Translations under genes and position numbers: made by a program | Assembly: GCA_029287455.1 (NCBI GenBank) | Contig: JARFRB010000032.1 | Location: 1 to 64,000 of the forward strand | Source: Pelagibius litoralis | GTDB taxonomy: Bacteria > Pseudomonadota > Alphaproteobacteria > Kiloniellales > DSM-21159 | Length of the DNA: 64,000 bases | Reading direction: 5' to 3' | Notes under the pieces: generated by a model | The model's input: only the letters and a program-made list of their open reading frames with translations | Told to the model about the DNA's origin: nothing | Database searches by the model: none | Shown here: positions 1 to 64,000 of the stretch, piece by piece | Layout: each line of letters opens with the position of its first letter | Position numbering within the stretch: position 1 is the stretch's first letter

Positions 1-142
1 GGGTAGAGACGTTCTCGTGCTCGATGCAGAGCCGATCGCCAGCGGGCGTGGCGTCGCGCATCTTGGTCACGCCCCGCATGTGATAGCCCGCCGGACGGCC
101 GTCCGGAAAGGTCACCTTCACCTTGCCCCGGGCCGCGAGCAC
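1..142 (-). CDS. possible truncated ORF at window edge, unknown product
   Basis: Reading leftwards from a GTG at 142, the minus strand stays open to the window edge and has strongly GC-biased third codon positions, as in the clear genes nearby. The deduced peptide starts VLAARGKVKVTFPDGRPAGY and continues with a HMRGVTKMRDATPAG segment. I do not recognise the family. The frame is also open upstream of the GTG, antisense to the next gene's start, so the true start is unknown and no Shine-Dalgarno sequence is visible. It could be the beginning of a longer gene lying outside the window, or a chance open frame. Confidence 0.3.
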   Translation of the reverse strand, partial: MLAARGKVKVTFPDGRPAGYHMRGVTKMRDATPAGDRLCIEHENVST

Positions 143-226
143 CTTGGGGGGAGGCGGTGGAGCCTTGCCTTGGCCACGGCCACGGAGGCCTAGCCCCCCG
201 ACCGCCCCGCATCCGCCCTTTCCCCA

Positions 227-658
227 GTGCTTGCGATGGTAATTACCCTGGGGATTGCCCTGGGGATCACAATGGGGCTCGCGAAGCCCGCGCTTTCCCA
301 GGAGTCGGGTGATGCAGCGGCAATCCGGGGCGTGATCGAGCAACAGTTGGGTGCCTTCCGGGCCGACGACAGCGGGCTCGCCTATTCTTTCGCCTCGCCC
401 ATGATCCAGCGCAAGTTCGGCAGCGCGGAGAATTTCATGCGCATGGTCCAGACCGGCTATCCCGCCGTCTACCGGCCCCGGGAGGTGGAGTTCCGCGAGC
501 TTGCCCTGCGCGGCACCGGCGTGCCGGTGCAAGAAGTGCTGTTCGTCGGGCAGGACGGGACGGCCCGGCTCGCCTACTACGTCATGCAGCGTCAGCCGGA
601 CGGAAGCTGGAAAATCAACGGCGTCTACCTGGTGGACGCGGCGCAATCCATGACCTGA
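227..658 (+). CDS. DUF4864 domain-containing secreted protein
   Basis: The 143-residue product has a hydrophobic N-terminal segment (about residues 4-24) ending in a likely signal peptidase site near ALSQ, followed by a compact domain of about 110 residues. The domain carries the pattern of the DUF4864 family: an early helix with VIEQQLGAFRADD, the FASPMIQ segment, and a C-terminal YYVMQRQPDGSWKINGVYL strand that resembles NTF2-like folds. A periplasmic location is inferred; the molecular function is not known. The frame opens with GTG at 227; an ATG nine bases downstream (236) is an equally possible start. It is a single-gene unit, with no operon partner visible. Confidence 0.75.
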   Translation: MLAMVITLGIALGITMGLAKPALSQESGDAAAIRGVIEQQLGAFRADDSGLAYSFASPMIQRKFGSAENFMRMVQTGYPAVYRPREVEFRELALRGTGVPVQEVLFVGQDGTARLAYYVMQRQPDGSWKINGVYLVDAAQSMT

Positions 659-738
659 GCGGGGTTCGCGGCTAGCGCGGCCGCCGCGCCATCTTGTACC
701 GTCACCGCGAGTCGAAGCTATAGCAATCGACCTTCTCG

Positions 739-836
739 GTCATTGCGAGGCGAAGCCGTGGCAATCCAGGGTTTGTTGGTTTGGGCGACAAGGAAACCAA
801 ACACCTCTGGATTGCCACGCCTTCGCCTCGCAATGA
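739..836. repeat. imperfect palindromic intergenic repeat (REP/MITE-like)
   Basis: Within the 314-base gap 659-972 lie two roughly 31-base arms, 739-769 and about 807-837, that are reverse complements with one mismatch (core CATTGCGAGGCGAAGC). They are separated by a 37-base loop. A partial third copy of the outer end (TTCGGCTCGCAATGACG) follows at about 850-866, and the bases around 735-750 repeat the same end. Short palindromes with this type of sequence are known as dispersed repeats in many proteobacteria. No ORF or transposase is present in the gap; the rest of it shows nothing I can interpret. Confidence 0.8.
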
Positions 837-972
837 CGGGAAAGAAAGCTTCGGCTCGCAATGACGCAAGGAAGCGCCTTGGAGCGACCCCCCTGCTGCA
901 CCATCCGCCGTTGCCCGGCGTCAGCGCTTTCGCTTTAATCCGGCGACACAGCCCAGCCGGAGACACGTCCTC

Positions 973-1461
973 ATGTCCGATACCAGCGCCATCGCCAAGA
1001 CCTTTCCCGTCTCCTGGTGGGAGCTTCACCGCGATGCCAAGGCCCTGGCCTGGCGGCTGATCAGCGAGGGGCCGTTCAAGGGCATCGTGGCGATCACCCG
1101 GGGCGGCCTGGTGCCCGCCGCCATCATCGCACGGGAACTGGACCTTCGGCTGATCGACACGGTTTGCATCGCCAGCTACGACGACATGGAGCAAGGCAAT
1201 CTCGCTGTGCTGAAAAGCGTCGAGGGCAACGGCGAGGGATATCTCATCGTCGACGACCTGGTAGATACCGGCAAGACCGCCCGGGCCGTGCGCGAGATGC
1301 TGCCCGAGGCGCATTTCGCCACGATCTACGCCAAGCCCGCCGGCCGGCCGCTGGTGGACAGCTTTATCACCGAGGTTTCCCAGGACACCTGGATCCTCTT
1401 TCCCTGGGATACCGAGATGCAGGCCGTGCCCCCTCTCGCCCGGGGCCACCACCGCGCCTGA
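973..1461 (+). CDS. gpt: xanthine (xanthine-guanine) phosphoribosyltransferase
   Basis: A type I phosphoribosyltransferase of 162 residues, the usual length for Gpt. It transfers the phosphoribosyl group of PRPP to xanthine or guanine in purine salvage in the cytoplasm. The PRPP-binding loop VDDLVDTGK lies at residues 93-101, preceded by the [13 protein letters not shown] strand-loop (about 37-49) that binds pyrophosphate, and the C-terminal FPWD segment that closes the purine site is present. The ATG at 973 is preceded by no strong Shine-Dalgarno sequence. It stands alone, converging on ftsY, whose stop lies 22 bases beyond. Confidence 0.92.
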
Positions 1462-1483
1462 CCGGCCGGCGCCGTCCCGACCT

Positions 1484-2422
1484 TCAGATATCCAGCAGGC
1501 CGCGCGCGAAGGCCTGGGCCTCGAAGGGCCTAAGGTCGCTTGCCCCCTCGCCCACACCCACCGCGTGGACCGGCAGGCCGTAAGCTTCGGCCAGGGCGAC
1601 AAGCACGCCGCCGCGCGCCGAGCCGTCCAGCTTGGTGACCACCAGGCCGGTGACGTTGATCAGATCCTTGAAGGTACCGACCTGCTGCAGCGCGTTCTGC
1701 CCGGTGGTGGCGTCGAGCACCAGGATCACGTCGTGGGGCGCTGTCTCGTCCTGCTTCTTCAGCACGCGGACGATCTTCTGAAGCTCCGCCATTAGGTTAT
1801 CTTTATTATGCAGGCGCCCGGCCGTGTCTATCAGCAGCAGGTCCACGCCCTCCTTGCGCGCCCGCTCCAGGGCGTCGAAGGCTAGGCCCGCGGCGTCGGC
1901 GCCGCTGTCCCGCGCCACCACGGGACAGCCCGTGCGATCCCCCCAGATCTGTAACTGCTCGATGGCGGCCGCGCGGAAGGTATCCCCGGCGGCCAGCATC
2001 ACCGAGCGCCCCGCGTCCGCATGGAGCTTGGCGAGCTTGCCGATGGTGGTGGTCTTGCCGGTTCCGTTCACGCCGACCACGAGCACCACGTGGGGCTTGC
2101 GCGCCGGATCGGGCTCGAGCGGTTGGGCCACCGGCTCCAGGATACCGGCGATATCGTCGGCCAGGGCCGCGCGCACCTCTTCTGGCGCCACCTCCTTTTC
2201 GAAGCGGGTCTTGGCGAGATTGGCGCTGAGCTTGGCCGACGTCTTGACCCCCAGGTCGGCGGAGATCAGCAGCTCTTCCAACTCCTCGAGCGCGGCATCG
2301 TCCAGCCGGCGCTTGGTGAAGATACCGCTAATCCCGTCGCTGAGCTTGCTGGACGAGCGGGTCAAGCCCGCCTTCAGCCGCTGCAGCCAGGACTTCCGGC
2401 CCTCGGCGGCTTGGTCGCTCAC
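1484..2422 (-). CDS. ftsY: signal recognition particle receptor FtsY
   Basis: A SRP-type GTPase of 312 residues that docks ribosome-nascent chain-SRP complexes at the membrane. The N domain (about 1-105) is followed by the G domain with P-loop GVNGTGKT at 117-124, DTFRAAA at 147-153, DTAGR at 199-203, TKLD at 263-266 and the closing DLRPF at 296-300. The long acidic A domain of the E. coli protein is missing, as is usual in alphaproteobacteria. The GTG start at 2422 overlaps the mtaB stop by four bases (GTGA), which implies translational coupling. It is the last gene of dapF-mtaB-ftsY, and its partner Ffh is encoded divergently nearby. Confidence 0.97.
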   Translation of the reverse strand: MSDQAAEGRKSWLQRLKAGLTRSSSKLSDGISGIFTKRRLDDAALEELEELLISADLGVKTSAKLSANLAKTRFEKEVAPEEVRAALADDIAGILEPVAQPLEPDPARKPHVVLVVGVNGTGKTTTIGKLAKLHADAGRSVMLAAGDTFRAAAIEQLQIWGDRTGCPVVARDSGADAAGLAFDALERARKEGVDLLLIDTAGRLHNKDNLMAELQKIVRVLKKQDETAPHDVILVLDATTGQNALQQVGTFKDLINVTGLVVTKLDGSARGGVLVALAEAYGLPVHAVGVGEGASDLRPFEAQAFARGLLDI

Positions 2423-3723
2423 GGGCGCACCCCGTGCAGAGTGCCGTCGCTCAGCGCCACGAGGCGCAGGCTCGCAAGGCTTCCTTCCATTCCTTCGGCG
2501 CGCACCGGGGCGAAATGCTCGCTGCGCCCGAAGCCGGGCTTTTCGATCAGCACCTCGGCGATGCTACCCAGCCGGCCGTCGAGGAAGCGCCGCTCGGCCG
2601 CCTCTCCCGCCGCGCGCAGCCTCTGGGCCCGTTCTTTACGCACCGCCTTGTCTACCTGCGGCATGCGGGCCGCCGGGGTGCCTGGCCGCTCCGAATAGGG
2701 GAAGACGTGGAGGTAGGTCAGCCCCGCCTCCTCGACCAGCGACAGGCTGTTGGCGAACATGGCTTCGGTCTCGGTCGGAAAGCCCGCGATGATGTCGGCG
2801 CCAAAGACCACGTCCGGCCGTGCCGCGCGGGCACGCTCCGTCAAGGCCAGCACGTCGGCCCGCAGGTGCCGGCGCTTCATGCGCTTCAGGATCAAGTCGT
2901 CGCCTGCCTGCACGGAAAGATGCAGATGCGGCATGAAGCGCGGCTCCTCCGCCAGAAGGCGGAAGATGTCGCCGTCCAGTTCCACCGGATCGACCGAGGA
3001 CAGCCGCAGTCTCGGCAAGTCCGGCACCAGCGCAAGCAAGCGCCGCACGGTCTGCCCCAACGTGGGGCGACCCGGCAGGTCGGCGCCGTAGCTGGTGATG
3101 TCCACGCCGCTCAGCACCACCTCGCGCACGCCGTTCTCCACGAGCTGGCGCACCTGCTCGACGATCTCGCCCAGGGCAACCGAGCGGCTTGGCCCGCGCC
3201 CGAAGGGAATGATGCAGAAGGTGCAGCGGTGGTCGCAGCCCTGCTGCACCTCGATGAAGGCCCGGGTCTTGCCGGTGAAGCCCTGGATCAGGTGGCCCGC
3301 GGTCTCGCGCGCGCTCATGATGTCGTTGACCGCGACGCGGGCGCCGAGGTTCTGCGAATAGCTTGCAGGCGAGAGCTTCGCGAGGTTTCCCAGAACCTGG
3401 TCCACCTCCGGCATGGTGGCATAGCGCTCGGGATCGATCTGGGCAGCGCAGCCCGTCACCACGATCCGCGCCTCCGGCCGCTCCCGGCGGGCCTTACGGA
3501 TGGCCTGGCGCAACTGCCGCTCCGCCTCGGCCGTCACCGCGCAGGAGTTGAAGATCACCGTATCGGTCAGGCCCGCCTCGCCCGCCAGCCCGCGCATCAC
3601 CTCGGACTCATAAGCGTTGAGCCGGCAGCCGAAGGTCACCACCTCGGTTTGCCGTCCGCCTCCGGGCTTCGACTCTGGTTCGGGCCCCGCCATGGGCGCC
3701 GATCGGGTCACAATCGCGTTCAT
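2419..3723 (-). CDS. mtaB: tRNA t6A37 methylthiotransferase MtaB
   Basis: A 434-residue radical SAM methylthiotransferase that converts t6A37 to ms2t6A37 in tRNA. The N-terminal UPF0004 domain carries three cysteines for one 4Fe-4S cluster (C33, C61, C92). The radical SAM cluster motif GCDHRCTFC places C163, C167 and C170. A short C-terminal TRAM-like region (from about 375) follows. The segment VVTFGCRLNAYESE is typical of the MtaB rather than the MiaB or RimO branch. It lies 27 bases behind dapF and overlaps ftsY by four bases, an arrangement conserved in alphaproteobacteria. The first of two N-terminal Met codons was chosen; the second is at residue 11. Confidence 0.94.
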   Translation of the reverse strand: MNAIVTRSAPMAGPEPESKPGGGRQTEVVTFGCRLNAYESEVMRGLAGEAGLTDTVIFNSCAVTAEAERQLRQAIRKARRERPEARIVVTGCAAQIDPERYATMPEVDQVLGNLAKLSPASYSQNLGARVAVNDIMSARETAGHLIQGFTGKTRAFIEVQQGCDHRCTFCIIPFGRGPSRSVALGEIVEQVRQLVENGVREVVLSGVDITSYGADLPGRPTLGQTVRRLLALVPDLPRLRLSSVDPVELDGDIFRLLAEEPRFMPHLHLSVQAGDDLILKRMKRRHLRADVLALTERARAARPDVVFGADIIAGFPTETEAMFANSLSLVEEAGLTYLHVFPYSERPGTPAARMPQVDKAVRKERAQRLRAAGEAAERRFLDGRLGSIAEVLIEKPGFGRSEHFAPVRAEGMEGSLASLRLVALSDGTLHGVRP

Positions 3724-3750
3724 CGTGTGGTTATAAGCGGCCTGGCGCCC

Positions 3751-4596
3751 CTACAGCAACGCCGGATCGAGGCTGCCGACAAAGCTGGTGGCCACCGGGC
3801 CAGTCATGATCACGTGGCCGTCCGCCTCGCGCCAAGTGATGGTGAGTTCCCCGCCCGGTTGCCCGACAACGACCCGCCGGTCGGTCAGGCCCCGGCGCAT
3901 GGCGGCCAGCGCCGCGGCACATCCGCCGCTGCCGCTGGCTTGCGTCAAGCCCGCCCCGCGCTCCCAAATGCGATGGCGGATACGGTCGCGGGCGAGCACT
4001 TGAACCACCTGCACATTGGTCCGCTGGGGAAAGAGCGGATCGTGCTCGATCGCCAGCCCCAAGGCGGGCAGATCCACCGTATCCGCGTCCTCCACGAAGA
4101 AGACGACGTGGGGATTGCCCATGGACAAGGCCACCGGATCCGCGAGCGGCCCATGCCGGAAATCCAGGTGCAAGGTGTCCATCTCCCGCGCCAAGGGCAC
4201 CGCGTCCCAGGCGAAACGCGGCGGCCCCATATCCACCTCGACGGCTCCGCCCTCGGCCGCGCGGGCCTCCAACAGGCCGCCCAGCGTCTCGATGGCGAGT
4301 GCGGCCTTGCCCTGCTCCGCTTTGCCCTGTTCCGCCAGCACGAGCGAGGCGACGCAGCGGGTGCCGTTGCCGCAGGCCTCCGCCTCGCTGCCGTCGGAAT
4401 TGAAGAAGCGCAAAGCCAGATCGCCGCCGTCGCGCGCCGGCTCCAGCACGATCACCTGGTCGCAGCCCACCCCCCAGCGCCGGTCGGCGATCCGCGCCGC
4501 CCGGGCCGCGTCCAGGTCAAAGGGCTCGCTTCGCGCATCCACCACCACGAAGTCGTTGCCCAGGCCATGCATCTTGCGAAACGGGCGCGCGTTCAT
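3751..4596 (-). CDS. dapF: diaminopimelate epimerase
   Basis: Interconverts LL- and meso-diaminopimelate for lysine and peptidoglycan synthesis. The 281-residue protein shows both pseudo-symmetric halves with the catalytic cysteine pair: C75 in ACGNGTR and C226 in GSGGCAAA. The N terminus KMHGLGNDFVVVD is the family signature. There is no purine-rich ribosome binding site in front of the ATG, and a promoter-like pair is placed so that transcription would begin at the A of the start codon (see separate entry), so the message may be leaderless. It heads the dapF-mtaB-ftsY unit. Confidence 0.96.
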   Translation of the reverse strand: MNARPFRKMHGLGNDFVVVDARSEPFDLDAARAARIADRRWGVGCDQVIVLEPARDGGDLALRFFNSDGSEAEACGNGTRCVASLVLAEQGKAEQGKAALAIETLGGLLEARAAEGGAVEVDMGPPRFAWDAVPLAREMDTLHLDFRHGPLADPVALSMGNPHVVFFVEDADTVDLPALGLAIEHDPLFPQRTNVQVVQVLARDRIRHRIWERGAGLTQASGSGGCAAALAAMRRGLTDRRVVVGQPGGELTITWREADGHVIMTGPVATSFVGSLDPALL

Positions 4597-4602
4597 GGGA
4601 GG

Positions 4603-4632
4603 GATATAGGCGCGCGGGAGGCGGGATGTCTA
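4603..4632 (-). promoter_or_regulatory. predicted dapF promoter (leaderless transcript)
   Basis: On the minus strand a TAGACA hexamer (4627-4632) is followed after 18 bases by TATATC (4603-4608). Five of six and four of six positions match the sigma-70 type consensus. A -10 element ending at 4603 predicts the first transcribed base at or next to 4596, which is the A of the dapF ATG. No experimental support is available. Confidence 0.45.
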
Positions 4633-4663
4633 GCCGCACCTCCCCCCCCGGCGCCCCCCGCCC

Positions 4664-4692
4664 TTGACCCCCGCCGTCAACGCGCCTATCTT
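4664..4692 (+). promoter_or_regulatory. predicted ffh promoter
   Basis: TTGACC (4664-4669), a 17-base spacer and TATCTT (4687-4692) form a good sigma-70 type promoter pointing towards ffh. The predicted start near 4699 leaves a leader of about 130 bases before the ffh ATG. Its -35 element lies 31 bases from that of the divergent dapF promoter. Confidence 0.5.
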
Positions 4693-4738
4693 CCGCGCCG
4701 TTCAGTCCAGGTGACCGTTTTCCGGTTCCGAGGAGCCA

Positions 4739-4774
4739 CGCCAGTCCGCGAGTGTCGCGCACTGGCGCGTTTTT
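4739..4774 (+). terminator. terminator-like hairpin inside the ffh leader
   Basis: CGCCAGT (4739-4745) pairs with ACTGGCG (4761-4767). Inside this, CGCGA (4747-4751) pairs with TCGCG (4755-4759) around a GTG loop, with one C/C mismatch between the two helices. The stem is followed by a T5 run at 4770-4774 and, after CG, by four more T. It has the form of an intrinsic terminator but sits between the predicted ffh promoter and the ffh start, so it may act as an attenuator or end a short leader RNA. Confidence 0.6.
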
Positions 4775-4830
4775 CGTTTTCCGAAGAAGGGGCGCTGGGC
4801 GCTGCGAAGCCAAGGAAACCGTTAGGCCTG

Positions 4831-6279
4831 ATGTTCGACTCCCTGCAATCCCGCCTGTCCGAGGTCTTCGGCAAGCTGACACGCCGTGGCGCGCTGTCGG
4901 AGGCCGACGTCAACGAGGCCTTGCGCGAGGTGCGCGTCGCCTTGTTGGAGGCGGACGTTGCCCTGCCGGTGGTCAAGGACTTCGTCGACGGCGTGCGGGA
5001 AAAGGCTGTCGGACAGGAGGTCCTGCGCTCGGTCACCCCGGGCCAGATGGTGGTCAAGATCGTCAACGACCGCCTGGTGGAGATGTTGGGCGGCACGCCG
5101 GGCGAGACCCAGGCGCCGGATATCGGCCAGACGGCGGCGATCCTGGACCTGGCGGCCACACCGCCGGTCCCGGTGATGCTGATCGGCTTGCAGGGCTCGG
5201 GCAAGACCACGACCTGCGCCAAGATCGCCAAGCGCCTCACCGAGCGCGAGAAGAAGAAAGTCATCATGGCCTCGCTGGACACCCGCCGCCCGGCGGCGCA
5301 GCGCCAGTTGGCCGTGCTGGGCGAGCAAACGGGCATCGCCACCCTGCCCATCGTCACCGGCGAGCCGCCGGTCGCCATCGCCAAGCGGGCCGTGACCACC
5401 GGCGCCTTGGAAGGCTACGACGTGGTGCTGCTGGACACCGCCGGGCGTCTGGCCATCGACCAGGAGCTGATGGCCGAGGTGGCGGCGGTGCGCGACGCGG
5501 TGAAGCCGCGCGAGAGCTTGCTGGTGGCCGACGCCATGACCGGCCAGGACGCGGTTGGCGTCGCCCAGGCCTTCCAGGATGGGGTCGGTGTCACCGGCAT
5601 CGTGCTGACCCGGGTGGACGGTGATGCGCGCGGGGGTGCGGCGCTTTCCATGCGCGCGGTCACCGGCCGGCCGATCAAGCTCTTGGGCACCGGCGAAAAG
5701 TTGGACGCGCTCGAGGCCTTCCACGCCGACCGCATCGCCAGCCGCATTCTGGGCATGGGCGACGTGGTCTCGCTCGTGGAAAAAGCCGCCGAAACCATCG
5801 AGCAGGAAGACGCCGAGAAGCTGCTCAAGAAGATGGAAAAGGGCCGCTTCGACATGAACGACATGGCTCAGCAGCTGCGCCAGCTCACCAAGATGGGCGG
5901 CCTGCAGCAGATGATGTCCCTGCTGCCCGGCGTGCCGAAGCTGCAGGATCAGCTCAAGAACAAGAAGATCGACGACACGATGGTAAAGCGCCAGATCGCC
6001 ATCATCGAGTCCATGACCGCCGCCGAGCGGGCGAAGCCGGAAATGATCAAGGCCTCGCGCCGGCAGCGGATTGCGCGCGGCTCCGGCACCTCGGTGCCGG
6101 AGGTGAACAAGCTGCTCAAGCAGCACATGGAAGCCGCCAAAATGATGAAGCGCATGCGCAAGCTGGGCAAAAAGGGCCTGATGCGCGGTGGCATGGGCGG
6201 AATGCTGCCCCCCGGTGGAATGGGTGGAGGCGGCATGGGCGGCGGAGGAATGGGGGGCGGCTTCGGCGGGATTCGCTAA
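4831..6279 (+). CDS. ffh: signal recognition particle protein Ffh (SRP54)
   Basis: The protein subunit of the SRP, which binds signal sequences through its M domain and docks with FtsY through its NG domain. The product has 482 residues: N domain (about 1-85), G domain with [21 protein letters not shown] and TRVDG motifs, and a methionine-rich M domain (from about 295) with the RNA-binding [14 protein letters not shown] segment. The C terminus is an unusually glycine/methionine-rich tail of repeated GGGM units. The frame is open far upstream, but the start is set at 4831 because the conserved N terminus [16 protein letters not shown] begins there, with AAGGAAA in front. First gene of ffh-rpsP-rimM-trmD-rplS. 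Confidence 0.97.
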
Positions 6280-6302
6280 GGCGGACCTTCCAATCGGCGC
6301 CC

Positions 6303-6341
6303 CACGAGGTCGTAACACGAGGTTGCAACACGAGAATGCCC
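6303..6341 (+). repeat. three imperfect 13-base tandem repeats in the ffh-rpsP gap
   Basis: Units starting at 6303, 6316 and 6329 share CACGAG; the first two read CACGAGGTCGTAA and CACGAGGTTGCAA, and the third is diverged (CACGAGAATGCCC). They are followed by a small CCCCGG/CCGGGG hairpin at about 6340-6356 and then the rpsP ribosome binding site. Confidence 0.6.
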
Positions 6342-6377
6342 CGGAAATGCCGGGGGACAGTTAGGAGTAAGACGGTA

Positions 6378-6893
6378 ATGGCTTTGAAGATTCGTTTGAC
6401 CCGAGGCGGCGCCAAGAAGCGTCCCTTCTATCACATCGTCGTGGCCGACGCCCGCAGCCCGCGCGACGGGCGGTTCATCGAGCGCGTGGGCAGCTACAAC
6501 CCCATGGTCGAGCGGGATCACCCGCAGCGCTTGAACCTCAACGAGGAGCGCATCAAGCACTGGCTGAGCGTCGGCGCGCAGCCGACCGACCGGGTGGCGC
6601 GCTTCCTGGGCGGCGCCGAGATCATCGCCATGCCGGCCATCCGCGAGCAGACCAAGAAGAGCAAGCCCAGGGCGAAGGCCCAGGAGCGCCTGCGCGAGGA
6701 AGAAGAGCGCAAGCGCGAAGCCGAGGAAGCGGAGACCGAAGCAAAGGCCGAAGCCGAAACGGCCGAGGCTGAAGCCCCCGCCGAGCCTGAGGCCGAAGCT
6801 GCCGAGCCCGAGGCTGAAGCCGCCGAGCCCGAGGCCGCGGAAGGCGCCGAGGCCGCACCCGCCGAGGAGGCCGAAGAGGCCGCAAAGGGCTAA
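6378..6893 (+). CDS. rpsP: 30S ribosomal protein S16 with long acidic tail
   Basis: The first 85 or so residues are a standard S16 ([20 protein letters not shown], then the [14 protein letters not shown] segment). The next 86 residues form a low-complexity charged tail, first Lys/Arg/Glu-rich and then built almost only from Glu, Ala and Pro, so the product is 171 residues against about 80-90 for the core family. Alphaproteobacterial S16 proteins often have extensions, but this one doubles the protein. An AGGAG at 6363-6367 sets the ATG at 6378 and excludes the upstream in-frame ATG at 6336. Assembly of the 30S subunit is the established role; the tail's role is unknown. Confidence 0.96.
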
Positions 6894-6926
6894 GCCCTCT
6901 CGCGACCCAGTGCCCGAGGTGCGTCC

Positions 6927-7457
6927 ATGGGCGAAAAGCGCGTCCTATTGGCAGCGATCACCGGCGCCCACGGCGTCAAGGGGCTCGTCAAGCTGAAGAG
7001 CTTCACCGAGCGGCCGGAGGACGTAGGTGCCTATGGTCCGCTATGCGACGAAGCGGGAGCCGTTTACCGGCTCTTGGTCAAGGGACGCGCCAAAGGCAGC
7101 CTTATCGCGCAAATCGAGGGGCTGGGCGACCGCGACGCAGCCGCGGCTCTCGCCGGGACGCGCCTCTACGTGGAGCGCGATGTCCTGCCCCGGCCAGAGG
7201 ACGAGGAGGAGTTCTATCACGTGGACCTGATCGGCTTGACGGTCGAGGATATCCAGGGCCACCCGATCGGCGAGGTCGCGGCGGTTGAGGACTATGGCGC
7301 GGGGCCGGTGCTGGAAGTGCGGCGCGAGAACGATCGACCGGTGCTTTTGCCCTTCACGCGGGCGGTGGTTCCGGTCGTTGATCTGGCCGGGGGGCGCCTG
7401 GTCGTTTCTCCGCCGGAGGAGGTCGATGCCACATCCGACGGCAAGCCGCCGTCCTAG
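6927..7457 (+). CDS. rimM: 16S rRNA processing protein RimM
   Basis: Ribosome maturation factor that binds S19 during 30S head assembly. The 176-residue protein has the N-terminal RimM beta-barrel starting [21 protein letters not shown] and a C-terminal PRC-barrel-like half with [14 protein letters not shown] and [14 protein letters not shown], the two family signatures. It sits between rpsP (33 bases upstream) and trmD (35 bases downstream) in the universally conserved order. Confidence 0.95.
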
Positions 7458-7492
7458 CGGCGAATCGCTGTCTCAAGGGCTGGACAAGAGCG

Positions 7493-8272
7493 GTGGAAAA
7501 AGCCATAAAGCGCGACTTCGGGAAAAACGGCGCCAATGAGCCCGGCGGCAGTGCGCCGGAGCGCGTCTGGCGCGCAACGGTTCTGACGCTCTTCCCCGAG
7601 GCTTTTCCCGGCCCTCTTGGCCTAAGCCTGGCGGGAAAGGGATTGCAGCAGGGCCGCTGGTCCTTGGATACGGTGGATATCCGGGGATTCGCGCAAGATC
7701 GGCACCGGACGGTGGACGATGCACCGATCGGCGGCGGCCCGGGAATGGTTATGCGGCCCGATGTGACGGACCGCGCCTTGGCAAGCGTGGCGGCTTGCCC
7801 CGGTCGTCTGATCTACCTTAGCCCGCGCGGGCGGGTGCTCGATCAGGCGCTCGTTCGGGAGCTGGCGGCGGAAGGCGGTGTAAGGCTGCTCTGCGGCCGC
7901 TTCGAGGGCGTGGACCAGCGAGTGCTGGACGCACACCGGGTCGAGGAGGTCAGTGTCGGCGACTATGTCCTGTCAGGGGGCGAGACGGCGGCAATGGTCT
8001 TGTTGGACGCGGTGGTTCGAATCCTTCCTGGCATCATGGGCAACGAGGACAGCCCAGGCGAGGAGAGTTTCGAGGCGGGATTGTTGGAATACCCGCAGTA
8101 CACCCGGCCAGCCGTATGGCAAGACTGGGAAGTGCCGGAGGTGCTGCTTTCCGGCCACCATGAGCGGGTCCGGCAATGGCGCCTGGCCCGCGCGGAAGAG
8201 ATAACGAGGCAGCGGCGCCCTGACCTTTGGGCGCGCTACCTGGCGAGGCGCGGCGAGGGCCGCAAGGATTGA
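7493..8272 (+). CDS. trmD: tRNA (guanine37-N1)-methyltransferase
   Basis: SPOUT-class methyltransferase that makes m1G37 in tRNAs reading CNN codons and prevents +1 frameshifting. The domain begins at [18 protein letters not shown] (about residue 26) and shows the trefoil-knot SAM site with [22 protein letters not shown] and the [10 protein letters not shown] segment. The 259 residues are close to the usual length, with an N-terminal extension of about 20 residues. Only a GTG at 7493 is available at the 5' end before the domain, and its ribosome binding site is weak, so translation may be coupled to rimM. Confidence 0.95.
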
Positions 8273-8321
8273 ACCGGCCCCATGGTGGGGCTGACGAATT
8301 ACGGAACGAGGGTATCAGGCG

Positions 8322-8816
8322 ATGAACACCATTCAGCAGCTCGAGCAAGAGCAAGTCGCCAAGTTGACCGCCGCGGGCGCCGCGCCGGAGTTCGCTCCCG
8401 GCGACACGGTCAAGGTCAACGTCAAGGTCGTTGAGGGCACGCGCGAGCGCATCCAGGCCTTCGAGGGCGTGTGCATCGCACGCAAGAACCGGGGCCTGCA
8501 GTCCTCCTTCACCGTGCGGAAGATTTCCTACGGCGAGGGTGTGGAACGCGTGTTCCCGCTTTACAGCCCGCGCGTCGCCTCCATCGAGGTGGTGCGCCGG
8601 GGCGATGTGCGACGGGCCAAGCTTTATTACCTGCGCGGCCGCACGGGCAAATCGGCCCGCATCGCCGAGAAGACCACCGGCGTCTCCGGCAAGCTGGCCC
8701 AGGCCGAGCGCGAGCAGGCGGCCCAAGTTAAGCGCGAGAGCGTCGCCAGGAGTAAGGCCAAGGCCGCCGAAAAAGCCGCCGAACAGGCCGCCGCCGCCAG
8801 CGAAGAGCAGGCGTAG
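8322..8816 (+). CDS. rplS: 50S ribosomal protein L19 with basic/Ala-rich tail
   Basis: Residues 1-115 are a typical L19 ([61 protein letters not shown]). L19 lies at the 30S-50S interface. The remaining 45-50 residues form a helical Ala/Lys/Glu-rich extension that makes the product 164 residues rather than about 115-130. Like S16 from the same operon it therefore has a long charged tail. ATG at 8322, 49 bases behind trmD, last gene of the ffh-rplS unit. Confidence 0.96.
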
Positions 8817-8879
8817 GCTTCGCCTCCAAGCCAAACGAAACGGCCAAACAGGCTGCTTCATCCCTGACGCGAAGTTGCG

Positions 8880-8901
8880 GCGCCAAGGCAGCCCTTGGCG
8901 C
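8880..8901 (+). terminator. hairpin between rplS and pgk
   Basis: GCGCCAAGG (8880-8888) pairs perfectly with CCTTGGCGC (8893-8901) around a four-base loop. There is no T-tract behind it, so it is either a factor-dependent terminator, a 3' stabilising structure for the rplS message or a processing site before pgk. Confidence 0.45.
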
Positions 8902-8978
8902 GCCGCCCCGTCCTCCTGTATCACTGGACGGAAAGCGGCGCCGCACGAGTGCGGGAAGAACGATACCAGGAGGGCAAG

Positions 8979-10184
8979 GTGGCAAAATTCAAGACACTGG
9001 ACGATATCGACGTTTCGGGACGGACGGTCTTGCTGCGCGTGGATTTCAACGTCCCGATGAGCGGCGGTGAAGTGACGGATGCGACAAGGATCGTGCGCGC
9101 GCTGCCGACGATCACCGAAATCTCCGACAAGAACGCGAAGGTCGTGCTGCTGTCGCACTTTGGCCGGCCGAAGGGCCAGCGCTCGGAGGATCTCTCGCTC
9201 GCTCCGGTTGCGAAGGCTTTGCAAGCCGCATTGCCGGGCCGCGCGGTCGCCTTCGCCAAGGACTGCGTTGGGCCGGACGCCGAGGAAGCGGTCGCGGCCC
9301 TGCCGGCGGACGGCATCCTGCTGCTGGAAAATCTCCGCTTCCACGGGGGCGAGGAAAAGAATGACGGCGCCTTCGCCGATGCGCTTGCCAAACTCGGTGA
9401 CATCTACGTGGACGATGCCTTCTCGGCGGCACATCGCGCCCATGCCTCGGTCGAGGGGCTGGCGCGCCGCTTGCCCGCCGCGGCCGGCCGGCTGATGCAG
9501 ACCGAACTGGAGCATCTTGCCGCCGCCTTGGAAAAGCCGGAGCGGCCGGTGGCGGCGATTGTCGGTGGCGCCAAGGTCTCCACAAAGATCGAACTTCTGG
9601 AAAACCTGGTGACCCGGGTCCAGATGCTGGTGATCGGTGGTGGCATGGCAAACACCTTCCTTCATGCCCTAGGCGTGGATGTGGGTGCTTCGCTTTGCGA
9701 GAAGGAGCTTGCGCCCACGGTCGAGACTATCGTCGCGCGCGCCAAGGCCGCCGATTGCGACATCGTCCTGCCGACCGATGCCCTGGTGGCGGGTAAATTC
9801 GCGCCCAATGTGCCCTACGACGTGGTGAGAATCGGCGAGGTCCCCTCGGACAAGATGATCCTCGACGTTGGGCCGGCCACCGCCGAGCATATCGCCCTGC
9901 GGCTCGGCGCCTGCAAAACCCTAGTATGGAACGGCCCGCTCGGCGCCTTCGAGGTCCCACCCTTCGAGACCGCGACCAACGCGGTGGCTCAAGCCGCTGC
10001 GGATCTCACCCGGGAGGGCCGCTTGCTGACGGTCGCCGGCGGCGGCGATACCGTTGCCGCCCTTACCCAAGCCGGGGTGCTGAAGGAATTCTCCTACGTG
10101 TCCACGGCCGGTGGGGCATTTCTCGAGTGGCTCGAAGGCAAAACTCTGCCTGGTGTACAAGCCTTGGTGGATGCAGCGGGCTAG
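8979..10184 (+). CDS. pgk: phosphoglycerate kinase
   Basis: Transfers phosphate between 1,3-bisphosphoglycerate and ADP in glycolysis. The 401-residue product has the N-terminal [21 protein letters not shown] signature, the [15 protein letters not shown] segment, the hinge and the C-terminal nucleotide site with [20 protein letters not shown] and GGGDTVAA. The start is placed at GTG 8979 because a near-perfect AGGAGGG lies at 8968-8974 and the conserved N terminus begins there; an in-frame ATG at 8895 would add 28 unrelated residues. It may be read from its own promoter after the rplS hairpin. Confidence 0.96.
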
Positions 10185-10196
10185 TTGGCCCGCCGC

Positions 10197-10544
10197 TCAC
10201 CCGGCCCAGCCGCGCCCAAGCGTCAGCAGCACCAGTAGGGCGAATCCGGAAGAAACGCCGATCAGCAAGTTCTTGCGCGTGAGAAAAAAGAGGGTGAAAG
10301 CAAGCGCCGCGGCCGCGACCCGATCCGGCAGCGCGGTTTCCGCGAGAGGACCGCTCGGCAGAAAGATCATGCGCGCGATCAACCCCGCCAGCAGGGCGTA
10401 AGCAACGCAAGCCACCCACTCGAAAATGGCGCTCTTGACGTTCAGCTTTCCGGACAGCGCGACGCCGAGACCGCGCCAGAGGTAAGTCACGAAGGCCGCC
10501 AGCACCAAAGCCACCAGCAGCTCACCACCAAGCACTTCGATCAT
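10197..10544 (-). CDS. azlD: AzlD-family small membrane subunit
   Basis: A roughly 115-residue protein with four hydrophobic segments and the AzlD pattern (FVTYLWRGLGVALSGKLN near the start, ALLAGLIARMIFLPSG in the middle). AzlD works with AzlC in an exporter for branched-chain amino acids or their analogues. The start MIEVLGGELL at 10544 is preceded by GGAGGTGAGCCG on the minus strand, a strong ribosome binding site five bases behind the azlC stop. Convergent with pgk, which stops 12 bases away. Confidence 0.88.
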   Translation of the reverse strand: MIEVLGGELLVALVLAAFVTYLWRGLGVALSGKLNVKSAIFEWVACVAYALLAGLIARMIFLPSGPLAETALPDRVAAAALAFTLFFLTRKNLLIGVSSGFALLVLLTLGRGWAG

Positions 10545-10548
10545 CGGC

Positions 10549-11256
10549 TCACCTCCGGCGGTGCAATGCAAGGAAGGCCACGGTTCCGGCAATCACGCCC
10601 GTGAGCAGCAGGCTCCAGTCCGGGGTGACCAGGAACAGCAGCGGACCCAGGATCGCCCCGAGCACCAAGGCCGCGACCCGAGGCGGAGAGGACACGTCGG
10701 CGGCAAAGACCAGCATGAAATAGATCGGGTTCAAGAAGACGAGGCCCAGCGACACAGCCACCGGCACGGCCCCGGCGAGCGCGAAGCCAATCGCTGTCCC
10801 CGCCAAGCTCGCCGGCCACAACACCATGGAATAGCCCATGAAGTAGGGCAGGCGCTCCTCGGCCACCATTCCCGGGCAGGCCCGCAAGGCCGCCGCCCAG
10901 CCGGTCACCGCCACCCAGTTGGCTGCCACGTAGTACTGCCAGCGCGGGCGGTTCTGGTCGGCGAGGTAGGGCATCAAGGTGATGACCATGGGAAGCAGTC
11001 GAGCGTTACTCAGGCCCACGGCAACTACGATGGCGAGCGGGGGCGCCCCGACAGCGTGGAGTTCGACAAGCGCCACCTGCCCCGGTAGAGCCCAAGCGCT
11101 GGCGGTAGAGAACAGCCCCTGCCAAAGCGCCATCCCGCTCTCCCGAACCAAGGCGCCGAACCCCAGGAAGCTGGCCGCCAGCACGCACATGGGCACGCCG
11201 AAGCCTACGCGCAGACCGCGCAGCGCGGCCTTGGCGGGCGACCCGGCGCTGCTCAA
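10549..11256 (-). CDS. azlC: AzlC-family branched-chain amino acid exporter subunit
   Basis: A 235-residue integral membrane protein with about eight hydrophobic segments, including the conserved LVELHAVGAPPLAIVVAVGLSNAR(L/F)LPM region of AzlC. It should form the export channel with AzlD, encoded four bases downstream. The start is unclear: the first ordinary initiation codon in frame is TTG 11256 with no ribosome binding site. A perfect AAGGAGG at 11301-11307 (minus strand) lies eight bases before an in-frame ATT at 11290-11292, which would add 12 residues (see findings). Family and pairing are certain; the substrate is inferred. Confidence 0.88.
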   Translation of the reverse strand: MSSAGSPAKAALRGLRVGFGVPMCVLAASFLGFGALVRESGMALWQGLFSTASAWALPGQVALVELHAVGAPPLAIVVAVGLSNARLLPMVITLMPYLADQNRPRWQYYVAANWVAVTGWAAALRACPGMVAEERLPYFMGYSMVLWPASLAGTAIGFALAGAVPVAVSLGLVFLNPIYFMLVFAADVSSPPRVAALVLGAILGPLLFLVTPDWSLLLTGVIAGTVAFLALHRRR

Positions 11257-11369
11257 GGCCGAATCGTCAATGGGTTCTAGGGAGTCCGGAATGCCCTCGC
11301 CCTCCTTGGAGATCGACGGAGAGTTTAGGCTTACGCGCCTCGTTCCGTCACCTGGCGACAGCGCGTTGT

Positions 11370-12905
11370 TTAGGTCTGGGTGATCCGCCAGGCAGGCAAG
11401 CGGACGGTGATGCTGGTGCCCTTGTCCGGCTCGCTCTCGATCTCGAGCTGCCCGCCATGCAGTTCGACCATGCCCTTGGACAGAGGCAAGCCGAGACCGG
11501 TCCCCTCGAAGTTCCGGGCCAGACGGCTGTCTACTTGGCCGAAGGGCGTGAGAGCGATCTCGATTTCCGCCTCGGTCATGCCGATCCCGGTATCGCGGAC
11601 CCGGAAGAGGAAATCCCCGTTCGAGTCGATTTCCGCGCCGAAAGTGACGCGCCCGCCCTTGGGCGTGAACTTGACGGCATTGGACAGAAGGTTCAGCAAG
11701 ACCTGCTTGATCGCGCGCGCATCCGCCAGCAAGGTCGGCAACTCTTCGGGTAGTTCATTGACGAGCTGGAGCCCGTTCTGCTCGGCCCGCTCGACGATCA
11801 AGCGCGCCGATGCCCCGGCGACCGCGATCACGTCAACCTCTTCCTCTTCAAGGTCGAGCTTGCCTGCCTCGATCTTGGAGACGTCGAGAATGTCGTTGAT
11901 CAGTTCCAGCAGGTGCTCGGCGCTGCCATGAATGTCGGCGACGTAGTCGCGATACATGTCGTTACCGATCGGTCCGAAAGTCTCGTTCTTGATCAGCTCG
12001 GAAAAGCCGATGATCGCGTTTAGCGGCGTCCGCAGCTCATGACTGACCGCCGCCAGGAATTCGCTCTTGGCCCGGTTGGCGCTTTCAGCTTGCTCCTTGC
12101 TGCTCAGAAGCGCCGACTCGCGCGCGCTGAGTTCGGTGATGTCCTTGGCAGTGCCATGATATCCGATGAACTCTCCGCTTTCCGGCGCGAACAGAGGCAC
12201 ACCGGAAACCTTAAACAGGCGCTCGCTTCCGTCGGCATGGCGAAGGCTCGCCGGAAGGTCGCTGAAGGGCGCGCACGCATCTGCCTCGACCGCCTCAACC
12301 GCAGCGGGGTCCCAGTCGAGGAAGAGGTCCCCAAGCGGCCGCCCGATAAGTTCGCGCGGATGCCGGCCCGTCGCCTCCAGGACCCGCTCGGAAAGGAATG
12401 AAAGCCGAAAATCCTCGTCGGTTTCCCAAATCCAATCGGAAACCAGCTTCGACAGATCCTCGAAGCGGTCCTGTGCCCCCCTCAAGCGCCTGCGCAAGAC
12501 ACGCACGCTATCCATCGGCTGATACTGTTCCAAGATGACCAGGACCTCGCCTCGCGGGGAGCGCAGCACCGAGTGGCGGGCCAAATAGCTTTCCCAGAGT
12601 TGGCTCGCCCCAAGGTTCCACACTTTCTCCTGCGGGCGGCTCCAACCTGATTTATCGTCCGCGGTCGCGGCAAGAGCTTCAGCGGCGGCGGCCTCTTCTC
12701 CGTTCTCGCCGAATTCCTCGCGCAAGGAGGGCAGAAGCGCTTCGAAAGCAGGATTGGCATAGACCCGCCGGCACCGCGAATCCCGCAAGCATGTCGGTGC
12801 GGAATCATCAAGAATCCAGGTCATGGCTTCCAACAGCGTACCCGAGGGCAGGCCTGCCGTGTTCTCGCGGCGGGACGCCAAGGCTGCGTTGGCCTTATGC
12901 GCCAT
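11370..12905 (-). CDS. soluble PAS-PAS sensor histidine kinase
   Basis: A 511-residue kinase without membrane segments, so it senses an internal signal. An N-terminal degenerate PAS-like region (about 22-130) is followed by a clear PAS domain with PAC end (about 150-262; WIWETDEDFRLSFLSE to YHGTAKDITE). A short coiled coil then leads to the HisKA domain with the phosphoacceptor H289 in SHELRTPLNAIIGFSE, and to the HATPase domain with N409, DTGIGM (438-443) and GTGLGL (468-473). No response regulator gene is adjacent, so the partner is encoded elsewhere. The ATG at 12905 has a weak ribosome binding site. Confidence 0.9.
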   Translation of the reverse strand: MAHKANAALASRRENTAGLPSGTLLEAMTWILDDSAPTCLRDSRCRRVYANPAFEALLPSLREEFGENGEEAAAAEALAATADDKSGWSRPQEKVWNLGASQLWESYLARHSVLRSPRGEVLVILEQYQPMDSVRVLRRRLRGAQDRFEDLSKLVSDWIWETDEDFRLSFLSERVLEATGRHPRELIGRPLGDLFLDWDPAAVEAVEADACAPFSDLPASLRHADGSERLFKVSGVPLFAPESGEFIGYHGTAKDITELSARESALLSSKEQAESANRAKSEFLAAVSHELRTPLNAIIGFSELIKNETFGPIGNDMYRDYVADIHGSAEHLLELINDILDVSKIEAGKLDLEEEEVDVIAVAGASARLIVERAEQNGLQLVNELPEELPTLLADARAIKQVLLNLLSNAVKFTPKGGRVTFGAEIDSNGDFLFRVRDTGIGMTEAEIEIALTPFGQVDSRLARNFEGTGLGLPLSKGMVELHGGQLEIESEPDKGTSITVRLPAWRITQT

Positions 12906-13178
12906 CTGTCAAGCCCAGGGTTCGCGGGTTTTCGATCACGAAGCACAAGCGCTGAACCGCCGCTCCGTGCGGGTCAGCGTCAATTTGAGCGCTTCGCTCC
13001 TTGAATGTGTCACGCATTCCGGCCTGCCTCGTCCCCGATGCCGCTACCCTCTGCCCTTGGACAGCGAGCCGTCTCATGCCATGCGTCTTTTAGTAAAAGC
13101 ATCCTATTGTGCGTTAAATACTCTGAACAAGTCGTTAAGGAAAGGGCCTAACGGAACGCCCAGCGGCTGGCCGAAATC

Positions 13179-13853
13179 CTACTCGCGACCCCGCGCGGCT
13201 TCAGTCAGGGCACGAAAGAGAGACCGTTGTCTGGAGTCGAATACTAGGAACTCCGGGTGCCACTGCACGCCCAGTAGGAAGGGGCTCCCTCGCGCCTCGA
13301 TTCCTTGGATCATGCCCCAGCGGTCGGTCGAATCGACCTCCAGTCCCTCGCCCAAGCGATCGATCGACTGGCTGTGCAAGGCGTTCACCCAGCAGCTTTC
13401 CCGCTGCAAGAGGCCGTGCAAACGGCTTCCGGCAAAGATCTGGACCTTTTTTCGCGGTAAGACCGTTCGCAGTCGGGGCAGGTCCGCATAGGCGGTATGG
13501 ATGTCGTGATGCAAGGTGCCGCCGCGCGAAACATTGATCATCTGCGCGCCCCTGCAGATGCCCAATACGGGAAGCCGCCGCTTGGCGGCGACCTCAAGGA
13601 CCCGAAGCTCTAATTGATCGCGCTGAGGGTCGATGCGCATCACCGGGTCTATTTCCCCACCATACAAGGTAGGAACGATGTCGTCGCCCCCGCCCACCAC
13701 GATCCCATCGACACGGTCCACGGACTCGTTGAGGCCCGGGCTCAAACGCAGGGCGCGCGCACCGGCGAGCGCGAGCATTAGCCTGTTGAAGCTCCACATG
13801 CGCCAGCCATGGTGGCGGGAGGTGGTCACGCCGATAAGGGGCCGGCCGATCAC
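13179..13853 (-). CDS. class I glutamine amidotransferase-like gamma-glutamyl hydrolase (peptidase C26)
   Basis: A 224-residue member of the PuuD-like C26 family, which cleaves gamma-glutamyl amide bonds. The nucleophile elbow LGICRGAQMIN places C100, and the HPE motif VQWHPE gives H199 and E201, completing the catalytic triad. The start was set at GTG 13853 because it overlaps the stop of the upstream amidoligase gene by GTGA and coincides with the family's N terminus (VIGRPLIGVT); the open frame extends 11 codons further to a TTG. The tight coupling with an amidoligase suggests that the pair makes and breaks, or edits, the same amide-linked compound. The substrate is unknown. Confidence 0.86.
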   Translation of the reverse strand: MIGRPLIGVTTSRHHGWRMWSFNRLMLALAGARALRLSPGLNESVDRVDGIVVGGGDDIVPTLYGGEIDPVMRIDPQRDQLELRVLEVAAKRRLPVLGICRGAQMINVSRGGTLHHDIHTAYADLPRLRTVLPRKKVQIFAGSRLHGLLQRESCWVNALHSQSIDRLGEGLEVDSTDRWGMIQGIEARGSPFLLGVQWHPEFLVFDSRQRSLFRALTEAARGRE

Positions 13854-14836
13854 GCCGAGGCCCAGCGCGCCGCCTTCTCGGACCAACCGAGAGGCAGCAG
13901 GCTCGAAAAATGCTCAACATAAGCGGCCATGGCTTCGGCCAAGCGATCCGGATCGTTCGCGAGGCGCTCGACCACGACCCAACGGTTCCATTCAAGAGCG
14001 ACCGACCATTCCGGATCCTCGATCCGGGAATCCGGCAGACGGTAATGGAACGTGGGCCGGGCCTTGATCAGGGGATCGGGCAGACGCCGTCGGACCCGCT
14101 GCGGATCGAGGTGGAGAAACAAGGGCAGAAGATCAAGCTCGCGATTGCGGGTCGGATTGGCGGCAATGTAGTCGTCGATCAGGTCCCCAAGGTCCGGTGC
14201 ATAGCCTTCGCGCATCACATCAAGACAATAACTTCTGGGAAAGGGGTCGACGAATGGCGTGAGACGGCGCTTCAGGTCCACGTCGATCTCCTCGCGCAAC
14301 CAATCGGACAGGACGAGATAGGCCCTGAGATGGCGCAAAACGTAGTCCACCGAGGTGTCAGCCACTTCCGGGTTCAACTGCGCGCCGAAGGCATGCAGCA
14401 AGCCCGACAAGGTGCCTTCCGCACCCGCGCGCCGCAGCGCCACCACCAAGCGGTCGATTTCGGGCAAGCGGTCCAATTCGATAGGCGGACAGGCGATCTC
14501 CACGGGAAGCCACAAGCTGCCGATATCGCCCATAAGTTCCGCGAAGCCCTCCTCTAGCCGACGGGTCAACGCCGTATCCTCACCGGCCTTCGAGGCCTCG
14601 CGGGCATGGGCCAGGTCCATGTCCAACTCGATCTGAAAATCCCCGAGGGTGCTATCTTCGACAGTCAGAAAATAGCTGTCGCGCCAAGAAATTCGTCCGC
14701 CGAACAGCGCCTGGACCAGTTCCCCCGCCTCGGAGCATTCCAAGCCCGCGAACTCCAATTCCACGCCGATCCGCCGGGGATGGCCCGAGCGCGTGGTTTC
14801 CAGCGGTGGGCGAGCGATTTCCACATACATATGCAC
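13850..14836 (-). CDS. amidoligase-family protein (glutamine-synthetase-like fold)
   Basis: A 328-residue protein with the amidoligase signature: RRIGVELEFAGL at 21-32 (metal-binding E26 and E28) and DFQIELDMDL at 66-75, the beta strand of acidic ligands typical of the GS-like COOH-NH2 ligase fold. Such enzymes join a carboxylate to an amine using ATP, often in peptide or secondary-metabolite tailoring. The GTG at 14836 is used here; an ATG two codons later is equally possible, and no strong ribosome binding site is present. It overlaps the downstream C26 hydrolase gene by four bases. Amidoligases are known to occur beside glutamine-amidotransferase-like genes; the product here is not known. 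Confidence 0.82.
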   Translation of the reverse strand: MHMYVEIARPPLETTRSGHPRRIGVELEFAGLECSEAGELVQALFGGRISWRDSYFLTVEDSTLGDFQIELDMDLAHAREASKAGEDTALTRRLEEGFAELMGDIGSLWLPVEIACPPIELDRLPEIDRLVVALRRAGAEGTLSGLLHAFGAQLNPEVADTSVDYVLRHLRAYLVLSDWLREEIDVDLKRRLTPFVDPFPRSYCLDVMREGYAPDLGDLIDDYIAANPTRNRELDLLPLFLHLDPQRVRRRLPDPLIKARPTFHYRLPDSRIEDPEWSVALEWNRWVVVERLANDPDRLAEAMAAYVEHFSSLLPLGWSEKAARWASA

Positions 14837-14888
14837 TTAATAGAGCGCCGCCGCTCCGCGTGCAAAGATCACGAAGATGAAATGGGAG

Positions 14889-15758
14889 TCAGCCCCAAGG
14901 TCCCGGCGCGGAGGACTGCACCACCGCGCCGGCCATTTTGCGCAGCCGGGCAACACGGTTCTCGGTCTTCGGGTGGGTCGAGAACAGGCCGTCGATCGCG
15001 TGGGCGTGGAGCGGATTGATGATGAACATATGCGCGGTCGCCGGATTGCGCTCCGCCTGCTGATTGTCGATACGGCTGGCTGAGCGCTGGATCTTTTCCA
15101 AGGCCGAGGCAAGCCAAAGCGGCTGGCCGGAGATCTCGGCGCCGCTCCTGTCGGCGGCGTACTCGCGCGTCCGGGAAATCGCCATCTGCACCAGCATGGC
15201 GGCCATAGGGGCCAAAATCATGATTGCGATTGTGCCAATTATCCCTACGGAATTGTTTCGGTTTCCGCCGAAGAACAGAGCGAAGTTGGCGAGCATACCG
15301 ATCGCCCCGGCGATCGTGGCAGTGATCGTCATCGTGAGCGTGTCGCGGTTTTTCACATGCGCCAGTTCGTGGGCCATGACGCCGGCCACTTCCTGCGTCG
15401 AAAGGACTTGCAGCAGTCCGGTCGTCGCGGCGACAGCTGCGTTCTCGGGATTTCGGCCAGTCGCGAAGGCATTCGGCTGCGGATTGTCGATAATGTAGAC
15501 CTTGGGCATCGGCAGCTCGGCGTTTTCCGCCAACTGCGCCACGAGATCGTAAAATTCGGGCAGGCTTTGCCGGTCCACCTCCCGCGCCTTGTACATCCGC
15601 AGGACGACCTTGTCGCTGTTCCAGTAGGCGAAGAGGTTGGTGCCGATCGCAAAGACCAATGCGAGCAGCATGCCCATCGTTCCGCCGAGCAGGAAGCCAA
15701 CCGCCATGAAGATCGCGGTGAGGACGGCAAGCAGCATTCCGGTTCGAAAGATATTCAT
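14889..15758 (-). CDS. htpX: membrane metalloprotease HtpX
   Basis: M48B zinc endoprotease of the inner membrane, involved in quality control of membrane proteins. The 289-residue protein has two N-terminal transmembrane helices (about 7-22 and 28-45), the zinc motif HELAH at 130-134, a second pair of membrane segments (about 143-190) and the third ligand E199 in [11 protein letters not shown], followed by the [17 protein letters not shown] segment. The start [10 protein letters not shown] was chosen on family grounds; the frame continues to a TTG seven codons upstream. Divergent from the DUF1674 gene, a neighbourhood seen in other alphaproteobacteria. Confidence 0.95.
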
Positions 15759-15835
15759 CTCGCCCCTGTCGATAAACAATGCCGGTCGCCATTCCAGGGC
15801 TTGGCGTGCCCGCCCGAAAGCTCCATATTTTAGAG

Positions 15836-16036
15836 ATGAGACTGTTCAAAAGTCACGCGCCAAAAGCGTCCCGTGGCCAAAGCGAAGTGCCCAACCCCAA
15901 GACGTTGGGACCGAAGCAAAGCGCCGAGGCGGCCGAGGGCAAATCAACCAAGCCCAAGGAGATCGGTGGACCCAGCGGGCCGGAGCCGACCCGCTACGGC
16001 GACTGGGAACGCAACGGCATCTGCAGCGACTTTTGA
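15836..16036 (+). CDS. DUF1674 / SDHAF4-like protein
   Basis: A 66-residue protein whose C terminus [18 protein letters not shown] followed by ICSDF is the hallmark of DUF1674, the bacterial relative of eukaryotic succinate dehydrogenase assembly factor 4. In eukaryotes SDHAF4 binds flavinylated SdhA and helps its assembly; a related role here is inferred from homology only. The N-terminal half is low-complexity Lys/Pro/Ser-rich and probably disordered. The ATG at 15836 is preferred; an in-frame ATG at 15779 would start inside the htpX upstream region. No sdh genes are in the window. Confidence 0.85.
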
Positions 16037-16043
16037 AGCGCGC

Positions 16044-16724
16044 TCAGCCCAGCTTCACATTACCAACGCAGTTCGGCAGGGCTACGCCCGGCTTTAGGCG
16101 CGCATCGGGCAGCGGGTCCTCGATTCTTGTGCTAATCGGAATCTCGCCCGCCCAGATGTCTAGGGCGTAATCCTCTTCGTCATCGATTGGCCCGCCAGTT
16201 CTGATCTTGCAGGAGAGCTCGTCCAGTTTCATGGCGACCACTTTGGTCGCCTTCATTTCCTGTCCGTTGACCGGGCGCATCTCGGCCCAGCGGCCAGGGG
16301 TCACCCGTTCGACGAAATGCTCCAAGGCCTCCATCTTTTCGGCTTCGTCGGCAACCAGCTGCGCTTCGCCGAATGCCATGACCGAGCGGTAGTTGAAAGA
16401 GCTGTGAAACCCGGACCGGGCCAGCACCAAGCCATCGAGCAGAGCCACGGTCACGCAGACCGGCACTCCTTTCTCCAGGTGGCGGATCATCTTGCTGGCC
16501 GAGGAGCCGTGCCAATAGAGGGTCTCCCCCACCCGAACATAGGCCGTCGGCGTTACGTAGGGCTGCCCGTCCATCACATAGCCGACGTGGCACATCAAGC
16601 CCGCGTCGAGGACCGCGTGAACCTCCCGCCTGTCGGTCACCGCGCGCAGGGGCGAGCGCCGCAGGCGTGTTCTCTCCGTCACGCCGTAGGAGGTTTCGCT
16701 TGGGGCAACTTCGGGCTTGGCCAT
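16044..16724 (-). CDS. pyridoxamine 5'-phosphate oxidase family flavoprotein
   Basis: A 226-residue split-barrel FMN-binding protein. The pattern CHVGYVMDGQPYVTPTAYVRVG, the YWHGSSASKMIRHLEKG helix and VAFGEAQL-like strand (MAFGEAQLVAD) fit the subgroup annotated as PNPOx-like or nitroimidazole-resistance-like oxidoreductases, not the vitamin B6 enzyme PdxH itself. A good AGGAAG sits seven bases before the ATG at 16724. It is divergent from a MocR-type regulator, which typically controls an adjacent gene; an inverted repeat lies between them. It converges on the DUF1674 gene with seven bases between stops. Substrate unknown. Confidence 0.82.
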   Translation of the reverse strand: MAKPEVAPSETSYGVTERTRLRRSPLRAVTDRREVHAVLDAGLMCHVGYVMDGQPYVTPTAYVRVGETLYWHGSSASKMIRHLEKGVPVCVTVALLDGLVLARSGFHSSFNYRSVMAFGEAQLVADEAEKMEALEHFVERVTPGRWAEMRPVNGQEMKATKVVAMKLDELSCKIRTGGPIDDEEDYALDIWAGEIPISTRIEDPLPDARLKPGVALPNCVGNVKLG

Positions 16725-16765
16725 GGCAGTCTTCCTGAATTGAGAACTAGAAGGCGCAGGCTAAC

Positions 16766-16822
16766 CGTAAAGTGGTTGCGGAATAAGGGCCGGTTTCAGC
16801 TAATGTGAAGGGCCACTTTGCG
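16766..16822. promoter_or_regulatory. inverted-repeat operator candidate between PNPOx-like and MocR-type genes
   Basis: CGTAAAGTGG (16766-16775) and the reverse complement of CCACTTTGCG (16813-16822) differ at one of ten positions. Their centres are 47 bases apart in the 112-base divergent spacer, at a distance that suits a dimeric MocR regulator bridging two sites. Binding is inferred. Confidence 0.4.
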
Positions 16823-16836
16823 GAGCTCCCTTCCCC

Positions 16837-18378
16837 TTGCCCCGACGCGCCTCCACAGCCTCCCTCCTTATGCTTAGCCTTGAGCGCGGCGCCTCCTCCG
16901 AGGCGCTGAGCCGTCAAGTCTACGAGCAAATTCGCGCTGCCGTGTTGGACGGTCGCCTTTCGCCCGGCATGCGCCTGCCGTCCACCCGCGCCTTGGCGCG
17001 CGAAGCCGGCTGCTCGCGCAATACGGTGATGGCTGGCTACGAGCAGCTCCTGGCCGAGGGATATCTGGAGGGCCAACCGGGATCGGGCACCTTCGTCTCT
17101 CCCATCCTGCCCGAGGAGATGCTGACCGCGCGCGCCTCTCCCAGCACCGGCGATCCATCCGCGAAGGCGGCCGCGCCGCCGACGATAAGCCGGCGCGGAG
17201 CCGAACTCCTAGCCCTCTCGCTCAGCGGGCCGGCCCTGAGGAGAAGCGCGGGCCATCGCCGCGCCTTCGTTCCCGGCCTTCCGGAGAACGGGCTTTTCCC
17301 ATTCAGCACCTGGGGAAAGCTGGTTGGCCGCTTCTGGAGCAATCCGCCGGAAAGCACACTCCGGCACGGCGATCCGGCCGGGCAGCCGGCCCTGCGTGCA
17401 GCGATAGCTGAGTATCTGAGGGTGGCCCGCGGAGTAAAGCTGGCACCGGAACAGGTCTTCGTGACCTCCGGTGCCCAGCAAGCCTTGGACCTGGCAGTGC
17501 GCATGCTCCTGGATCCGGGCGACGAGGTCTGGCTGGAGGAACCGGGCTACGCGGGTTTGCGTGGCCCCCCGCTAGCCGCAGGCGCGAGGTTGGTGCCGGT
17601 GCCCCTGGACGGGGAAGGGCTCGTCGTCGCCGAAGGGCGCCGCCGCGCGCCGAATGCCCGTCTGGCGGTGGTGGCGCCGGCCCATCACTATCCCCTGGGC
17701 GTAACGCTCTCTCTCACCCGCCGCCTGGAACTGCTCGATTGGGCGCGCGACGCGGGCGCCTGGATCGTCGAGGACGACTTCGACAGCGAATACCACTACG
17801 CCAGCAAGCCGCTCGCCAGCTTGCAAAGCCTGGAACCCGAAGACGGGCGGGTCTTGTATCTCGGCAGCTTCTCCAAGGTGCTCTTCCCCTCCCTCAGGGT
17901 CGGTTACTTGGTGGTGCCTCGGTCACTGATCGATAGCTTCGCGAAGGCCCGTGCCGCCCTGGACGACCACCCGGCCCTGGCCCTGCAGCCCGCCTTGGCG
18001 GCCTTCATAAGCGAGGGGCACTTCGCCGCTCACGTACGCCGTATGCGTACACTTTACGCAGCGCGCCAAGAGGCCCTGCTGGATGCGGCGCGGGTCTATC
18101 TCGACGGACTGCTGGAAGTCTCCGCCCAGCCGGGTGGACTGCATCTCGTCGCTCGCCTCCACCAAGACTTGAGCAGCCGCATGGACGACCGTGAAGCCAG
18201 CCGCCGGGCCGACGCGCACGGCATCGTGGCGCCTGCTTTGAGCGCCAATTACTTCTGGGCTTCGGAAGCCAGCGGCACCCGCGGCGACCGGCAAGGCCTG
18301 CTGCTCGGTTACGCCGCGGTGACGGACGCGGAGATGCCGGCCGCCGTGCGGCGCCTCGCGGCAGCGCTTGAGGCTTAG
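16837..18378 (+). CDS. MocR/PdxR-type GntR regulator with aminotransferase domain
   Basis: A 513-residue fusion of an N-terminal GntR winged helix (about 20-90; LSRQVYEQIRAAVLDGRL, then LPSTRALAREAGCSRNTV and GQPGSGTFV) with a class I aminotransferase-like domain (about 130-510). The PLP lysine is in LGSFSKVLFPSLRVGY, and the FDSEYHY strand with its PLP-ring aspartate is just upstream. Such regulators use PLP or a PLP adduct as effector. The frame begins at TTG 16837; an ATG at 16870 is a plausible alternative and neither has a clear ribosome binding site. The divergent PNPOx-like gene is the likely target. The stop overlaps that of the convergent GST gene (TTAG). Confidence 0.9.
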   Translation: MPRRASTASLLMLSLERGASSEALSRQVYEQIRAAVLDGRLSPGMRLPSTRALAREAGCSRNTVMAGYEQLLAEGYLEGQPGSGTFVSPILPEEMLTARASPSTGDPSAKAAAPPTISRRGAELLALSLSGPALRRSAGHRRAFVPGLPENGLFPFSTWGKLVGRFWSNPPESTLRHGDPAGQPALRAAIAEYLRVARGVKLAPEQVFVTSGAQQALDLAVRMLLDPGDEVWLEEPGYAGLRGPPLAAGARLVPVPLDGEGLVVAEGRRRAPNARLAVVAPAHHYPLGVTLSLTRRLELLDWARDAGAWIVEDDFDSEYHYASKPLASLQSLEPEDGRVLYLGSFSKVLFPSLRVGYLVVPRSLIDSFAKARAALDDHPALALQPALAAFISEGHFAAHVRRMRTLYAARQEALLDAARVYLDGLLEVSAQPGGLHLVARLHQDLSSRMDDREASRRADAHGIVAPALSANYFWASEASGTRGDRQGLLLGYAAVTDAEMPAAVRRLAAALEA

Positions 18379-19016
18379 CCGAGATTCGGCACGGTCTTGA
18401 CCATGCTCTCCCGCCCTTCCATCCGCGACCACCAGCCATCGAGATTACCGGCGGAGGCCAGCAGTGTCTCGGCTTCGGGCACGCCGCGCAGATAGTGATA
18501 GACAGGGGCAACCAGCATATCGGCCAAGCTTATGCTCTCGCCCGCCAGATAGGCGCTCTCGCCGGCGAAGCCGTCAAGGGTCGCGATACAGGTTCCCGCC
18601 TGGTCCAACGCGCCGCGGATCATTTCCTCATCCGGCGTGCCCCCGAGCATCGGCACCACCGCCCTTTGGATCACGATGCTGGTGATGATCGAGGGGTAGG
18701 CATAGGAGGTCACGATCCCATTGATCTGCGCCATCCGCGCCCTTATGCGCACATCTGCTGGCTGCAGAGCCGGACCTTCGAAGGCCTCGTCAACGTAGCG
18801 GCATATGGCGGCCGTCTCGAAGAGGACGAAACCGTCATGCTCGAACGCCGGCACCTTGCCGAAGGGGTTAAGAGCCAGAAAGCCTGGCTCTCGCTGAGCC
18901 CCCTGAAAAATGTCGATCTCCTTGAGATCGTAGGGCACTCCCTTTTCCTCGAGCGCCAGCCGCACGGAGCGGACATAGGTGCTAACCGCCGGACCATATA
19001 CTATAGGATCTGCCAT
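18375..19016 (-). CDS. glutathione S-transferase family protein
   Basis: A 213-residue protein with a thioredoxin-like N-terminal domain (about 1-80; YGPAVSTYVRSVRLALEEKGVPYDL, NPFGKVPAFEHDG and FETAAICRYVDE) and an all-helical C-terminal domain. The ETAAI segment is the usual gamma-glutamyl binding site. The ATG at 19016 has AGGAGGG in front. It is 16 bases behind acs in the same direction and may be co-transcribed. The specific reaction is unknown. Confidence 0.88.
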   Translation of the reverse strand: MADPIVYGPAVSTYVRSVRLALEEKGVPYDLKEIDIFQGAQREPGFLALNPFGKVPAFEHDGFVLFETAAICRYVDEAFEGPALQPADVRIRARMAQINGIVTSYAYPSIITSIVIQRAVVPMLGGTPDEEMIRGALDQAGTCIATLDGFAGESAYLAGESISLADMLVAPVYHYLRGVPEAETLLASAGNLDGWWSRMEGRESMVKTVPNLG

Positions 19017-19032
19017 TATGCCCTCCTGCTCG

Positions 19033-20976
19033 CTAACCCCTGTTCATGCGATTGTTCACCAATTCATCGACAACTGCCGGCTCCGCCAAGGTGGAGGTGT
19101 CGCCAAGATTGGAATAATCGTTTTCGGCGATCTTGCGCAAAATGCGCCGCATGATCTTGCCGGAGCGGGTCTTCGGCAGGCCCGGCGCCCACTGAATGAG
19201 GTCGGGGCTGGCGATCGGCCCGATCTCCGTGCGCACCCAGCCCACCAGTTCCTTGCGCAGGGCCTCGCTCGGCTCCTCCCCGGCCACCAAGGTCACATAG
19301 GCGTAGATTCCCTGCCCCTTGATGTCGTGGGGATAACCGACAACCGCGGCTTCGGCCACCTTCTCGTGAGCCACCAGGGCGGACTCGACCTCGGCCGTGC
19401 CCATGCGGTGGCCGGAGACGTTGATCACGTCGTCCACGCGGCCGGTGATCCAGTAGTAGCCATCGCGGTCCCGCCGGCAGCCGTCGCCGGTGAAATACTT
19501 GCCCGGATAGCTGGAGAAGTAGGTTTGGACGAAGCGCTCGTGATCGCCGTAGACCGTGCGCATCTGCCCCGGCCAGGAGTCGGCGATGCAGAGATTGCCT
19601 TCGCAGGCCCCCTCCAGATGCTTGCCTTCGTTGTCCACCACCACCGGCTTCACCCCGAAGAAAGGCCGGGTCGCCGACCCGGGCTTCAAGGGTGTCGCGC
19701 CCGGAAGCGGCGTGATCAGAATCCCGCCGGTTTCCGTCTGCCACCAGGTATCCACGATGGGGCAGCGCTCGTCGCCCACAACGTTGTGGTACCAAAGCCA
19801 AGCTTCCGGATTGATCGGCTCGCCCACCGACCCCAAGAGCCGCAAGGAACTGCGCTTGGTCCGCTTCACCGGATCGTCACCGTCGCGCATCAGGGCCCGG
19901 ATCGCCGTAGGTGCGGTGTAGAAGATGTTGACCTTGTGCTTGTCCACCACCTGCCAGAACCGCGAGGTGTCCGGATAGTTCGGCACCCCCTCGAACATCA
20001 AAGTCGTGGCGCCGTTGGCGAGCGGGCCGTAGACGATATAGCTATGTCCCGTGACCCACCCGACGTCGGCGGTGCACCAATACACCTCCCCATCGTGATA
20101 GTCGAAAACGTACTTATGAGTCATCGAGGCGTACACCAGGTACCCCCCGGTTGAATGCAGCACGCCCTTGGGCTTTCCGGTGGAGCCGGAGGTGTAGAGG
20201 ATGAACAAGGGGTCTTCAGCGCCCATTTCCTCGGGCGGGCAGTCGCTGGAGACCTTCCCCAATTCCTCGTCGTACCAGCGGTCGCGGCCGTCCACCCAGC
20301 CAATCTGTCCGCCGGTGCGCCGCACCACCAGAACCGTCTTGACGTCGGGGCACTGCTCCAGAGCCTTGTCGGTGTTGGCTTTCAAGGGAACTTTACGGCC
20401 GCCGCGCAGGCCCTCGTCGGCTGTGATCACGTAGGTGGACTCGCAATCCAGGATGCGCCCCGCCAGAGCATCCGGCGAGAACCCGCCGAAGACCACCGAA
20501 TGGATCACGCCGATGCGCGTGCAGGCCAGCATCGCATAGGCCGCCTCGGGGATCATGGGCATGTAGATCGTCACCCGGTCGCCCTTCTTCACGCCGTGCG
20601 CCTTCATGGCGTTGGCCAGGCGGCAGACCTCTTGGTGCAGCTCGTTATAGGAGATGTTCTTGTGGTCGGAGGGACTGTCGCCTTCCCAGATGATCGCCGT
20701 TTCGTCCGCCTTCGTGGAGAGATGCCGGTCGATGCAATTGTAGGAGACATTGGTGGTGCCGTCGCCGAACCAGCGGATGCTGACATCGCCTGGCCCGTAA
20801 GAGGTCTCCTTGACCTTGCTGAAGGGCTTCATCCAATGAATGCGCTTGCCGTGTTCTGCCCAAAAGCCTTCGGGATCGGCCACCGACTGCTCGTACATCT
20901 TGAAGTAGGTGGCTTCGTCCACCCAGGCATTCTCTGCGGTGTCCGGATTGACCGGAAAGATAGACGTGTCGGACAT
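19033..20976 (-). CDS. acs: acetyl-coenzyme A synthetase
   Basis: AMP-forming ligase that activates acetate to acetyl-CoA. The 647 residues match the usual length of Acs. Visible signatures are the ACS N-terminal domain ([20 protein letters not shown]), the phosphate loop [22 protein letters not shown], the hinge [20 protein letters not shown] and the C-terminal catalytic and acetylation-site lysine in [12 protein letters not shown]. The ATG at 20976 is preceded by GAGGGAG. The 173-base upstream gap to the ferredoxin gene probably holds its promoter, but I see no convincing match. Confidence 0.96.
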
Positions 20977-21149
20977 GCGGCGCTCCCTCGTACTCTTCGT
21001 TTCTGGCCGCCCCCCCCTGGGGATCGGCGCGTAATTGGATTTCCGCGAATTATCGACGGAATATCCCCGATTAACAACCGCCCGCGGCCCTCCAGGGGGT
21101 GGAAACGGCGCAGATTGCCAAGTTTATCCGCGCGTCACACTGATCTGGA

Positions 21150-21515
21150 TCAGGTCTCCGGCGGCCGACCCTGCGCTCCACCCTCGACTCGCACGCGGCC
21201 TTCGGTGTCCACGCTCACCCTAATGGTTTGCAGGCTCTTGCCCGCGCAAGGGCCGGCGACGCAGCGGCCAGTGCCGATCTCGAACAAGGCGCCATGGGTA
21301 TGGCATTGCAGGTAGCTGCCATCGGCGTTCATGAAGCGGTCCGGCTGGAAGTCCAAAGGCGTGCCCACGTGGGGGCAGGAGTTCACGTAACCGAAAACGC
21401 GGTTGCCTTGACGCGCGACGAGGATATCGGGCTGCCCCGCGCTCAAGGAAAAACCGCGCGCCTCCCCATCCTCGATCTCGGAAAGACGGCAAAGCGTCTT
21501 CGACTGTGCGCTCAC
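21150..21515 (-). CDS. Rieske [2Fe-2S] ferredoxin
   Basis: A 121-residue stand-alone Rieske domain. The cluster ligands are in CPHVGTPLDF (Cys-x-His) and CHTHGALFEIGTGRC (Cys-x2-His), as in the ferredoxins that serve Rieske oxygenases or other electron-transfer roles. The start is GTG 21515, overlapping the EVE gene stop by GTGA; the longer open frame upstream is antisense-like and does not look coding. No oxygenase gene is adjacent, although a Rieske oxygenase lies 40 kb away in this window. Partner unknown. Confidence 0.87.
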   Translation of the reverse strand: MSAQSKTLCRLSEIEDGEARGFSLSAGQPDILVARQGNRVFGYVNSCPHVGTPLDFQPDRFMNADGSYLQCHTHGALFEIGTGRCVAGPCAGKSLQTIRVSVDTEGRVRVEGGAQGRPPET

Positions 21516-21925
21516 ACCTTGACGCCGCCCATGCCAGCGATGATCCGCCATTGCTCCTCGCTGACCGGCATCACGGATAGCCGCGATTGGCGGATCAGCG
21601 CCATCTCGGCCAGACGAGGCTCGGCCTTGATCTCCGCCAGGGTCACAGGCTGCGGGAAGGGCTCCACCGCTTTCACGTCCACCATTCCGAAGCGGCCGGA
21701 CTCGTCCGAGGGATCCGGATAGTATTCTCGCACCACCTCCACGATGCCCACGATGCGCTTCTCGTTCACCGAGTGATAGAAAAACGCCAGATCCCCCAGG
21801 CGCATGGCCTTGAGGTTGTTCGAGGCTTGGTAGTTCCGGACCCCATCCCAATAGGTGGTGCCGTCGCGCTGCTGGTCCTCCCAGGACCAGGTGCCGGGCT
21901 CGCTCTTCACCAGCCAATACGCCAT
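21512..21925 (-). CDS. EVE domain-containing protein
   Basis: A 137-residue single-domain protein of the EVE/THYN1 type, a PUA-like fold that in characterised relatives recognises modified bases in DNA or RNA. Typical segments are MAYWLVKSEPGTWSWEDQ, WDGVRNYQASNNLKAMRLGD, FFYHSVNEKRIVGIVEVV and DVKAVEPF. A strong GGAGGAAG precedes the ATG at 21925. It is translationally coupled to the Rieske ferredoxin gene downstream. The cellular ligand is not known. Confidence 0.92.
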   Translation of the reverse strand: MAYWLVKSEPGTWSWEDQQRDGTTYWDGVRNYQASNNLKAMRLGDLAFFYHSVNEKRIVGIVEVVREYYPDPSDESGRFGMVDVKAVEPFPQPVTLAEIKAEPRLAEMALIRQSRLSVMPVSEEQWRIIAGMGGVKV

Positions 21926-22025
21926 CGCTTCCTCCGAACCTTTTCGTCATGAAGGCGATAGCAAACTGGCGGCATCGGGGCTAGCCTTGCAGCGCGAGAT
22001 TATCGGTCACACCAAGAGGAAAACC

Positions 22026-22769
22026 ATGCAATTGCAGCTCGCCACCTGGCAGGAAATCGATGCTTATCTGAAACGCTCCACCGCCGTGCTGATCCCCATC
22101 GGCTCCACGGAGCAACACGGGCCAAACGGCTTCATCGGCACCGACGCCATCTGCCCGGAATTTCTGGCGAAAAGCATCGGCGAGCGGACCGGCGCCTTGG
22201 TGGCGCCGACCTTGTCGATTGGCATGGCGCAACATCACCTCGGCTTCTCCGGATCGATCACCTTGCGCCCGACCACCTTGATTGCCGTGGTCCAGGACGT
22301 GGTCAACTCGCTGGCCCGTCACGGTTTCGACCGGTTTTGGTTCCTGAACGGCCATGGCGGAAATATCGCCTCGGTCAACGCGGCCTTTTCGGAGATCTAC
22401 GCGGAAAGCAGCCTCGGCACCGCTTCGTCCAACCGCCCATCCCTGATCTGTCGCCTGAAGAACTGGTGGGAAACGCCCGGCGTGCAGGCGATCTCCACGG
22501 AGCTTTTCGCGGAGAACGAGGGAAGCCACGCCACCTGCTCGGAAGTCTCCTTGACCTATTACGCCTACCCGGACCACGTCAAACAGGCGGAGATGAGCCC
22601 ACCACGCGCGCCCACAGGACCAATCCTCGACGCCGACGATTATCGCCGCCGCTTCCCGGATGGGCGCATTGGCTCCAACCCCAGCCTGGCAAGCGTCGAG
22701 GCCGGACGGCGCTTGCACGACGCGGCCGTCAAGGACCTGTCGGATGAATGGACCGCTTTCGCGGCCTAA
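22026..22769 (+). CDS. creatininase-family amidohydrolase
   Basis: A 247-residue member of the creatinine amidohydrolase family, whose members open cyclic amides or act in cofactor maturation and use two metal ions. Metal-binding motifs are visible: IPIGSTEQHGPNGFIGTDA near residues 22-40 and FLNGHGGNIASVNAAF near 105-120, with a later acidic ligand in NEGSHATCSE. The ATG at 22026 was preferred over upstream in-frame starts because AGAGGAAAA lies in front and the family N terminus begins there. The 247 residues are typical. The substrate cannot be deduced. The next gene starts 15 bases downstream. Confidence 0.85.
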   Translation: MQLQLATWQEIDAYLKRSTAVLIPIGSTEQHGPNGFIGTDAICPEFLAKSIGERTGALVAPTLSIGMAQHHLGFSGSITLRPTTLIAVVQDVVNSLARHGFDRFWFLNGHGGNIASVNAAFSEIYAESSLGTASSNRPSLICRLKNWWETPGVQAISTELFAENEGSHATCSEVSLTYYAYPDHVKQAEMSPPRAPTGPILDADDYRRRFPDGRIGSNPSLASVEAGRRLHDAAVKDLSDEWTAFAA

Positions 22770-22784
22770 CTTATATTCGACCCA

Positions 22785-23504
22785 ATGGCGACCTCGGACG
22801 GCCTTCACCACATCGAGCTTCTGAATGGCGAGATGGCGCCAATCGCGGTGCGGCGCTCGGCGCGCGCCCGGCGCATCAGTCTCAGGATCGATCCGGCGGG
22901 CGGCCAGGTGGTTCTCACCCTGCCGGAGCATGTGAGGATCGGCGAGGGCCTGGCCTTCGCCGAACAGCAGAGCGGATGGATCAGCGGGCGCCTGGCCACC
23001 TTGCCGCCCCGGGTGCGCTTCGACGACGGGGTGGAGATCCCCATTCTTGGCGAGGCTCATATCATTCGGCACGACCCCGCGGCCAAAGCCGGCGTTTGGC
23101 GTGCCTCGGGGACTCTCTGGGTCTCCGGCGCCGAGGAATTCATTGAACGGCGCGTCAGCGATTTCCTGAAGGCCGAGGCCCGGCGGGAAATCAGGCCCCG
23201 CGCCCGGGAAAAATACGCGCGGCTACGTGCCAGTCAGGCACGCCCGCTCGGCCGCGTCACCCTGCGCGACACCTCGAGCCGCTGGGGCAGCTGCTCGCCG
23301 CGGGGAGATCTCAATTTCTCCTGGCGCTTGGTCTTGGCGCCCGAATCGGTCCTGGACTACGTGGTCGCCCACGAAGTGGCGCACCTCGCCCACATGGACC
23401 ACTCGCCGCGATTCTGGAAGGTCTGCGCGGAATTGACCGAGGCCGTGGAAGAACCACGCCGCTGGCTGCGCCGCAACGCCGCCCGGCTCATGCGATACGG
23501 ATAA
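22785..23504 (+). CDS. YgjP/SprT-like zinc metallopeptidase (DUF45)
   Basis: A 239-residue protein of the DUF45/YgjP metallopeptidase group. The zinc motif HEVAHLAHMDHSPRFW gives H196, E197, H200 and H206, preceded by the characteristic TSSRWGSCSPRGDLNFSWRL strand. It has no membrane segment or signal peptide, so it is cytosolic. It starts 15 bases after the creatininase-family gene and is probably co-transcribed. The physiological substrate of this family is unknown. Confidence 0.88.
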   Translation: MATSDGLHHIELLNGEMAPIAVRRSARARRISLRIDPAGGQVVLTLPEHVRIGEGLAFAEQQSGWISGRLATLPPRVRFDDGVEIPILGEAHIIRHDPAAKAGVWRASGTLWVSGAEEFIERRVSDFLKAEARREIRPRAREKYARLRASQARPLGRVTLRDTSSRWGSCSPRGDLNFSWRLVLAPESVLDYVVAHEVAHLAHMDHSPRFWKVCAELTEAVEEPRRWLRRNAARLMRYG

Positions 23505-23536
23505 AGCGCTCGACTTTTCGCAGAGGGCCGAACCCC

Positions 23537-24298
23537 TTAGGACCCTGCGTCCGGGCGCATCACGGCGGCACCCAGGATCGGCCCAGCGCCTCGTGCCTGG
23601 ACGATGATGGCACAGCCGTCGAAAGCGTTCGGCCCGACAGCATCCTGGCCGAGCGCCGCCTCGAAGGGCGCGCCCGTCCAGGTCCCCAGCCGGCGCCACT
23701 CGCGCACGACGTGGTGGTAGGTCAGCTTCCTGCCGTTGTTTTCACCCGCCTCGATTTCGCTGCTGTGCTTATCGTCGAAGAAGACAATCCACACGTCCGC
23801 GCCACCCTCCGGCGCCGCACCCTCGGGGACCGAAACCCGCGCCGCTTCCGGGTCGATGTCCACGGCCACCCCGCGCTGATTGCGCGCAGCGGAGGTGATC
23901 GCGGCCAGAACGGCCCCTTCCCGCGAGCCCACCACGTCAACCGTGCCGTCGATGATCATCTGTGGCGTGTAAACCATGCGCTCACCGCGCGCCCGGGCAT
24001 AGGCGCGCTGCCGCTCCGTCATCTCCGGCGAGGCGAAAGGATCTGCCCAGCCGATGTAGTCCCAGTAGTCCACGTGCAGAGAGAGCGCCAGGACATCGGG
24101 ACGCTCTGCCAATTCCCCTAGCAGAGCATCGGCCGGGGGACAGGAACTGCAGCCTTGACTGGTGAAGAGCTCCACCACCACCGGCCGCTCGACCTGCCCG
24201 CCCACGGCCACGCTAGTGCCCGGCAGCCCGTGGCCAACGGCCAGGAAGAAACCGAGGATAAGCGCCGCCAGAATTGGTAAACGCAATTTCCTAAGCAT
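23537..24298 (-). CDS. DUF1223 secreted thioredoxin-like protein
   Basis: A protein of 253 residues with a signal-type N terminus (MLRKLRLPILAALILGFF) and a thioredoxin-like domain beginning VVELFTSQGCSSCPPADALL, giving a Cys-x-x-Cys pair at C50 and C53. The SLHVDYWDYIGWADPFASP and VYTPQMIIDG segments are characteristic of DUF1223. An export to the periplasm and a redox-related role are inferred from the fold. The ATG at 24298 is used; a GTG ten codons upstream (24328) is also open. It is 29 bases from the transglutaminase stop upstream. Confidence 0.85.
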   Translation of the reverse strand: MLRKLRLPILAALILGFFLAVGHGLPGTSVAVGGQVERPVVVELFTSQGCSSCPPADALLGELAERPDVLALSLHVDYWDYIGWADPFASPEMTERQRAYARARGERMVYTPQMIIDGTVDVVGSREGAVLAAITSAARNQRGVAVDIDPEAARVSVPEGAAPEGGADVWIVFFDDKHSSEIEAGENNGRKLTYHHVVREWRRLGTWTGAPFEAALGQDAVGPNAFDGCAIIVQARGAGPILGAAVMRPDAGS

Positions 24299-24357
24299 GC
24301 CGGTATGGTAAATCCGGAGAGCGGACACGTGGAAATCACGAAAGCGAGATGCGCCCG

Positions 24358-25269
24358 TTACGCCCCCACGGCGGCACGGGGCGGGCCTTCATCGACGCGC
24401 CGGACTTCCGCCTCGACCGACATATCGATGAAATCCTCGGCGAAGCCGAAGTAATTGCCCTGCAGCGGCAAGGCTTGGCGGGGGTCGCGGGCAACCGCGA
24501 CGCGAATGAGATTGGCGCCCCCCACAAGCCCGTTCGTCGGGTCGAACTCCACCCAGCCAGCGCCCGGCAAGTAGATCTGCACCCATGCGTGGGTCGCGCC
24601 CGCGCCCCGAATCTCGCTTTCCGACTGATTGTCGAGCTGCGGATCGTAGAGGTAGCCCGAAACGAAACGCGCCGCGAAGCCCAAGGCCCGCGCCGCCTCC
24701 ATCATGAGCAGTGCCAGGTCCCGGCAGGATCCGCTACCCACCTCCAGCGTTTCGCGGGGTGTTTGCGTACCGATTGCGTAGCGCCGCTCATAGGCGAACT
24801 GCTGGCCGATCGCCTGGGTCATGCGCACGAGCAAGTCTTGGGTGTCGGTATGGCCGCTCGCGCTCATAAAGGCCTTGGCCCACTTGTCCACCTGTCCGTC
24901 CGGATCCGGGTAGTGGCGCTCGATCGTGCGGCCGAGGTCGGGCACCTCTTCGCTGGCGTAGCTAAAGGGATAAGTCGCGGCGAAGGGCTCGATCGGGAAC
25001 TCCGGGTAGTCCAGGCCGAAGTGATCGATCACGATTCGGCTGTCAAAGGACAGCTCAGCCGCCGTTTCCTCGAAGGAGGCGATGGCGATGGAGTTGGAGA
25101 ACACATCGTGCAGCCAGCGCACTTCCGCCTTGGGCGAGATCACCAGGGCAGTGTCCAACAGCCGGAGGTCGTGGCTATCGCGCGGCCGGAACATCAAGCG
25201 ATGCTCGCCGAAACGAACGGGCCGCTGATAGCGGTATCGCGTCACATGCCGGACCGAGAGCTGGGTCAT
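24358..25269 (-). CDS. transglutaminase-like cysteine peptidase family protein
   Basis: A 303-residue bacterial transglutaminase-like protein. An N-terminal beta domain (about 1-75, SVRHVTRYRYQRPVRFGEHRL) is followed by the transglutaminase core with the catalytic triad C182 (GSGSCRDLA), H227 (ATHAW) and D243 (FDPTNG). It has no signal peptide. Such proteins are often found with circularly permuted ATP-grasp and alpha-E genes, but none is present here. Peptidase or cross-linking activity is expected; the target is unknown. Confidence 0.9.
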   Translation of the reverse strand: MTQLSVRHVTRYRYQRPVRFGEHRLMFRPRDSHDLRLLDTALVISPKAEVRWLHDVFSNSIAIASFEETAAELSFDSRIVIDHFGLDYPEFPIEPFAATYPFSYASEEVPDLGRTIERHYPDPDGQVDKWAKAFMSASGHTDTQDLLVRMTQAIGQQFAYERRYAIGTQTPRETLEVGSGSCRDLALLMMEAARALGFAARFVSGYLYDPQLDNQSESEIRGAGATHAWVQIYLPGAGWVEFDPTNGLVGGANLIRVAVARDPRQALPLQGNYFGFAEDFIDMSVEAEVRRVDEGPPRAAVGA

Positions 25270-25329
25270 ACGGCCTAAATTACACCCTTAACGCTGAGAT
25301 TCGTGAACGTCAGTTTAGCATAACCGCCC

Positions 25330-25354
25330 ACCGCCGGTTTACGCGGCCGGCGGT
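25330..25354 (-). terminator. hairpin downstream of acnA
   Basis: ACCGCCGG (25330-25337) pairs perfectly with CCGGCGGT (25347-25354) around a nine-base loop. It lies 29 bases beyond the acnA stop on the minus strand, where a transcript end is expected. No U-tract follows, so factor-dependent termination or 3' protection is possible. Confidence 0.45.
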
Positions 25355-25383
25355 TGGTTCTCGTCATTCGGGCACAAAGCGCG

Positions 25384-28143
<2,760 letters not shown>

Positions 28144-28646
28144 GAGCCTTCCTCCGTGCTCTCGCCGTACAGGCGGCGCGGGTTCGCGCACCGCCCCTTC
28201 TGGCCAATGTGGGTCGCCTCCGCCGAGGAGAGACGGGCCCAACCTCCAAGAGATTCCGGCCCGCCGGTCATCGGCGCAGCGCCCCCGCGACCGGTAGCGA
28301 CCATGTCAGCGGGTCAACGCGCTTGCGTGAAGTGCACGCGAATATAAGCCTTCCAGCCCTGGAGTCCAAAGAGGAATTCGAGGAAATTTCGCCTTCGCGA
28401 TCCCGATCGCAGCAGCGCGGCGCGGCTTGACGGACAGGGATATCGCAAGTAGTTAAAAGACGGACAGGGATATCGCAAGTAGTTAAAACTCGACGCGGCC
28501 CAAGCATAACGGAGAGTGAACCTCTGATGGCCGTCGGGTCGATCAACAGGGGAGGTTGGCGCAAATCCGGAGACGGTCCGGGGCCGGAGCACTTCGCTCC
28601 ATCCGCGAATCGTCGGACAAACGCGCCGCCCCAGGGAGCGGGTTCG
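28144..28646. other. 503-base divergent intergenic region
   Basis: Separates acnA (minus) from the acyl-CoA ligase gene (plus). It must hold the promoters of both. Besides the tandem 30-base duplication annotated separately, I see no RNA gene or convincing ORF. An in-frame ATG at 28527 upstream of the ligase would add 40 residues that do not resemble the family. Confidence 0.6.
28429..28488. repeat. perfect tandem duplication of a 30-base unit
   Basis: The unit beginning GACGGACAGGGATATCGCAA occurs twice without any gap or mismatch (28429-28458 and 28459-28488). Each copy is AT-richer than its surroundings at its right end (AGTTAAAA). Two copies only and no spacer, so it is not a CRISPR array. 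Its location upstream of the ligase/transporter cluster suggests a duplicated regulator site or a recent replication slip. Confidence 0.85.
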
Positions 28647-30620
28647 ATGCAAACGGCGGCCGCGAACACGGCGCAACTCGATACCTTTCCGAAGCTTTTG
28701 CTGCACCATGCGCGCACGCGCCCAAGCCACCCGGCGGTGCGCGAGAAGGATTTGGGCATCTGGCAAAGCTGGTCCTGGCAAGAAAGTGCCGCGGAAGTCC
28801 GCGCGCTGGCCTGTGGTCTGGCTTCCCTGGGTTTCGCGCGGGGCGACCGTATCGCAATCATTGGGGACAACCGGCCCCGGCTATATTGGACCATGGCCGC
28901 CGCCCAGGCGCTTGGCGGCGTGCCCGTGCCGCTCTATCAGGATTCACCGGCCGCCGAGCTTGCCTTCGTGATCGACCACGCGGAAGTGCGCTTCGCCATG
29001 GCCGAGGACCAGGAGCAGGTGGACAAGCTTCTGGAATTGCGGGACCAATGCCCAAAACTTGAAAGAATCGTCTTTGACGACATCCGGGGCCTGCGCAACT
29101 ACCATCAGGGCTTTCTGGCGTCATTCGACGCGGTGACCGAGGCCGGCCGCGCCTTCGACAGGGCGAACCCCGAGTTCTTCGAAACCGAGGTGACCAAGGG
29201 CAAGGGCACCGACACCTCGATCCTCTGCTACACCTCGGGCACGACCGGCACGCCGAAGGGTGTCGTTCTAACTTTCAACAATGTGCTCGTCACAGCGCGC
29301 AACGCCGCCGAGATGGAGTGCCTGACCGATAAGGAGGAGATGCTGGCCTACCTGCCGATGGCCTGGGTGGGCGATCATATCTTCTCCTACGCGCAGAGCT
29401 ACGTCTGCGGGTTCTGCGTCTCCTGCCCAGAATCCGGCGCCACCGTGATGCACGACCTGCGCGAGCTGGGGCCGACCTATTTCTTCGCGCCGCCCCGCAT
29501 CTTCGAGAATATCCTCACCAACGTCATGATCCGCATGGAGGACGCCGGGCGGCTCAAGCGCTGGATCTTCGACAGCTTCATGGGGGTGGCCCAGCGTTCG
29601 GGCGTGCGCCTACTCAACGGCGAGCCGGTTTCCCTGGGCGACCGCCTGAAGTACCGCCTGGGCGAGTTGCTTGTTTACGGCCCGCTCAAGAATACGCTTG
29701 GGCTGTCGCGGGTGCGGCTGGCCTACACCGCGGGGGAAGCCATCGGGCCGGACATTTTCGACTTCTACCGCTCCCTGGGCGTCAACCTGAAGCAGCTCTA
29801 CGGCTCAACCGAGGCCAGTGTGTTCATCGCCATCCAGCCAGACGGGGAGATCTTCGCCGATACGGTGGGCAAGCCGGCCCCCGAAGTGGAAATTCGCGTC
29901 GCCGAAAATGGAGAAGTCCTGTTTCGCAGCCCCGGTGTGTTCCAAGAGTACTTCAAGTCCCCGGAAGCCACCGAGAACACCAAGACCGAGGATGGCTGGG
30001 TGATGACTGGGGACGCCGGCTTCTTTGACGAGCACGGCCATCTCAAGATCATCGACCGGGCCAAGGATGTCGGCAAGCTAAACGACGGCAGCCTGTTCGC
30101 ACCCAAGTACATCGAGAACAAGCTGAAGTTCTTCCCCAACATTAAGGAGGCCGTGGCCTTCGGGGACGGGCGGGATTTCGTTTGCGCCTTCATCAATATT
30201 GATCTCGGCGCACTCGGCAACTGGGCGGAACGGCGCAACATCGCCTACGGCAGCTACCAGGAACTCGCCCAGAACCCGGAGATCTACGGCATCATCAAGT
30301 CCCATGTCGAGCAGGTGAACAAGGACTTGGCGTCCGATCCCAAGCTTTCCAGCTCGCAGATCCGCCGCTTTCTTGTTCTGCACAAGGAACTCGACCCCGA
30401 CGACGGCGAGATGACGCGCACCCGAAAGGTGCGCCGCGGCGTCATCGCCGAGCGCTATGATGCGCTCGTGGACGCTTTCTACAGCGGGCAAGATCACTGC
30501 CGGATCGAGTCCCAAGTGACCTTCGAGGACGGCCGCAAAGGCGTGCTTTCCGCCGATCTCAAGATCATGGACGCCGAAACCTACGCGCCCAGCGCGCGGG
30601 TTGCGCAGGCGGCCGAATGA
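28647..30620 (+). CDS. AMP-forming long-chain/aryl acyl-CoA synthetase
   Basis: A 657-residue member of the ANL superfamily that adenylates a carboxylic acid and transfers it to CoA. Signatures are the phosphate loop YTSGTTGTPKGV, the YGSTEASVF A5-like motif, DGWVMTGDAGFFDEHGHLKIIDRAKD and a long C-terminal region of the FadD15-like type. The start ATG 28647 was preferred because GGGAGCGGG precedes it. It overlaps the following ABC ATPase gene by ATGA, so ligase and transporter are made together. The substrate is probably the acid imported by that transporter; fatty, aromatic or other branched acids remain possible. Confidence 0.9.
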   Translation: MQTAAANTAQLDTFPKLLLHHARTRPSHPAVREKDLGIWQSWSWQESAAEVRALACGLASLGFARGDRIAIIGDNRPRLYWTMAAAQALGGVPVPLYQDSPAAELAFVIDHAEVRFAMAEDQEQVDKLLELRDQCPKLERIVFDDIRGLRNYHQGFLASFDAVTEAGRAFDRANPEFFETEVTKGKGTDTSILCYTSGTTGTPKGVVLTFNNVLVTARNAAEMECLTDKEEMLAYLPMAWVGDHIFSYAQSYVCGFCVSCPESGATVMHDLRELGPTYFFAPPRIFENILTNVMIRMEDAGRLKRWIFDSFMGVAQRSGVRLLNGEPVSLGDRLKYRLGELLVYGPLKNTLGLSRVRLAYTAGEAIGPDIFDFYRSLGVNLKQLYGSTEASVFIAIQPDGEIFADTVGKPAPEVEIRVAENGEVLFRSPGVFQEYFKSPEATENTKTEDGWVMTGDAGFFDEHGHLKIIDRAKDVGKLNDGSLFAPKYIENKLKFFPNIKEAVAFGDGRDFVCAFINIDLGALGNWAERRNIAYGSYQELAQNPEIYGIIKSHVEQVNKDLASDPKLSSSQIRRFLVLHKELDPDDGEMTRTRKVRRGVIAERYDALVDAFYSGQDHCRIESQVTFEDGRKGVLSADLKIMDAETYAPSARVAQAAE

Positions 30621-31471
30621 GCAGTACCGACACCAGCATGGCCGCGCCAGAGTCTGACCAGGCGCTGGGCGCCCAGCCACCCGCCGAGATCGCGCGACGC
30701 TTCGACGAAGTGCTACTGTCCGTGGACGAGATCTCCTTGTCCTTCGGGGGCGTGAAAGCGCTGACCGGCATCAGCTTCGATATCCGCAAGGGTGAGATCC
30801 GGGCGATCATTGGCCCCAACGGCGCCGGCAAGACCTCCATGCTGAACGTCATCAACGGCTTCTATCACCCTCAGGAAGGCACGATCACCTACCAGGGCGA
30901 GGTGCGTAAGCAAATGCGCCCCCACCGCGCCGCCAAACAGGGTATCGCCCGGACCTTCCAGAACGTCGCTCTGTTCAAGGGCATGTCGACCCTGGACAAC
31001 ATCATGACCGGACGGCTTTTGAAGATGAAGCGAAACCTGTTTTGGCAGGCGCTCTATTGGGGCCCCAATCTCAAGGAGGAGATTGAGCATCGCGAGGTTT
31101 GCGAGCGCATCATCGACTTCCTGGAAATCCAGTCTATTCGCAAGACGCCGGTCGGGCGCCTGCCCTACGGCCTCCAAAAGCGCGTCGAGCTGGCGCGCGC
31201 GCTCGCCATGGAGCCGACCTTGCTGCTGCTGGACGAGCCCATGGCCGGAATGAACGTCGAGGAGAAGGAGGACATGAGCCGCTTCGTCCTGGACGTCAAC
31301 GAGGAATTCGGCACCACCATCGCCCTGATCGAGCATGACATGGGCGTTGTGATGGACATTTCCGACCGGGTCGTCGTGCTCGACTACGGGCGCAAGCTCG
31401 CGGACGGCACGCCGGACGAGGTGCGCGGGAACCAAGCTGTGATCGACGCCTATCTGGGCGTCAGCCACTAA
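30617..31471 (+). CDS. branched-chain-type ABC transporter ATP-binding protein (LivG-like)
   Basis: A 284-residue ATPase of the HAAT importer family. Walker A GPNGAGKT is at 66-73, the signature region reads LPYGLQKRVELARAL (the relaxed LivG form), and Walker B is LLLLDEPMAGMN. The C-terminal segment VVLDYGRKLADGTPDEVR is typical of LivG. A 30-residue N-terminal extension precedes the domain. It overlaps the upstream ligase gene by four bases and is followed after 21 bases by the permease gene. Confidence 0.93.
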   Translation: MSSTDTSMAAPESDQALGAQPPAEIARRFDEVLLSVDEISLSFGGVKALTGISFDIRKGEIRAIIGPNGAGKTSMLNVINGFYHPQEGTITYQGEVRKQMRPHRAAKQGIARTFQNVALFKGMSTLDNIMTGRLLKMKRNLFWQALYWGPNLKEEIEHREVCERIIDFLEIQSIRKTPVGRLPYGLQKRVELARALAMEPTLLLLDEPMAGMNVEEKEDMSRFVLDVNEEFGTTIALIEHDMGVVMDISDRVVVLDYGRKLADGTPDEVRGNQAVIDAYLGVSH

Positions 31472-31492
31472 GGGACGGGGGGAAGGCCGATC

Positions 31493-32503
31493 ATGTCACC
31501 GCGCGCACTGACCGCCTGGATCCTGGGGGCCCCCGGCGTCATCCTGATCATCGGCTTTCTGTTCCAGGCCATCGCCGCCGCGAATTCCAGCTTTTTCTTC
31601 ACCTGGGGATACTACGCCGAGGTCCTAATCGCCGGGCTGCTGCAAGGTGTGATGTATTCCTTGGTGGCGCTGGGATTCGTCTTGATCTTCAAGGCCTCGG
31701 GCGTGTTCAACTTCGCCCAGGGCTCGCTCGTGCTCTTCGCGGCGCTCACCATGGTCGGGCTGATGGAAATGGGGCTGCACTGGGTGCTGGCCCTCGTCGC
31801 GACCACGGCGGTGCTGGTGCTGGTGGCACTGGCGGTGGAGCGTGTGGTGCTAAGGCCCTTGGTCAACCAGCCGCAGATCATTCTCTTCATGGCCACCATC
31901 GGGATCTTCTATTTCCTAGACGGCTTTGGGCAGACCCTCTGGGGCTCGGACGTCAAGGTCCTGGATATCGGCATCCCGCGCGACCCGATCTTCATCCTGC
32001 CGGGCTTGGTGGAAGGCGGCATCCTAATCAACCAGTTCGATCTCTACGCCGCCGCGACCGGTGGGATCCTGGTCGCGGTTCTGGCCGTGTTTTTCCAGAA
32101 GACCCGGATCGGCCGAGCCTTGCGCGCCGTGGCAGACGACCACCAGGCCGCGCTCTCGGTGGGCATTCCGCTGAAAGTCATCTGGGCGGTCGTCTGGTCG
32201 GTGGCCGGATTCGTGGCCCTGATCGCCGGCATCATGTGGGGCGGCAAGCTGGGTGTGCAGTTCACCCTGGCGCTGATCGCGCTGAAGGCGCTGCCGGTTC
32301 TGATCCTGGGCGGCTTCACCTCGATTCCCGGCGCCATCGTCGGCGGGTTGATCATCGGGGCCGGCGAGCAGGTGGCCGAGGTCTTCCTGGGTGGCTTCGT
32401 GGGCGGCGCGATCCAGGACTGGTTCGCCTACATGCTCGCCATGCTGTTCCTCTTGTTCCGGCCGCAGGGCCTGTTCGGCGAAAAGATCATCGAAAGGGTC
32501 TAA
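31493..32503 (+). CDS. branched-chain-type ABC transporter permease (LivH-like)
   Basis: A 336-residue membrane protein with about eight or nine hydrophobic segments and the LivH signatures GLLQGVMYSLVALGFVLIFK and VFNFAQGSL, plus the coupling-loop region RIGRALRAVADDHQAALSVGI and the GGFTSIPGAIVGGLIIG end. It forms the channel with the next gene product. An extra N-terminal hydrophobic helix (about 10-28) precedes the core. Confidence 0.92.
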   Translation: MSPRALTAWILGAPGVILIIGFLFQAIAAANSSFFFTWGYYAEVLIAGLLQGVMYSLVALGFVLIFKASGVFNFAQGSLVLFAALTMVGLMEMGLHWVLALVATTAVLVLVALAVERVVLRPLVNQPQIILFMATIGIFYFLDGFGQTLWGSDVKVLDIGIPRDPIFILPGLVEGGILINQFDLYAAATGGILVAVLAVFFQKTRIGRALRAVADDHQAALSVGIPLKVIWAVVWSVAGFVALIAGIMWGGKLGVQFTLALIALKALPVLILGGFTSIPGAIVGGLIIGAGEQVAEVFLGGFVGGAIQDWFAYMLAMLFLLFRPQGLFGEKIIERV

Positions 32504-32507
32504 GGCG

Positions 32508-33587
32508 ATGTTCTACCGGGAGGCCGGGCAATTCAAGACGAGCTATGGGGCCGATCAGGCGATCTTCCCCATCCTGCAGGACAAGCTGGCCCTAGCCGGC
32601 ATCATGGCCGTGGCCCTCTTCGTGGCGCCAATGATCGCCAGCACCTATTGGCTCGAGACCATCCTGGTGCCCTTCCTGGTCTTTTCCATGGCCGCCATCG
32701 GGCTCAACATCCTGACCGGCTATTGCGGACAGGTGAGCCTGGGTACCGGTGGATTCATGGCCTGCGGCGCCTTTTTCGCCTACAAGCTCACTACGGCCTT
32801 TCCGGATCTGCACATCGTGCTGGTCTTCCTGCTGTCGGGCTTGGGCACCGCCATGGTGGGAATCCTTTTCGGCATTCCCTCCTTGCGCATAAAGGGCTTT
32901 TACCTTGCCGTGGCGACCTTGGCCGCCCAGTTCTTCCTGATCTGGATGTTTAACAAGTTCGGCTGGTGGACTAACTACAGCGCCTCGGGCGTGATCTCGG
33001 CACCGCCGCGCAGCGTCGCGGGAGATCTCTTCATCACCGGGCCACTGGCCTCGCCGATCGTGAAGTATCTCTTCCTGGTGGTCTTCGTGGCCGTGCTGGC
33101 GCTGATCGCCAAGAACCTGGTGCGCAGCCGGATCGGGCGGAGCTGGATGGCGATCCGCGACATGGACATAGCGGCCGAGATCATCGGCATCCGGCCCATG
33201 ATCGCCAAACTGTCGGCCTTCGCCATCAGCTCGTTCTATATCGGCATCGCGGGCGCGCTTTGGGCCTTCGTCTACACCGGGTCCGTGGAGGCGCTGGCCT
33301 TCGAGATCAACCGCTCCTTCCAGGTGCTCTTCATGATCATCATCGGCGGGCTTGGGTCGATCCTGGGGTCCTTCCTAGGGGCCGCCTTCATCGTGCTGCT
33401 GCCGATCTTGCTGAATAACCTGCCGTCGCTGATCGGCGTGCAGATGTCCGTCGACCTGATCGGGCATCTGGAGTTCATGATCTTCGGGGCGCTTATCATT
33501 TTCTTCCTGATCGTCGAACCGCATGGGCTGGCCCGGCTCTGGCAGATCGGGAAGGAAAAGTTGCGGCTCTGGCCGTTTCCATATTGA
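32508..33587 (+). CDS. branched-chain-type ABC transporter permease (LivM-like)
   Basis: A 359-residue membrane protein of the LivM type: AAIGLNILTGYCGQVSLGTGGF, IPSLRIKGFYLAVATLA, the coupling loop SRIGRSWMAIRDMDIAAEIIGI and FMIIIGGLGSILGSFLGA. The ATG at 32508, four bases after the LivH-like stop, was chosen over an in-frame ATG inside the upstream gene. The channel partner of the LivH-like subunit. Confidence 0.92.
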   Translation: MFYREAGQFKTSYGADQAIFPILQDKLALAGIMAVALFVAPMIASTYWLETILVPFLVFSMAAIGLNILTGYCGQVSLGTGGFMACGAFFAYKLTTAFPDLHIVLVFLLSGLGTAMVGILFGIPSLRIKGFYLAVATLAAQFFLIWMFNKFGWWTNYSASGVISAPPRSVAGDLFITGPLASPIVKYLFLVVFVAVLALIAKNLVRSRIGRSWMAIRDMDIAAEIIGIRPMIAKLSAFAISSFYIGIAGALWAFVYTGSVEALAFEINRSFQVLFMIIIGGLGSILGSFLGAAFIVLLPILLNNLPSLIGVQMSVDLIGHLEFMIFGALIIFFLIVEPHGLARLWQIGKEKLRLWPFPY

Positions 33588-33685
33588 TGCGCGACCGCGG
33601 TTTGCCGTTTTGCGGGGGAGTGCTAACCTAATTCAAGAAAGCAGGACAAACTGGAATTGTCCGCTCAACCACGGGAGGTTCAAAT

Positions 33686-34996
33686 ATGCGATTAAGAGAC
33701 CTTTGCGTCGCGAGTTTGGGGGCCGCCGTTTTGGCGGCGCCGATCGTCGCCTCGCCCGCCCTCGCCCAGAACGAGCAGTTCGTTCCGCTGCTGGTCTACC
33801 GGACCGGCCCCTATGCACCGAACGGGATTCCCCTGGCCGACGGGCAAGTCGATTACCTGAAGCTGATCAACGCGCGCGACGGCGGCATCAACGGGGTGAC
33901 CATCACCTTCGAGGAATGCGAGACGCAGTACAACAACGACCGCGGCGTCGAGTGCTACGAGCGCTTGAAGGGCAATGGCCCCACCGGCGCCTCGGCCTTT
34001 AGCCCCTTCTCCACCGGCATCACCTATGCCTTGATCGACCGGGCGACCACCGACCAGATCCCCGTGCTTTCCATGGGGTATGGTCGCGCCGACGCCTCGG
34101 ATGGCACCGTGTTCCCCTACGTCTTCACCCTGCCGGCCACCTATTGGGGCCAGGCCGATGCACTGATCCAGTACATCAGCGCCCAGGAAGACGGCAATCT
34201 GGAAGGCAAGAAGATCGCTCTCGTCTACCACGACAGCGCCTACGGAAAGGAGCCGATCACCACGCTGGAGCGCCTGTCCAAGGAACGCGGCTTCGAGCTT
34301 AGCCTCTTCCCGGTGGCCCACCCGGGCCTCGAGCAGAAGGCCACCTGGCTGCAGATCGGCCGCCAGCTGCGCCCCGACTGGGTGTTGATGTGGGGCTGGG
34401 GCGTGATGAACTCCACCGCCATCAAGGAAGCCGCGGCCGTTGGCTACCCGATGGACCGCTTCGTCGGTGTTTGGTGGTCGGGTGCAGAGCCGGATGTCGA
34501 GCCAGCCGCTGCCGCCGCCAAGGGCTACAAGTCCGGCGCCTTCCACGCGCCCGGTGCTGACTCCCAGATGCACAAGGACATCCAGGAGCTGCTGGGTGAC
34601 GACGCGGCCGACACCTTCGGCACGGTTCTCTATAACCGCGGCGTAATCAACTCGGCGATCGTGGTCGAGGCCATCCGTACCGCCATGGCCAAATACGGCA
34701 ACAAGCCGATGACCGGCGAGCAGGTCCGCTGGGGCTTCGAGAACCTTGACTTGACGCCCGAGCGCATCGAGGAGATGGGCATGACCGGCTTCCTGGAGCC
34801 GCTCAAGATCACCTGCGAGGACCACGAGGGCGGCGGCAAGCTGATGGTTCAGCAGTGGAACGGCGAGGCTTGGGAGGTCGCTTCCGACTGGATCGAGCCC
34901 AACCGCGAGCCGCTGCGCGCCGCCTATGAAGAATCGGCCGCCAAGTACGCCGCCGAGCAGGGCATCACCCCGCGCGACTGCAGCAAGGTCGAATAG
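33686..34996 (+). CDS. ABC transporter substrate-binding protein (Leu/Ile/Val-binding type)
   Basis: A 436-residue periplasmic protein with a signal peptide (hydrophobic core about 8-24, cleavage after SPALA). The mature part is a type I periplasmic binding fold: YRTGPYAPNGIPLADG near the N terminus, VYHDSAYGKEPI and the WWSGAEPD region. It is longer than typical LivK proteins (about 370), and belongs to the group found beside acyl-CoA ligases and PaaK-like genes. GGGAGG lies before the ATG. A strong stem-loop follows its stop. The ligand is unknown; the flanking ligases suggest a carboxylic acid. Confidence 0.91.
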   Translation: MRLRDLCVASLGAAVLAAPIVASPALAQNEQFVPLLVYRTGPYAPNGIPLADGQVDYLKLINARDGGINGVTITFEECETQYNNDRGVECYERLKGNGPTGASAFSPFSTGITYALIDRATTDQIPVLSMGYGRADASDGTVFPYVFTLPATYWGQADALIQYISAQEDGNLEGKKIALVYHDSAYGKEPITTLERLSKERGFELSLFPVAHPGLEQKATWLQIGRQLRPDWVLMWGWGVMNSTAIKEAAAVGYPMDRFVGVWWSGAEPDVEPAAAAAKGYKSGAFHAPGADSQMHKDIQELLGDDAADTFGTVLYNRGVINSAIVVEAIRTAMAKYGNKPMTGEQVRWGFENLDLTPERIEEMGMTGFLEPLKITCEDHEGGGKLMVQQWNGEAWEVASDWIEPNREPLRAAYEESAAKYAAEQGITPRDCSKVE

Positions 34997-35012
34997 CGGG
35001 GCGGTTACGGAC

Positions 35013-35043
35013 CCGGCCCCTCGCGTCAGGCGCGGGGGGCCGG
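35013..35043 (+). terminator. stem-loop directly after the substrate-binding protein gene
   Basis: CCGGCCCCTCGCG (35013-35025) pairs with CGCGGGGGGCCGG (35031-35043) over 13 positions with one G-U pair and a five-base loop. It starts 16 bases after the binding-protein stop. No T-tract follows, so it fits partial termination or 3' message protection, which would raise binding-protein levels over the downstream genes. Confidence 0.6.
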
Positions 35044-35085
35044 TCTCGTTCCGGCCGAGGGCATTAGTCGAGAGGATCCCCGAAT

Positions 35086-35940
35086 ATGAGCCAACCGCTC
35101 GCATCGACGGCAGACACCCAGCCCGCGGCCGAGACAGAATCGCCGCTGCTTGCTGTCAACAATATCGAGGTGATCTACGACCACGTGATTCTGGTCTTGA
35201 AAGGCGTGTCGCTGAGCGTCCCGAAGGGCGGTATCGTCGCGCTGCTGGGCGCCAACGGCGCCGGAAAGACGACCACCCTCAAGGCAATCTCAAATCTGCT
35301 GCGCGCCGAGCGCGGGGACGTGACCAAGGGCAGTGTCGAGTTCGCGGGCGAAAGCGTGCAGCACCTCACACCCAACGACCTTGTCAAGCGGGGCGTCATC
35401 CAAGTCATGGAGGGCCGCCACTGCTTCGAGCATCTGACGGTCGAGGAAAACTTGATGACCGGCGCCTACACCCGGACCGACGGGGCGGCGGCCGTGCAGC
35501 AAGACCTGGAGATGGTCTACGGCTATTTCCCGCGCCTGAAGGAAAGGCGCACCAGCCAGGCCGGCTACACCTCCGGCGGCGAACAGCAGATGACCGCCAT
35601 CGGCCGGGCACTGATGAGCCGGCCCAATCTGATCCTGCTCGATGAGCCCTCCATGGGCTTGGCCCCCCAGCTGGTCGAGCAGATCTTCGAGATCGTAAAG
35701 CGCATCAACGAGGAAGAGGGTGTCTCGATCCTGCTGGCCGAGCAGAACACCAACGTGGCGCTGAGATACGCCCGCTACGGCTACATCCTGGAGAACGGCC
35801 GCGTGGTGATGGACGGGGAAGCCACGGCCTTGCGCGAGAACGAGGACGTCAAGGAGTTTTACCTCGGCCTGTCCGCCAGTGGCCGCAAGAGCTACCGGGA
35901 CGTCAAGCACTACAAGCGGCGCAAGCGCTGGCTGGCCTGA
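35086..35940 (+). CDS. branched-chain-type ABC transporter ATP-binding protein (LivF-like)
   Basis: A 284-residue ATPase of the LivF type. Walker A GANGAGKTT, the signature YTSGGEQQMTAIGRALM, Walker B LILLDEPSMGLAP and the LAEQNTNVALRYA H-loop region are present. The C terminus has a basic extension (YRDVKHYKRRKRWLA). It is the second ATPase of the importer and is followed after 16 bases by a PaaK-like ligase. Confidence 0.93.
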   Translation: MSQPLASTADTQPAAETESPLLAVNNIEVIYDHVILVLKGVSLSVPKGGIVALLGANGAGKTTTLKAISNLLRAERGDVTKGSVEFAGESVQHLTPNDLVKRGVIQVMEGRHCFEHLTVEENLMTGAYTRTDGAAAVQQDLEMVYGYFPRLKERRTSQAGYTSGGEQQMTAIGRALMSRPNLILLDEPSMGLAPQLVEQIFEIVKRINEEEGVSILLAEQNTNVALRYARYGYILENGRVVMDGEATALRENEDVKEFYLGLSASGRKSYRDVKHYKRRKRWLA

Positions 35941-35956
35941 TCATGGGCTGGAATTT

Positions 35957-37195
35957 ATGAGCCAGGAGCACTTCGATACCCTGGAAACGCGCAGCCCGGA
36001 GCAAAGGGCCGCCGAACAGCTAGAAGCCCTGCGGGGCCAGATCGCCCATGCGAAGCAAACCGCACCGGGCTACGGGAAGCTCTTGGGCGCAATCGACCCG
36101 GGCGATCTTACTTCCCTCGGCGACATTGCAAAGCTGCCGGTCACCCGCAAGAACGACCTTATGCACCTGCAGGGCGCGGAGCCGCCCTTTGGCGGTTTCG
36201 CCGCCATCGCTCCGGGCGAGGCAGGGCGGATCTTCACCTCTCCGGGCCCGATCTATGAGCTTGAGGGCCGCGAGAGCGATCACGGCCGGGTGGCGCGCGC
36301 CCTCTTCGCCGCCGGTTTCCGGCCGGGGGAGATCATGCATAATTCCTTCGCCTATCATTTGACCCCGGGTGGCTGGATCTTGGATGCCGGCGCCCGGGCG
36401 CTCGGCTGTGCGGTGGTTCCCGCCGGCACAGGCAATAGCGAACAACAAGCGCGCGCCATCAGCCAGATTCGCCCCGCCGGCTATACCGGCACGCCGGATT
36501 TCCTGAAGGTCTTGCTGGACAAGGCGAAGGAGCTCGATCTGGATGTTTCCAGCCTGTCCCGGGGACTGGTCTCCGGCGGCGCGCTCTTCCCAAGCCTACG
36601 CCAGGAGTACTTGGAACGCGGCGTGGCCGTGCTGCAATGCTATGCCACAGGCGAATTGGGGCTCATCGCCTACGAAAGCGCCGCGCAAGAGGGCTTGATC
36701 GTGGACGAGGGCGTATTGGTGGAGATCGTGCGCCCCGGCACGGGCAATCCCGTCCCGCCCAGAGAGGTGGGCGAGGTGCTGGTCACCACCTTCAACGGCG
36801 ATTACCCGCTGATCCGCTTCGCCACTGGCGACCTCTCGGCCGTCTTGGAGGGCCAGAGCCCCTGCGGGCGCACGAATCTCAGAATCAAAGGCTGGATGGG
36901 CCGCGCCGACCAGACCACCAAGGTCAAGGGCATGTTCGTGCATCCCGAACAGGTGGACGAAGTGATCAAGCGCCACCCGCAAGTGCTCAAGGCCCGCCTG
37001 GTCGTGGCCCGCAAGGGCGAGTCCGACGTCATGACGCTCGCCTGCGAGGTTACCTCCTCTCACGAGCACCTGGCCGACGAGATCGCCGAGACCCTCCACG
37101 CGGTCTGTAAGCTGAAAGGCAGCGTGGAGCTCAAGCACGCTGGCGAGCTGCCCAACGACGGCAAGGTGATCGACGACTCCCGCAGCTACGATTAG
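35957..37195 (+). CDS. PaaK-like phenylacetate-CoA ligase family protein
   Basis: A 412-residue adenylate-forming enzyme of the PaaK type. Visible are the N-terminal AKQTAPGYGKLL segment, LPVTRKNDLMHLQGAEPPFGG, the loop FTSPGPIYE in place of the canonical Ser/Thr/Gly-rich phosphate loop, CYATGELGLIAYES, and the hinge FATGDLSAVLEG with GRADQTTKVKGMFVHPEQ. The changed phosphate loop (no TSGTTG) may indicate altered or weaker adenylation. Start ATG 35957 by family length. It is the second ligase of the cluster, on the other side of the transporter from the first. Confidence 0.87.
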   Translation: MSQEHFDTLETRSPEQRAAEQLEALRGQIAHAKQTAPGYGKLLGAIDPGDLTSLGDIAKLPVTRKNDLMHLQGAEPPFGGFAAIAPGEAGRIFTSPGPIYELEGRESDHGRVARALFAAGFRPGEIMHNSFAYHLTPGGWILDAGARALGCAVVPAGTGNSEQQARAISQIRPAGYTGTPDFLKVLLDKAKELDLDVSSLSRGLVSGGALFPSLRQEYLERGVAVLQCYATGELGLIAYESAAQEGLIVDEGVLVEIVRPGTGNPVPPREVGEVLVTTFNGDYPLIRFATGDLSAVLEGQSPCGRTNLRIKGWMGRADQTTKVKGMFVHPEQVDEVIKRHPQVLKARLVVARKGESDVMTLACEVTSSHEHLADEIAETLHAVCKLKGSVELKHAGELPNDGKVIDDSRSYD

Positions 37196-37208
37196 CCGGG
37201 GGCGGGTC

Positions 37209-37949
37209 ATGCCCAGTTCCACCGCCTTTTACTCCGGATTGGGATTGGAAATCTGGCGCGCGGCGGTGACGCCGGAGGAGACACAGGCAGAAGTCGATTT
37301 CCTGATGGAGGCCTTGGAGGCGGAAGAGGGGGACCGCCTGCTGGACGCCCCCTGCGGCTATGGGCGCCATGCCCTGGAGGCGGCGCGGCGCGGCTGTTCG
37401 GTTACCGGCGTCGATCTGGTGGAAGACTTCCTGGCCGAGGCCGCGCTGGCCGCCCGGCGCGAGTCGCTTGACGCGGATTTCCTGGTGGAGGATCTCAGGG
37501 AGATGAGCTTCGAGCCGGTCTTCGACGGCGTCTACTGCCTTGGCAATTCCTTCGGCATCTTCGATCAAGCCGGAACCCAGCGCTTCCTGGAGGGCGTGGC
37601 GAGCGCCTTGGTGCCCGGCGGGCGCTTTCTCCTGGAAAGCGGCCTGCTGGCGGAATCCCTGCTCCCAAACTACGAGGAGCGGCTATGGCGCCCGGTCGGC
37701 GACCTGCTGCTGCTCATGGAAAACAGCTACGATGCGCTGGAAGGCCGGCTGGACACCACCTACACGGTCATCCAGGACGGCCTGCAGGAAAGCCGGGAGG
37801 CCAGCCACTGGATTTTTACGCTTGCCGAACTGAGGGCGCTTCTGGAAAGCACCGGCCTGGAAACCGTCGGTTTCTGCGCCGACCTGGACGGCGCCCCCTT
37901 CGAGCTCGGCAGCGACCGGATTTTCCTGGTGGCGGAAAAGCAGGGCTGA
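37209..37949 (+). CDS. class I SAM-dependent methyltransferase
   Basis: A 246-residue methyltransferase with motif I LLDAPCGYGRHALEAARRG (44-62) and the acidic VTGVDL end of strand 2 (65-70). The ELRALLESTGLETVGF segment near the C terminus is also typical of small-molecule or cofactor methyltransferases. It begins 13 bases after the PaaK-like stop and so may belong to the same operon. The substrate is unknown. Confidence 0.85.
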   Translation: MPSSTAFYSGLGLEIWRAAVTPEETQAEVDFLMEALEAEEGDRLLDAPCGYGRHALEAARRGCSVTGVDLVEDFLAEAALAARRESLDADFLVEDLREMSFEPVFDGVYCLGNSFGIFDQAGTQRFLEGVASALVPGGRFLLESGLLAESLLPNYEERLWRPVGDLLLLMENSYDALEGRLDTTYTVIQDGLQESREASHWIFTLAELRALLESTGLETVGFCADLDGAPFELGSDRIFLVAEKQG

Positions 37950-38041
37950 CAGGCCGCACCTCTCCTGCAAGAACGGCCAATCCAGGCGAGAGCGCGGCCC
38001 GTTAGACTGTGTGCTTCCGCTACTCCGCCGGGCGTCACACC

Positions 38042-38656
38042 ATGGCTTTGGAAACGCTTCTTGCCTTCACGATCTCGGTTTTGCTGCTGGTGCTCGTGCC
38101 TGGCCCGGTTATCGTGCTGGTTTCCACGCTTGGGGCCGCGCGGGGTGTGGGGGCGGCCGTTTCCGCGACCCTTGGCGCCTCGGCCTCCATCGCTGCCCAG
38201 CTTAGCCTCGCGGGGCTTTCCTTACTCTCAATTCTCGAAATCGCACCGCGATGGCTGGTAGCGATCCAAGTCGTGGCGGGCCTCTATATCGCCTATGTCG
38301 GGCTGCGGCTCTTGCGCGCGACTGAGGAGCCGAAGAGCCAGGCGAGCGGCGTGGCGGGTCCTTTCGTCACCGGCTTCATGATTTCCAGCGTGAACCCGAA
38401 GTCCATCCTGTTCTTCGGGGCCATCTTTCCCCAGTTCCTTGACCCAGCCTCCCCCTCGCTTCCCCAGATTCTTACGATGTGCTTGATTTTCCAGGCAATC
38501 TTTACGACCGGGGTTTTGGCCTATGCCTGCTTTGGCGCCTGGCTCGGCGCGCGGCTATCGCAAGTCTCGGCGCGCCCCTGGGCTACAAAAGCCTTGGGCC
38601 TCGGGCTGCTTGTCTTCGGGCTCGGGTTCGGGGTGCTGCCAAGGCTGATCCCGTGA
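38042..38656 (+). CDS. LysE/RhtB-family amino acid exporter
   Basis: A 204-residue inner-membrane protein with about six helices and the family pattern VPGPVIVLVSTLGAARG near the N terminus, YVGLRLLRA, and ISSVNPKSILFFGAIFPQFLD in the middle. Members export amino acids or homoserine-lactone-like compounds. The ATG at 38042 lies just behind a weak ribosome binding site. It overlaps the AraC-type gene by GTGA, so the regulator probably controls this exporter. Confidence 0.9.
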   Translation: MALETLLAFTISVLLLVLVPGPVIVLVSTLGAARGVGAAVSATLGASASIAAQLSLAGLSLLSILEIAPRWLVAIQVVAGLYIAYVGLRLLRATEEPKSQASGVAGPFVTGFMISSVNPKSILFFGAIFPQFLDPASPSLPQILTMCLIFQAIFTTGVLAYACFGAWLGARLSQVSARPWATKALGLGLLVFGLGFGVLPRLIP

Positions 38657-39624
38657 GTCATACTCACGACGGCAATGGGCCATCGAAGGATCGCGGAAGC
38701 TCAATGCAACGCGCCGCCAGAAGCAACCGGACACGCTTCACGAAGCCAAGCACGATTCCTGGCCTATCCTTGCTGACCGCGGATTTCACCACCCACCGCT
38801 ATCCACCGCACAGCCACGATGCCTACGTCGTGGCGGTGACGGAGAGCGGCGGCGCTTGCTTCTCCAGCAGGGGTGTCGATCAAGAGGCCCAGCCCCGCCA
38901 CTTGCTAGTCTTCAACCCGGAAGAACCCCACGCGGGCCACATGGGGCGCAGCCCATCGTGGCGCTATCGCGGTTTTTATCTCGCGGAAACCGCGGCCCGC
39001 GACCTGTCATCGGCTCTGGAATCGCCGGATCTTGGGTATTTCTTGGAGAACGTCGTCATCGACCGGGAACTCATTGGTCTGTTTGCCGAGGTGCATCGCG
39101 ATTTGACTGAAGACCCTGAGCGGGAACCGGATGTGATGCCGTTGCAAGAAGCCTTCGGCATGCTTTTCGCACGTCACGCCAGCGCCAAGCGCCGACCCGC
39201 CAGACCTCCACGTGACCGCCGCCTGGCGCTAAGGGCGCGCGAGGCCTTGCGCGATCGCTTTCGGGAGAGTTTTCGCCTGGCGGACTTGGCGCGAGACCTC
39301 GGCCTCACGCCCTATCAACTCTCCAGGCTTTTCCGGAGGAATTTTGATTTGGGCCCGCGCGACTATCTAATCCACCTGCGGCTCGCGGATGCAATCGGCC
39401 GCCTGAAAGAGGGCCTTCCACTGGCCCAGACGGCGGTCGAGTCCGGATTCTACGACCAATCGGCCATGCACTTTCATTTCAAGAGATGCTACGGCATCAC
39501 GCCGAGCCAATATCTTACCGCGACGGGCCAGGCTTCCCGGGACAGGAGCATCGAGGGGCGGAACGCGGGAGAAATCACAATTTGGCCGCAATTGGGACGG
39601 ACGAGGACCACATTCGGGCCCTAG
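38653..39624 (+). CDS. AraC-family transcriptional regulator
   Basis: An N-terminal cupin-type arabinose-binding domain (YPPHSHDAYVVAVTESG, then VFNPEEPHAGH) precedes two C-terminal helix-turn-helix motifs (RLADLARDLGLTPYQLSRLFRR and AQTAVESGFYDQSAMHFHFKR, followed by GITPSQY). The GTG at 38653 overlaps the LysE-family stop; an ATG at 38704 is an alternative that would give 306 residues. Regulation of the adjacent exporter in response to its substrate is likely. A 25-residue tail follows the HTH. Confidence 0.9.
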   Translation: MSHTHDGNGPSKDRGSSMQRAARSNRTRFTKPSTIPGLSLLTADFTTHRYPPHSHDAYVVAVTESGGACFSSRGVDQEAQPRHLLVFNPEEPHAGHMGRSPSWRYRGFYLAETAARDLSSALESPDLGYFLENVVIDRELIGLFAEVHRDLTEDPEREPDVMPLQEAFGMLFARHASAKRRPARPPRDRRLALRAREALRDRFRESFRLADLARDLGLTPYQLSRLFRRNFDLGPRDYLIHLRLADAIGRLKEGLPLAQTAVESGFYDQSAMHFHFKRCYGITPSQYLTATGQASRDRSIEGRNAGEITIWPQLGRTRTTFGP

Positions 39625-39663
39625 CTAGAAGGCTACGGAGACTTCCCCTCTCTGTTGGAGGTT

Positions 39664-39733
39664 TGCCAGTCTTCCTCGACGGCCCCTCAAAAGACTGGCA
39701 GGCGGCCACCGGACCCGACCCCCGGTGGCCGCC
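39664..39733. terminator. pair of strong stem-loops between convergent genes
   Basis: TGCCAGTCTT (39664-39673) pairs perfectly with AAGACTGGCA (39691-39700), and directly adjacent GGCGGCCACCGG (39701-39712) pairs perfectly with CCGGTGGCCGCC (39722-39733). They lie in the 134-base gap between the AraC-type gene and the convergent coiled-coil operon and probably end transcription from both sides. Neither has a long T-tract. Confidence 0.6.
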
Positions 39734-39758
39734 GCCCCCCAAATCCCAGAATGATAAT

Positions 39759-39947
39759 CTAGACCGGCAGTAAGCCACCGAATAAGCCGAGCGCCAGGGT
39801 GGCAAGAAGAAAGCCATAGAGCGAGACTCTGAGCGCTAAAGCCGCGGGGCCGGAAAACAGCCCCGGCTTCTCCTCAACGGCCAGCCGCACATGGGCTTGG
39901 CGGGCGGGAGGAGCGGCGTGCGCGGTCATGTTATTGGCGTCGGCCAT
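39759..39947 (-). CDS. small one-helix membrane protein, last gene of the ParA operon
   Basis: A 62-residue protein with a polar N-terminal half and one predicted membrane helix (about residues 37-61, ALALRVSLYGFLLATLALGL) running to the C terminus. It overlaps the upstream coiled-coil gene by 17 bases; a second in-frame ATG lies right after that gene's stop (39929), so either start would be coupled to it. I know no homologue. The position suggests that it could anchor the coiled-coil proteins at the membrane. Being short, it might also be a chance frame. Confidence 0.5.
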   Translation of the reverse strand: MADANNMTAHAAPPARQAHVRLAVEEKPGLFSGPAALALRVSLYGFLLATLALGLFGGLLPV

Positions 39948-40428
39948 ACTCCACCAGTTTCACAAGGCGTTCGTTCTGGCGACGCAGGAAGTCAACCTCG
40001 TCGCGCATGCGGCGCAACTCGATGGCTTGGAATTCCAGTATCATCCGCTCCTCGTCCTTCTCGAGCCGGTGAGCTTCCTGGCTTTCCGGATGAGCGCCCT
40101 CCTGGTCGTTACTTTGGCCCTTGTTTGTTGGCATTTCCGGGCCTTTGTCAGGGCTCGCTTCGGCGACGTGCCCTTCGGGAGCGGGTGTAGAGCCCACCCC
40201 ATACTTTCGGACAGTTTGATTTGATTCGGGCAAGGAACGCATGTGCGCGATGGCGAGAGCGACATCCTTCCATTTTTGCTGGGCCGCCTCGTTCCCGGCG
40301 GCCTCATAGGCCTCCATCAGGCCCTGGACAATGCGCTCCGCGTTCTCTTCGTGCGTTTCGATAAGGTGCGCCGCGATCGACTCCGCGCGTATTAGGTTCG
40401 ACACGCCCATACCCTCGAGCCCAGCCAT
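39931..40428 (-). CDS. coiled-coil protein 2 of the ParA operon, unknown family
   Basis: A 165-residue soluble protein in three parts: a helical N-terminal region (about 8-65; AESIAAHLIETHEENAERIV), a polar probably disordered linker (about 70-120; rich in Pro, Glu, Ser, Gly), and a C-terminal coiled coil (about 120-160). Residues 132-160 (EFQAIELRRMRDEVDFLRRQ and the next nine residues) match the coiled-coil segment of the neighbouring protein at 17 of about 28 positions. No known domain recognised. The ATG at 40428 has no clear ribosome binding site; a Met at residue 7 is an alternative. Confidence 0.7.
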   Translation of the reverse strand: MAGLEGMGVSNLIRAESIAAHLIETHEENAERIVQGLMEAYEAAGNEAAQQKWKDVALAIAHMRSLPESNQTVRKYGVGSTPAPEGHVAEASPDKGPEMPTNKGQSNDQEGAHPESQEAHRLEKDEERMILEFQAIELRRMRDEVDFLRRQNERLVKLVEYGRRQ

Positions 40429-40518
40429 TCAAAATCCGACCATAGGCCCGGGAAAATCACAAGACGGTATAGAGGCTTAAGGCTTTGGAGGCTTGCCAGC
40501 GCGAAAAAGCGTGCTGTC

Positions 40519-40866
40519 TCAAAGGCGTGCGATCATCCGCGATAGCTTCTGCCGTAAAGCGTCGAGCTCCGCCTTCAAATCCTCATCGGTCTTCGCCGAA
40601 GCGTTTTCCGCCTCGTCGCGCAACTGCTGCGACTCCCGCAGCAGTCCGCGCAGCCGCTCATCGGCCAAGTCCATCAAGCGTTCGTTCTCTTCTCGCAGAT
40701 AGGCAATCTCATCGCGCAGGCGGTGAAGCTCGATCCTCTGGAATTCAATGGCTTCGGTCACTTCGGTCCCGAGCGGGGTCTCCGTCTCGGCAACTTGCGC
40801 GCTCGACGGCACGGCCGAGGGTACCCCTAGGGTATCTTGTGGGTCTTTTCGCGAGGTAATCGACAC
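40519..40866 (-). CDS. coiled-coil protein 1 of the ParA operon, unknown family
   Basis: A 115-residue protein with a short disordered N terminus (about 1-35, rich in Pro, Ser, Thr) and a long predicted coiled coil from about 38 to the C terminus. Residues 41-70 (EFQRIELHRLRDEIAYLREE and the next ten) are homologous to the coiled coil of the next gene product. GTG start at 40866, 27 bases after the ParA-like gene stop. It is a candidate adaptor or ATPase-stimulating partner of that ParA-like protein. Function otherwise unknown. Confidence 0.7.
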   Translation of the reverse strand: MSITSRKDPQDTLGVPSAVPSSAQVAETETPLGTEVTEAIEFQRIELHRLRDEIAYLREENERLMDLADERLRGLLRESQQLRDEAENASAKTDEDLKAELDALRQKLSRMIARL

Positions 40867-40893
40867 GGTGCCTGTATAAGCCTTCCTGAAGAC

Positions 40894-41574
40894 CTAAGCC
40901 CGCCGGCCACGCGGCGCCGGCAGTTTCCGGGGAAAGCGCTTCCGGCTTGCAACGAAATCCAGCATGGCTTGGTCGAGTTCCTCCGCCGCCGTCCGCAAGG
41001 CCGGGCTCGCGGCCTCGCGGCCCGCGCGCCCACTGCCCAGAGCCGCGGCAAAGCCATCCTTTTGCGGCCAGGTCGGGCCAATCACCTGATATCCGAAGGG
41101 CCGCAAATAGCCGCGCGCATCCGCCTCTTGCCGCTCCGAGCGGCCGGTGCGGGCAAGCACGATCGCTATATCCTTGGCCTTGACGCCCGCAGCCACCAAC
41201 CGGTCGGCCAGCGCCAGGGTCGGCCTCAGGTCGTCGATCGTAACCCCGGTTGGCAGGAAGACCGCGTGGGCGGCGCTGGCCAGTGTCGCGGTGTGCTTGT
41301 CGGCGTAGCCCGGCCCGTCCTCGACCACCACATCGTAGCGGCTGCGCACCTTGTCCATGCGCTTGGGGCTCTTGAAGGATAGAACCTCAAGCTCCGGCTG
41401 GATTTCATTTGCAAGGCGGCGGGCTTGCCAGCCTACGCAGGTCAACTGCTCCACATCGAAATCCGCGATCAGCACCCGCCAATCCGCCTCCGCGAAGACC
41501 ACCGCCAAGGAGCGCGCAAGCGCGGACTTGCCTACTCCACCCTTCTGAGAAGCAAAAACCACGCGAAGAGTCAT
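40894..41574 (-). CDS. ParA/MinD-superfamily ATPase, orphan type
   Basis: A 226-residue ParA-like ATPase. The deviant Walker A KGGVGKS (11-17) carries the signature lysine K11 and the catalytic K16; DFDVEQLT at 38-45 stands at the A' position where ParA proteins usually have D-x-D-P-Q; VEDGPGYAD at 84-92 is the Walker B region. The C terminus is a basic tail (RKRFPRKLPAPRGRR, 211-225) that could bind DNA without sequence specificity. There is no parB or parS in the window, so a chromosome segregation role is unlikely. It heads a minus-strand operon with two coiled-coil proteins, divergent from the ccm genes. Confidence 0.85.
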   Translation of the reverse strand: MTLRVVFASQKGGVGKSALARSLAVVFAEADWRVLIADFDVEQLTCVGWQARRLANEIQPELEVLSFKSPKRMDKVRSRYDVVVEDGPGYADKHTATLASAAHAVFLPTGVTIDDLRPTLALADRLVAAGVKAKDIAIVLARTGRSERQEADARGYLRPFGYQVIGPTWPQKDGFAAALGSGRAGREAASPALRTAAEELDQAMLDFVASRKRFPRKLPAPRGRRA

Positions 41575-41700
41575 CCGCCGTCCCCAATTGCATTTCCCTG
41601 TCTGCAGACTAACCGGAGTCGGGGCATAGATACACTACTCCACGCGAATTCAGCGCATCTGCGAGCCGTCACCAGCTCGTGCGCTTCCGGAGCGCTCGGC

Positions 41701-41741
41701 CCTGGGGTTCGCTCGGACTTGAGCGAAGCCGGCGCCCCAGG
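41701..41741. other. long bulged inverted repeat between ParA-like gene and ccmA
   Basis: CCTGGGG-TTCGCTC (41701-41714) faces GAGCGAA (41721-41727) and, after a seven-base bulge, CCCCAGG (41735-41741). Both seven-base helices are perfect. It lies just upstream of the predicted ccmA promoter in the 250-base divergent gap, so it may be an operator or a structured 5' end of the ParA-side message. Confidence 0.45.
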
Positions 41742-41753
41742 CGCCCACCCGGC

Positions 41754-41782
41754 TTTAAACCCGGCCGCCGCTCTGCTATAGC
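41754..41782 (+). promoter_or_regulatory. predicted ccmA promoter
   Basis: TTTAAA (41754-41759), a 17-base spacer and TATAGC (41777-41782) match the sigma-70 type consensus at four of six positions each. The expected start near 41789 leaves about 36 bases before ccmA, including the small upstream ORF. Confidence 0.45.
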
Positions 41783-41807
41783 CCGCCAGTTCCAAAAGGT
41801 GGGTGAC

Positions 41808-41828
41808 ATGAACCCTTATCCGGCATGA
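41808..41828 (+). CDS. six-residue upstream ORF coupled to ccmA
   Basis: ATG at 41808 encodes Met-Asn-Pro-Tyr-Pro-Ala and stops with TGA at 41826-41828, overlapping the ccmA ATG (ATGA). The upstream ATG has a good ribosome binding site (AAGGTGGG a few bases ahead), whereas ccmA's own ATG has none. This suggests that ribosomes reach ccmA by re-initiation after the short peptide. It may instead be coincidence. Confidence 0.4.
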   Translation: MNPYPA

Positions 41829-42484
41829 CACGGCTTACGGCTGAGGCACTTGCCTGCCTGCGGGGGGAACGGCTGGTGTTCACGCGCCTCGACTTTTCCC
41901 TGGACGCCGGCGAGACATTGCTGCTGACCGGCCCGAACGGAAGCGGCAAGTCGAGCCTGTTGCGCGTTCTGGCAGGATTGTTGCGGCCAATTTCCGGCCA
42001 GCTGCTCTGGAATGGTAGCCCCATCAGGGACGACCTGGGCACCTATCAGGGCAGCGTGCACTACCTGGGGCATTCCGATGCCATCAAGCCCGCCTTGACC
42101 GTTCGCGAGAACCTGGAGTTCTGGGCCCGCCTGCGCGGCGATCGATCAACGGTAGAACCCGCACTCGCGCATTTCGGCCTGAGCGATCTATCGGCCCTTT
42201 CCGCGCAGATGCTTTCTGCGGGCCAGCGCCGCAGGCTGGCTCTGGCGCGACTGCTGGCCACACCGGCCGATCTATGGCTGCTCGACGAGCCCAGTGTGGG
42301 CCTCGACCAGGCATCCTTGCGAAGCCTCGCCACTGCTTTGAACGACCATCGGCGCGGCGGAGGGCTGGCGGTAATCGCAACCCATGCCGAGGTTGGCGCT
42401 GAAAACCCCCGCCGCCTCGATCTCGAGAACTACCGGCCGGCACCCCAGGACGGCGGAGCGGCTTTCGAGGAGTTGGCCTGGTGA
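41825..42484 (+). CDS. ccmA: heme exporter ATP-binding protein CcmA
   Basis: A 219-residue ABC ATPase of the cytochrome c maturation system, which with CcmBCD releases holo-CcmE. Walker A GPNGSGKS is at 36-43, the signature is LSAGQRRRLALARLL, Walker B LWLLDEPSVGLD and the H-loop AVIATHAE. The ATG at 41825 overlaps a six-codon ORF. First gene of the nine-gene ccm block; its stop overlaps ccmB by GTGA. Confidence 0.96.
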   Translation: MTRLTAEALACLRGERLVFTRLDFSLDAGETLLLTGPNGSGKSSLLRVLAGLLRPISGQLLWNGSPIRDDLGTYQGSVHYLGHSDAIKPALTVRENLEFWARLRGDRSTVEPALAHFGLSDLSALSAQMLSAGQRRRLALARLLATPADLWLLDEPSVGLDQASLRSLATALNDHRRGGGLAVIATHAEVGAENPRRLDLENYRPAPQDGGAAFEELAW

Positions 42485-43158
42485 GCGGCGGCGGTGCGCC
42501 CATCCGGTCGGTAGTAGCCCGCGATCTTCGGCTCGCGCTCAGGCAGCGCAGCGACATCCTGACCATCGTGCTGTTTTTCGCCCTGACGGCCTCGCTCTTT
42601 CCCTTTGCGCTCGGCCCCTACCCCGACCTCTTGCAGCGCGTGGCGCCCGGGGTTATCTGGGTGACCGCGCTGCTCGCGGTTTTGCTCTCGCTCGAACGCC
42701 TGTTCCTGGCGGATTACGAGGACGGCAGCCTGGAACTGCTGGCGCTGTCTCCCTTGCCGCTGGAAGCCATCGTGCTCGCCAAGACCTTCGCCCATTGGCT
42801 GACCACGGGCCTGCCCCTGACAGCGGCGACCCCGCTCATCGCGTTGCTCTACGACATGCCGGCAAGCGGCCTTGCCGTGCTCCTCGCCGCCATGATCCTG
42901 GGAACTCCGTCCTTGAGCCTGATCGGCTCCATTGGCGCGGCACTGGCGCTGGGGGCCCGGCGCGGCGGCGTCTTGATCCCGCTGCTGGTCTTGCCGCTTT
43001 ACGTGCCGATTCTCATCTTCGGCGTCGCCGCCGTGGACGCCGCGCTTTCGGATCTCGCGGCGCGCCCGCACCTGCTGCTGCTCGCCGCCTTGCTGGCGGT
43101 GGCGCTGCCCACGGCCGCTTTCGCCGGGGCCGCCGCCCTGCGTCAGGCTGTCGAGTAG
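42481..43158 (+). CDS. ccmB: heme exporter membrane protein CcmB
   Basis: A 225-residue protein with six hydrophobic segments and the CcmB pattern: VVARDLRLALRQRSDILTIVLFF at the N terminus, FLADYEDGSLELLALSPLPLE and the GTPSLSLIGSIGAALALGAR region. It is the permease partner of CcmA. GTG start overlapping the ccmA stop. About 97 bases without a gene separate it from ccmC. Confidence 0.95.
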   Translation: MSGGGAPIRSVVARDLRLALRQRSDILTIVLFFALTASLFPFALGPYPDLLQRVAPGVIWVTALLAVLLSLERLFLADYEDGSLELLALSPLPLEAIVLAKTFAHWLTTGLPLTAATPLIALLYDMPASGLAVLLAAMILGTPSLSLIGSIGAALALGARRGGVLIPLLVLPLYVPILIFGVAAVDAALSDLAARPHLLLLAALLAVALPTAAFAGAAALRQAVE

Positions 43159-43255
43159 CGGGGCGGGAGCTTGCGCGCTATGTTACTGAAAAAGAGGCAA
43201 CCGCTGGGGTCTGGCAAGACCGAAGCCCCAACGGTAAGGAGTTGAAGTCAAGAGC

Positions 43256-44017
43256 ATGAACCGGACCGCAACATCGAGCCAGCAGAGCGGATCGCTGCAT
43301 CGGTTCGCCAACCCTGCGCGCTTTCTGCGGCTCGCCCAAGCAGTCTTTCCTTGGTCCGCCGGGGCCATGGCCCTATGCATCGCAGCAGGGCTCTACCTCG
43401 GCCTTTTCGTCGCGCCACCGGATTACCAGCAAGGCGAGAGCGTGCGGATCATGTACGTCCACGTACCCGCAGCTTGGATGGCGCTCTTCGTCTACGCGAA
43501 CATGGCGCTCGCCAGCGCGTCCCTGCTGATTTGGCGCCACCCCCTGGCGGGCTTGATCGCCAAGGCCAGCGCGCCGGTCGGCACCGCCTTCACCTTTCTG
43601 GCGCTGTTTACGGGATCGCTCTGGGGCAAGCCCATGTGGGGCACTTGGTGGGTTTGGGACGCGCGCCTGACCTCCGTGCTGATCCTGTTCTTCATCTATC
43701 TCGGCCACATGGCGCTGATCAACGCCTTCGAGAACCCCGAGCGGGGCCAGAAAGCGGCGGCGGTGCTGACCCTGGTCGGGGTTGTGAACCTGCCGATCAT
43801 CAAGTTCTCCGTGGATTGGTGGAACACGCTGCATCAGCCGGCGAGCGTGACGCGCATTGGAACCCCGGCGATCCATTCCAGCATGCTCTGGCCCTTGTTG
43901 CTGATGGCGCTGGGATTCACCTTTTACTACGTGACGGTGCTCATTCTCAGGCTGCGGGCGGAAATGCTGGCATCGCGCTTGCGGGCCATGAATCGGCTTG
44001 CGGCCGAGGAAGGGTAG
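43256..44017 (+). CDS. ccmC: heme-handling protein CcmC
   Basis: A 253-residue, six-helix protein that presents heme to CcmE in the periplasm. The tryptophan-rich WWD signature WGTWWVWD is at 128-135, and flanking heme-ligand histidines are expected in MYVHVPAAW (H69) and WNTLHQPAS. GGAG-type sequence precedes the ATG. Followed directly by ccmD. Confidence 0.96.
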   Translation: MNRTATSSQQSGSLHRFANPARFLRLAQAVFPWSAGAMALCIAAGLYLGLFVAPPDYQQGESVRIMYVHVPAAWMALFVYANMALASASLLIWRHPLAGLIAKASAPVGTAFTFLALFTGSLWGKPMWGTWWVWDARLTSVLILFFIYLGHMALINAFENPERGQKAAAVLTLVGVVNLPIIKFSVDWWNTLHQPASVTRIGTPAIHSSMLWPLLLMALGFTFYYVTVLILRLRAEMLASRLRAMNRLAAEEG

Positions 44018-44028
44018 GAGGAGGCGTC

Positions 44029-44232
44029 ATGGAGGGCGGAATTTCCGAGTTCTTCGCGATGGGCGGCTACGCAGCCTTCGTCTGGCCAAGCTACGCCGTG
44101 TCCGGGCTGGTCTTGGCCGGGCTATTTTTTGTGTCCTGGCGGGAGCTCACGCGCCGCCAGGCGCTGCTTGACCGGCTCCAGGCCGCGGCTCCCCACCGTC
44201 GCCGCAAGCCGAAGGATCCGGAGCGGACATGA
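44029..44232 (+). CDS. ccmD: CcmD small membrane subunit
   Basis: A 67-residue protein with one membrane helix (about 19-38) and a basic C-terminal tail (PHRRRKPKD), as expected for CcmD, which stabilises the CcmABC-CcmE complex. The start ATG 44029 has GGAGGAGG just ahead and lies 11 bases after ccmC. Its stop overlaps ccmE by ATGA. Confidence 0.88.
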   Translation: MEGGISEFFAMGGYAAFVWPSYAVSGLVLAGLFFVSWRELTRRQALLDRLQAAAPHRRRKPKDPERT

Positions 44233-44681
44233 CCCGCAAACGCCGCCGTCTCTATATCGTGGCGCTCGGTATGCTGTCGCTGGCGGTGGCGGCGGCCCTG
44301 GTGCTGACCGCTTTCGAGGATAATCTGGTCTTCTTCTACTCGCCGACGGACCTCAAGGAGAAAGAGCTGCCCGAGGGCCGGCTGGTGCGCATCGGGGGGC
44401 TGGTCGAGGAAGAGTCCATCCAGCGCGGCGCGGACAACCGGGTGTCCTTCGTGGTCACCGACCTGTCAAACTCTGTGCCGGTTACCTATCAAGGCATCCT
44501 GCCCGACCTTTTCCGCGAAGGCCAAGGCGTGGTGGCGCAAGGGAGCCTGGGTCCCGACGGCGTCTTCGTGGCCCGCGAGGTCCTGGCGCGGCACGACGAA
44601 AACTACATGCCGCCCGAAGTGGCCGAAGCCCTGCGCAAATCGGGGGAATGGCGGCCCGCGGAGGAGAGTGCCGCGCAATGA
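44229..44681 (+). CDS. ccmE: cytochrome c-type biogenesis heme chaperone CcmE
   Basis: A 150-residue membrane-anchored OB-fold protein. An N-terminal anchor (about 9-28) is followed by the beta-barrel; the heme-binding H122 lies in the RHDENY motif with Y126, the usual His-x-x-x-Tyr arrangement. It binds heme covalently and passes it to CcmF. Overlaps ccmD and ccmF by four bases each. Confidence 0.96.
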   Translation: MTRKRRRLYIVALGMLSLAVAAALVLTAFEDNLVFFYSPTDLKEKELPEGRLVRIGGLVEEESIQRGADNRVSFVVTDLSNSVPVTYQGILPDLFREGQGVVAQGSLGPDGVFVAREVLARHDENYMPPEVAEALRKSGEWRPAEESAAQ

Positions 44682-46687
44682 TCCCCGAAATCGGCCACTT
44701 CGCGTTGCTGCTCGCACTCGTGGTTGCCTGTGTGCAAGGCAGCCTGCCCATGCTGGGTGCTGCCTGGAACAGGCCGTCTTGGATGGCGGTCGGGCAGCCC
44801 GCTGCGCTCGCCCAGATGTTCTGCGTCCTGGTCTCCTTCCTGGCTCTGACGCAGGCCTATGTGGTGAGCGATTTCACGGTCCTGAACGTGGTCGAGAACT
44901 CCCATTCCGCCAAACCGATGCTCTACAAGGTTACCGGCGTTTGGGGCAATCATGAGGGGTCCCTACTGCTCTGGGTCCTGATCTTGACCGTGTTCGGGGC
45001 AGCCGTAGCGGCCTTCGGCGCGAACTTGCCACCCACGCTGAAAGCGCGGGTCTTGTCGGTCCAGGCATGGATTTCCATCGGTTTCCTGAGCTTCTGCATT
45101 TTCACTTCCAATCCCTTCGAGCGGGTTTTCCCGCCCCCGCCGGACGGGTCGGACCTCAACCCCCTGCTCCAGGACCCTGGCTTGGCCTTTCATCCGCCGA
45201 TGCTCTACTTGGGCTACGTGGGCTTTTCCATCGCCTTCTCCTTCGCCGTCGCGGCCCTGATCGAGGGGCGGGTGGACGCGGCCTGGGCCCGCTGGGTGCG
45301 CCCCTGGACCTTAGCCGCCTGGTCCTTCCTGACGGCCGGCATCGCTCTTGGCAGCTGGTGGGCCTACTACGAGCTGGGCTGGGGCGGCTGGTGGTTCTGG
45401 GACCCGGTGGAGAATGTCTCCTTCATGCCCTGGCTGCTGGGCACCGCCCTGCTGCATTCGGCCGTGGTGGTGGAGAAGCGCGACGCGCTCAAGGTCTGGA
45501 CCATCCTGCTCGCCATCCTGACATTTTCGCTCAGCCTTCTGGGCACCTTCATCGTCCGCTCCGGCCTGCTGACCTCGGTGCACGCCTTCGCCGTCGATCC
45601 CGAGCGAGGCCTCTACGTCCTGGCGCTGCTGGCCATCGCGATCGGCGGCTCCCTGACGCTCTTCGCCTGGCGGGCCCCGGCGCTCAAGGCTGGCGGCCTC
45701 TTCGCACCGATCAGTCGGGAGGGCGGTCTGGTGCTCAACAATTTGCTGCTTGCCACTGCCACGGCCACTGTCCTGATCGGCACCCTCTATCCGCTTTTCC
45801 TGGAGGCCTTGAGCGGGGAGCGCGTCTCGGTGGGGCCGCCCTTTTTCAATCTCACATTCGGCCCCTTGATGGTGCCGCTGGTCGCCCTGATGGCCGTCGG
45901 ACCGCTACTGTCCTGGAAGCGCGCGGACTTGGCGGGCGTGTTGGGGCGGCTCAAGTTCGCCTTTCTGGGCAGCGTCATCGTCACCGGCGCAGTCTGGGCA
46001 TTCAGCTACGGCGGCCCGGTCCTTGCGCCCTTGGCCATGGGATTGGGCGCTTGGCTGCTGCTCGGAACGCTCAGCGAATGGGCGGATCGCGTGAAGCTTT
46101 TCCGCGCGCCCTTGAGTGAAAGCCTGAGCCGCGCCCGGGGCCTGCCGCGCGCGGCCTACGGGATGTCGTTGGCGCATGCGGGCTTGGCCATCTGCATCTT
46201 CGGCATTGTGGGCTCGACCGCTTGGAAGGTGGAAGAGGTGTTGGTCATGCGCCCGGGCGATAGCGTCACGGTCGCGGGCTACGACTACCGCTTCGAAGGC
46301 GTGCAAGGCCAAGAAGGCCCGAATTATCAGGCCAACCGCGCGCGCTTCATGGTCACGCGCGATGGGCAGGCGGTCGCCGTCCTGGAGCCCGAGAAGCGCT
46401 TCTATCCGGTCACCGACATGCCGACCACCGAAGCGGCGATCCACACCACCGGTTTCGCCGATCTCTACGCGGTCATCGGCGACCCGGCGCCCGTCAGCGC
46501 CGAGGACGGGGCCAAGGGCCGTGGCTGGACTGTGCGCATCTATTACGAGCCCCTGGTGTCTTGGATTTGGTTCGGCTCTCTGGTCATGATGCTGGGAGGC
46601 TTCTTGTCCCTCTCGGACCGGCGCTTGCGGGTCGGTGCGCCGAGGCGCCGCGTCAAGGCGCCCGCTCTAGCCCAGCCGGCGGAATAG
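44678..46687 (+). CDS. ccmF: heme lyase subunit CcmF
   Basis: A 669-residue protein with about fifteen membrane segments, the heart of the cytochrome c heme lyase. The WWD domain WGGWWFWDPVEN is at 235-246 and is followed by ENVSFMPWLLGTALLHS. The ATG at 44678 overlaps the ccmE stop (ATGA); a longer frame from 44648 is unlikely. Works with CcmH and CcmI encoded downstream. Confidence 0.97.
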   Translation: MIPEIGHFALLLALVVACVQGSLPMLGAAWNRPSWMAVGQPAALAQMFCVLVSFLALTQAYVVSDFTVLNVVENSHSAKPMLYKVTGVWGNHEGSLLLWVLILTVFGAAVAAFGANLPPTLKARVLSVQAWISIGFLSFCIFTSNPFERVFPPPPDGSDLNPLLQDPGLAFHPPMLYLGYVGFSIAFSFAVAALIEGRVDAAWARWVRPWTLAAWSFLTAGIALGSWWAYYELGWGGWWFWDPVENVSFMPWLLGTALLHSAVVVEKRDALKVWTILLAILTFSLSLLGTFIVRSGLLTSVHAFAVDPERGLYVLALLAIAIGGSLTLFAWRAPALKAGGLFAPISREGGLVLNNLLLATATATVLIGTLYPLFLEALSGERVSVGPPFFNLTFGPLMVPLVALMAVGPLLSWKRADLAGVLGRLKFAFLGSVIVTGAVWAFSYGGPVLAPLAMGLGAWLLLGTLSEWADRVKLFRAPLSESLSRARGLPRAAYGMSLAHAGLAICIFGIVGSTAWKVEEVLVMRPGDSVTVAGYDYRFEGVQGQEGPNYQANRARFMVTRDGQAVAVLEPEKRFYPVTDMPTTEAAIHTTGFADLYAVIGDPAPVSAEDGAKGRGWTVRIYYEPLVSWIWFGSLVMMLGGFLSLSDRRLRVGAPRRRVKAPALAQPAE

Positions 46688-46699
46688 GATTTTCTCGAA

Positions 46700-47248
46700 A
46701 TGTGGACACGCCGCCTTCTCTTCATTCTGCCGCTTGCAATCTTTTTGATCGCAGGCGCCTTCTTCCTGTGGGGCCTCGATCCCGAGCGCGATCCCAGCGC
46801 CATTCCCTCCGCGTTGATCGACCGGCCCGCGCCCGAATTCGCCTTGAGCCCGATTGAAGGAACGGAAGGCCCTGGCCTGAGCACCGCGGATCTCGCCAGC
46901 GAGGGCGTAACGCTGGTCAATTTCTTCGCGTCTTGGTGCCTGCCCTGCCGGGCCGAGCATCCGCTCCTCGTGCGCCTGTCCCAGGAAGACGGCGTGCGCA
47001 TCGTGGGGATCAACTACAAGGACAAGCCGGAGGAGGCCCGCAAGTGGCTTGAGGAGCTTGGGGACCCCTACGCGCGCATCGGAGCGGACCAGGATGGCCG
47101 CGCGGCTATCGAATGGGGAGTCACCGGCGTGCCGGAAACCTTCATCGTTGATGCGCAAGGCCGTATCCGCTACCGCCATATCGGCCCCATTCACCCAAAT
47201 CAGCTGGAAAACGAGATCCAGCCGCGATTGCAGGCCCTGCGGCAGTGA
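46700..47248 (+). CDS. ccmG: thiol:disulfide oxidoreductase CcmG (DsbE)
   Basis: A 182-residue membrane-tethered thioredoxin-like protein that keeps apocytochrome or CcmH cysteines reduced. An N-terminal anchor (about 6-24) precedes the thioredoxin fold with ASWCLPCRAEHP, giving C80 and C83, and the cis-proline segment GVTGVPETFIVD. Starts 12 bases after ccmF and overlaps the ccmH frame by GTGA. Confidence 0.95.
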   Translation: MWTRRLLFILPLAIFLIAGAFFLWGLDPERDPSAIPSALIDRPAPEFALSPIEGTEGPGLSTADLASEGVTLVNFFASWCLPCRAEHPLLVRLSQEDGVRIVGINYKDKPEEARKWLEELGDPYARIGADQDGRAAIEWGVTGVPETFIVDAQGRIRYRHIGPIHPNQLENEIQPRLQALRQ

Positions 47249-47718
47249 GCATGGCGCGCGTTCTCTTCCTTCTACTCTTACTGTTGCCCCTGCCCTCCGG
47301 GGCGGTCGAGCCGGACGAAATACTGGACGACCCGGCCCTGGAAGCGAGAGCCCGGGAGCTATCAAAGGAAATCCGCTGCGTCGTCTGCCAGAACGAGTCC
47401 ATCGACTCATCGAACGCCGGCATCGCGCGGGATCTGCGGATCCTGGTGCGTGACCGCCTGACCGCCGGGGACAGCGATCGGGAGGTGAAGGATTTCCTGG
47501 TGGCGCGCTACGGCGACTATGTCCTGCTGAAGCCGCCTGTGAAGCCCAAAACCTGGGCGCTTTGGTTCGGCCCGGCGATCATTCTGCTGATCGGGGGTCT
47601 GGCCACGGCCGTCTTCTTGATGCGGCGTCCGCGCCAACCGGCCGCCGGAACGCCATCCCTTTCGGAGGCCGAGCAAGCCCGGCTCGAGACCCTGCTCAAG
47701 GACGACCCGCCTAAATGA
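47245..47718 (+). CDS. ccmH: cytochrome c-type biogenesis protein CcmH
   Basis: A 157-residue protein with signal peptide (about 4-20), the redox motif IRCVVCQNESI with C45 and C48, a three-helix domain and a C-terminal membrane helix (about 105-124). It reduces apocytochrome c for heme ligation. The GTG at 47245 overlaps the ccmG stop; the ATG at 47251, two codons later, is an equally good start. It corresponds to the short CcmH form, with CcmI encoded separately. Confidence 0.94.
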   Translation: MSMARVLFLLLLLLPLPSGAVEPDEILDDPALEARARELSKEIRCVVCQNESIDSSNAGIARDLRILVRDRLTAGDSDREVKDFLVARYGDYVLLKPPVKPKTWALWFGPAIILLIGGLATAVFLMRRPRQPAAGTPSLSEAEQARLETLLKDDPPK

Positions 47719-48926
47719 CCTGGTTGTTCTGGAGCATCGCGGGGGCCCTAACAGCGGTGGTCCTGGCCCTTCTGTCGCGGCCTCTCCTGCGCGCCGGAAA
47801 GGCGAAAGGCGAAAAGCCGGGGGGCGAGCTGGCGGGGAACGAACGGGCGGACTACGACATCGCGGTCTACAAAGACCAGCTGGCTGAAGTGGCGCGCGAC
47901 CATGCGCGCGGCACCCTGACGGCTCCCGAGGCCAAAGCGGCCAAAACCGAGATCGAAAGGCGCCTGCTCGCCGCCGACCAGGCGCGCCAGGCGGCCGGCG
48001 CGCCAACCTCGAAGGCGGAAAAGGCGGGCGCGCGGGCTGCCGCCTTGCTGATCGCCGCAGCGCTGCCCGCGGTCACGCTTGGGCTCTATCTCTGGCTAGG
48101 CGCACCAGGCCTGCCGAGCCTGCCCTTCGCCGAGCGCGAGGCGGAACGGCAAGACAGCCGAGAGTTCGCCGATCTCGCCGACCAGTTGGCAGCGCGCATG
48201 AAAGCCGATCCCAGCGACCCCAGGGGCTGGGAGCTCTTGGCCCGGACCAGCGCGAGTCTTGGCCGCTTCCCCCAAGCCGTGGAGGCCTACCGGCAAGCCA
48301 TCCAACGCGGCGGCATGCGCGCGGACCTGGCCTCGGGCCTGGGCGAGGCTCTGACCGCCGTGGCAAACGGCAACGTCACGCCCGAGGCCAAGCAGGCTTT
48401 CCAGACAGCCGTGGACCTCGATCCCCAAGAGCAGCGGGCGCGCTACTACCTTGGCCTGTCGGAGGTTCAGGCCGGCGAGCCCGCCGCGGCCCTGGAGATC
48501 TGGACGGACTTGGCCAGGGACACCCCTGCGGAAGCGCCATGGCGCGCGGGCTTGCTGGAGCAGATCGCCGCACTTGTTCGCGAGACCGGCCTCGACCCTG
48601 GCGATTTGACGCCCCAGGCGCCGGCGGCGGTGGCCCCCGGGCCGTCTCAAGCCGAGGTGGACGCCGCGGCGGAAATGACCCCTGAGGAGCGGGACGCCTT
48701 CATCCGCTCCATGGTTGCGCGCTTGGCCGAGAGATTGGAAGAGGAGCCCGACGACCTCGACGGCTGGCTGCGCCTGGCGCAGGCCTACCGCGTGCTCGGA
48801 GAACGCGAGGCGGCTATCGCGGCGTTCAGGCGCGCAGAACCTCTTGCCGCTGATCTTCCGGTGGTGGACAACCGCCGCCAAGCGGTGGCCGACGGCCTGC
48901 GCGCGCTAGGAGAGCAACCCAACTAG
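47715..48926 (+). CDS. ccmI: apocytochrome c chaperone CcmI
   Basis: A 403-residue protein with two N-terminal membrane helices (about 3-22 and 105-125) separated by a cytoplasmic loop, and a periplasmic TPR region (about 150-400; RGWELLARTSASLGRFPQAVEAYRQAI and DGWLRLAQAYRVLGEREAAIAAFRRA). This two-part layout is typical of alphaproteobacterial CcmI, which holds apocytochromes for the lyase. Overlaps ccmH by ATGA. Last gene of the ccm block. Confidence 0.93.
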   Translation: MTWLFWSIAGALTAVVLALLSRPLLRAGKAKGEKPGGELAGNERADYDIAVYKDQLAEVARDHARGTLTAPEAKAAKTEIERRLLAADQARQAAGAPTSKAEKAGARAAALLIAAALPAVTLGLYLWLGAPGLPSLPFAEREAERQDSREFADLADQLAARMKADPSDPRGWELLARTSASLGRFPQAVEAYRQAIQRGGMRADLASGLGEALTAVANGNVTPEAKQAFQTAVDLDPQEQRARYYLGLSEVQAGEPAAALEIWTDLARDTPAEAPWRAGLLEQIAALVRETGLDPGDLTPQAPAAVAPGPSQAEVDAAAEMTPEERDAFIRSMVARLAERLEEEPDDLDGWLRLAQAYRVLGEREAAIAAFRRAEPLAADLPVVDNRRQAVADGLRALGEQPN

Positions 48927-48940
48927 ATTTAGGGTTTTTT
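48916..48940 (+). terminator. weak intrinsic terminator after ccmI
   Basis: AACCC (48916-48920) can pair with GGGTT (48932-48936) around the ccmI stop codon, and T6 covers 48935-48940. The stem is short, so efficiency is probably modest. Confidence 0.4.
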
Positions 48941-49040
48941 CCCTTTGCAGCCCGACTTCCCACCACTAGGCTTGTTTCATAACTGAAAAAGCCGCTCGAA
49001 AACGGGTGGCGGCTATGGGCAGGACGGGGAAAACACGGGA

Positions 49041-49814
49041 ATGACGCAGGCGCAAACAGCGCTCGTGGTCGAGGACATTCACAAGTCGTTCGGGTCGCTG
49101 GAAGTCCTGAAGGGGCTTTCCCTGTCGGCGCATCAAGGCGACGTCATCGCCATGATCGGGTCTTCAGGCTCGGGCAAGAGCACTTTTTTGCGCTGCATCA
49201 ACTTGCTTGAAATTCCCGACTCTGGCCGGGTTTCGCTCGACGGCGAGGAAATCCGCATGACCAAGAACCGGCGCGGCGAAACCGTTCCCGCCGACCGCAA
49301 GCAGGTGGACCGCATCCGCTCGCGCCTGGCCATGGTGTTCCAGAGTTTCAACCTTTGGACCCATATGACGGTTCTGGAGAACGTGATCGAGGCGCCGATC
49401 CACGTGCAGCGCAAGCCGCGACGCCAAGCGATTGAGCATGCGAAGGAGCTGCTCCACAAGGTCGGCATCGGCGATCGGCTCGACTACTACCCGGCGCACC
49501 TGTCCGGCGGGCAACAGCAGCGTGCGGCCATCGCCCGCGCTTTGGCCATGGAGCCGGAAGTCATGCTGTTCGATGAGCCGACCTCGGCTCTCGATCCCGA
49601 GCTTGTCGGCGAAGTGCTGCGCGTCATGCGCCAGTTGGCCGACGAAGGGCGGACGATGATCATCGTCACCCATGAAATGGGCTTCGCCCGCGAAGTGGCG
49701 AGCGAGGTTCTATTCCTGCACCAGGGCCGCGTCGAGGAGCGGGGTCCACCGGCGAAAGTCTTCGGCAATCCCTCGTCGGAGCGCTGCCGGCAATTCCTGG
49801 CGAGCAATCTGTAG
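49041..49814 (+). CDS. polar amino acid ABC transporter ATP-binding protein (HisP/GlnQ-like)
   Basis: A 257-residue ATPase of the PAAT importer family. Walker A GSSGSGKS is at 40-47, the signature is LSGGQQQRAAIARAL, Walker B VMLFDEPTSALDPELV and the H-loop IIVTHEMGFARE. The extra charged segment between strand and Q-loop (NRRGETVPADRKQVDRIRS) is typical of the HisP branch for histidine or basic amino acids. First gene of an ATPase, binding protein, permease, permease operon. Confidence 0.93.
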   Translation: MTQAQTALVVEDIHKSFGSLEVLKGLSLSAHQGDVIAMIGSSGSGKSTFLRCINLLEIPDSGRVSLDGEEIRMTKNRRGETVPADRKQVDRIRSRLAMVFQSFNLWTHMTVLENVIEAPIHVQRKPRRQAIEHAKELLHKVGIGDRLDYYPAHLSGGQQQRAAIARALAMEPEVMLFDEPTSALDPELVGEVLRVMRQLADEGRTMIIVTHEMGFAREVASEVLFLHQGRVEERGPPAKVFGNPSSERCRQFLASNL

Positions 49815-49878
49815 GTGGAAAAGTAACCAATCCCGGGGCGGCCGAGCGCGCCGCGCCGAAAGCGAGGAGAAAGTGAGG

Positions 49879-50718
49879 ATGAGAAAGTTTGGTGTTACCC
49901 TGGCGGCGGCGGCGGTTCTCGCCCTCGCAGCCCTGCCGGCTTCGGCTGAGACGAAAAAGGTCCGCATCGGGACCGAGGGCGCTTATGCCCCCTTCAATTT
50001 CATCGATAGCAACGGCGAACTGCAAGGCTTCGACGTGGATATCGCGAAGGCCCTCTGCGCCTCGGCGAATTTCGAGTGCGAGTTCGTGGTCCAGGATTGG
50101 GATGGAATCATCCCCGGTCTCTTGGCGGAGAAGTACGACGCGATCATCGCCTCCATGTCCATCACGGAGGAGCGGAAGGAGGTCGTGGACTTCACCGGCA
50201 AGTACTATAACACACCCGCCAAATTCGTTGCCAAGAAGGGTAGCGGCATCACGATCCTGGCCAGCGGCGACGAGGCCGGCTCCGTTTCGGACATGGACGC
50301 CGTGGAACTGAACGCGGACGGCCTAAAGGGCAAGATCGTCGGCGTGCAGAGCGCCACCACCCATGAGAACTTCCTGAACGACAACATGGCGGACATCGTC
50401 GAAATTCGCGTTTACGGCACCCAGGAAGAGGCAAACCTCGACCTCGTCGCCGGGCGGGTCGACATGCTGCTGGCGGATTCCGTGGCAATCGACGACGGCT
50501 TCCTCAAGACCTCCGACGGCGAGGGCTTCGAGTTCGTGGGTCCGGGCATCGCGGACTCCCGCTGGTTCGGCGATGGCGCCGGTATTGCAGTGCGGAAGGG
50601 CGAGGACGAACTGCGCGAGGCGCTGAACGACGCCATCGCGAAAATCCGCGCGGACGGCACCTACAGGAAGATCAACGACAAGTACTTCGAGTTCGACGTC
50701 TACGGCGGCGAAAGCTGA
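49879..50718 (+). CDS. polar amino acid ABC transporter substrate-binding protein
   Basis: A 279-residue periplasmic protein with a signal peptide (about 1-23, cleaved after PASA) and the type II binding fold signatures VRIGTEGAYAPFNFIDSNG and LQGFDVDIAKALC, then DWDGIIPGLLAEKYDAIIASMSIT. These resemble the lysine/arginine/ornithine or histidine binding group. A stem-loop follows the stop. The exact ligand cannot be read from the sequence. Confidence 0.93.
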   Translation: MRKFGVTLAAAAVLALAALPASAETKKVRIGTEGAYAPFNFIDSNGELQGFDVDIAKALCASANFECEFVVQDWDGIIPGLLAEKYDAIIASMSITEERKEVVDFTGKYYNTPAKFVAKKGSGITILASGDEAGSVSDMDAVELNADGLKGKIVGVQSATTHENFLNDNMADIVEIRVYGTQEEANLDLVAGRVDMLLADSVAIDDGFLKTSDGEGFEFVGPGIADSRWFGDGAGIAVRKGEDELREALNDAIAKIRADGTYRKINDKYFEFDVYGGES

Positions 50719-50728
50719 TTGCGGCTTG

Positions 50729-50756
50729 GCGGAGGCAGGGCAAGCCCTGTCTCCGC
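50729..50756 (+). terminator. stem-loop directly after the amino-acid binding-protein gene
   Basis: GCGGAGGCAGGG (50729-50740) pairs with CCCTGTCTCCGC (50745-50756) over twelve positions with one G-U pair and a CAAG loop. It begins ten bases after the stop and has no T-tract. It has the same position and design as the structure behind the other binding-protein gene at 35013-35043. Confidence 0.6.
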
Positions 50757-50844
50757 GCCCCGATGCCCCGGGACCTGAGGGGGGATATTCGGCATCGACT
50801 GGCCTGATCTTCAATTTCTGGATCTGCAGGGCTACGGCGGATCC

Positions 50845-51510
50845 TTGCTACAGGGTCTGAAGGTCACCCTGCTGGCGGGCGTCACCTCCATGGTCGTGGC
50901 GATCTTGCTCGGGCTTCTGGGTGCCTGGGCAAAACTCTCCGGCTCCAAACCCGCCAGGCTCGCCGCCGAGGCCTATACCACCGTGATCCGCGCGATCCCG
51001 GAACTGGTGCTCATGCTGCTCGTCTACTACGGCATGACTCAGCTCACCCAAGACCTGGTGCGCGGGCTCAGCGAGTCCTTCAAGGATTTCCGGCTGAATC
51101 TAGATCCCTTCACGGCGGGCGTTCTGACACTCGGTTTCATCTACGGTGCCTTTACCACCGAGGTTTTCCGCGGCGCATTCCTCGCCGTGCAGAAGGGCCA
51201 GCTCGAAGCCGCCGTGGCCTGTGGCATGGGCCGCGCGCTGATGGTCCGCCGCGTCTTGCTGCCGCAAATGATGCGCTACGCCCTGCCGGGCCTCGGCAAT
51301 GTCTGGATGGTGCTGATAAAGGCCACGGCCTTGATGTCCGTCATTCAGCTGCCCGAGCTCGTCCGCAACGCAGAGATCGCTGCCGGCGCCACGCGCATGC
51401 CCTTCACCTTCTATTTCGCCGTGGCGCTGCTGTTCCTCTGCATCACAGCCGTCTCCATGCTTGGCCTGCAAGGCGCCGAGCGCTGGGCCAACCGCGGCGT
51501 TAGGCGCTAA
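50845..51510 (+). CDS. polar amino acid ABC transporter permease (HisQ-like)
   Basis: A permease of at least 221 residues with about five membrane helices and the coupling-loop signature VACGMGRALMVRRVLLPQMMRYALPGLGN. TTG 50845 is the first ordinary start in frame, but it lacks a ribosome binding site and would omit the usual N terminus. The frame continues up to a stop at 50776-50778 and includes IDWPDLQFLDLQGYGGSLL, which resembles the normal start of HisQ proteins; an ATC at 50794 lies nine bases after AGGGGGG (see findings). Forms the channel with the next gene product. Confidence 0.9.
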   Translation: MLQGLKVTLLAGVTSMVVAILLGLLGAWAKLSGSKPARLAAEAYTTVIRAIPELVLMLLVYYGMTQLTQDLVRGLSESFKDFRLNLDPFTAGVLTLGFIYGAFTTEVFRGAFLAVQKGQLEAAVACGMGRALMVRRVLLPQMMRYALPGLGNVWMVLIKATALMSVIQLPELVRNAEIAAGATRMPFTFYFAVALLFLCITAVSMLGLQGAERWANRGVRR

Positions 51511-51528
51511 GGGCGGGGGATGCGATAG

Positions 51529-52272
51529 ATGGATTGGCAAATCATCATCGACACCCTGCCCAAGTTTCTCGAGGGCACGGTCCTGACCATCCAGATCACG
51601 GTGATTTCCGTGGCCATCGGCCTGGTGCTGGCCCTGCCGCTTGCCTTGCTGAGATTGTCGAGCAACCCGCTGCTCTGGGCGCCGGTCTACGGCTTCGTCT
51701 TCTTCTTCCGTGGCACGCCGCTGCTGGTCCAGCTTTTCTTGATCTACTATGGCAGCGGCCAGTTCCGCGACAGCTTCGAGGCGGCTGGGCTCTGGTTCCT
51801 CTTCCGCGATCCCTGGTTTTGCGGCGTCTTGGCGCTGACCCTGAACACGGCGGCCTATACCTCCGAGATCCTAAGGGGCGGCATTCTGGCGGTTCCTCAC
51901 GGCGAGATTGAGGCCGGGCGAGCCACGGGCATGTCGGGACTCCTGCTCTACCGCCGGATCATCTTGCCCAAGGCGGTGCGCCTCGCGTTCCCGGCCTATA
52001 CAAACGAGGTCATCTTCCTGCTGCAGGCTACGTCCCTGGTGTCGCTCATCACCCTGATGGACATCACGGGGGTTGCGGCGCGAACCGCCGCGCGCTCCTT
52101 CGACTATTACGAGCTCTATCTCACCGCGGCAGCCTTCTACCTCGTTATCGTCTTGGGCTTGCAATACATCTTCAAACGCTTCGAATGGCGCGTTTCCGGC
52201 CATCTGCGTGCCCGCCCGGAGGACCGGCCCGGGGCGGCCGCAGCACCCGCCCAAGGACCAGCACCGCGCTGA
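51529..52272 (+). CDS. polar amino acid ABC transporter permease (HisM-like)
   Basis: A 247-residue permease with about five membrane helices, the VFFFRGTPLLVQLFLIYYG segment and the coupling loop GEIEAGRATGMSGLLLYRRI. The C-terminal tail is Pro/Ala-rich. The ATG at 51529 has GGCGGGGGA ahead and lies 18 bases after the HisQ-like stop. Last gene of the importer operon. Confidence 0.92.
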   Translation: MDWQIIIDTLPKFLEGTVLTIQITVISVAIGLVLALPLALLRLSSNPLLWAPVYGFVFFFRGTPLLVQLFLIYYGSGQFRDSFEAAGLWFLFRDPWFCGVLALTLNTAAYTSEILRGGILAVPHGEIEAGRATGMSGLLLYRRIILPKAVRLAFPAYTNEVIFLLQATSLVSLITLMDITGVAARTAARSFDYYELYLTAAAFYLVIVLGLQYIFKRFEWRVSGHLRARPEDRPGAAAAPAQGPAPR

Positions 52273-52513
52273 TCCGCAAGGGCACGCTCGCTTGCCGCGA
52301 TCTTTTATCAAATACTTTTGTATTCGTCGGGGATATGGTTAAATTACCTCTGCGTGTTTCCTATGCAGGAAGAAGTCCTCTACCTTTGCCCACTGAACCG
52401 GAGCGTTCTCAAGGGCAGCCGTCGAGCCTCTCCAAAAGTCACAGGAACTGCAACCACCCTGGGCTGTTAGTGCCCCGGGTTGGGTATCTATCGAATTTTT
52501 GAAGGACATGAAC

Positions 52514-52723
52514 ATGACTATCGGTACGGTGAAGTGGTTCAACACGACCAAGGGCTATGGCTTCATTCAGCCGGACGACGGCGGGCCTGACGCTTTCGTC
52601 CATATCTCGGCGGTGCAGGGCTCGGGCCTGGACAGTCTCGCCGAGGGCCAAAGGGTCGAGTACGAACTGCGCCCAGGTCGTAACGGCAAAAAGGCCGCGG
52701 AGGATCTCAAGCTGGTGAGCTAA
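52514..52723 (+). CDS. cold-shock protein (CspA family)
   Basis: A 69-residue single OB-fold nucleic-acid binding protein. RNP1 is KGYGFIQ and RNP2 is DAFVHIS, preceded by [16 protein letters not shown]. It binds single-stranded RNA or DNA. AAGGAC precedes the ATG at 52514. The 241-base gap upstream (52273-52513) has no ORF and probably contains a long 5' leader, as in many csp genes. A strong terminator follows. Confidence 0.95.
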
Positions 52724-52753
52724 ACCAAGCTCGCGGTAACAAATTACAAACAG

Positions 52754-52793
52754 CGGCGCCCCTCGTAGAAATACGAGGGGCGCCGTTCGTTTT
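52754..52793 (+). terminator. strong intrinsic terminator of the cold-shock gene
   Basis: CGGCGCCCCTCG (52754-52765) pairs perfectly with CGAGGGGCGCCG (52774-52785) around an eight-base AT-rich loop, followed by TTCGTTTT (52786-52793). It lies 31 bases after the csp stop. Confidence 0.85.
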
Positions 52794-52941
52794 CAGGGCA
52801 CGGGAATCACCTGACCCGCGTCAATCCCCTTAACGTAGTTTGCGCCCTCTAGCCCGCGCGCAATATAAAGTCATCGTGCCCTGCCTGCCCGGCAGACGGA
52901 GTTGATTCATAAGATAGCTCTCGTTTGAAAGGACAGGGGCC

Positions 52942-55900
52942 GTGACGCCCACCCCGGATCCAAACGGTTCCACCGACCCCCCCGCCGCCGCCAAGCCCCG
53001 GCCGTTCAAGAAGGCACTGCGCGGCCTGGCCCTCTTTTTCGGCGCCGCGGCATTACTGGTGGTCGGCACCGCGGCACTTTTCGTGGCGCTGGGAATTCCG
53101 GTGGATCTCTCCGGATTGAAAGGCCGGATCCAGGCGGCCGCGTCCTCGCAACTGGGACGAAGCGTAACCATTAGCGGCCCCATCGAGCTGGTCCCCACAT
53201 TGTGGCCGACCCTCAGGATCGAGGATGTCCGGATTGGCAACCCCGAAGGCTGGCCGGATGCGGATTTCCTGCAGCTTGGTTCCGCCCGTGCCCAGTTGGG
53301 CATCCCGCCGCTGCTGCGCGGAGACATCGCGGTTCGGGAATTGCACGTGGAGCGCTTGAGCGTTGATCTCAAAACCGACCCGCAGGGAAACCCGAACTGG
53401 GTCTTCGCGGATGCGCCGCCACCCGAGGAACGCCCCTCTGCAGATGACCCGACCGAAGCCGACCCCGCGGAAGCCGATCCCGGCGGCCCCCGCTTCGTGG
53501 GGTTGGACGAGTTGTCCCTGCGGGATATCGCTATCCGCTACGAGGACGGCCAAACCGGGCAAACTTTTGCCCTGGTCCTGGACGAGGTCTCCGGCGAAGC
53601 AGCCTGGGACGCTCCCTTGAGCCTCTCGATTCGCGGCACGGTTCAGTCCCTGCCCGTCTCCGCCACCCTCACCGCCGGAAGCCTTGCGGACCTCATGGAC
53701 GCGGAGCGCGCTTGGGATTTGAATGTCGCCGTCTCCGCCGCCGGTACCGAACTGAGCGCCGAAGGCGTGGTCGCCGATCCCCTGCACGCCAAGGGGCTCG
53801 CCCTGGGCTTCGCGCTGAGAGGCCCAAAGATGGCGGAGATGGAGCGGCTCTTCGGGATCTCCCTGCCCGCCGATCGTGCTTTCGATCTGAGCGGGCGGAT
53901 CGAGGAGGCTGGGGGCGCCTACCAGGTAACGGGATTGCAAGGCAGCTTGGGCGCGACCCCATTTACCGGCGACATCAAGGTCGATCTTGCTGGCGAGCGG
54001 CCCCGGCTGGCCGGAAATCTGAACATTCCAAGCATCGACCTTCAGCCATTCTCCGAAGCGGTCGAAACCGCAGCGCAACAACGTAACGGCCAAGCTGAGA
54101 CGCAGGCTCCGGCGGAGGGGGAAACCGAGGTCGATATCGACGCCCCGTTGCTCACTCTTGAGGTGCTTGAGACCTTCGACGCGGACTTCGCGGTGACAGT
54201 GGGAGAGATCGTCGGCCACGCGCTGGATGCACGGGAAGCGTCGCTCGAGGTCAAGGTGGCCGAGGGGCAGCTTGAGAGCCCATTGAAGGCGACGGTCGCG
54301 GGCGTTCCCTTCACCGGCACCCTGATGCTCGCCCCGGACGGCGACACGATCTCGGCCGGTGTCGCCTTGCACGCGGAAAATAGCGATATCGCCGATCTTC
54401 TCGACTTCGTTGCGGAGACCGACCTTGAAGACGTGCAGGGGTCCTTCCAGGCCGCGGACCTTTCGGTCACGGCAAACGCCAAGAGCCTTCGGACACTGCT
54501 TCAGTCCCTGGAGATGCAATTCGCCCTGTTCGGGGCGGCCTTGAGCTACGGGAATGCGGAAGGGGAGCGCCCTGTCGAATTCACGCTCGATACCTTCGAG
54601 CTTATCTTCCCCGCCTCCGCCGAGGCCCGCGTCAAGGCGCGAGGAACGCTGCTGCGTGAAGCCTTCACCCTTGAACTCACCGGCGGCACCTTCGTCCAAA
54701 ACTATATCGACCGAAAATGGCCGCTCGACCTTAAGGCTACCGGTGGCGGGGCGCTCTTGACGGTTTCCGGCATCGTTGGCCGCCCAAAGGCCGGTGCACG
54801 CACGGACCTGGCCTTTTCCCTGGAGGGCGAGGAATTTGGTGGGCTAGCCCCCTGGATCGGCGCCGACCCCAATGCCGATCTTCCCTACAAAATCGCCGGA
54901 CAAGCCATCGCGGCGGAAGACGTGACCAAGATAAACTTAGAGGAGGTCAGGATTGGCAACACCGCGTTCAGCGGTGAGCTTGGGGCACGGGAGGAAGCTG
55001 GCAAATCGATCAAGACGATCCAGCTTGCTTTCGGCGAAATCTCCCCGGGCGAGCTTTCGAGCCTGTTCCCCGAGGCGCCGGAAGAGGCAAAGCCGGATGG
55101 GCCCTCCCGCGATTTGACCCTCGACGTTCCAATTCTGCCGCAGGGCATTCAGTTGATCGATTCCGACCTGGAGCTGACGATCGATCGCATCCGGCTTCAA
55201 CCGCAGGACATCACCGGTTTTTCCTTCAAATCAAGCATACGCGACGGCCGTATGGAGTCCTCGCCGCTCCAAGCCAGCTTCGCCGGAGCGCGCGTTACTG
55301 GCAGCTTGGCCGCCGACCTGCGCGGGGAACTCCCCGGCTTTGATGCCTCCCTGCGAACCGCGAACGTCGATATCGGCGGCCTGCTTGCCCAGCTTGGGGT
55401 CGCCGAGGGTTTCGAACTCTCCGCCGGCCAGCTCGACCTGGCCTTGAAGCTCAGAGGCCAAACCCCGCGCTCGATCCTGCGCAACTCCGAGGTTACGGCC
55501 GGGATCGCCGACGGCCTCTGGCGCCTCAGGGATGCAAATACCGGAGGCAGCCTCGACATTGCGATTTCCGAGGGGCGCTTCACGGCCAGGCCCGGCCAGC
55601 CGATAACCCTCGGCCTCAATAGCCGTATAGACCAGATTCCCGCGTCGATCACCTTCGAGACCGACAGCCTGGCGAGCTTCGCCGAGCAGAAAGACAGCCT
55701 GCGGGCCCGCCTCGCGGTAAAAATTTTGAACACGGAACTGGTGTTCAGCGGCGAGGCCCCGCGCCCGATACGCCGGGAGAAACTGCGCTTCGAGCTAGAG
55801 GTTCGCGGCGAGGACTTCAGCGATTTCAACGAGCTGGCCAAGATTTCCCTGCCACCCTACGGCCCCTATGAGCTCACGGGCGCCTTCGGCACGCGGGAGA

Positions 55901-56973
55901 CGGGCTACTTCATCGAGGACCTTGAGGTCACGGTTGGAACGAGCCGGCTAACCGGAGCACTGGAGTTGGACACCGCCGCCAACCCGCCACGGCTCGGCGT
56001 CGATCTGGTGGCGCCCAGTGTTCAGCTCGACGACTTTGCCGTCGGCGATTGGTCCATCGCCGGCACCCCGGAGGAAAACGAGAGCGCGGAGGCGGAAACG
56101 CCAAGGGATGGGGAAAAGGTTCGCGGCATACTGACTCCGGAGGTCTTAAACAGTCTCGACGCGAAGATCACGGTCAACGTTCAGGAGGTGCTTTCGGGCG
56201 AGGACCGTTTGGGCAGCGGCACGGCGGTGGCGACCGCCGGAAACGGGCGGCTCGCCATCGACCCGCTTTCGCTAGAGGTCCCGGGCGGCAATGTGGATGT
56301 CGGCTTCGCCCTGGAGCCCGGCGAGGCCGACTACGGGCTCGAAGCCCGAGCGAAGATCGACAATCTCGACTACGGCCTCCTCGCACGGCGGATTGACCGG
56401 CTTTCGACCACCGGCGGACAAATCAGCGTGGATCTTGATCTCTCCACGCGCGGGAGCGACCCTAGCAACCTGATGATGGAGTCGAACGGGCACATCGACT
56501 TCGCGGTCTGGCCGAGGGACCTGAACGCCGGACTGTTCGACCTTTGGGCAGTCAATCTCTTCACGGCGGTCTTGCCGTCGCTCGATTCCCAGGCATCGAA
56601 GGTCAACTGCCTGGTCGCCCGCTTCGCGCTGGAAGACGGCATCATGCGGCCCACAGCCTTGCTGGTGGACACCAGCCGCATTCAAGCCTCCGGCGACGGC
56701 ACCATCGATTTCAAGAGCGATCGGATCGACTTCACCGTGGCGGCGAAACCGAAACGGCCGCAGATGTTCAGCGCGCAGACGCCGGTCCGGATCCAGGGCC
56801 AGTTTTCCGACTTCCGGGTGGGCGTGGGTTCCGGGGCGCTGATCGGCACGGTGCTGCTAATGCTGCCGAGAAGCCTCGCCGTGCCTTTCGAATGGATCTT
56901 CACGGAGAACGAGCCGCCTGACGGAAAGATCGCCTGCCAGAACGCCTGGGGTCGGACTCCACCGCCTTCGTGA
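52942..56973 (+). CDS. AsmA-family large periplasmic protein
   Basis: A 1343-residue protein of the AsmA-like group. A short proline-rich cytoplasmic N terminus is followed by one membrane helix (about 28-51) and a long periplasmic region that begins with the AsmA N-terminal domain (GRIQAAASSQLGRSVTISGPI, LRIEDVRIGNPEGW). The C-terminal AsmA-like domain lies at about 1140-1300 (NVQEVLSGEDRLGSGTAVA, RFALEDGIMRPTALLVDT). Related proteins form beta-rich rods that carry phospholipids or assist outer-membrane assembly. GTG start at 52942 with AAAGGACAGGGG ahead. It is alone and converges on the ALDH gene. Confidence 0.9.
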   Translation: MTPTPDPNGSTDPPAAAKPRPFKKALRGLALFFGAAALLVVGTAALFVALGIPVDLSGLKGRIQAAASSQLGRSVTISGPIELVPTLWPTLRIEDVRIGNPEGWPDADFLQLGSARAQLGIPPLLRGDIAVRELHVERLSVDLKTDPQGNPNWVFADAPPPEERPSADDPTEADPAEADPGGPRFVGLDELSLRDIAIRYEDGQTGQTFALVLDEVSGEAAWDAPLSLSIRGTVQSLPVSATLTAGSLADLMDAERAWDLNVAVSAAGTELSAEGVVADPLHAKGLALGFALRGPKMAEMERLFGISLPADRAFDLSGRIEEAGGAYQVTGLQGSLGATPFTGDIKVDLAGERPRLAGNLNIPSIDLQPFSEAVETAAQQRNGQAETQAPAEGETEVDIDAPLLTLEVLETFDADFAVTVGEIVGHALDAREASLEVKVAEGQLESPLKATVAGVPFTGTLMLAPDGDTISAGVALHAENSDIADLLDFVAETDLEDVQGSFQAADLSVTANAKSLRTLLQSLEMQFALFGAALSYGNAEGERPVEFTLDTFELIFPASAEARVKARGTLLREAFTLELTGGTFVQNYIDRKWPLDLKATGGGALLTVSGIVGRPKAGARTDLAFSLEGEEFGGLAPWIGADPNADLPYKIAGQAIAAEDVTKINLEEVRIGNTAFSGELGAREEAGKSIKTIQLAFGEISPGELSSLFPEAPEEAKPDGPSRDLTLDVPILPQGIQLIDSDLELTIDRIRLQPQDITGFSFKSSIRDGRMESSPLQASFAGARVTGSLAADLRGELPGFDASLRTANVDIGGLLAQLGVAEGFELSAGQLDLALKLRGQTPRSILRNSEVTAGIADGLWRLRDANTGGSLDIAISEGRFTARPGQPITLGLNSRIDQIPASITFETDSLASFAEQKDSLRARLAVKILNTELVFSGEAPRPIRREKLRFELEVRGEDFSDFNELAKISLPPYGPYELTGAFGTRETGYFIEDLEVTVGTSRLTGALELDTAANPPRLGVDLVAPSVQLDDFAVGDWSIAGTPEENESAEAETPRDGEKVRGILTPEVLNSLDAKITVNVQEVLSGEDRLGSGTAVATAGNGRLAIDPLSLEVPGGNVDVGFALEPGEADYGLEARAKIDNLDYGLLARRIDRLSTTGGQISVDLDLSTRGSDPSNLMMESNGHIDFAVWPRDLNAGLFDLWAVNLFTAVLPSLDSQASKVNCLVARFALEDGIMRPTALLVDTSRIQASGDGTIDFKSDRIDFTVAAKPKRPQMFSAQTPVRIQGQFSDFRVGVGSGALIGTVLLMLPRSLAVPFEWIFTENEPPDGKIACQNAWGRTPPPS

Positions 56974-56980
56974 CCAGCAC

Positions 56981-58441
56981 CTAGGCTCCCGAAGACAGGG
57001 CGATGGCGACGTTTTTGGTCTGCACGTAGTTCAGCAACGCCTCGCGCCCTTTTTCGCGGCCGTAGCCGGACTTTCCATAGCCGCCGAAGGGTGTTTCCAC
57101 ACCGCCAGCGTACCACTCGTTGACGAAGATCTGTCCGGCGCGAATCCGCTTGGCGGCGCTCATGGCCCGCTCAACGTCGGAGGTGAAAACGCCGCCAACC
57201 AGGCCATAGGGCGTTCCATTGGAAATCGCGAGGGCCTCGGCATCGTCGCGGAACGGAATGACGGACAGCACCGGGCCGAAGACTTCCGTCTGGGCGATTT
57301 CGCTATCGGGCGCGACGCCTTCCAGGATCGTGGGCTCCAGGAACCAGCCGGGACGATTGAGCGGCCGGCCACCGGTGACTGCCCGCGCGCCATCGGATTC
57401 CGCCCGGGCACAAAGCCCTTCCGCGCGCTCCCGCTGCCCGCGCGAGATCATGGCACCCATGTTCGGGCCGAAGGTGTCCCGCTCGATGCCCGGGCCGACG
57501 GAGATCGAGCGTGCCAAATCGGCCGCGCGCTCCACGATCTCGTCGTGAATGCTGTGGTGCACGATGGCCCGCGACATGGCTGAGCAGACCTGCCCGGAAT
57601 TGAACAAGATTCCCCAGCGGACCGAGTCCATGAAGCGGTCCAGATCCGCGTCCGGCCAGACCAGCGCCGCCGACTTGCCGCCCAACTCCAAAACGCAGGG
57701 CACCACGTTGCGGGCAGCCTCGGTCGCGATCCGGCTGCCGGTCTCAACCGAGCCGGTGAAGACGATCTGGTCGACGCCTGGGTGCCGCGACAGCGCCGCC
57801 CCTGCCTCGCCGCCCAGGCCGCAAATCACGTTGACGGCCCCCGCGGGCAGTTCCACCGCCTCCGCCGCCCGCGCGAGCCAGGCGCTGCTCAAGGGGTCGA
57901 GCTCCGGTGTTTTCACGACACAGGCATTGCCGGTCGCTAAAGCAGGGGCGATGGATCGCGCCGCCATCTCCAGCGGATAGTTCCAGGGAATGATCTGCGC
58001 ACAGACGCCAAAGGGCTCGTAGACCGTGAAATCCAGATAGCCAGCACCTAGCGGGATCGATCGCCCTTCCAGGGTTTCCGCCTGGTTGCCGTAATACTCG
58101 AAGTAGCGTGCCGCGCCCTCCACCTCGATCCGAGATTCCCAGAGCGGCTTGCCCGCCTCCAGGGTCAGCAGGGACGCGATCTCCTCGAGATTTTCCAGCA
58201 GGAAGTCGCCCATGCGGCGCACCTTGCGGCCCCTGTCGCAAGGTCGCATCTGCGTCAAGGTTCCCGAGTCATGACAAGCGCGGGCCGCCGAAACGGCGCG
58301 ATCCACGTCGGCTGCATCGGCTATGGCTTGCTCCGCCAAAGGCTCTCCCGTCGCCGGGTCCTCGACGCTCAGGCGGCCGGAGCCACCGTCAACCCAACGG
58401 CCATCGATGAAGTTGCGCCAATAGGGCTCCACAGAAATCAT
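56981..58441 (-). CDS. aldehyde dehydrogenase family protein
   Basis: A 486-residue NAD(P)-dependent aldehyde dehydrogenase. The catalytic residues E252 (LELGGKS) and C286 (NSGQVCSAMSR) are present, as are the IIPWNYPLEM cofactor segment and FTGSVETGSRI. It overlaps the DMGDH-family gene by ATGA and is thus coupled to it, so its likely job is oxidation of an aldehyde produced in the same amine pathway, such as a betaine-aldehyde-like or semialdehyde compound. Substrate not deducible. Confidence 0.92.
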   Translation of the reverse strand: MISVEPYWRNFIDGRWVDGGSGRLSVEDPATGEPLAEQAIADAADVDRAVSAARACHDSGTLTQMRPCDRGRKVRRMGDFLLENLEEIASLLTLEAGKPLWESRIEVEGAARYFEYYGNQAETLEGRSIPLGAGYLDFTVYEPFGVCAQIIPWNYPLEMAARSIAPALATGNACVVKTPELDPLSSAWLARAAEAVELPAGAVNVICGLGGEAGAALSRHPGVDQIVFTGSVETGSRIATEAARNVVPCVLELGGKSAALVWPDADLDRFMDSVRWGILFNSGQVCSAMSRAIVHHSIHDEIVERAADLARSISVGPGIERDTFGPNMGAMISRGQRERAEGLCARAESDGARAVTGGRPLNRPGWFLEPTILEGVAPDSEIAQTEVFGPVLSVIPFRDDAEALAISNGTPYGLVGGVFTSDVERAMSAAKRIRAGQIFVNEWYAGGVETPFGGYGKSGYGREKGREALLNYVQTKNVAIALSSGA

Positions 58442-60882
58442 GCCCGCGCCCTTTCATTCCCTGGATCAAAAGCCGGCTCGCCCAGCACCACGGCACGGCG
58501 CGGCTTGCCGAGATTGAGGACCTCAAGCTCGGTTCCAGCACCGCTAACCCCGGGTGCCAAGTAAGCCCAGCCCAGCCATGCCCCCACAGCGTAGCCGAAG
58601 CCGCCCGACGCGATCGACCCCACGCAGCGGCCGTCCTTCCAGACGGATTCCGAGCCCAGAGGGTCGGCCGGCTGGCTCTCTTCCCGGCCGGGCTCTTCCA
58701 AGCGCAGATAGACCAGCACCCACTTCTCCGGTTCCTCCAAGGAAACCGCCGAACCCTGGAACCCCTCCTCACGCGAGAAGCGTTTCAAGTCGGCTTCCGC
58801 CAAGGTCACCTCGTTGGTGAGTTCGTGACCGGATTTGTAGGCCTTTTCCATGCGAAGAGCGTTCAAGGTCGCCGAGCCGACGTGGGTGAGCCCTAGGGGC
58901 TCGCCCGCCGCGACCAGGGCATCGTAGACCTGGCGCATCGATTCCATGGGCACATGCAATTCCCAGCCCAGCTCGCCGGTATAGGTTACCCTGAGCGCCC
59001 GTACATTGGGTGCACCAGCCACGATGATTTCCTGGGCGGAGAGCCAACGGAACGCCGCGTTGTCCAACGGCGCCCCTGTACAGGCCGCCAGAATCTCGCG
59101 GGATTTCGGGCCGGCCAGCATCAGCACGCCATAGCGCTCCGACACGTTATCGAACGCGACCTCCTCGCCCGCATGGCGCTGCGTATCAAGCCAATCGAGG
59201 ATCGAGGCCTCCTTGGCGGCGGCATAGACCGCGTAGAAGCGATCCTCCCCCAAACGCAACAAGGTCGCCTCGCCTTCCAGACGACCATTGGGATTGACAA
59301 GATAGGTCAGCGTAACCGAGCCCAGCTTCTTCGGCAGGCGGTTGGACGTTACCCGTTCCAGAAAGGCCGCGGCGTCCGCCCCGTGCACCTCGATCTTGGC
59401 GAAGGCAGTCAGATCCGCAATCCCGGCGGCGTCGCGCAGGCCCGCCACCTCGGCGGCGAGAATGTCGTGCAGTTCCGAGCGCTTGAAGGAATGAATATGT
59501 TCGGCCGGAATGCCGTCTCGGGCGTACCAGAACGGCCTCTCCCATCCATAGACGTCTTGATAGACGGCGCCCCTTTCCTTGAGCGCCTCATAGAGCGGCG
59601 AGGTCTTCGACCGTTCCGGCCGGCAAGCGGGCCGGTCGAGATGGGGAAAAGGGATCTCATGGCGCAGCAGATAGTCTTCCTTGGCCTTCTCGATCCGGTA
59701 GGTCTCATCGATCCGCGCACCGAAGCGCCTAGGGTCAAAGCTGGCCATCGAGATGTCCGCCGCCCCATGCACCATCCACTGGGCGAGATACTTGCCGGCA
59801 CCCGGGCCCCAGGCGATGCCGACCTGCGAACCGCAGCAGAGCCAGAAATTCCTGACGCCCGAGGGCCCCAGCATCATGTTGCCGTCCGGCGGATGGGTGA
59901 TAGCCCCGTGGATCACCCGCTTGATGCCAAGTTCCGCCAGGACCGGCATGCGCTCCATGGCGTTTTCGAGCCAAGGCATGATGCGGTCGAAATCCGGCTC
60001 GAAAAGTTCGTTCTCGGCACTCCAGGGCGTTTCGTCGTCCCAGACCGTGGCAGCGTTCGCCTTCTCGTAGATACCGATCAGCCCGGATTTCTGCTCCATG
60101 CGCAGATAGCCCGAGATCTGCCGGTCGTCGCGAATCACCGGCAACTCGGCGCCAAGGTTCAGGAATTCAGGGACAGTGTCGGTGATCAGGTAGTGGTGCA
60201 GCAGGTTGGCAATCGGCAGGTCGAGCCCGACCCACTTGCCGATCTGGCGCGCGTAGGTGCCGCCGGCGTTCACCACGATCTCGGCGTCGATGTCGCCCTT
60301 TTCCGTGTGGACGCTCCACTCGCCATTGGGCTTGCGGGTCAAGCCAGTTACCCGGGTGTGGCGCAGAATTTTGGCGCCCATCTGGCGCGCGCCCGCCGCC
60401 AGCCCGAAAGTGACGCCCGCGGGGTCCACGTGACCGTCGTGCGGTGTGTGAAGCGCTGCCTTGATGCCGTCGAGATTGTAGAAGGGATGCAATTCGCGGA
60501 TCCTGTTGGGCCCGACGACTTCCATCTCATGCCCCAGCCCGCGTCCGACCGACAGCGTGTAGTGGAGCCAATCGACCTCCGCGTCCTCGTAGGCGACACG
60601 AAAGGAGCCGCAGCCATGCCAGGTGGCGCTCTGCCCGGTCTCGGCCTCCAGCTTGGGATAAAGCTCGGTGCCGTAGGCCGCCATCTTGGCCAAGCCGTAG
60701 TGGGACACGGAATGAGTGATCTGCCCAGCCGCGTGCCAGGTTGAGCCAGAGGTCAGCTCCGCCTTTTCCAGCAGCACCACATCGCTCCAGCCCTCCTTGC
60801 AGAGGTGATAGGCGAGCGAGCATCCCATGACGCCGCCCCCGATGATCGCCACCCTCGCCGCCGTCGCCATCTTGCAATTCAT
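58438..60882 (-). CDS. dimethylglycine/sarcosine dehydrogenase-like FAD protein with GcvT domain
   Basis: An 814-residue flavoprotein. The N-terminal FAD-dependent oxidoreductase domain starts VAIIGGGVMGCSLAYHL (FAD motif 13-20) and contains the STWHAAGQITHS region where family members attach FAD. A middle FAO_M region is followed by an aminomethyltransferase (GcvT) domain (about 430-800) that takes the methyl group as formaldehyde onto tetrahydrofolate. It therefore demethylates an N-methyl amino acid. The ATG at 60882 directly abuts AAGG; the ATG four codons later (60870) has better spacing and may be the real start. First gene of a two-gene unit with ALDH. Confidence 0.92.
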   Translation of the reverse strand: MNCKMATAARVAIIGGGVMGCSLAYHLCKEGWSDVVLLEKAELTSGSTWHAAGQITHSVSHYGLAKMAAYGTELYPKLEAETGQSATWHGCGSFRVAYEDAEVDWLHYTLSVGRGLGHEMEVVGPNRIRELHPFYNLDGIKAALHTPHDGHVDPAGVTFGLAAGARQMGAKILRHTRVTGLTRKPNGEWSVHTEKGDIDAEIVVNAGGTYARQIGKWVGLDLPIANLLHHYLITDTVPEFLNLGAELPVIRDDRQISGYLRMEQKSGLIGIYEKANAATVWDDETPWSAENELFEPDFDRIMPWLENAMERMPVLAELGIKRVIHGAITHPPDGNMMLGPSGVRNFWLCCGSQVGIAWGPGAGKYLAQWMVHGAADISMASFDPRRFGARIDETYRIEKAKEDYLLRHEIPFPHLDRPACRPERSKTSPLYEALKERGAVYQDVYGWERPFWYARDGIPAEHIHSFKRSELHDILAAEVAGLRDAAGIADLTAFAKIEVHGADAAAFLERVTSNRLPKKLGSVTLTYLVNPNGRLEGEATLLRLGEDRFYAVYAAAKEASILDWLDTQRHAGEEVAFDNVSERYGVLMLAGPKSREILAACTGAPLDNAAFRWLSAQEIIVAGAPNVRALRVTYTGELGWELHVPMESMRQVYDALVAAGEPLGLTHVGSATLNALRMEKAYKSGHELTNEVTLAEADLKRFSREEGFQGSAVSLEEPEKWVLVYLRLEEPGREESQPADPLGSESVWKDGRCVGSIASGGFGYAVGAWLGWAYLAPGVSGAGTELEVLNLGKPRRAVVLGEPAFDPGNERARA

Positions 60883-60914
60883 CCTTGCACTGATCCGTGG
60901 ATCGGTTTAGGTAA

Positions 60915-60950
60915 TGATACAGATGTATCCATGTCAACACACTTGATACA
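60915..60950. promoter_or_regulatory. operator/promoter of the amine-catabolism cluster
   Basis: On the minus strand a perfect TTGACA (60932-60937) is followed by the 14-base palindrome GATACATCTGTATC (60916-60929) in the -35/-10 spacer; the -10 (about 60909-60914) is poor. A further GATACA half-site lies at 60945-60950, and another palindrome, GATCCGTGGATC, at 60892-60903. The layout fits repression of the DMGDH unit by the adjacent RpiR-type regulator. Confidence 0.5.
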
Positions 60951-60971
60951 CACATAGCCGATAGACCCGCC

Positions 60972-61880
60972 ATGCCCGCGCCGCCGAAGAACGCCAAGGA
61001 AGTGACCGCCGCCCTCACCGAGGCCTTCCCGAGCATGCCTCCGGCGCTGCAGGCAGCGGCCCGGCATATCATCGACAATCCGCGGGAAGTAGGCGTGCAG
61101 TCCATGCGCGCGCTGGCCGCGAAGGCCTCGGTCCATCCCAATGCCTTCGTGCGCTTGGCTCGCCAGATCGGCTTCGAGGGCTATGAGGAAATGCGCGAGC
61201 GTTTCCGCGATTTCCTGGTCTCCGACGACCTGGGAAGCTTCAAGGACCGGGCGCGCTGGCTGCAAAGCCTGGCGGCGAAGGGCGGGGCCTCGGAAATCGT
61301 GAGCGAAATGGCCTCGGCCATCTCCGACAACCTTGAGCGGGGTTTCGTGCGGCAGGACGTGCGCGGGCTCGAGGGGCTCTGCGACCGGATCCTGAACTCC
61401 GAGCGGGTCTTCGTCCTCGGGATGGGCTCGGCCTACGCGCTCGCATATCAATTCTGGTACGTCACGCGCATGGCCTTCGGGCATATCACCCCGGTGCCGC
61501 AACACGGGTCGCAGCCTATCGACGACCTCGCGCTGATCGGCCCCGACGACCTCGTTATCGCGATGACCTTCCAGCCCTACAGGGCGGAAACCATGACAGC
61601 GGTGCGTCTGGCCAAGCAGCGGGGCGCCTTCGTGGTCGGCGTGACGGACGGTGCGACTTCTCCCCTGGCCCTGGAGGCGGACGAGGCGATTGTCTGCCCA
61701 ACCAGTACGCCGCAGTTCTTTCCCAGCCAAGCCGCGGTCATGGGCCTATTGGAGACGCTGATTGCGATTTTGATCGCGCGCGCGGGCGAGACGGCGCAAG
61801 CGCGAATCGAGGATTTTCACCACGAACGACACGAGGCCGGCGTCTACGAGGAAGACCAGCGCCTCGGGTCGTTGAGCTAG
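60972..61880 (+). CDS. RpiR/MurR-family transcriptional regulator
   Basis: A 302-residue regulator with an N-terminal helix-turn-helix (about 8-80; LQAAARHIIDNPREVGVQSM, RALAAKASVHPNAFVRLARQ and IGFEGYEEMRERF) and a C-terminal SIS domain (about 130-255; VFVLGMGSAYALAYQFWYVTR and DLVIAMTFQPYRAETMTAVR). SIS domains normally bind phosphosugars, but RpiR-type regulators beside amine-oxidase genes are known. It is divergent from the DMGDH unit and upstream of the oxygenase, so it probably controls both. The ATG at 60972 has no clear ribosome binding site. Confidence 0.9.
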   Translation: MPAPPKNAKEVTAALTEAFPSMPPALQAAARHIIDNPREVGVQSMRALAAKASVHPNAFVRLARQIGFEGYEEMRERFRDFLVSDDLGSFKDRARWLQSLAAKGGASEIVSEMASAISDNLERGFVRQDVRGLEGLCDRILNSERVFVLGMGSAYALAYQFWYVTRMAFGHITPVPQHGSQPIDDLALIGPDDLVIAMTFQPYRAETMTAVRLAKQRGAFVVGVTDGATSPLALEADEAIVCPTSTPQFFPSQAAVMGLLETLIAILIARAGETAQARIEDFHHERHEAGVYEEDQRLGSLS

Positions 61881-61909
61881 CTTCGGTTACGAGCGCAAAG
61901 GATGCTGTC

Positions 61910-62995
61910 ATGAACGAGCCGGCGGCCACGAACGGGCAAGCACTTCCCGGCCGGTATTACACCGACCCCACCCTCTTCTCAGCGATCAAGGAAGGCTTGC
62001 TCTACAAGTCCTGGCACTTCGCCTGCCACGAAAGTCAGATCCCAGAAACCGGCGACTACTTCGCGTTCTCGATTATGGATCAGGACGTCTTCGTCGTCCG
62101 CCAGAAGGATTCCAGCCTGCGCTGCTTCTACAATGTCTGCCAGCACCGGGGGCACACTCTGGTGGAGGGGGCTGGGCGCGCGAACCTTCTGGTCTGCCCT
62201 TATCACGCCTGGTCCTATGCCTTGGATGGACGCTTGCGCGGTGCGCAGGGAACCAAGGGTCAAGCAAACTTCGATCGCTCAAGGATTTGCCTGACCGAGG
62301 TGCGGCTTGACCGCTTCTGCGGCTTCGTTTTCGCCAATCTCGACCCCGAGGCCGAACCCATGTCGGAAGCCTTCCCCGGCGTGGAAAGCGCCGTCCGGGC
62401 ACTGGCGCCAGACATCGAGGAGCGCGTTTACGCCGGCGGGCACGAGGTGGCGGAATCCTGCAACTGGCTGGTCGCGGTCGAGAACTATAACGAATGCTAT
62501 CACTGCAAGATGGTCCACCGGACCTTTTCCTCCGGCGTGATCGATCCGGGCAGCTATGATATCCAGGCCTTCTCGGAGGCCGCGAAGTGCCTGCACCACA
62601 CCGCGAAGGCGCAAAGCGGCGACACGGCTTGGTACGACACCTCCAGATCAGACTACGGCTCCTTCTTTCTCTGGCCGCTCTTCAGCCTACAGATCTACCC
62701 TTCCGGACTGGTGAACACCTATCATTGGCGGCCGGAAGGCGTCGGGGAAACCACGATCCATCGCGGCTGGTATTCCAAGGACGGCGTGATCGACGACGCC
62801 ATGCAGCGGGTGATCGACCTCGACAGACAGACGACTTTCGAAGAGGATTTGGAGCTTGTGAAGCGGGTCCAGCGCGGCTTGGCCTCCCGCGGCTACCGGC
62901 CCAGCCCCTTGGTCATCAACCCGGAGGGCGGGATCGATTCCGAGCACTCGATCGACAAGCTGCACGAATGGCTCATGGAGGCGATAGATGGTTGA
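61910..62995 (+). CDS. Rieske non-heme iron oxygenase, quaternary-amine type
   Basis: A 361-residue alpha subunit. The Rieske cluster ligands are C77/H79 (CQHRGH) and C96/H99 (CPYHAW). The mononuclear iron site has H198, H203 and D313 (FEEDLELV). The residue that links the two centres is E195 in ENYNECYH, where aromatic dioxygenases have Asp; a bridging Glu is characteristic of the group acting on quaternary ammonium compounds such as carnitine, glycine betaine or proline betaine. This and the DMGDH neighbour suggest N-demethylation or C-N cleavage of a betaine. Overlaps the next gene by eight bases. Confidence 0.88.
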   Translation: MNEPAATNGQALPGRYYTDPTLFSAIKEGLLYKSWHFACHESQIPETGDYFAFSIMDQDVFVVRQKDSSLRCFYNVCQHRGHTLVEGAGRANLLVCPYHAWSYALDGRLRGAQGTKGQANFDRSRICLTEVRLDRFCGFVFANLDPEAEPMSEAFPGVESAVRALAPDIEERVYAGGHEVAESCNWLVAVENYNECYHCKMVHRTFSSGVIDPGSYDIQAFSEAAKCLHHTAKAQSGDTAWYDTSRSDYGSFFLWPLFSLQIYPSGLVNTYHWRPEGVGETTIHRGWYSKDGVIDDAMQRVIDLDRQTTFEEDLELVKRVQRGLASRGYRPSPLVINPEGGIDSEHSIDKLHEWLMEAIDG

Positions 62996-64000
62996 ACCGG
63001 GCAAGACCATGCGGGCTTTCCTGCTCACCGGCCATGGCGATTTCGACAAGCTGGTCTACCGCGAACAATGGCCGGCACCCGAGCCCGGTCCGGGCGAGGT
63101 TCTGATCCAGGTCGGCGCCTGCGGCCTCAACAACACGGATGTGAATACGCGCACTGCCTGGTATTCCAAGGGCGTCTCGGAGGAGACGACCGGCGGCGCC
63201 TTCGAAAGCGCCAGCGACGACGACAGCTCTTGGGGAGGGGCGGCGATCACCTTCCCGCGTATCCAAGGCGCCGATGTCTGCGGCCAGGTGGTTGGCTTGG
63301 GCGCGAGCGCGGACCCCAGCTTGATGGGAAAGCGCGTCTTGATCGAGACCTGGCTGCGGGACTGGGACGATCCGCTCAACCTGGATAAATGCGGCTACTT
63401 CGGATCGGAAAGTGACGGCGGCTTCGCTGACTACACCACCGTGGACGCCCGCAACGTGCACACGGTGGAAAGCGATCTCTCGGACGCGGAACTGGCGACC
63501 TTCGCCACCTCTTACATCACGGCGGAGAACATGTTGAACCGCGCCGAGGTTGCCTCTGGCGACAGGGTTCTCATACCCGGCGCCTCCGGGGGTGTGGGCT
63601 CCGCCTTGATCCAGCTGGCCAAGCGCCGAGGTGCCGAAACCATCGCGCTCTGCGACGACGCCAAGGCCGCCGAGGTCTCGGCGGCGGGCGCGGACCATGT
63701 ACTGCTCCGGGCCCCGGGCGATCTCAGGGCGGCCCTCGAAGCCACAACGGGAAGCGCGGAGGTAACTGTCGTGGCGGACGTGGTGGGCGGCGCGCTCTGG
63801 CCCCAAATGATCGCGGGCCTGGCCAGAGGCGGCCGCTATACCTGCGCCGGTGCTATCGCCGGACCGATCGTCTCCTTCGACTTGAGAACCTTCTATTTGC
63901 GCGATCTCACCTTCGTCGGCGCCACCATCGTGCCGCCGGGAACCTTCGCGGACCTTGTTGGATACATCGAGCGCGGCGAGATCAAACCCCTCTTGGCGGC
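62988..64000 (+). CDS. MDR-family (zinc-type alcohol dehydrogenase-like) oxidoreductase, 3' end outside window
   Basis: The first 337 codons of a medium-chain dehydrogenase/reductase. The N-terminal GroES-like domain (about 8-150) has GACGLNNTDVNTR where zinc enzymes have a Cys ligand, and no structural-zinc cysteine quartet is visible, so it is probably a zinc-free, quinone-oxidoreductase-like enzyme. The NADPH-binding segment PGASGGVGSALIQLAKRRG is clear. A Ser/Asp-rich insert (about 72-83) is unusual. The ATG at 62988 overlaps the oxygenase gene by eight bases, so the two are coupled; the enzyme may reduce or oxidise the oxygenase product. Confidence 0.88.
   Translation, partial: MVEPGKTMRAFLLTGHGDFDKLVYREQWPAPEPGPGEVLIQVGACGLNNTDVNTRTAWYSKGVSEETTGGAFESASDDDSSWGGAAITFPRIQGADVCGQVVGLGASADPSLMGKRVLIETWLRDWDDPLNLDKCGYFGSESDGGFADYTTVDARNVHTVESDLSDAELATFATSYITAENMLNRAEVASGDRVLIPGASGGVGSALIQLAKRRGAETIALCDDAKAAEVSAAGADHVLLRAPGDLRAALEATTGSAEVTVVADVVGGALWPQMIAGLARGGRYTCAGAIAGPIVSFDLRTFYLRDLTFVGATIVPPGTFADLVGYIERGEIKPLLA

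Follow-up and report, generated by a model that had tools for sequence, protein, structure and literature searches.

Across ParA/MinD ATPases the partners are modular, and these ATPases carry protein cargo (PMC7993993, PMC10241942). The locus analysed here was compared with several described systems: (i) the ParA plus RHH modules of phages and plasmids (phrog_164 group), which it resembled in the ATPase (33–43% identity to 13 aligned group members, nearly full length) and in the order of an ATPase followed by a small partner, while two helical proteins, a hydrophobic peptide, and a basic ATPase tail were present here instead of the RHH protein, which was not found; the studied analogue of this group is TP228 ParF/ParG, likened by group, with no ParF entry at E ≤ 0.001 among solved structures; (ii) PomX/PomY/PomZ of Myxococcus xanthus, a works-like comparison, likewise composed of one ParA-type ATPase and two partners, with a coiled coil in PomX (PMC7993993); (iii) McdA/McdB and PpfA/TlpT, compared by description, likewise with a ParA-type ATPase outside parAB, a non-ParB partner, and protein cargo (PMC9178275, PMC10241942); and (iv) ParI of Pseudomonas putida, likewise an orphan ParA on an inserted element, which differs in that the cited passage describes no linked partner set (PMC9178275). 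No description of this four-gene arrangement was found in the literature consulted, which is a weak basis for calling it unpublished.

The locus is a minus-strand run of four ORFs at 39759–41574 of the window (the whole 64-kb stretch of DNA that was analysed), headed by the ParA ATPase gene, and these ORF coordinates bear out the original prediction of a four-gene run with short gaps and overlap. It comprises P0001 (40894–41574; 226 aa), a ParA ATPase of the phage/plasmid partition type; P0002 (40519–40866; 115 aa, GTG start), helical protein 1; P0003 (39931–40428; 165 aa), helical protein 2; and P0004 (39759–39947; 62 aa), a small hydrophobic protein, all on the minus strand. Gaps of 27 nt and 90 nt separate P0001 from P0002 and P0002 from P0003, respectively, and the start of P0004 overlaps the end of P0003 by 17 nt. 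The GTG start of P0002 is uncertain, the gene caller having favoured 40812. All four frames are open, and the coding scores per codon (codon usage, own frame) were 0.21, 0.19, and 0.18 for P0001, P0002, and P0003, respectively, against at most 0.10 for the other frames of these stretches and a window-gene mean of 0.26 (sd 0.08, n 55); P0004 scored 0.05, yet higher than its other frames. P0001–P0003 thus score as genes, while P0004 is the weakest and least certain part of the operon. GC3 of the four genes was 0.70–0.78 versus a window-gene mean of 0.81 (sd 0.04). Genes next to the operon, named from ORF reading, encode a LysE-type transporter and an AraC-type regulator or belong to ccm; there is no cargo gene within the four-gene operon and no obvious one among the neighbors, whereas cargo-positioning ATPase genes are often near cargo loci (PMC10241942).

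The deviant Walker A motif with K11 and K16, as had been predicted, is present in P0001 (KGGVGKS). In an alignment of 16 rows there was no variation at Q10, K11, G12, G13, K16, D38, D40, Q43, D86, and D115, and all of these residues except D40 (D in 59 and N in 33) were identical across all 92 compared ATPases; judged from these alignments, P0001 keeps its catalytic and nucleotide-contact residues. It has the features that mark phage/plasmid ParA in sequence, namely the signature lysine and the Walker A' and B aspartates, and its best library match was phrog_164 (phage partition ParA; 8.3e-26, over residues 1–208). Its plasmid relatives amounted to 919 records, all below 60% identity (37–42% in the best 20 rows), its phage relatives to 31 records, and the nearest ATPases found were at most about 44% identical. 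On this evidence from alignment and profile, P0001 belongs to the phage/plasmid partition group, and it is nearer to that DNA-partition group than to other ParA proteins of the same genome. Membership in NF041546 was rejected (83.9 bits, under the curated cut-off of 180); nine relatives of the P0001 group scored likewise below that cut-off (86.7–125.5 bits), and in eight of the nine an RHH partner was recognised. In a 67-row tree, five chromosomal C24-type proteins formed a clade that did not include P0001, whose exact position was not settled and whose branch (1.61) was the longest in the partition group (median of all end branches 0.32). P0001 also carries an extra basic C-terminal tail (residues 210–226, 40897–40947, minus strand; 8 K/R of 17): the net charge of its last 20 residues is +8, and 0 of the 92 compared ATPases exceeded +2 in the same stretch.

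The canonical parA-parB pair of this genome is located on contig C37 and not on the contig of the operon, in agreement with the prediction that the ATPase is distinct from chromosomal parAB. As to the claim that no parB or parS is present, the window contained no site with three or fewer mismatches to the chromosomal parS consensus; elsewhere the genome contains the pair on C37 and a weaker second ParB_N match on contig C94 (20750–20935; 29.1 bits, cut-off 26.3; 120-aa open frame). DNA partition with the chromosomal ParB was rejected on account of the C37 location and the lack of a parS-like site in the window. A second non-canonical ParA of 213 aa is encoded at C24 6841–7482; it belongs to the same ATPase family as P0001 (25% identity in the alignment), but unlike P0001 it exceeds the NF041546 cut-off (227 bits), falls in a separate clade, and has a neighborhood that recurs in several genomes of the order, including a YrdC/Sua5-like gene and an FAD-linked oxidase (ORF reading). 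Two genomes that share a genus with each other carry a chromosomal ParA plus RHH pair (L010, 8159–8812 in G331; L011, 5018–5668 in G407), adjoining a 2-oxoglutarate-oxygenase-like gene and several TPR-rich proteins (ORF reading).

The partner usually following this kind of ATPase was not found. An RHH-like short protein was recognised by an RHH model no more than 250 nt downstream of the ATPase in 76/80 viral loci (the best 80 of the 178 viral relatives found), a figure partly by construction because 73 of these loci, picked by a chosen pattern, had supplied the seed of the model; an RHH gene was counted if its start lay within this distance, and in L143 another ORF intervenes. Of the four misses, three (L098, L137, and L161) extend no further than 250 nt past the ATPase gene, and in L128 a different ORF occupies this stretch. 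The model found a downstream partner in 7/8 plasmid loci, plasmid and genome partners being outside its seed, though one seed sequence is the same as the L066 partner. A 30-partner profile, of which six control or plasmid partners were rows, detected an RHH partner adjacent to the ATPase in 7/8 control genomes; in G436 the partner region was masked and the sole RHH match was weak and about 36 kb away. The label RHH is used because 6/10 sampled partners matched an RHH-type Pfam family at E ≤ 0.1 (none above cut-off; best RHH_10, 1.5e-4) and because of their sequence pattern. With the 30-partner profile, no adjacent partner was seen in G002 and 0/69 candidates in the genome studied here matched at E ≤ 0.1, while the RHH model matched no frame of the window at E ≤ 10 and gave 2.7 bits or less for P0001–P0004 (P0002: 1.9 bits). 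The P0001 locus thus has no detected adjoining RHH centromere-binding protein, by which type Ib modules are recognised, and P0002 occupies the gene position normally held by that partner.

These results bear on a reading in which the operon continues to work as a module for DNA partition or of plasmid type, with P0002 (or P0003) a fast-evolved or replaced centromere binder in which RHH features are no longer recognisable, and the whole a remnant of an integrated plasmid or phage. The group of the ATPase, which is that of phages and plasmids, the place of P0002 27 nt downstream, and the probable insertion of the unit (see below) are in keeping with it; P0002, predicted from its single sequence as a tail plus one long helix without strand, and its score with the RHH model argue against it, as does the fact that no plasmid or phage gene was recognised among the called window genes (ORF reading). 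Neither direct nor inverted repeats of at least 10 nt were present in the parA–ccmA gap (41560–41850), and the one array found, a short one of 3.2 copies, lies inside parA; parH-type centromere boxes are degenerate tetramers, and boxes of this kind would escape these repeat searches. Because such boxes could be missed, this reading gains slightly on the preferred one, and we regard it as an unlikely though serious contender.

The flanks of the operon were compared with those of related genomes. Plus-strand positions 39635–39735 were 78–82% identical to a non-coding element located upstream of ccmA in relatives (the whole RNA-like conserved element is at 39632–39735, plus strand, outside the operon, whose boundary it marks). 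The element was found in 7/8 ccmA flanks (G002, G004, G006, G007, G008, G010, and G011; absent from G001), a set that includes neither G005 nor the two genomes without a full ccmA match, G003 and G009. It lay directly upstream of ccmA, roughly 0.09–0.16 kb before it, in all seven relatives and 2.1 kb before ccmA in the window, where the space between the two is taken up by the four-gene operon. G002 has matches, collinear apart from one extra gene, to the window genes at 32508, 33716, 35086, 35957, 37209, and 41825, and its interval contains neither the operon nor the LysE/AraC pair. The operon is probably an insertion between the RNA-like element and ccmA; insertion is preferred here because it is simpler than repeated loss in the relatives, by which the arrangement could still have arisen. 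The LysE-type transporter and AraC-type regulator genes (38042–39624; ORF reading), lying between a methyltransferase gene and the RNA-like element, are possibly a second insertion adjoining the operon, given their absence from the G002 interval.

The element itself is about 104 nt long, with three predicted hairpins: the first has a loop, CUUCCCC, identical in 7 aligned sequences, C-rich stretches occur in the other hairpins, and the last is terminator-like, with a T-run following in 3/7. RNAalifold gave 24 pairs, 3 of them with changes on both sides, and a covariation term of only -0.95; against Rfam 6C RNA the element scored 28.9 bits, below the gathering threshold of 47. It is a candidate unnamed small RNA. 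The strong hairpins past P0004 were rejected as an intrinsic terminator of the operon, since they coincide with this opposite-strand conserved element.

Family-library searches of P0002–P0004 gave no convincing match, in agreement with the original prediction, which recognised none of the three families; matches of P0002 to YabA, ZapB, and DUF6779 were far under cut-off and were taken as coiled-coil noise. In single-sequence AlphaFold2 models, P0002 had a low-confidence N-terminal tail followed by one 84-residue helix (residues 31–114) and no strand, and P0003 had helices at residues 9–44, 47–65, 68–75, and 114–164, which give a helical hairpin and, after a linker of low confidence, a C-terminal helix; the P0003 fold had no match in the PDB at E ≤ 0.001. 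The description of the partners as dominated by coiled coils was accordingly upheld for the long helices but not for the heptad repeat, which was not significant in a crude shuffle test of five stretches (p 0.09–0.84). P0002 and P0003 share a segment (P0002 residues 40–69, 40660–40749; P0003 residues 131–160, 39949–40038; both minus strand) with 17/30 identical residues (57%; E 1e-9), visible in the DNA too (82 nt, 71%). Read directly, most of its 4-3-spaced positions carry hydrophobic residues, and an Asn and a Gln are common to both copies, giving a zipper-like appearance, and we infer that it may act as a dimerisation module of the two proteins. Its codons comprised 11 identical ones, 6 silent differences, and 13 residue changes, and 13 replacement versus 6 silent changes gives no strong sign of constraint on the segment.

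A coiled-coil protein had been proposed as activator of the ATPase. In activators of ParA/MinD ATPases the N-terminus usually bears a positive charge (PMC7993993, PMC10241942), and 65 RHH partners had a median net charge of +3 over their first 30 residues (61 above 0), whereas the corresponding values were -2, -4, and 0 for P0002, P0003, and P0004, respectively; none of the three has the positively charged disordered N-terminus that is usual, though not universal, for cargo-positioning partners, and the proposal lacks its usual signature. PomX uses a positively charged peptide at its N-terminus for activation, and P0002–P0004 do not have one, though PomY, the second activator of PomZ, is also without it (PMC7993993). 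The membrane anchor of the original prediction was not supported beyond one C-terminal hydrophobic segment of P0004 (residues 41–59, mean hydropathy 1.87), whose ORF scores weakly, as given above.

The distribution of the operon was surveyed at several levels. At E ≤ 1e-20, P0001 had no match in the other 60 of the 61 genomes of the order; weaker ParA matches (E ≤ 1e-4) occurred in 47/58 other order genomes (best 9.9e-15), and the ten of these whose neighborhoods were read were other ParA proteins without partners of the P0002–P0004 type. Matches were obtained in five others of 385 genomes of the class (E ≤ 1e-15; best 44% identity) and in three others of 398 genomes of a phylum sample (E ≤ 1e-18), the class and phylum searches scoring at most 7 candidates per genome for the ATPase and, in the class, at most 9 for P0003. 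P0003 retrieved itself and the P0002 segment, and no more, both from 12 family genomes and from the 385 class genomes, where it had no relative in the 384 others. P0002 was represented in these genome-set searches by the shared segment, whose matches in 14/384 other class genomes (E 5e-4 to 1e-2, 18–22 bits) were rejected as noise, being partial and weak. P0002 and P0003 had no match among plasmids at E ≤ 0.1, P0001 and P0003 none among genome contigs and viral contigs by a search that detects close relatives only, and P0002, P0003, and P0004 none by blastp among the ORFs of the 80 viral loci, P0004 having been searched in these ORFs and in family libraries. Conservation of the four-gene order across the order was not supported, neither P0001 (E ≤ 1e-20) nor a P0003 relative having appeared in the other genomes; as far as sampled the gene order is unique to this strain, an outcome that the original prediction had itself set down as counting against it. 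The family and order samples contain no second genome of this genus.

Because no relative of the operon or of its helical proteins was found, selection across species is not demonstrable. A further reading is a decaying or neutral insertion, with genes devoid of present function drifting after capture. The long P0001 branch would fit such decay, and the lack of relatives, the lower GC3, the weak score of the 62-aa ORF, and the 13 replacement versus 6 silent changes between the shared segments point the same way; against this, none of the four frames is interrupted, P0001–P0003 score as genes, and P0001 keeps the residues identical in all 92 compared relatives. On balance we consider decay unlikely, slightly more so than a surviving partition module.

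ParI provides a precedent for a different role, that of an orphan ParA on a genomic island destabilising plasmids (PMC9178275), and the P0001 ATPase might by analogy be an incompatibility or exclusion factor that interferes with the partition of plasmids or phage-plasmids of its own group when they enter the cell. An inserted unit with catalytic residues present and no RHH partner found would suit such a factor, yet this role leaves two linked helical proteins and a small hydrophobic one unexplained, and since even the nearest ATPases found share no more than about 44% identity, it is doubtful whether P0001 could cross-talk with their RHH partners. A function of P0001 in anti-phage defence was rejected, the best PADLOC match being no more than a P-loop stretch of 40 residues, which also speaks against exclusion. 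Among the alternatives considered, this one appears the least probable, and distinctly so.

The explanation we prefer, tentatively and as the leading candidate rather than a probable one, is that a partition ATPase of phage/plasmid type was captured by the chromosome, had its DNA-binding partner replaced, and was re-tasked to a protein or membrane cargo. The central claim of the original prediction, that the operon positions cargo, is in line with the kept catalytic residues, the separation from parAB, and the usual partner not having been found, but not with a gene order that is, as far as sampled, unique to this strain. After capture, the RHH partner would have been exchanged for P0002/P0003; the ATPase would bind the nucleoid non-specifically, perhaps by means of the added basic tail at its C-terminus; the zipper-like segment that they share would let P0002 and P0003 pair, each with itself or with the other; one end of their assembly would touch the ATPase, while the other end (the P0003 helical hairpin and/or P0004) would hold a protein or membrane cargo, whose distribution or placement would follow the gradient mechanism usual for ParA. 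Nucleoid binding, adaptor pairing, and the nature of the cargo are what we infer from the gene set, a protein or membrane cargo being probable because the DNA-binding partner would have been replaced. A further-reaching version, rather unlikely in our estimate, is a self-contained, insertable cargo-positioning cassette, in which a zipper-sharing adaptor pair and a membrane peptide replace the DNA binder and the ATPase tail gives nucleoid binding or self-activation.

The locus bears on how ParA ATPases passed from DNA to protein-assembly cargo. P0001 stands nearer to the DNA-partition group than to the other ParA proteins of its genome yet has a different partner set, which makes partner exchange directly testable at this locus.
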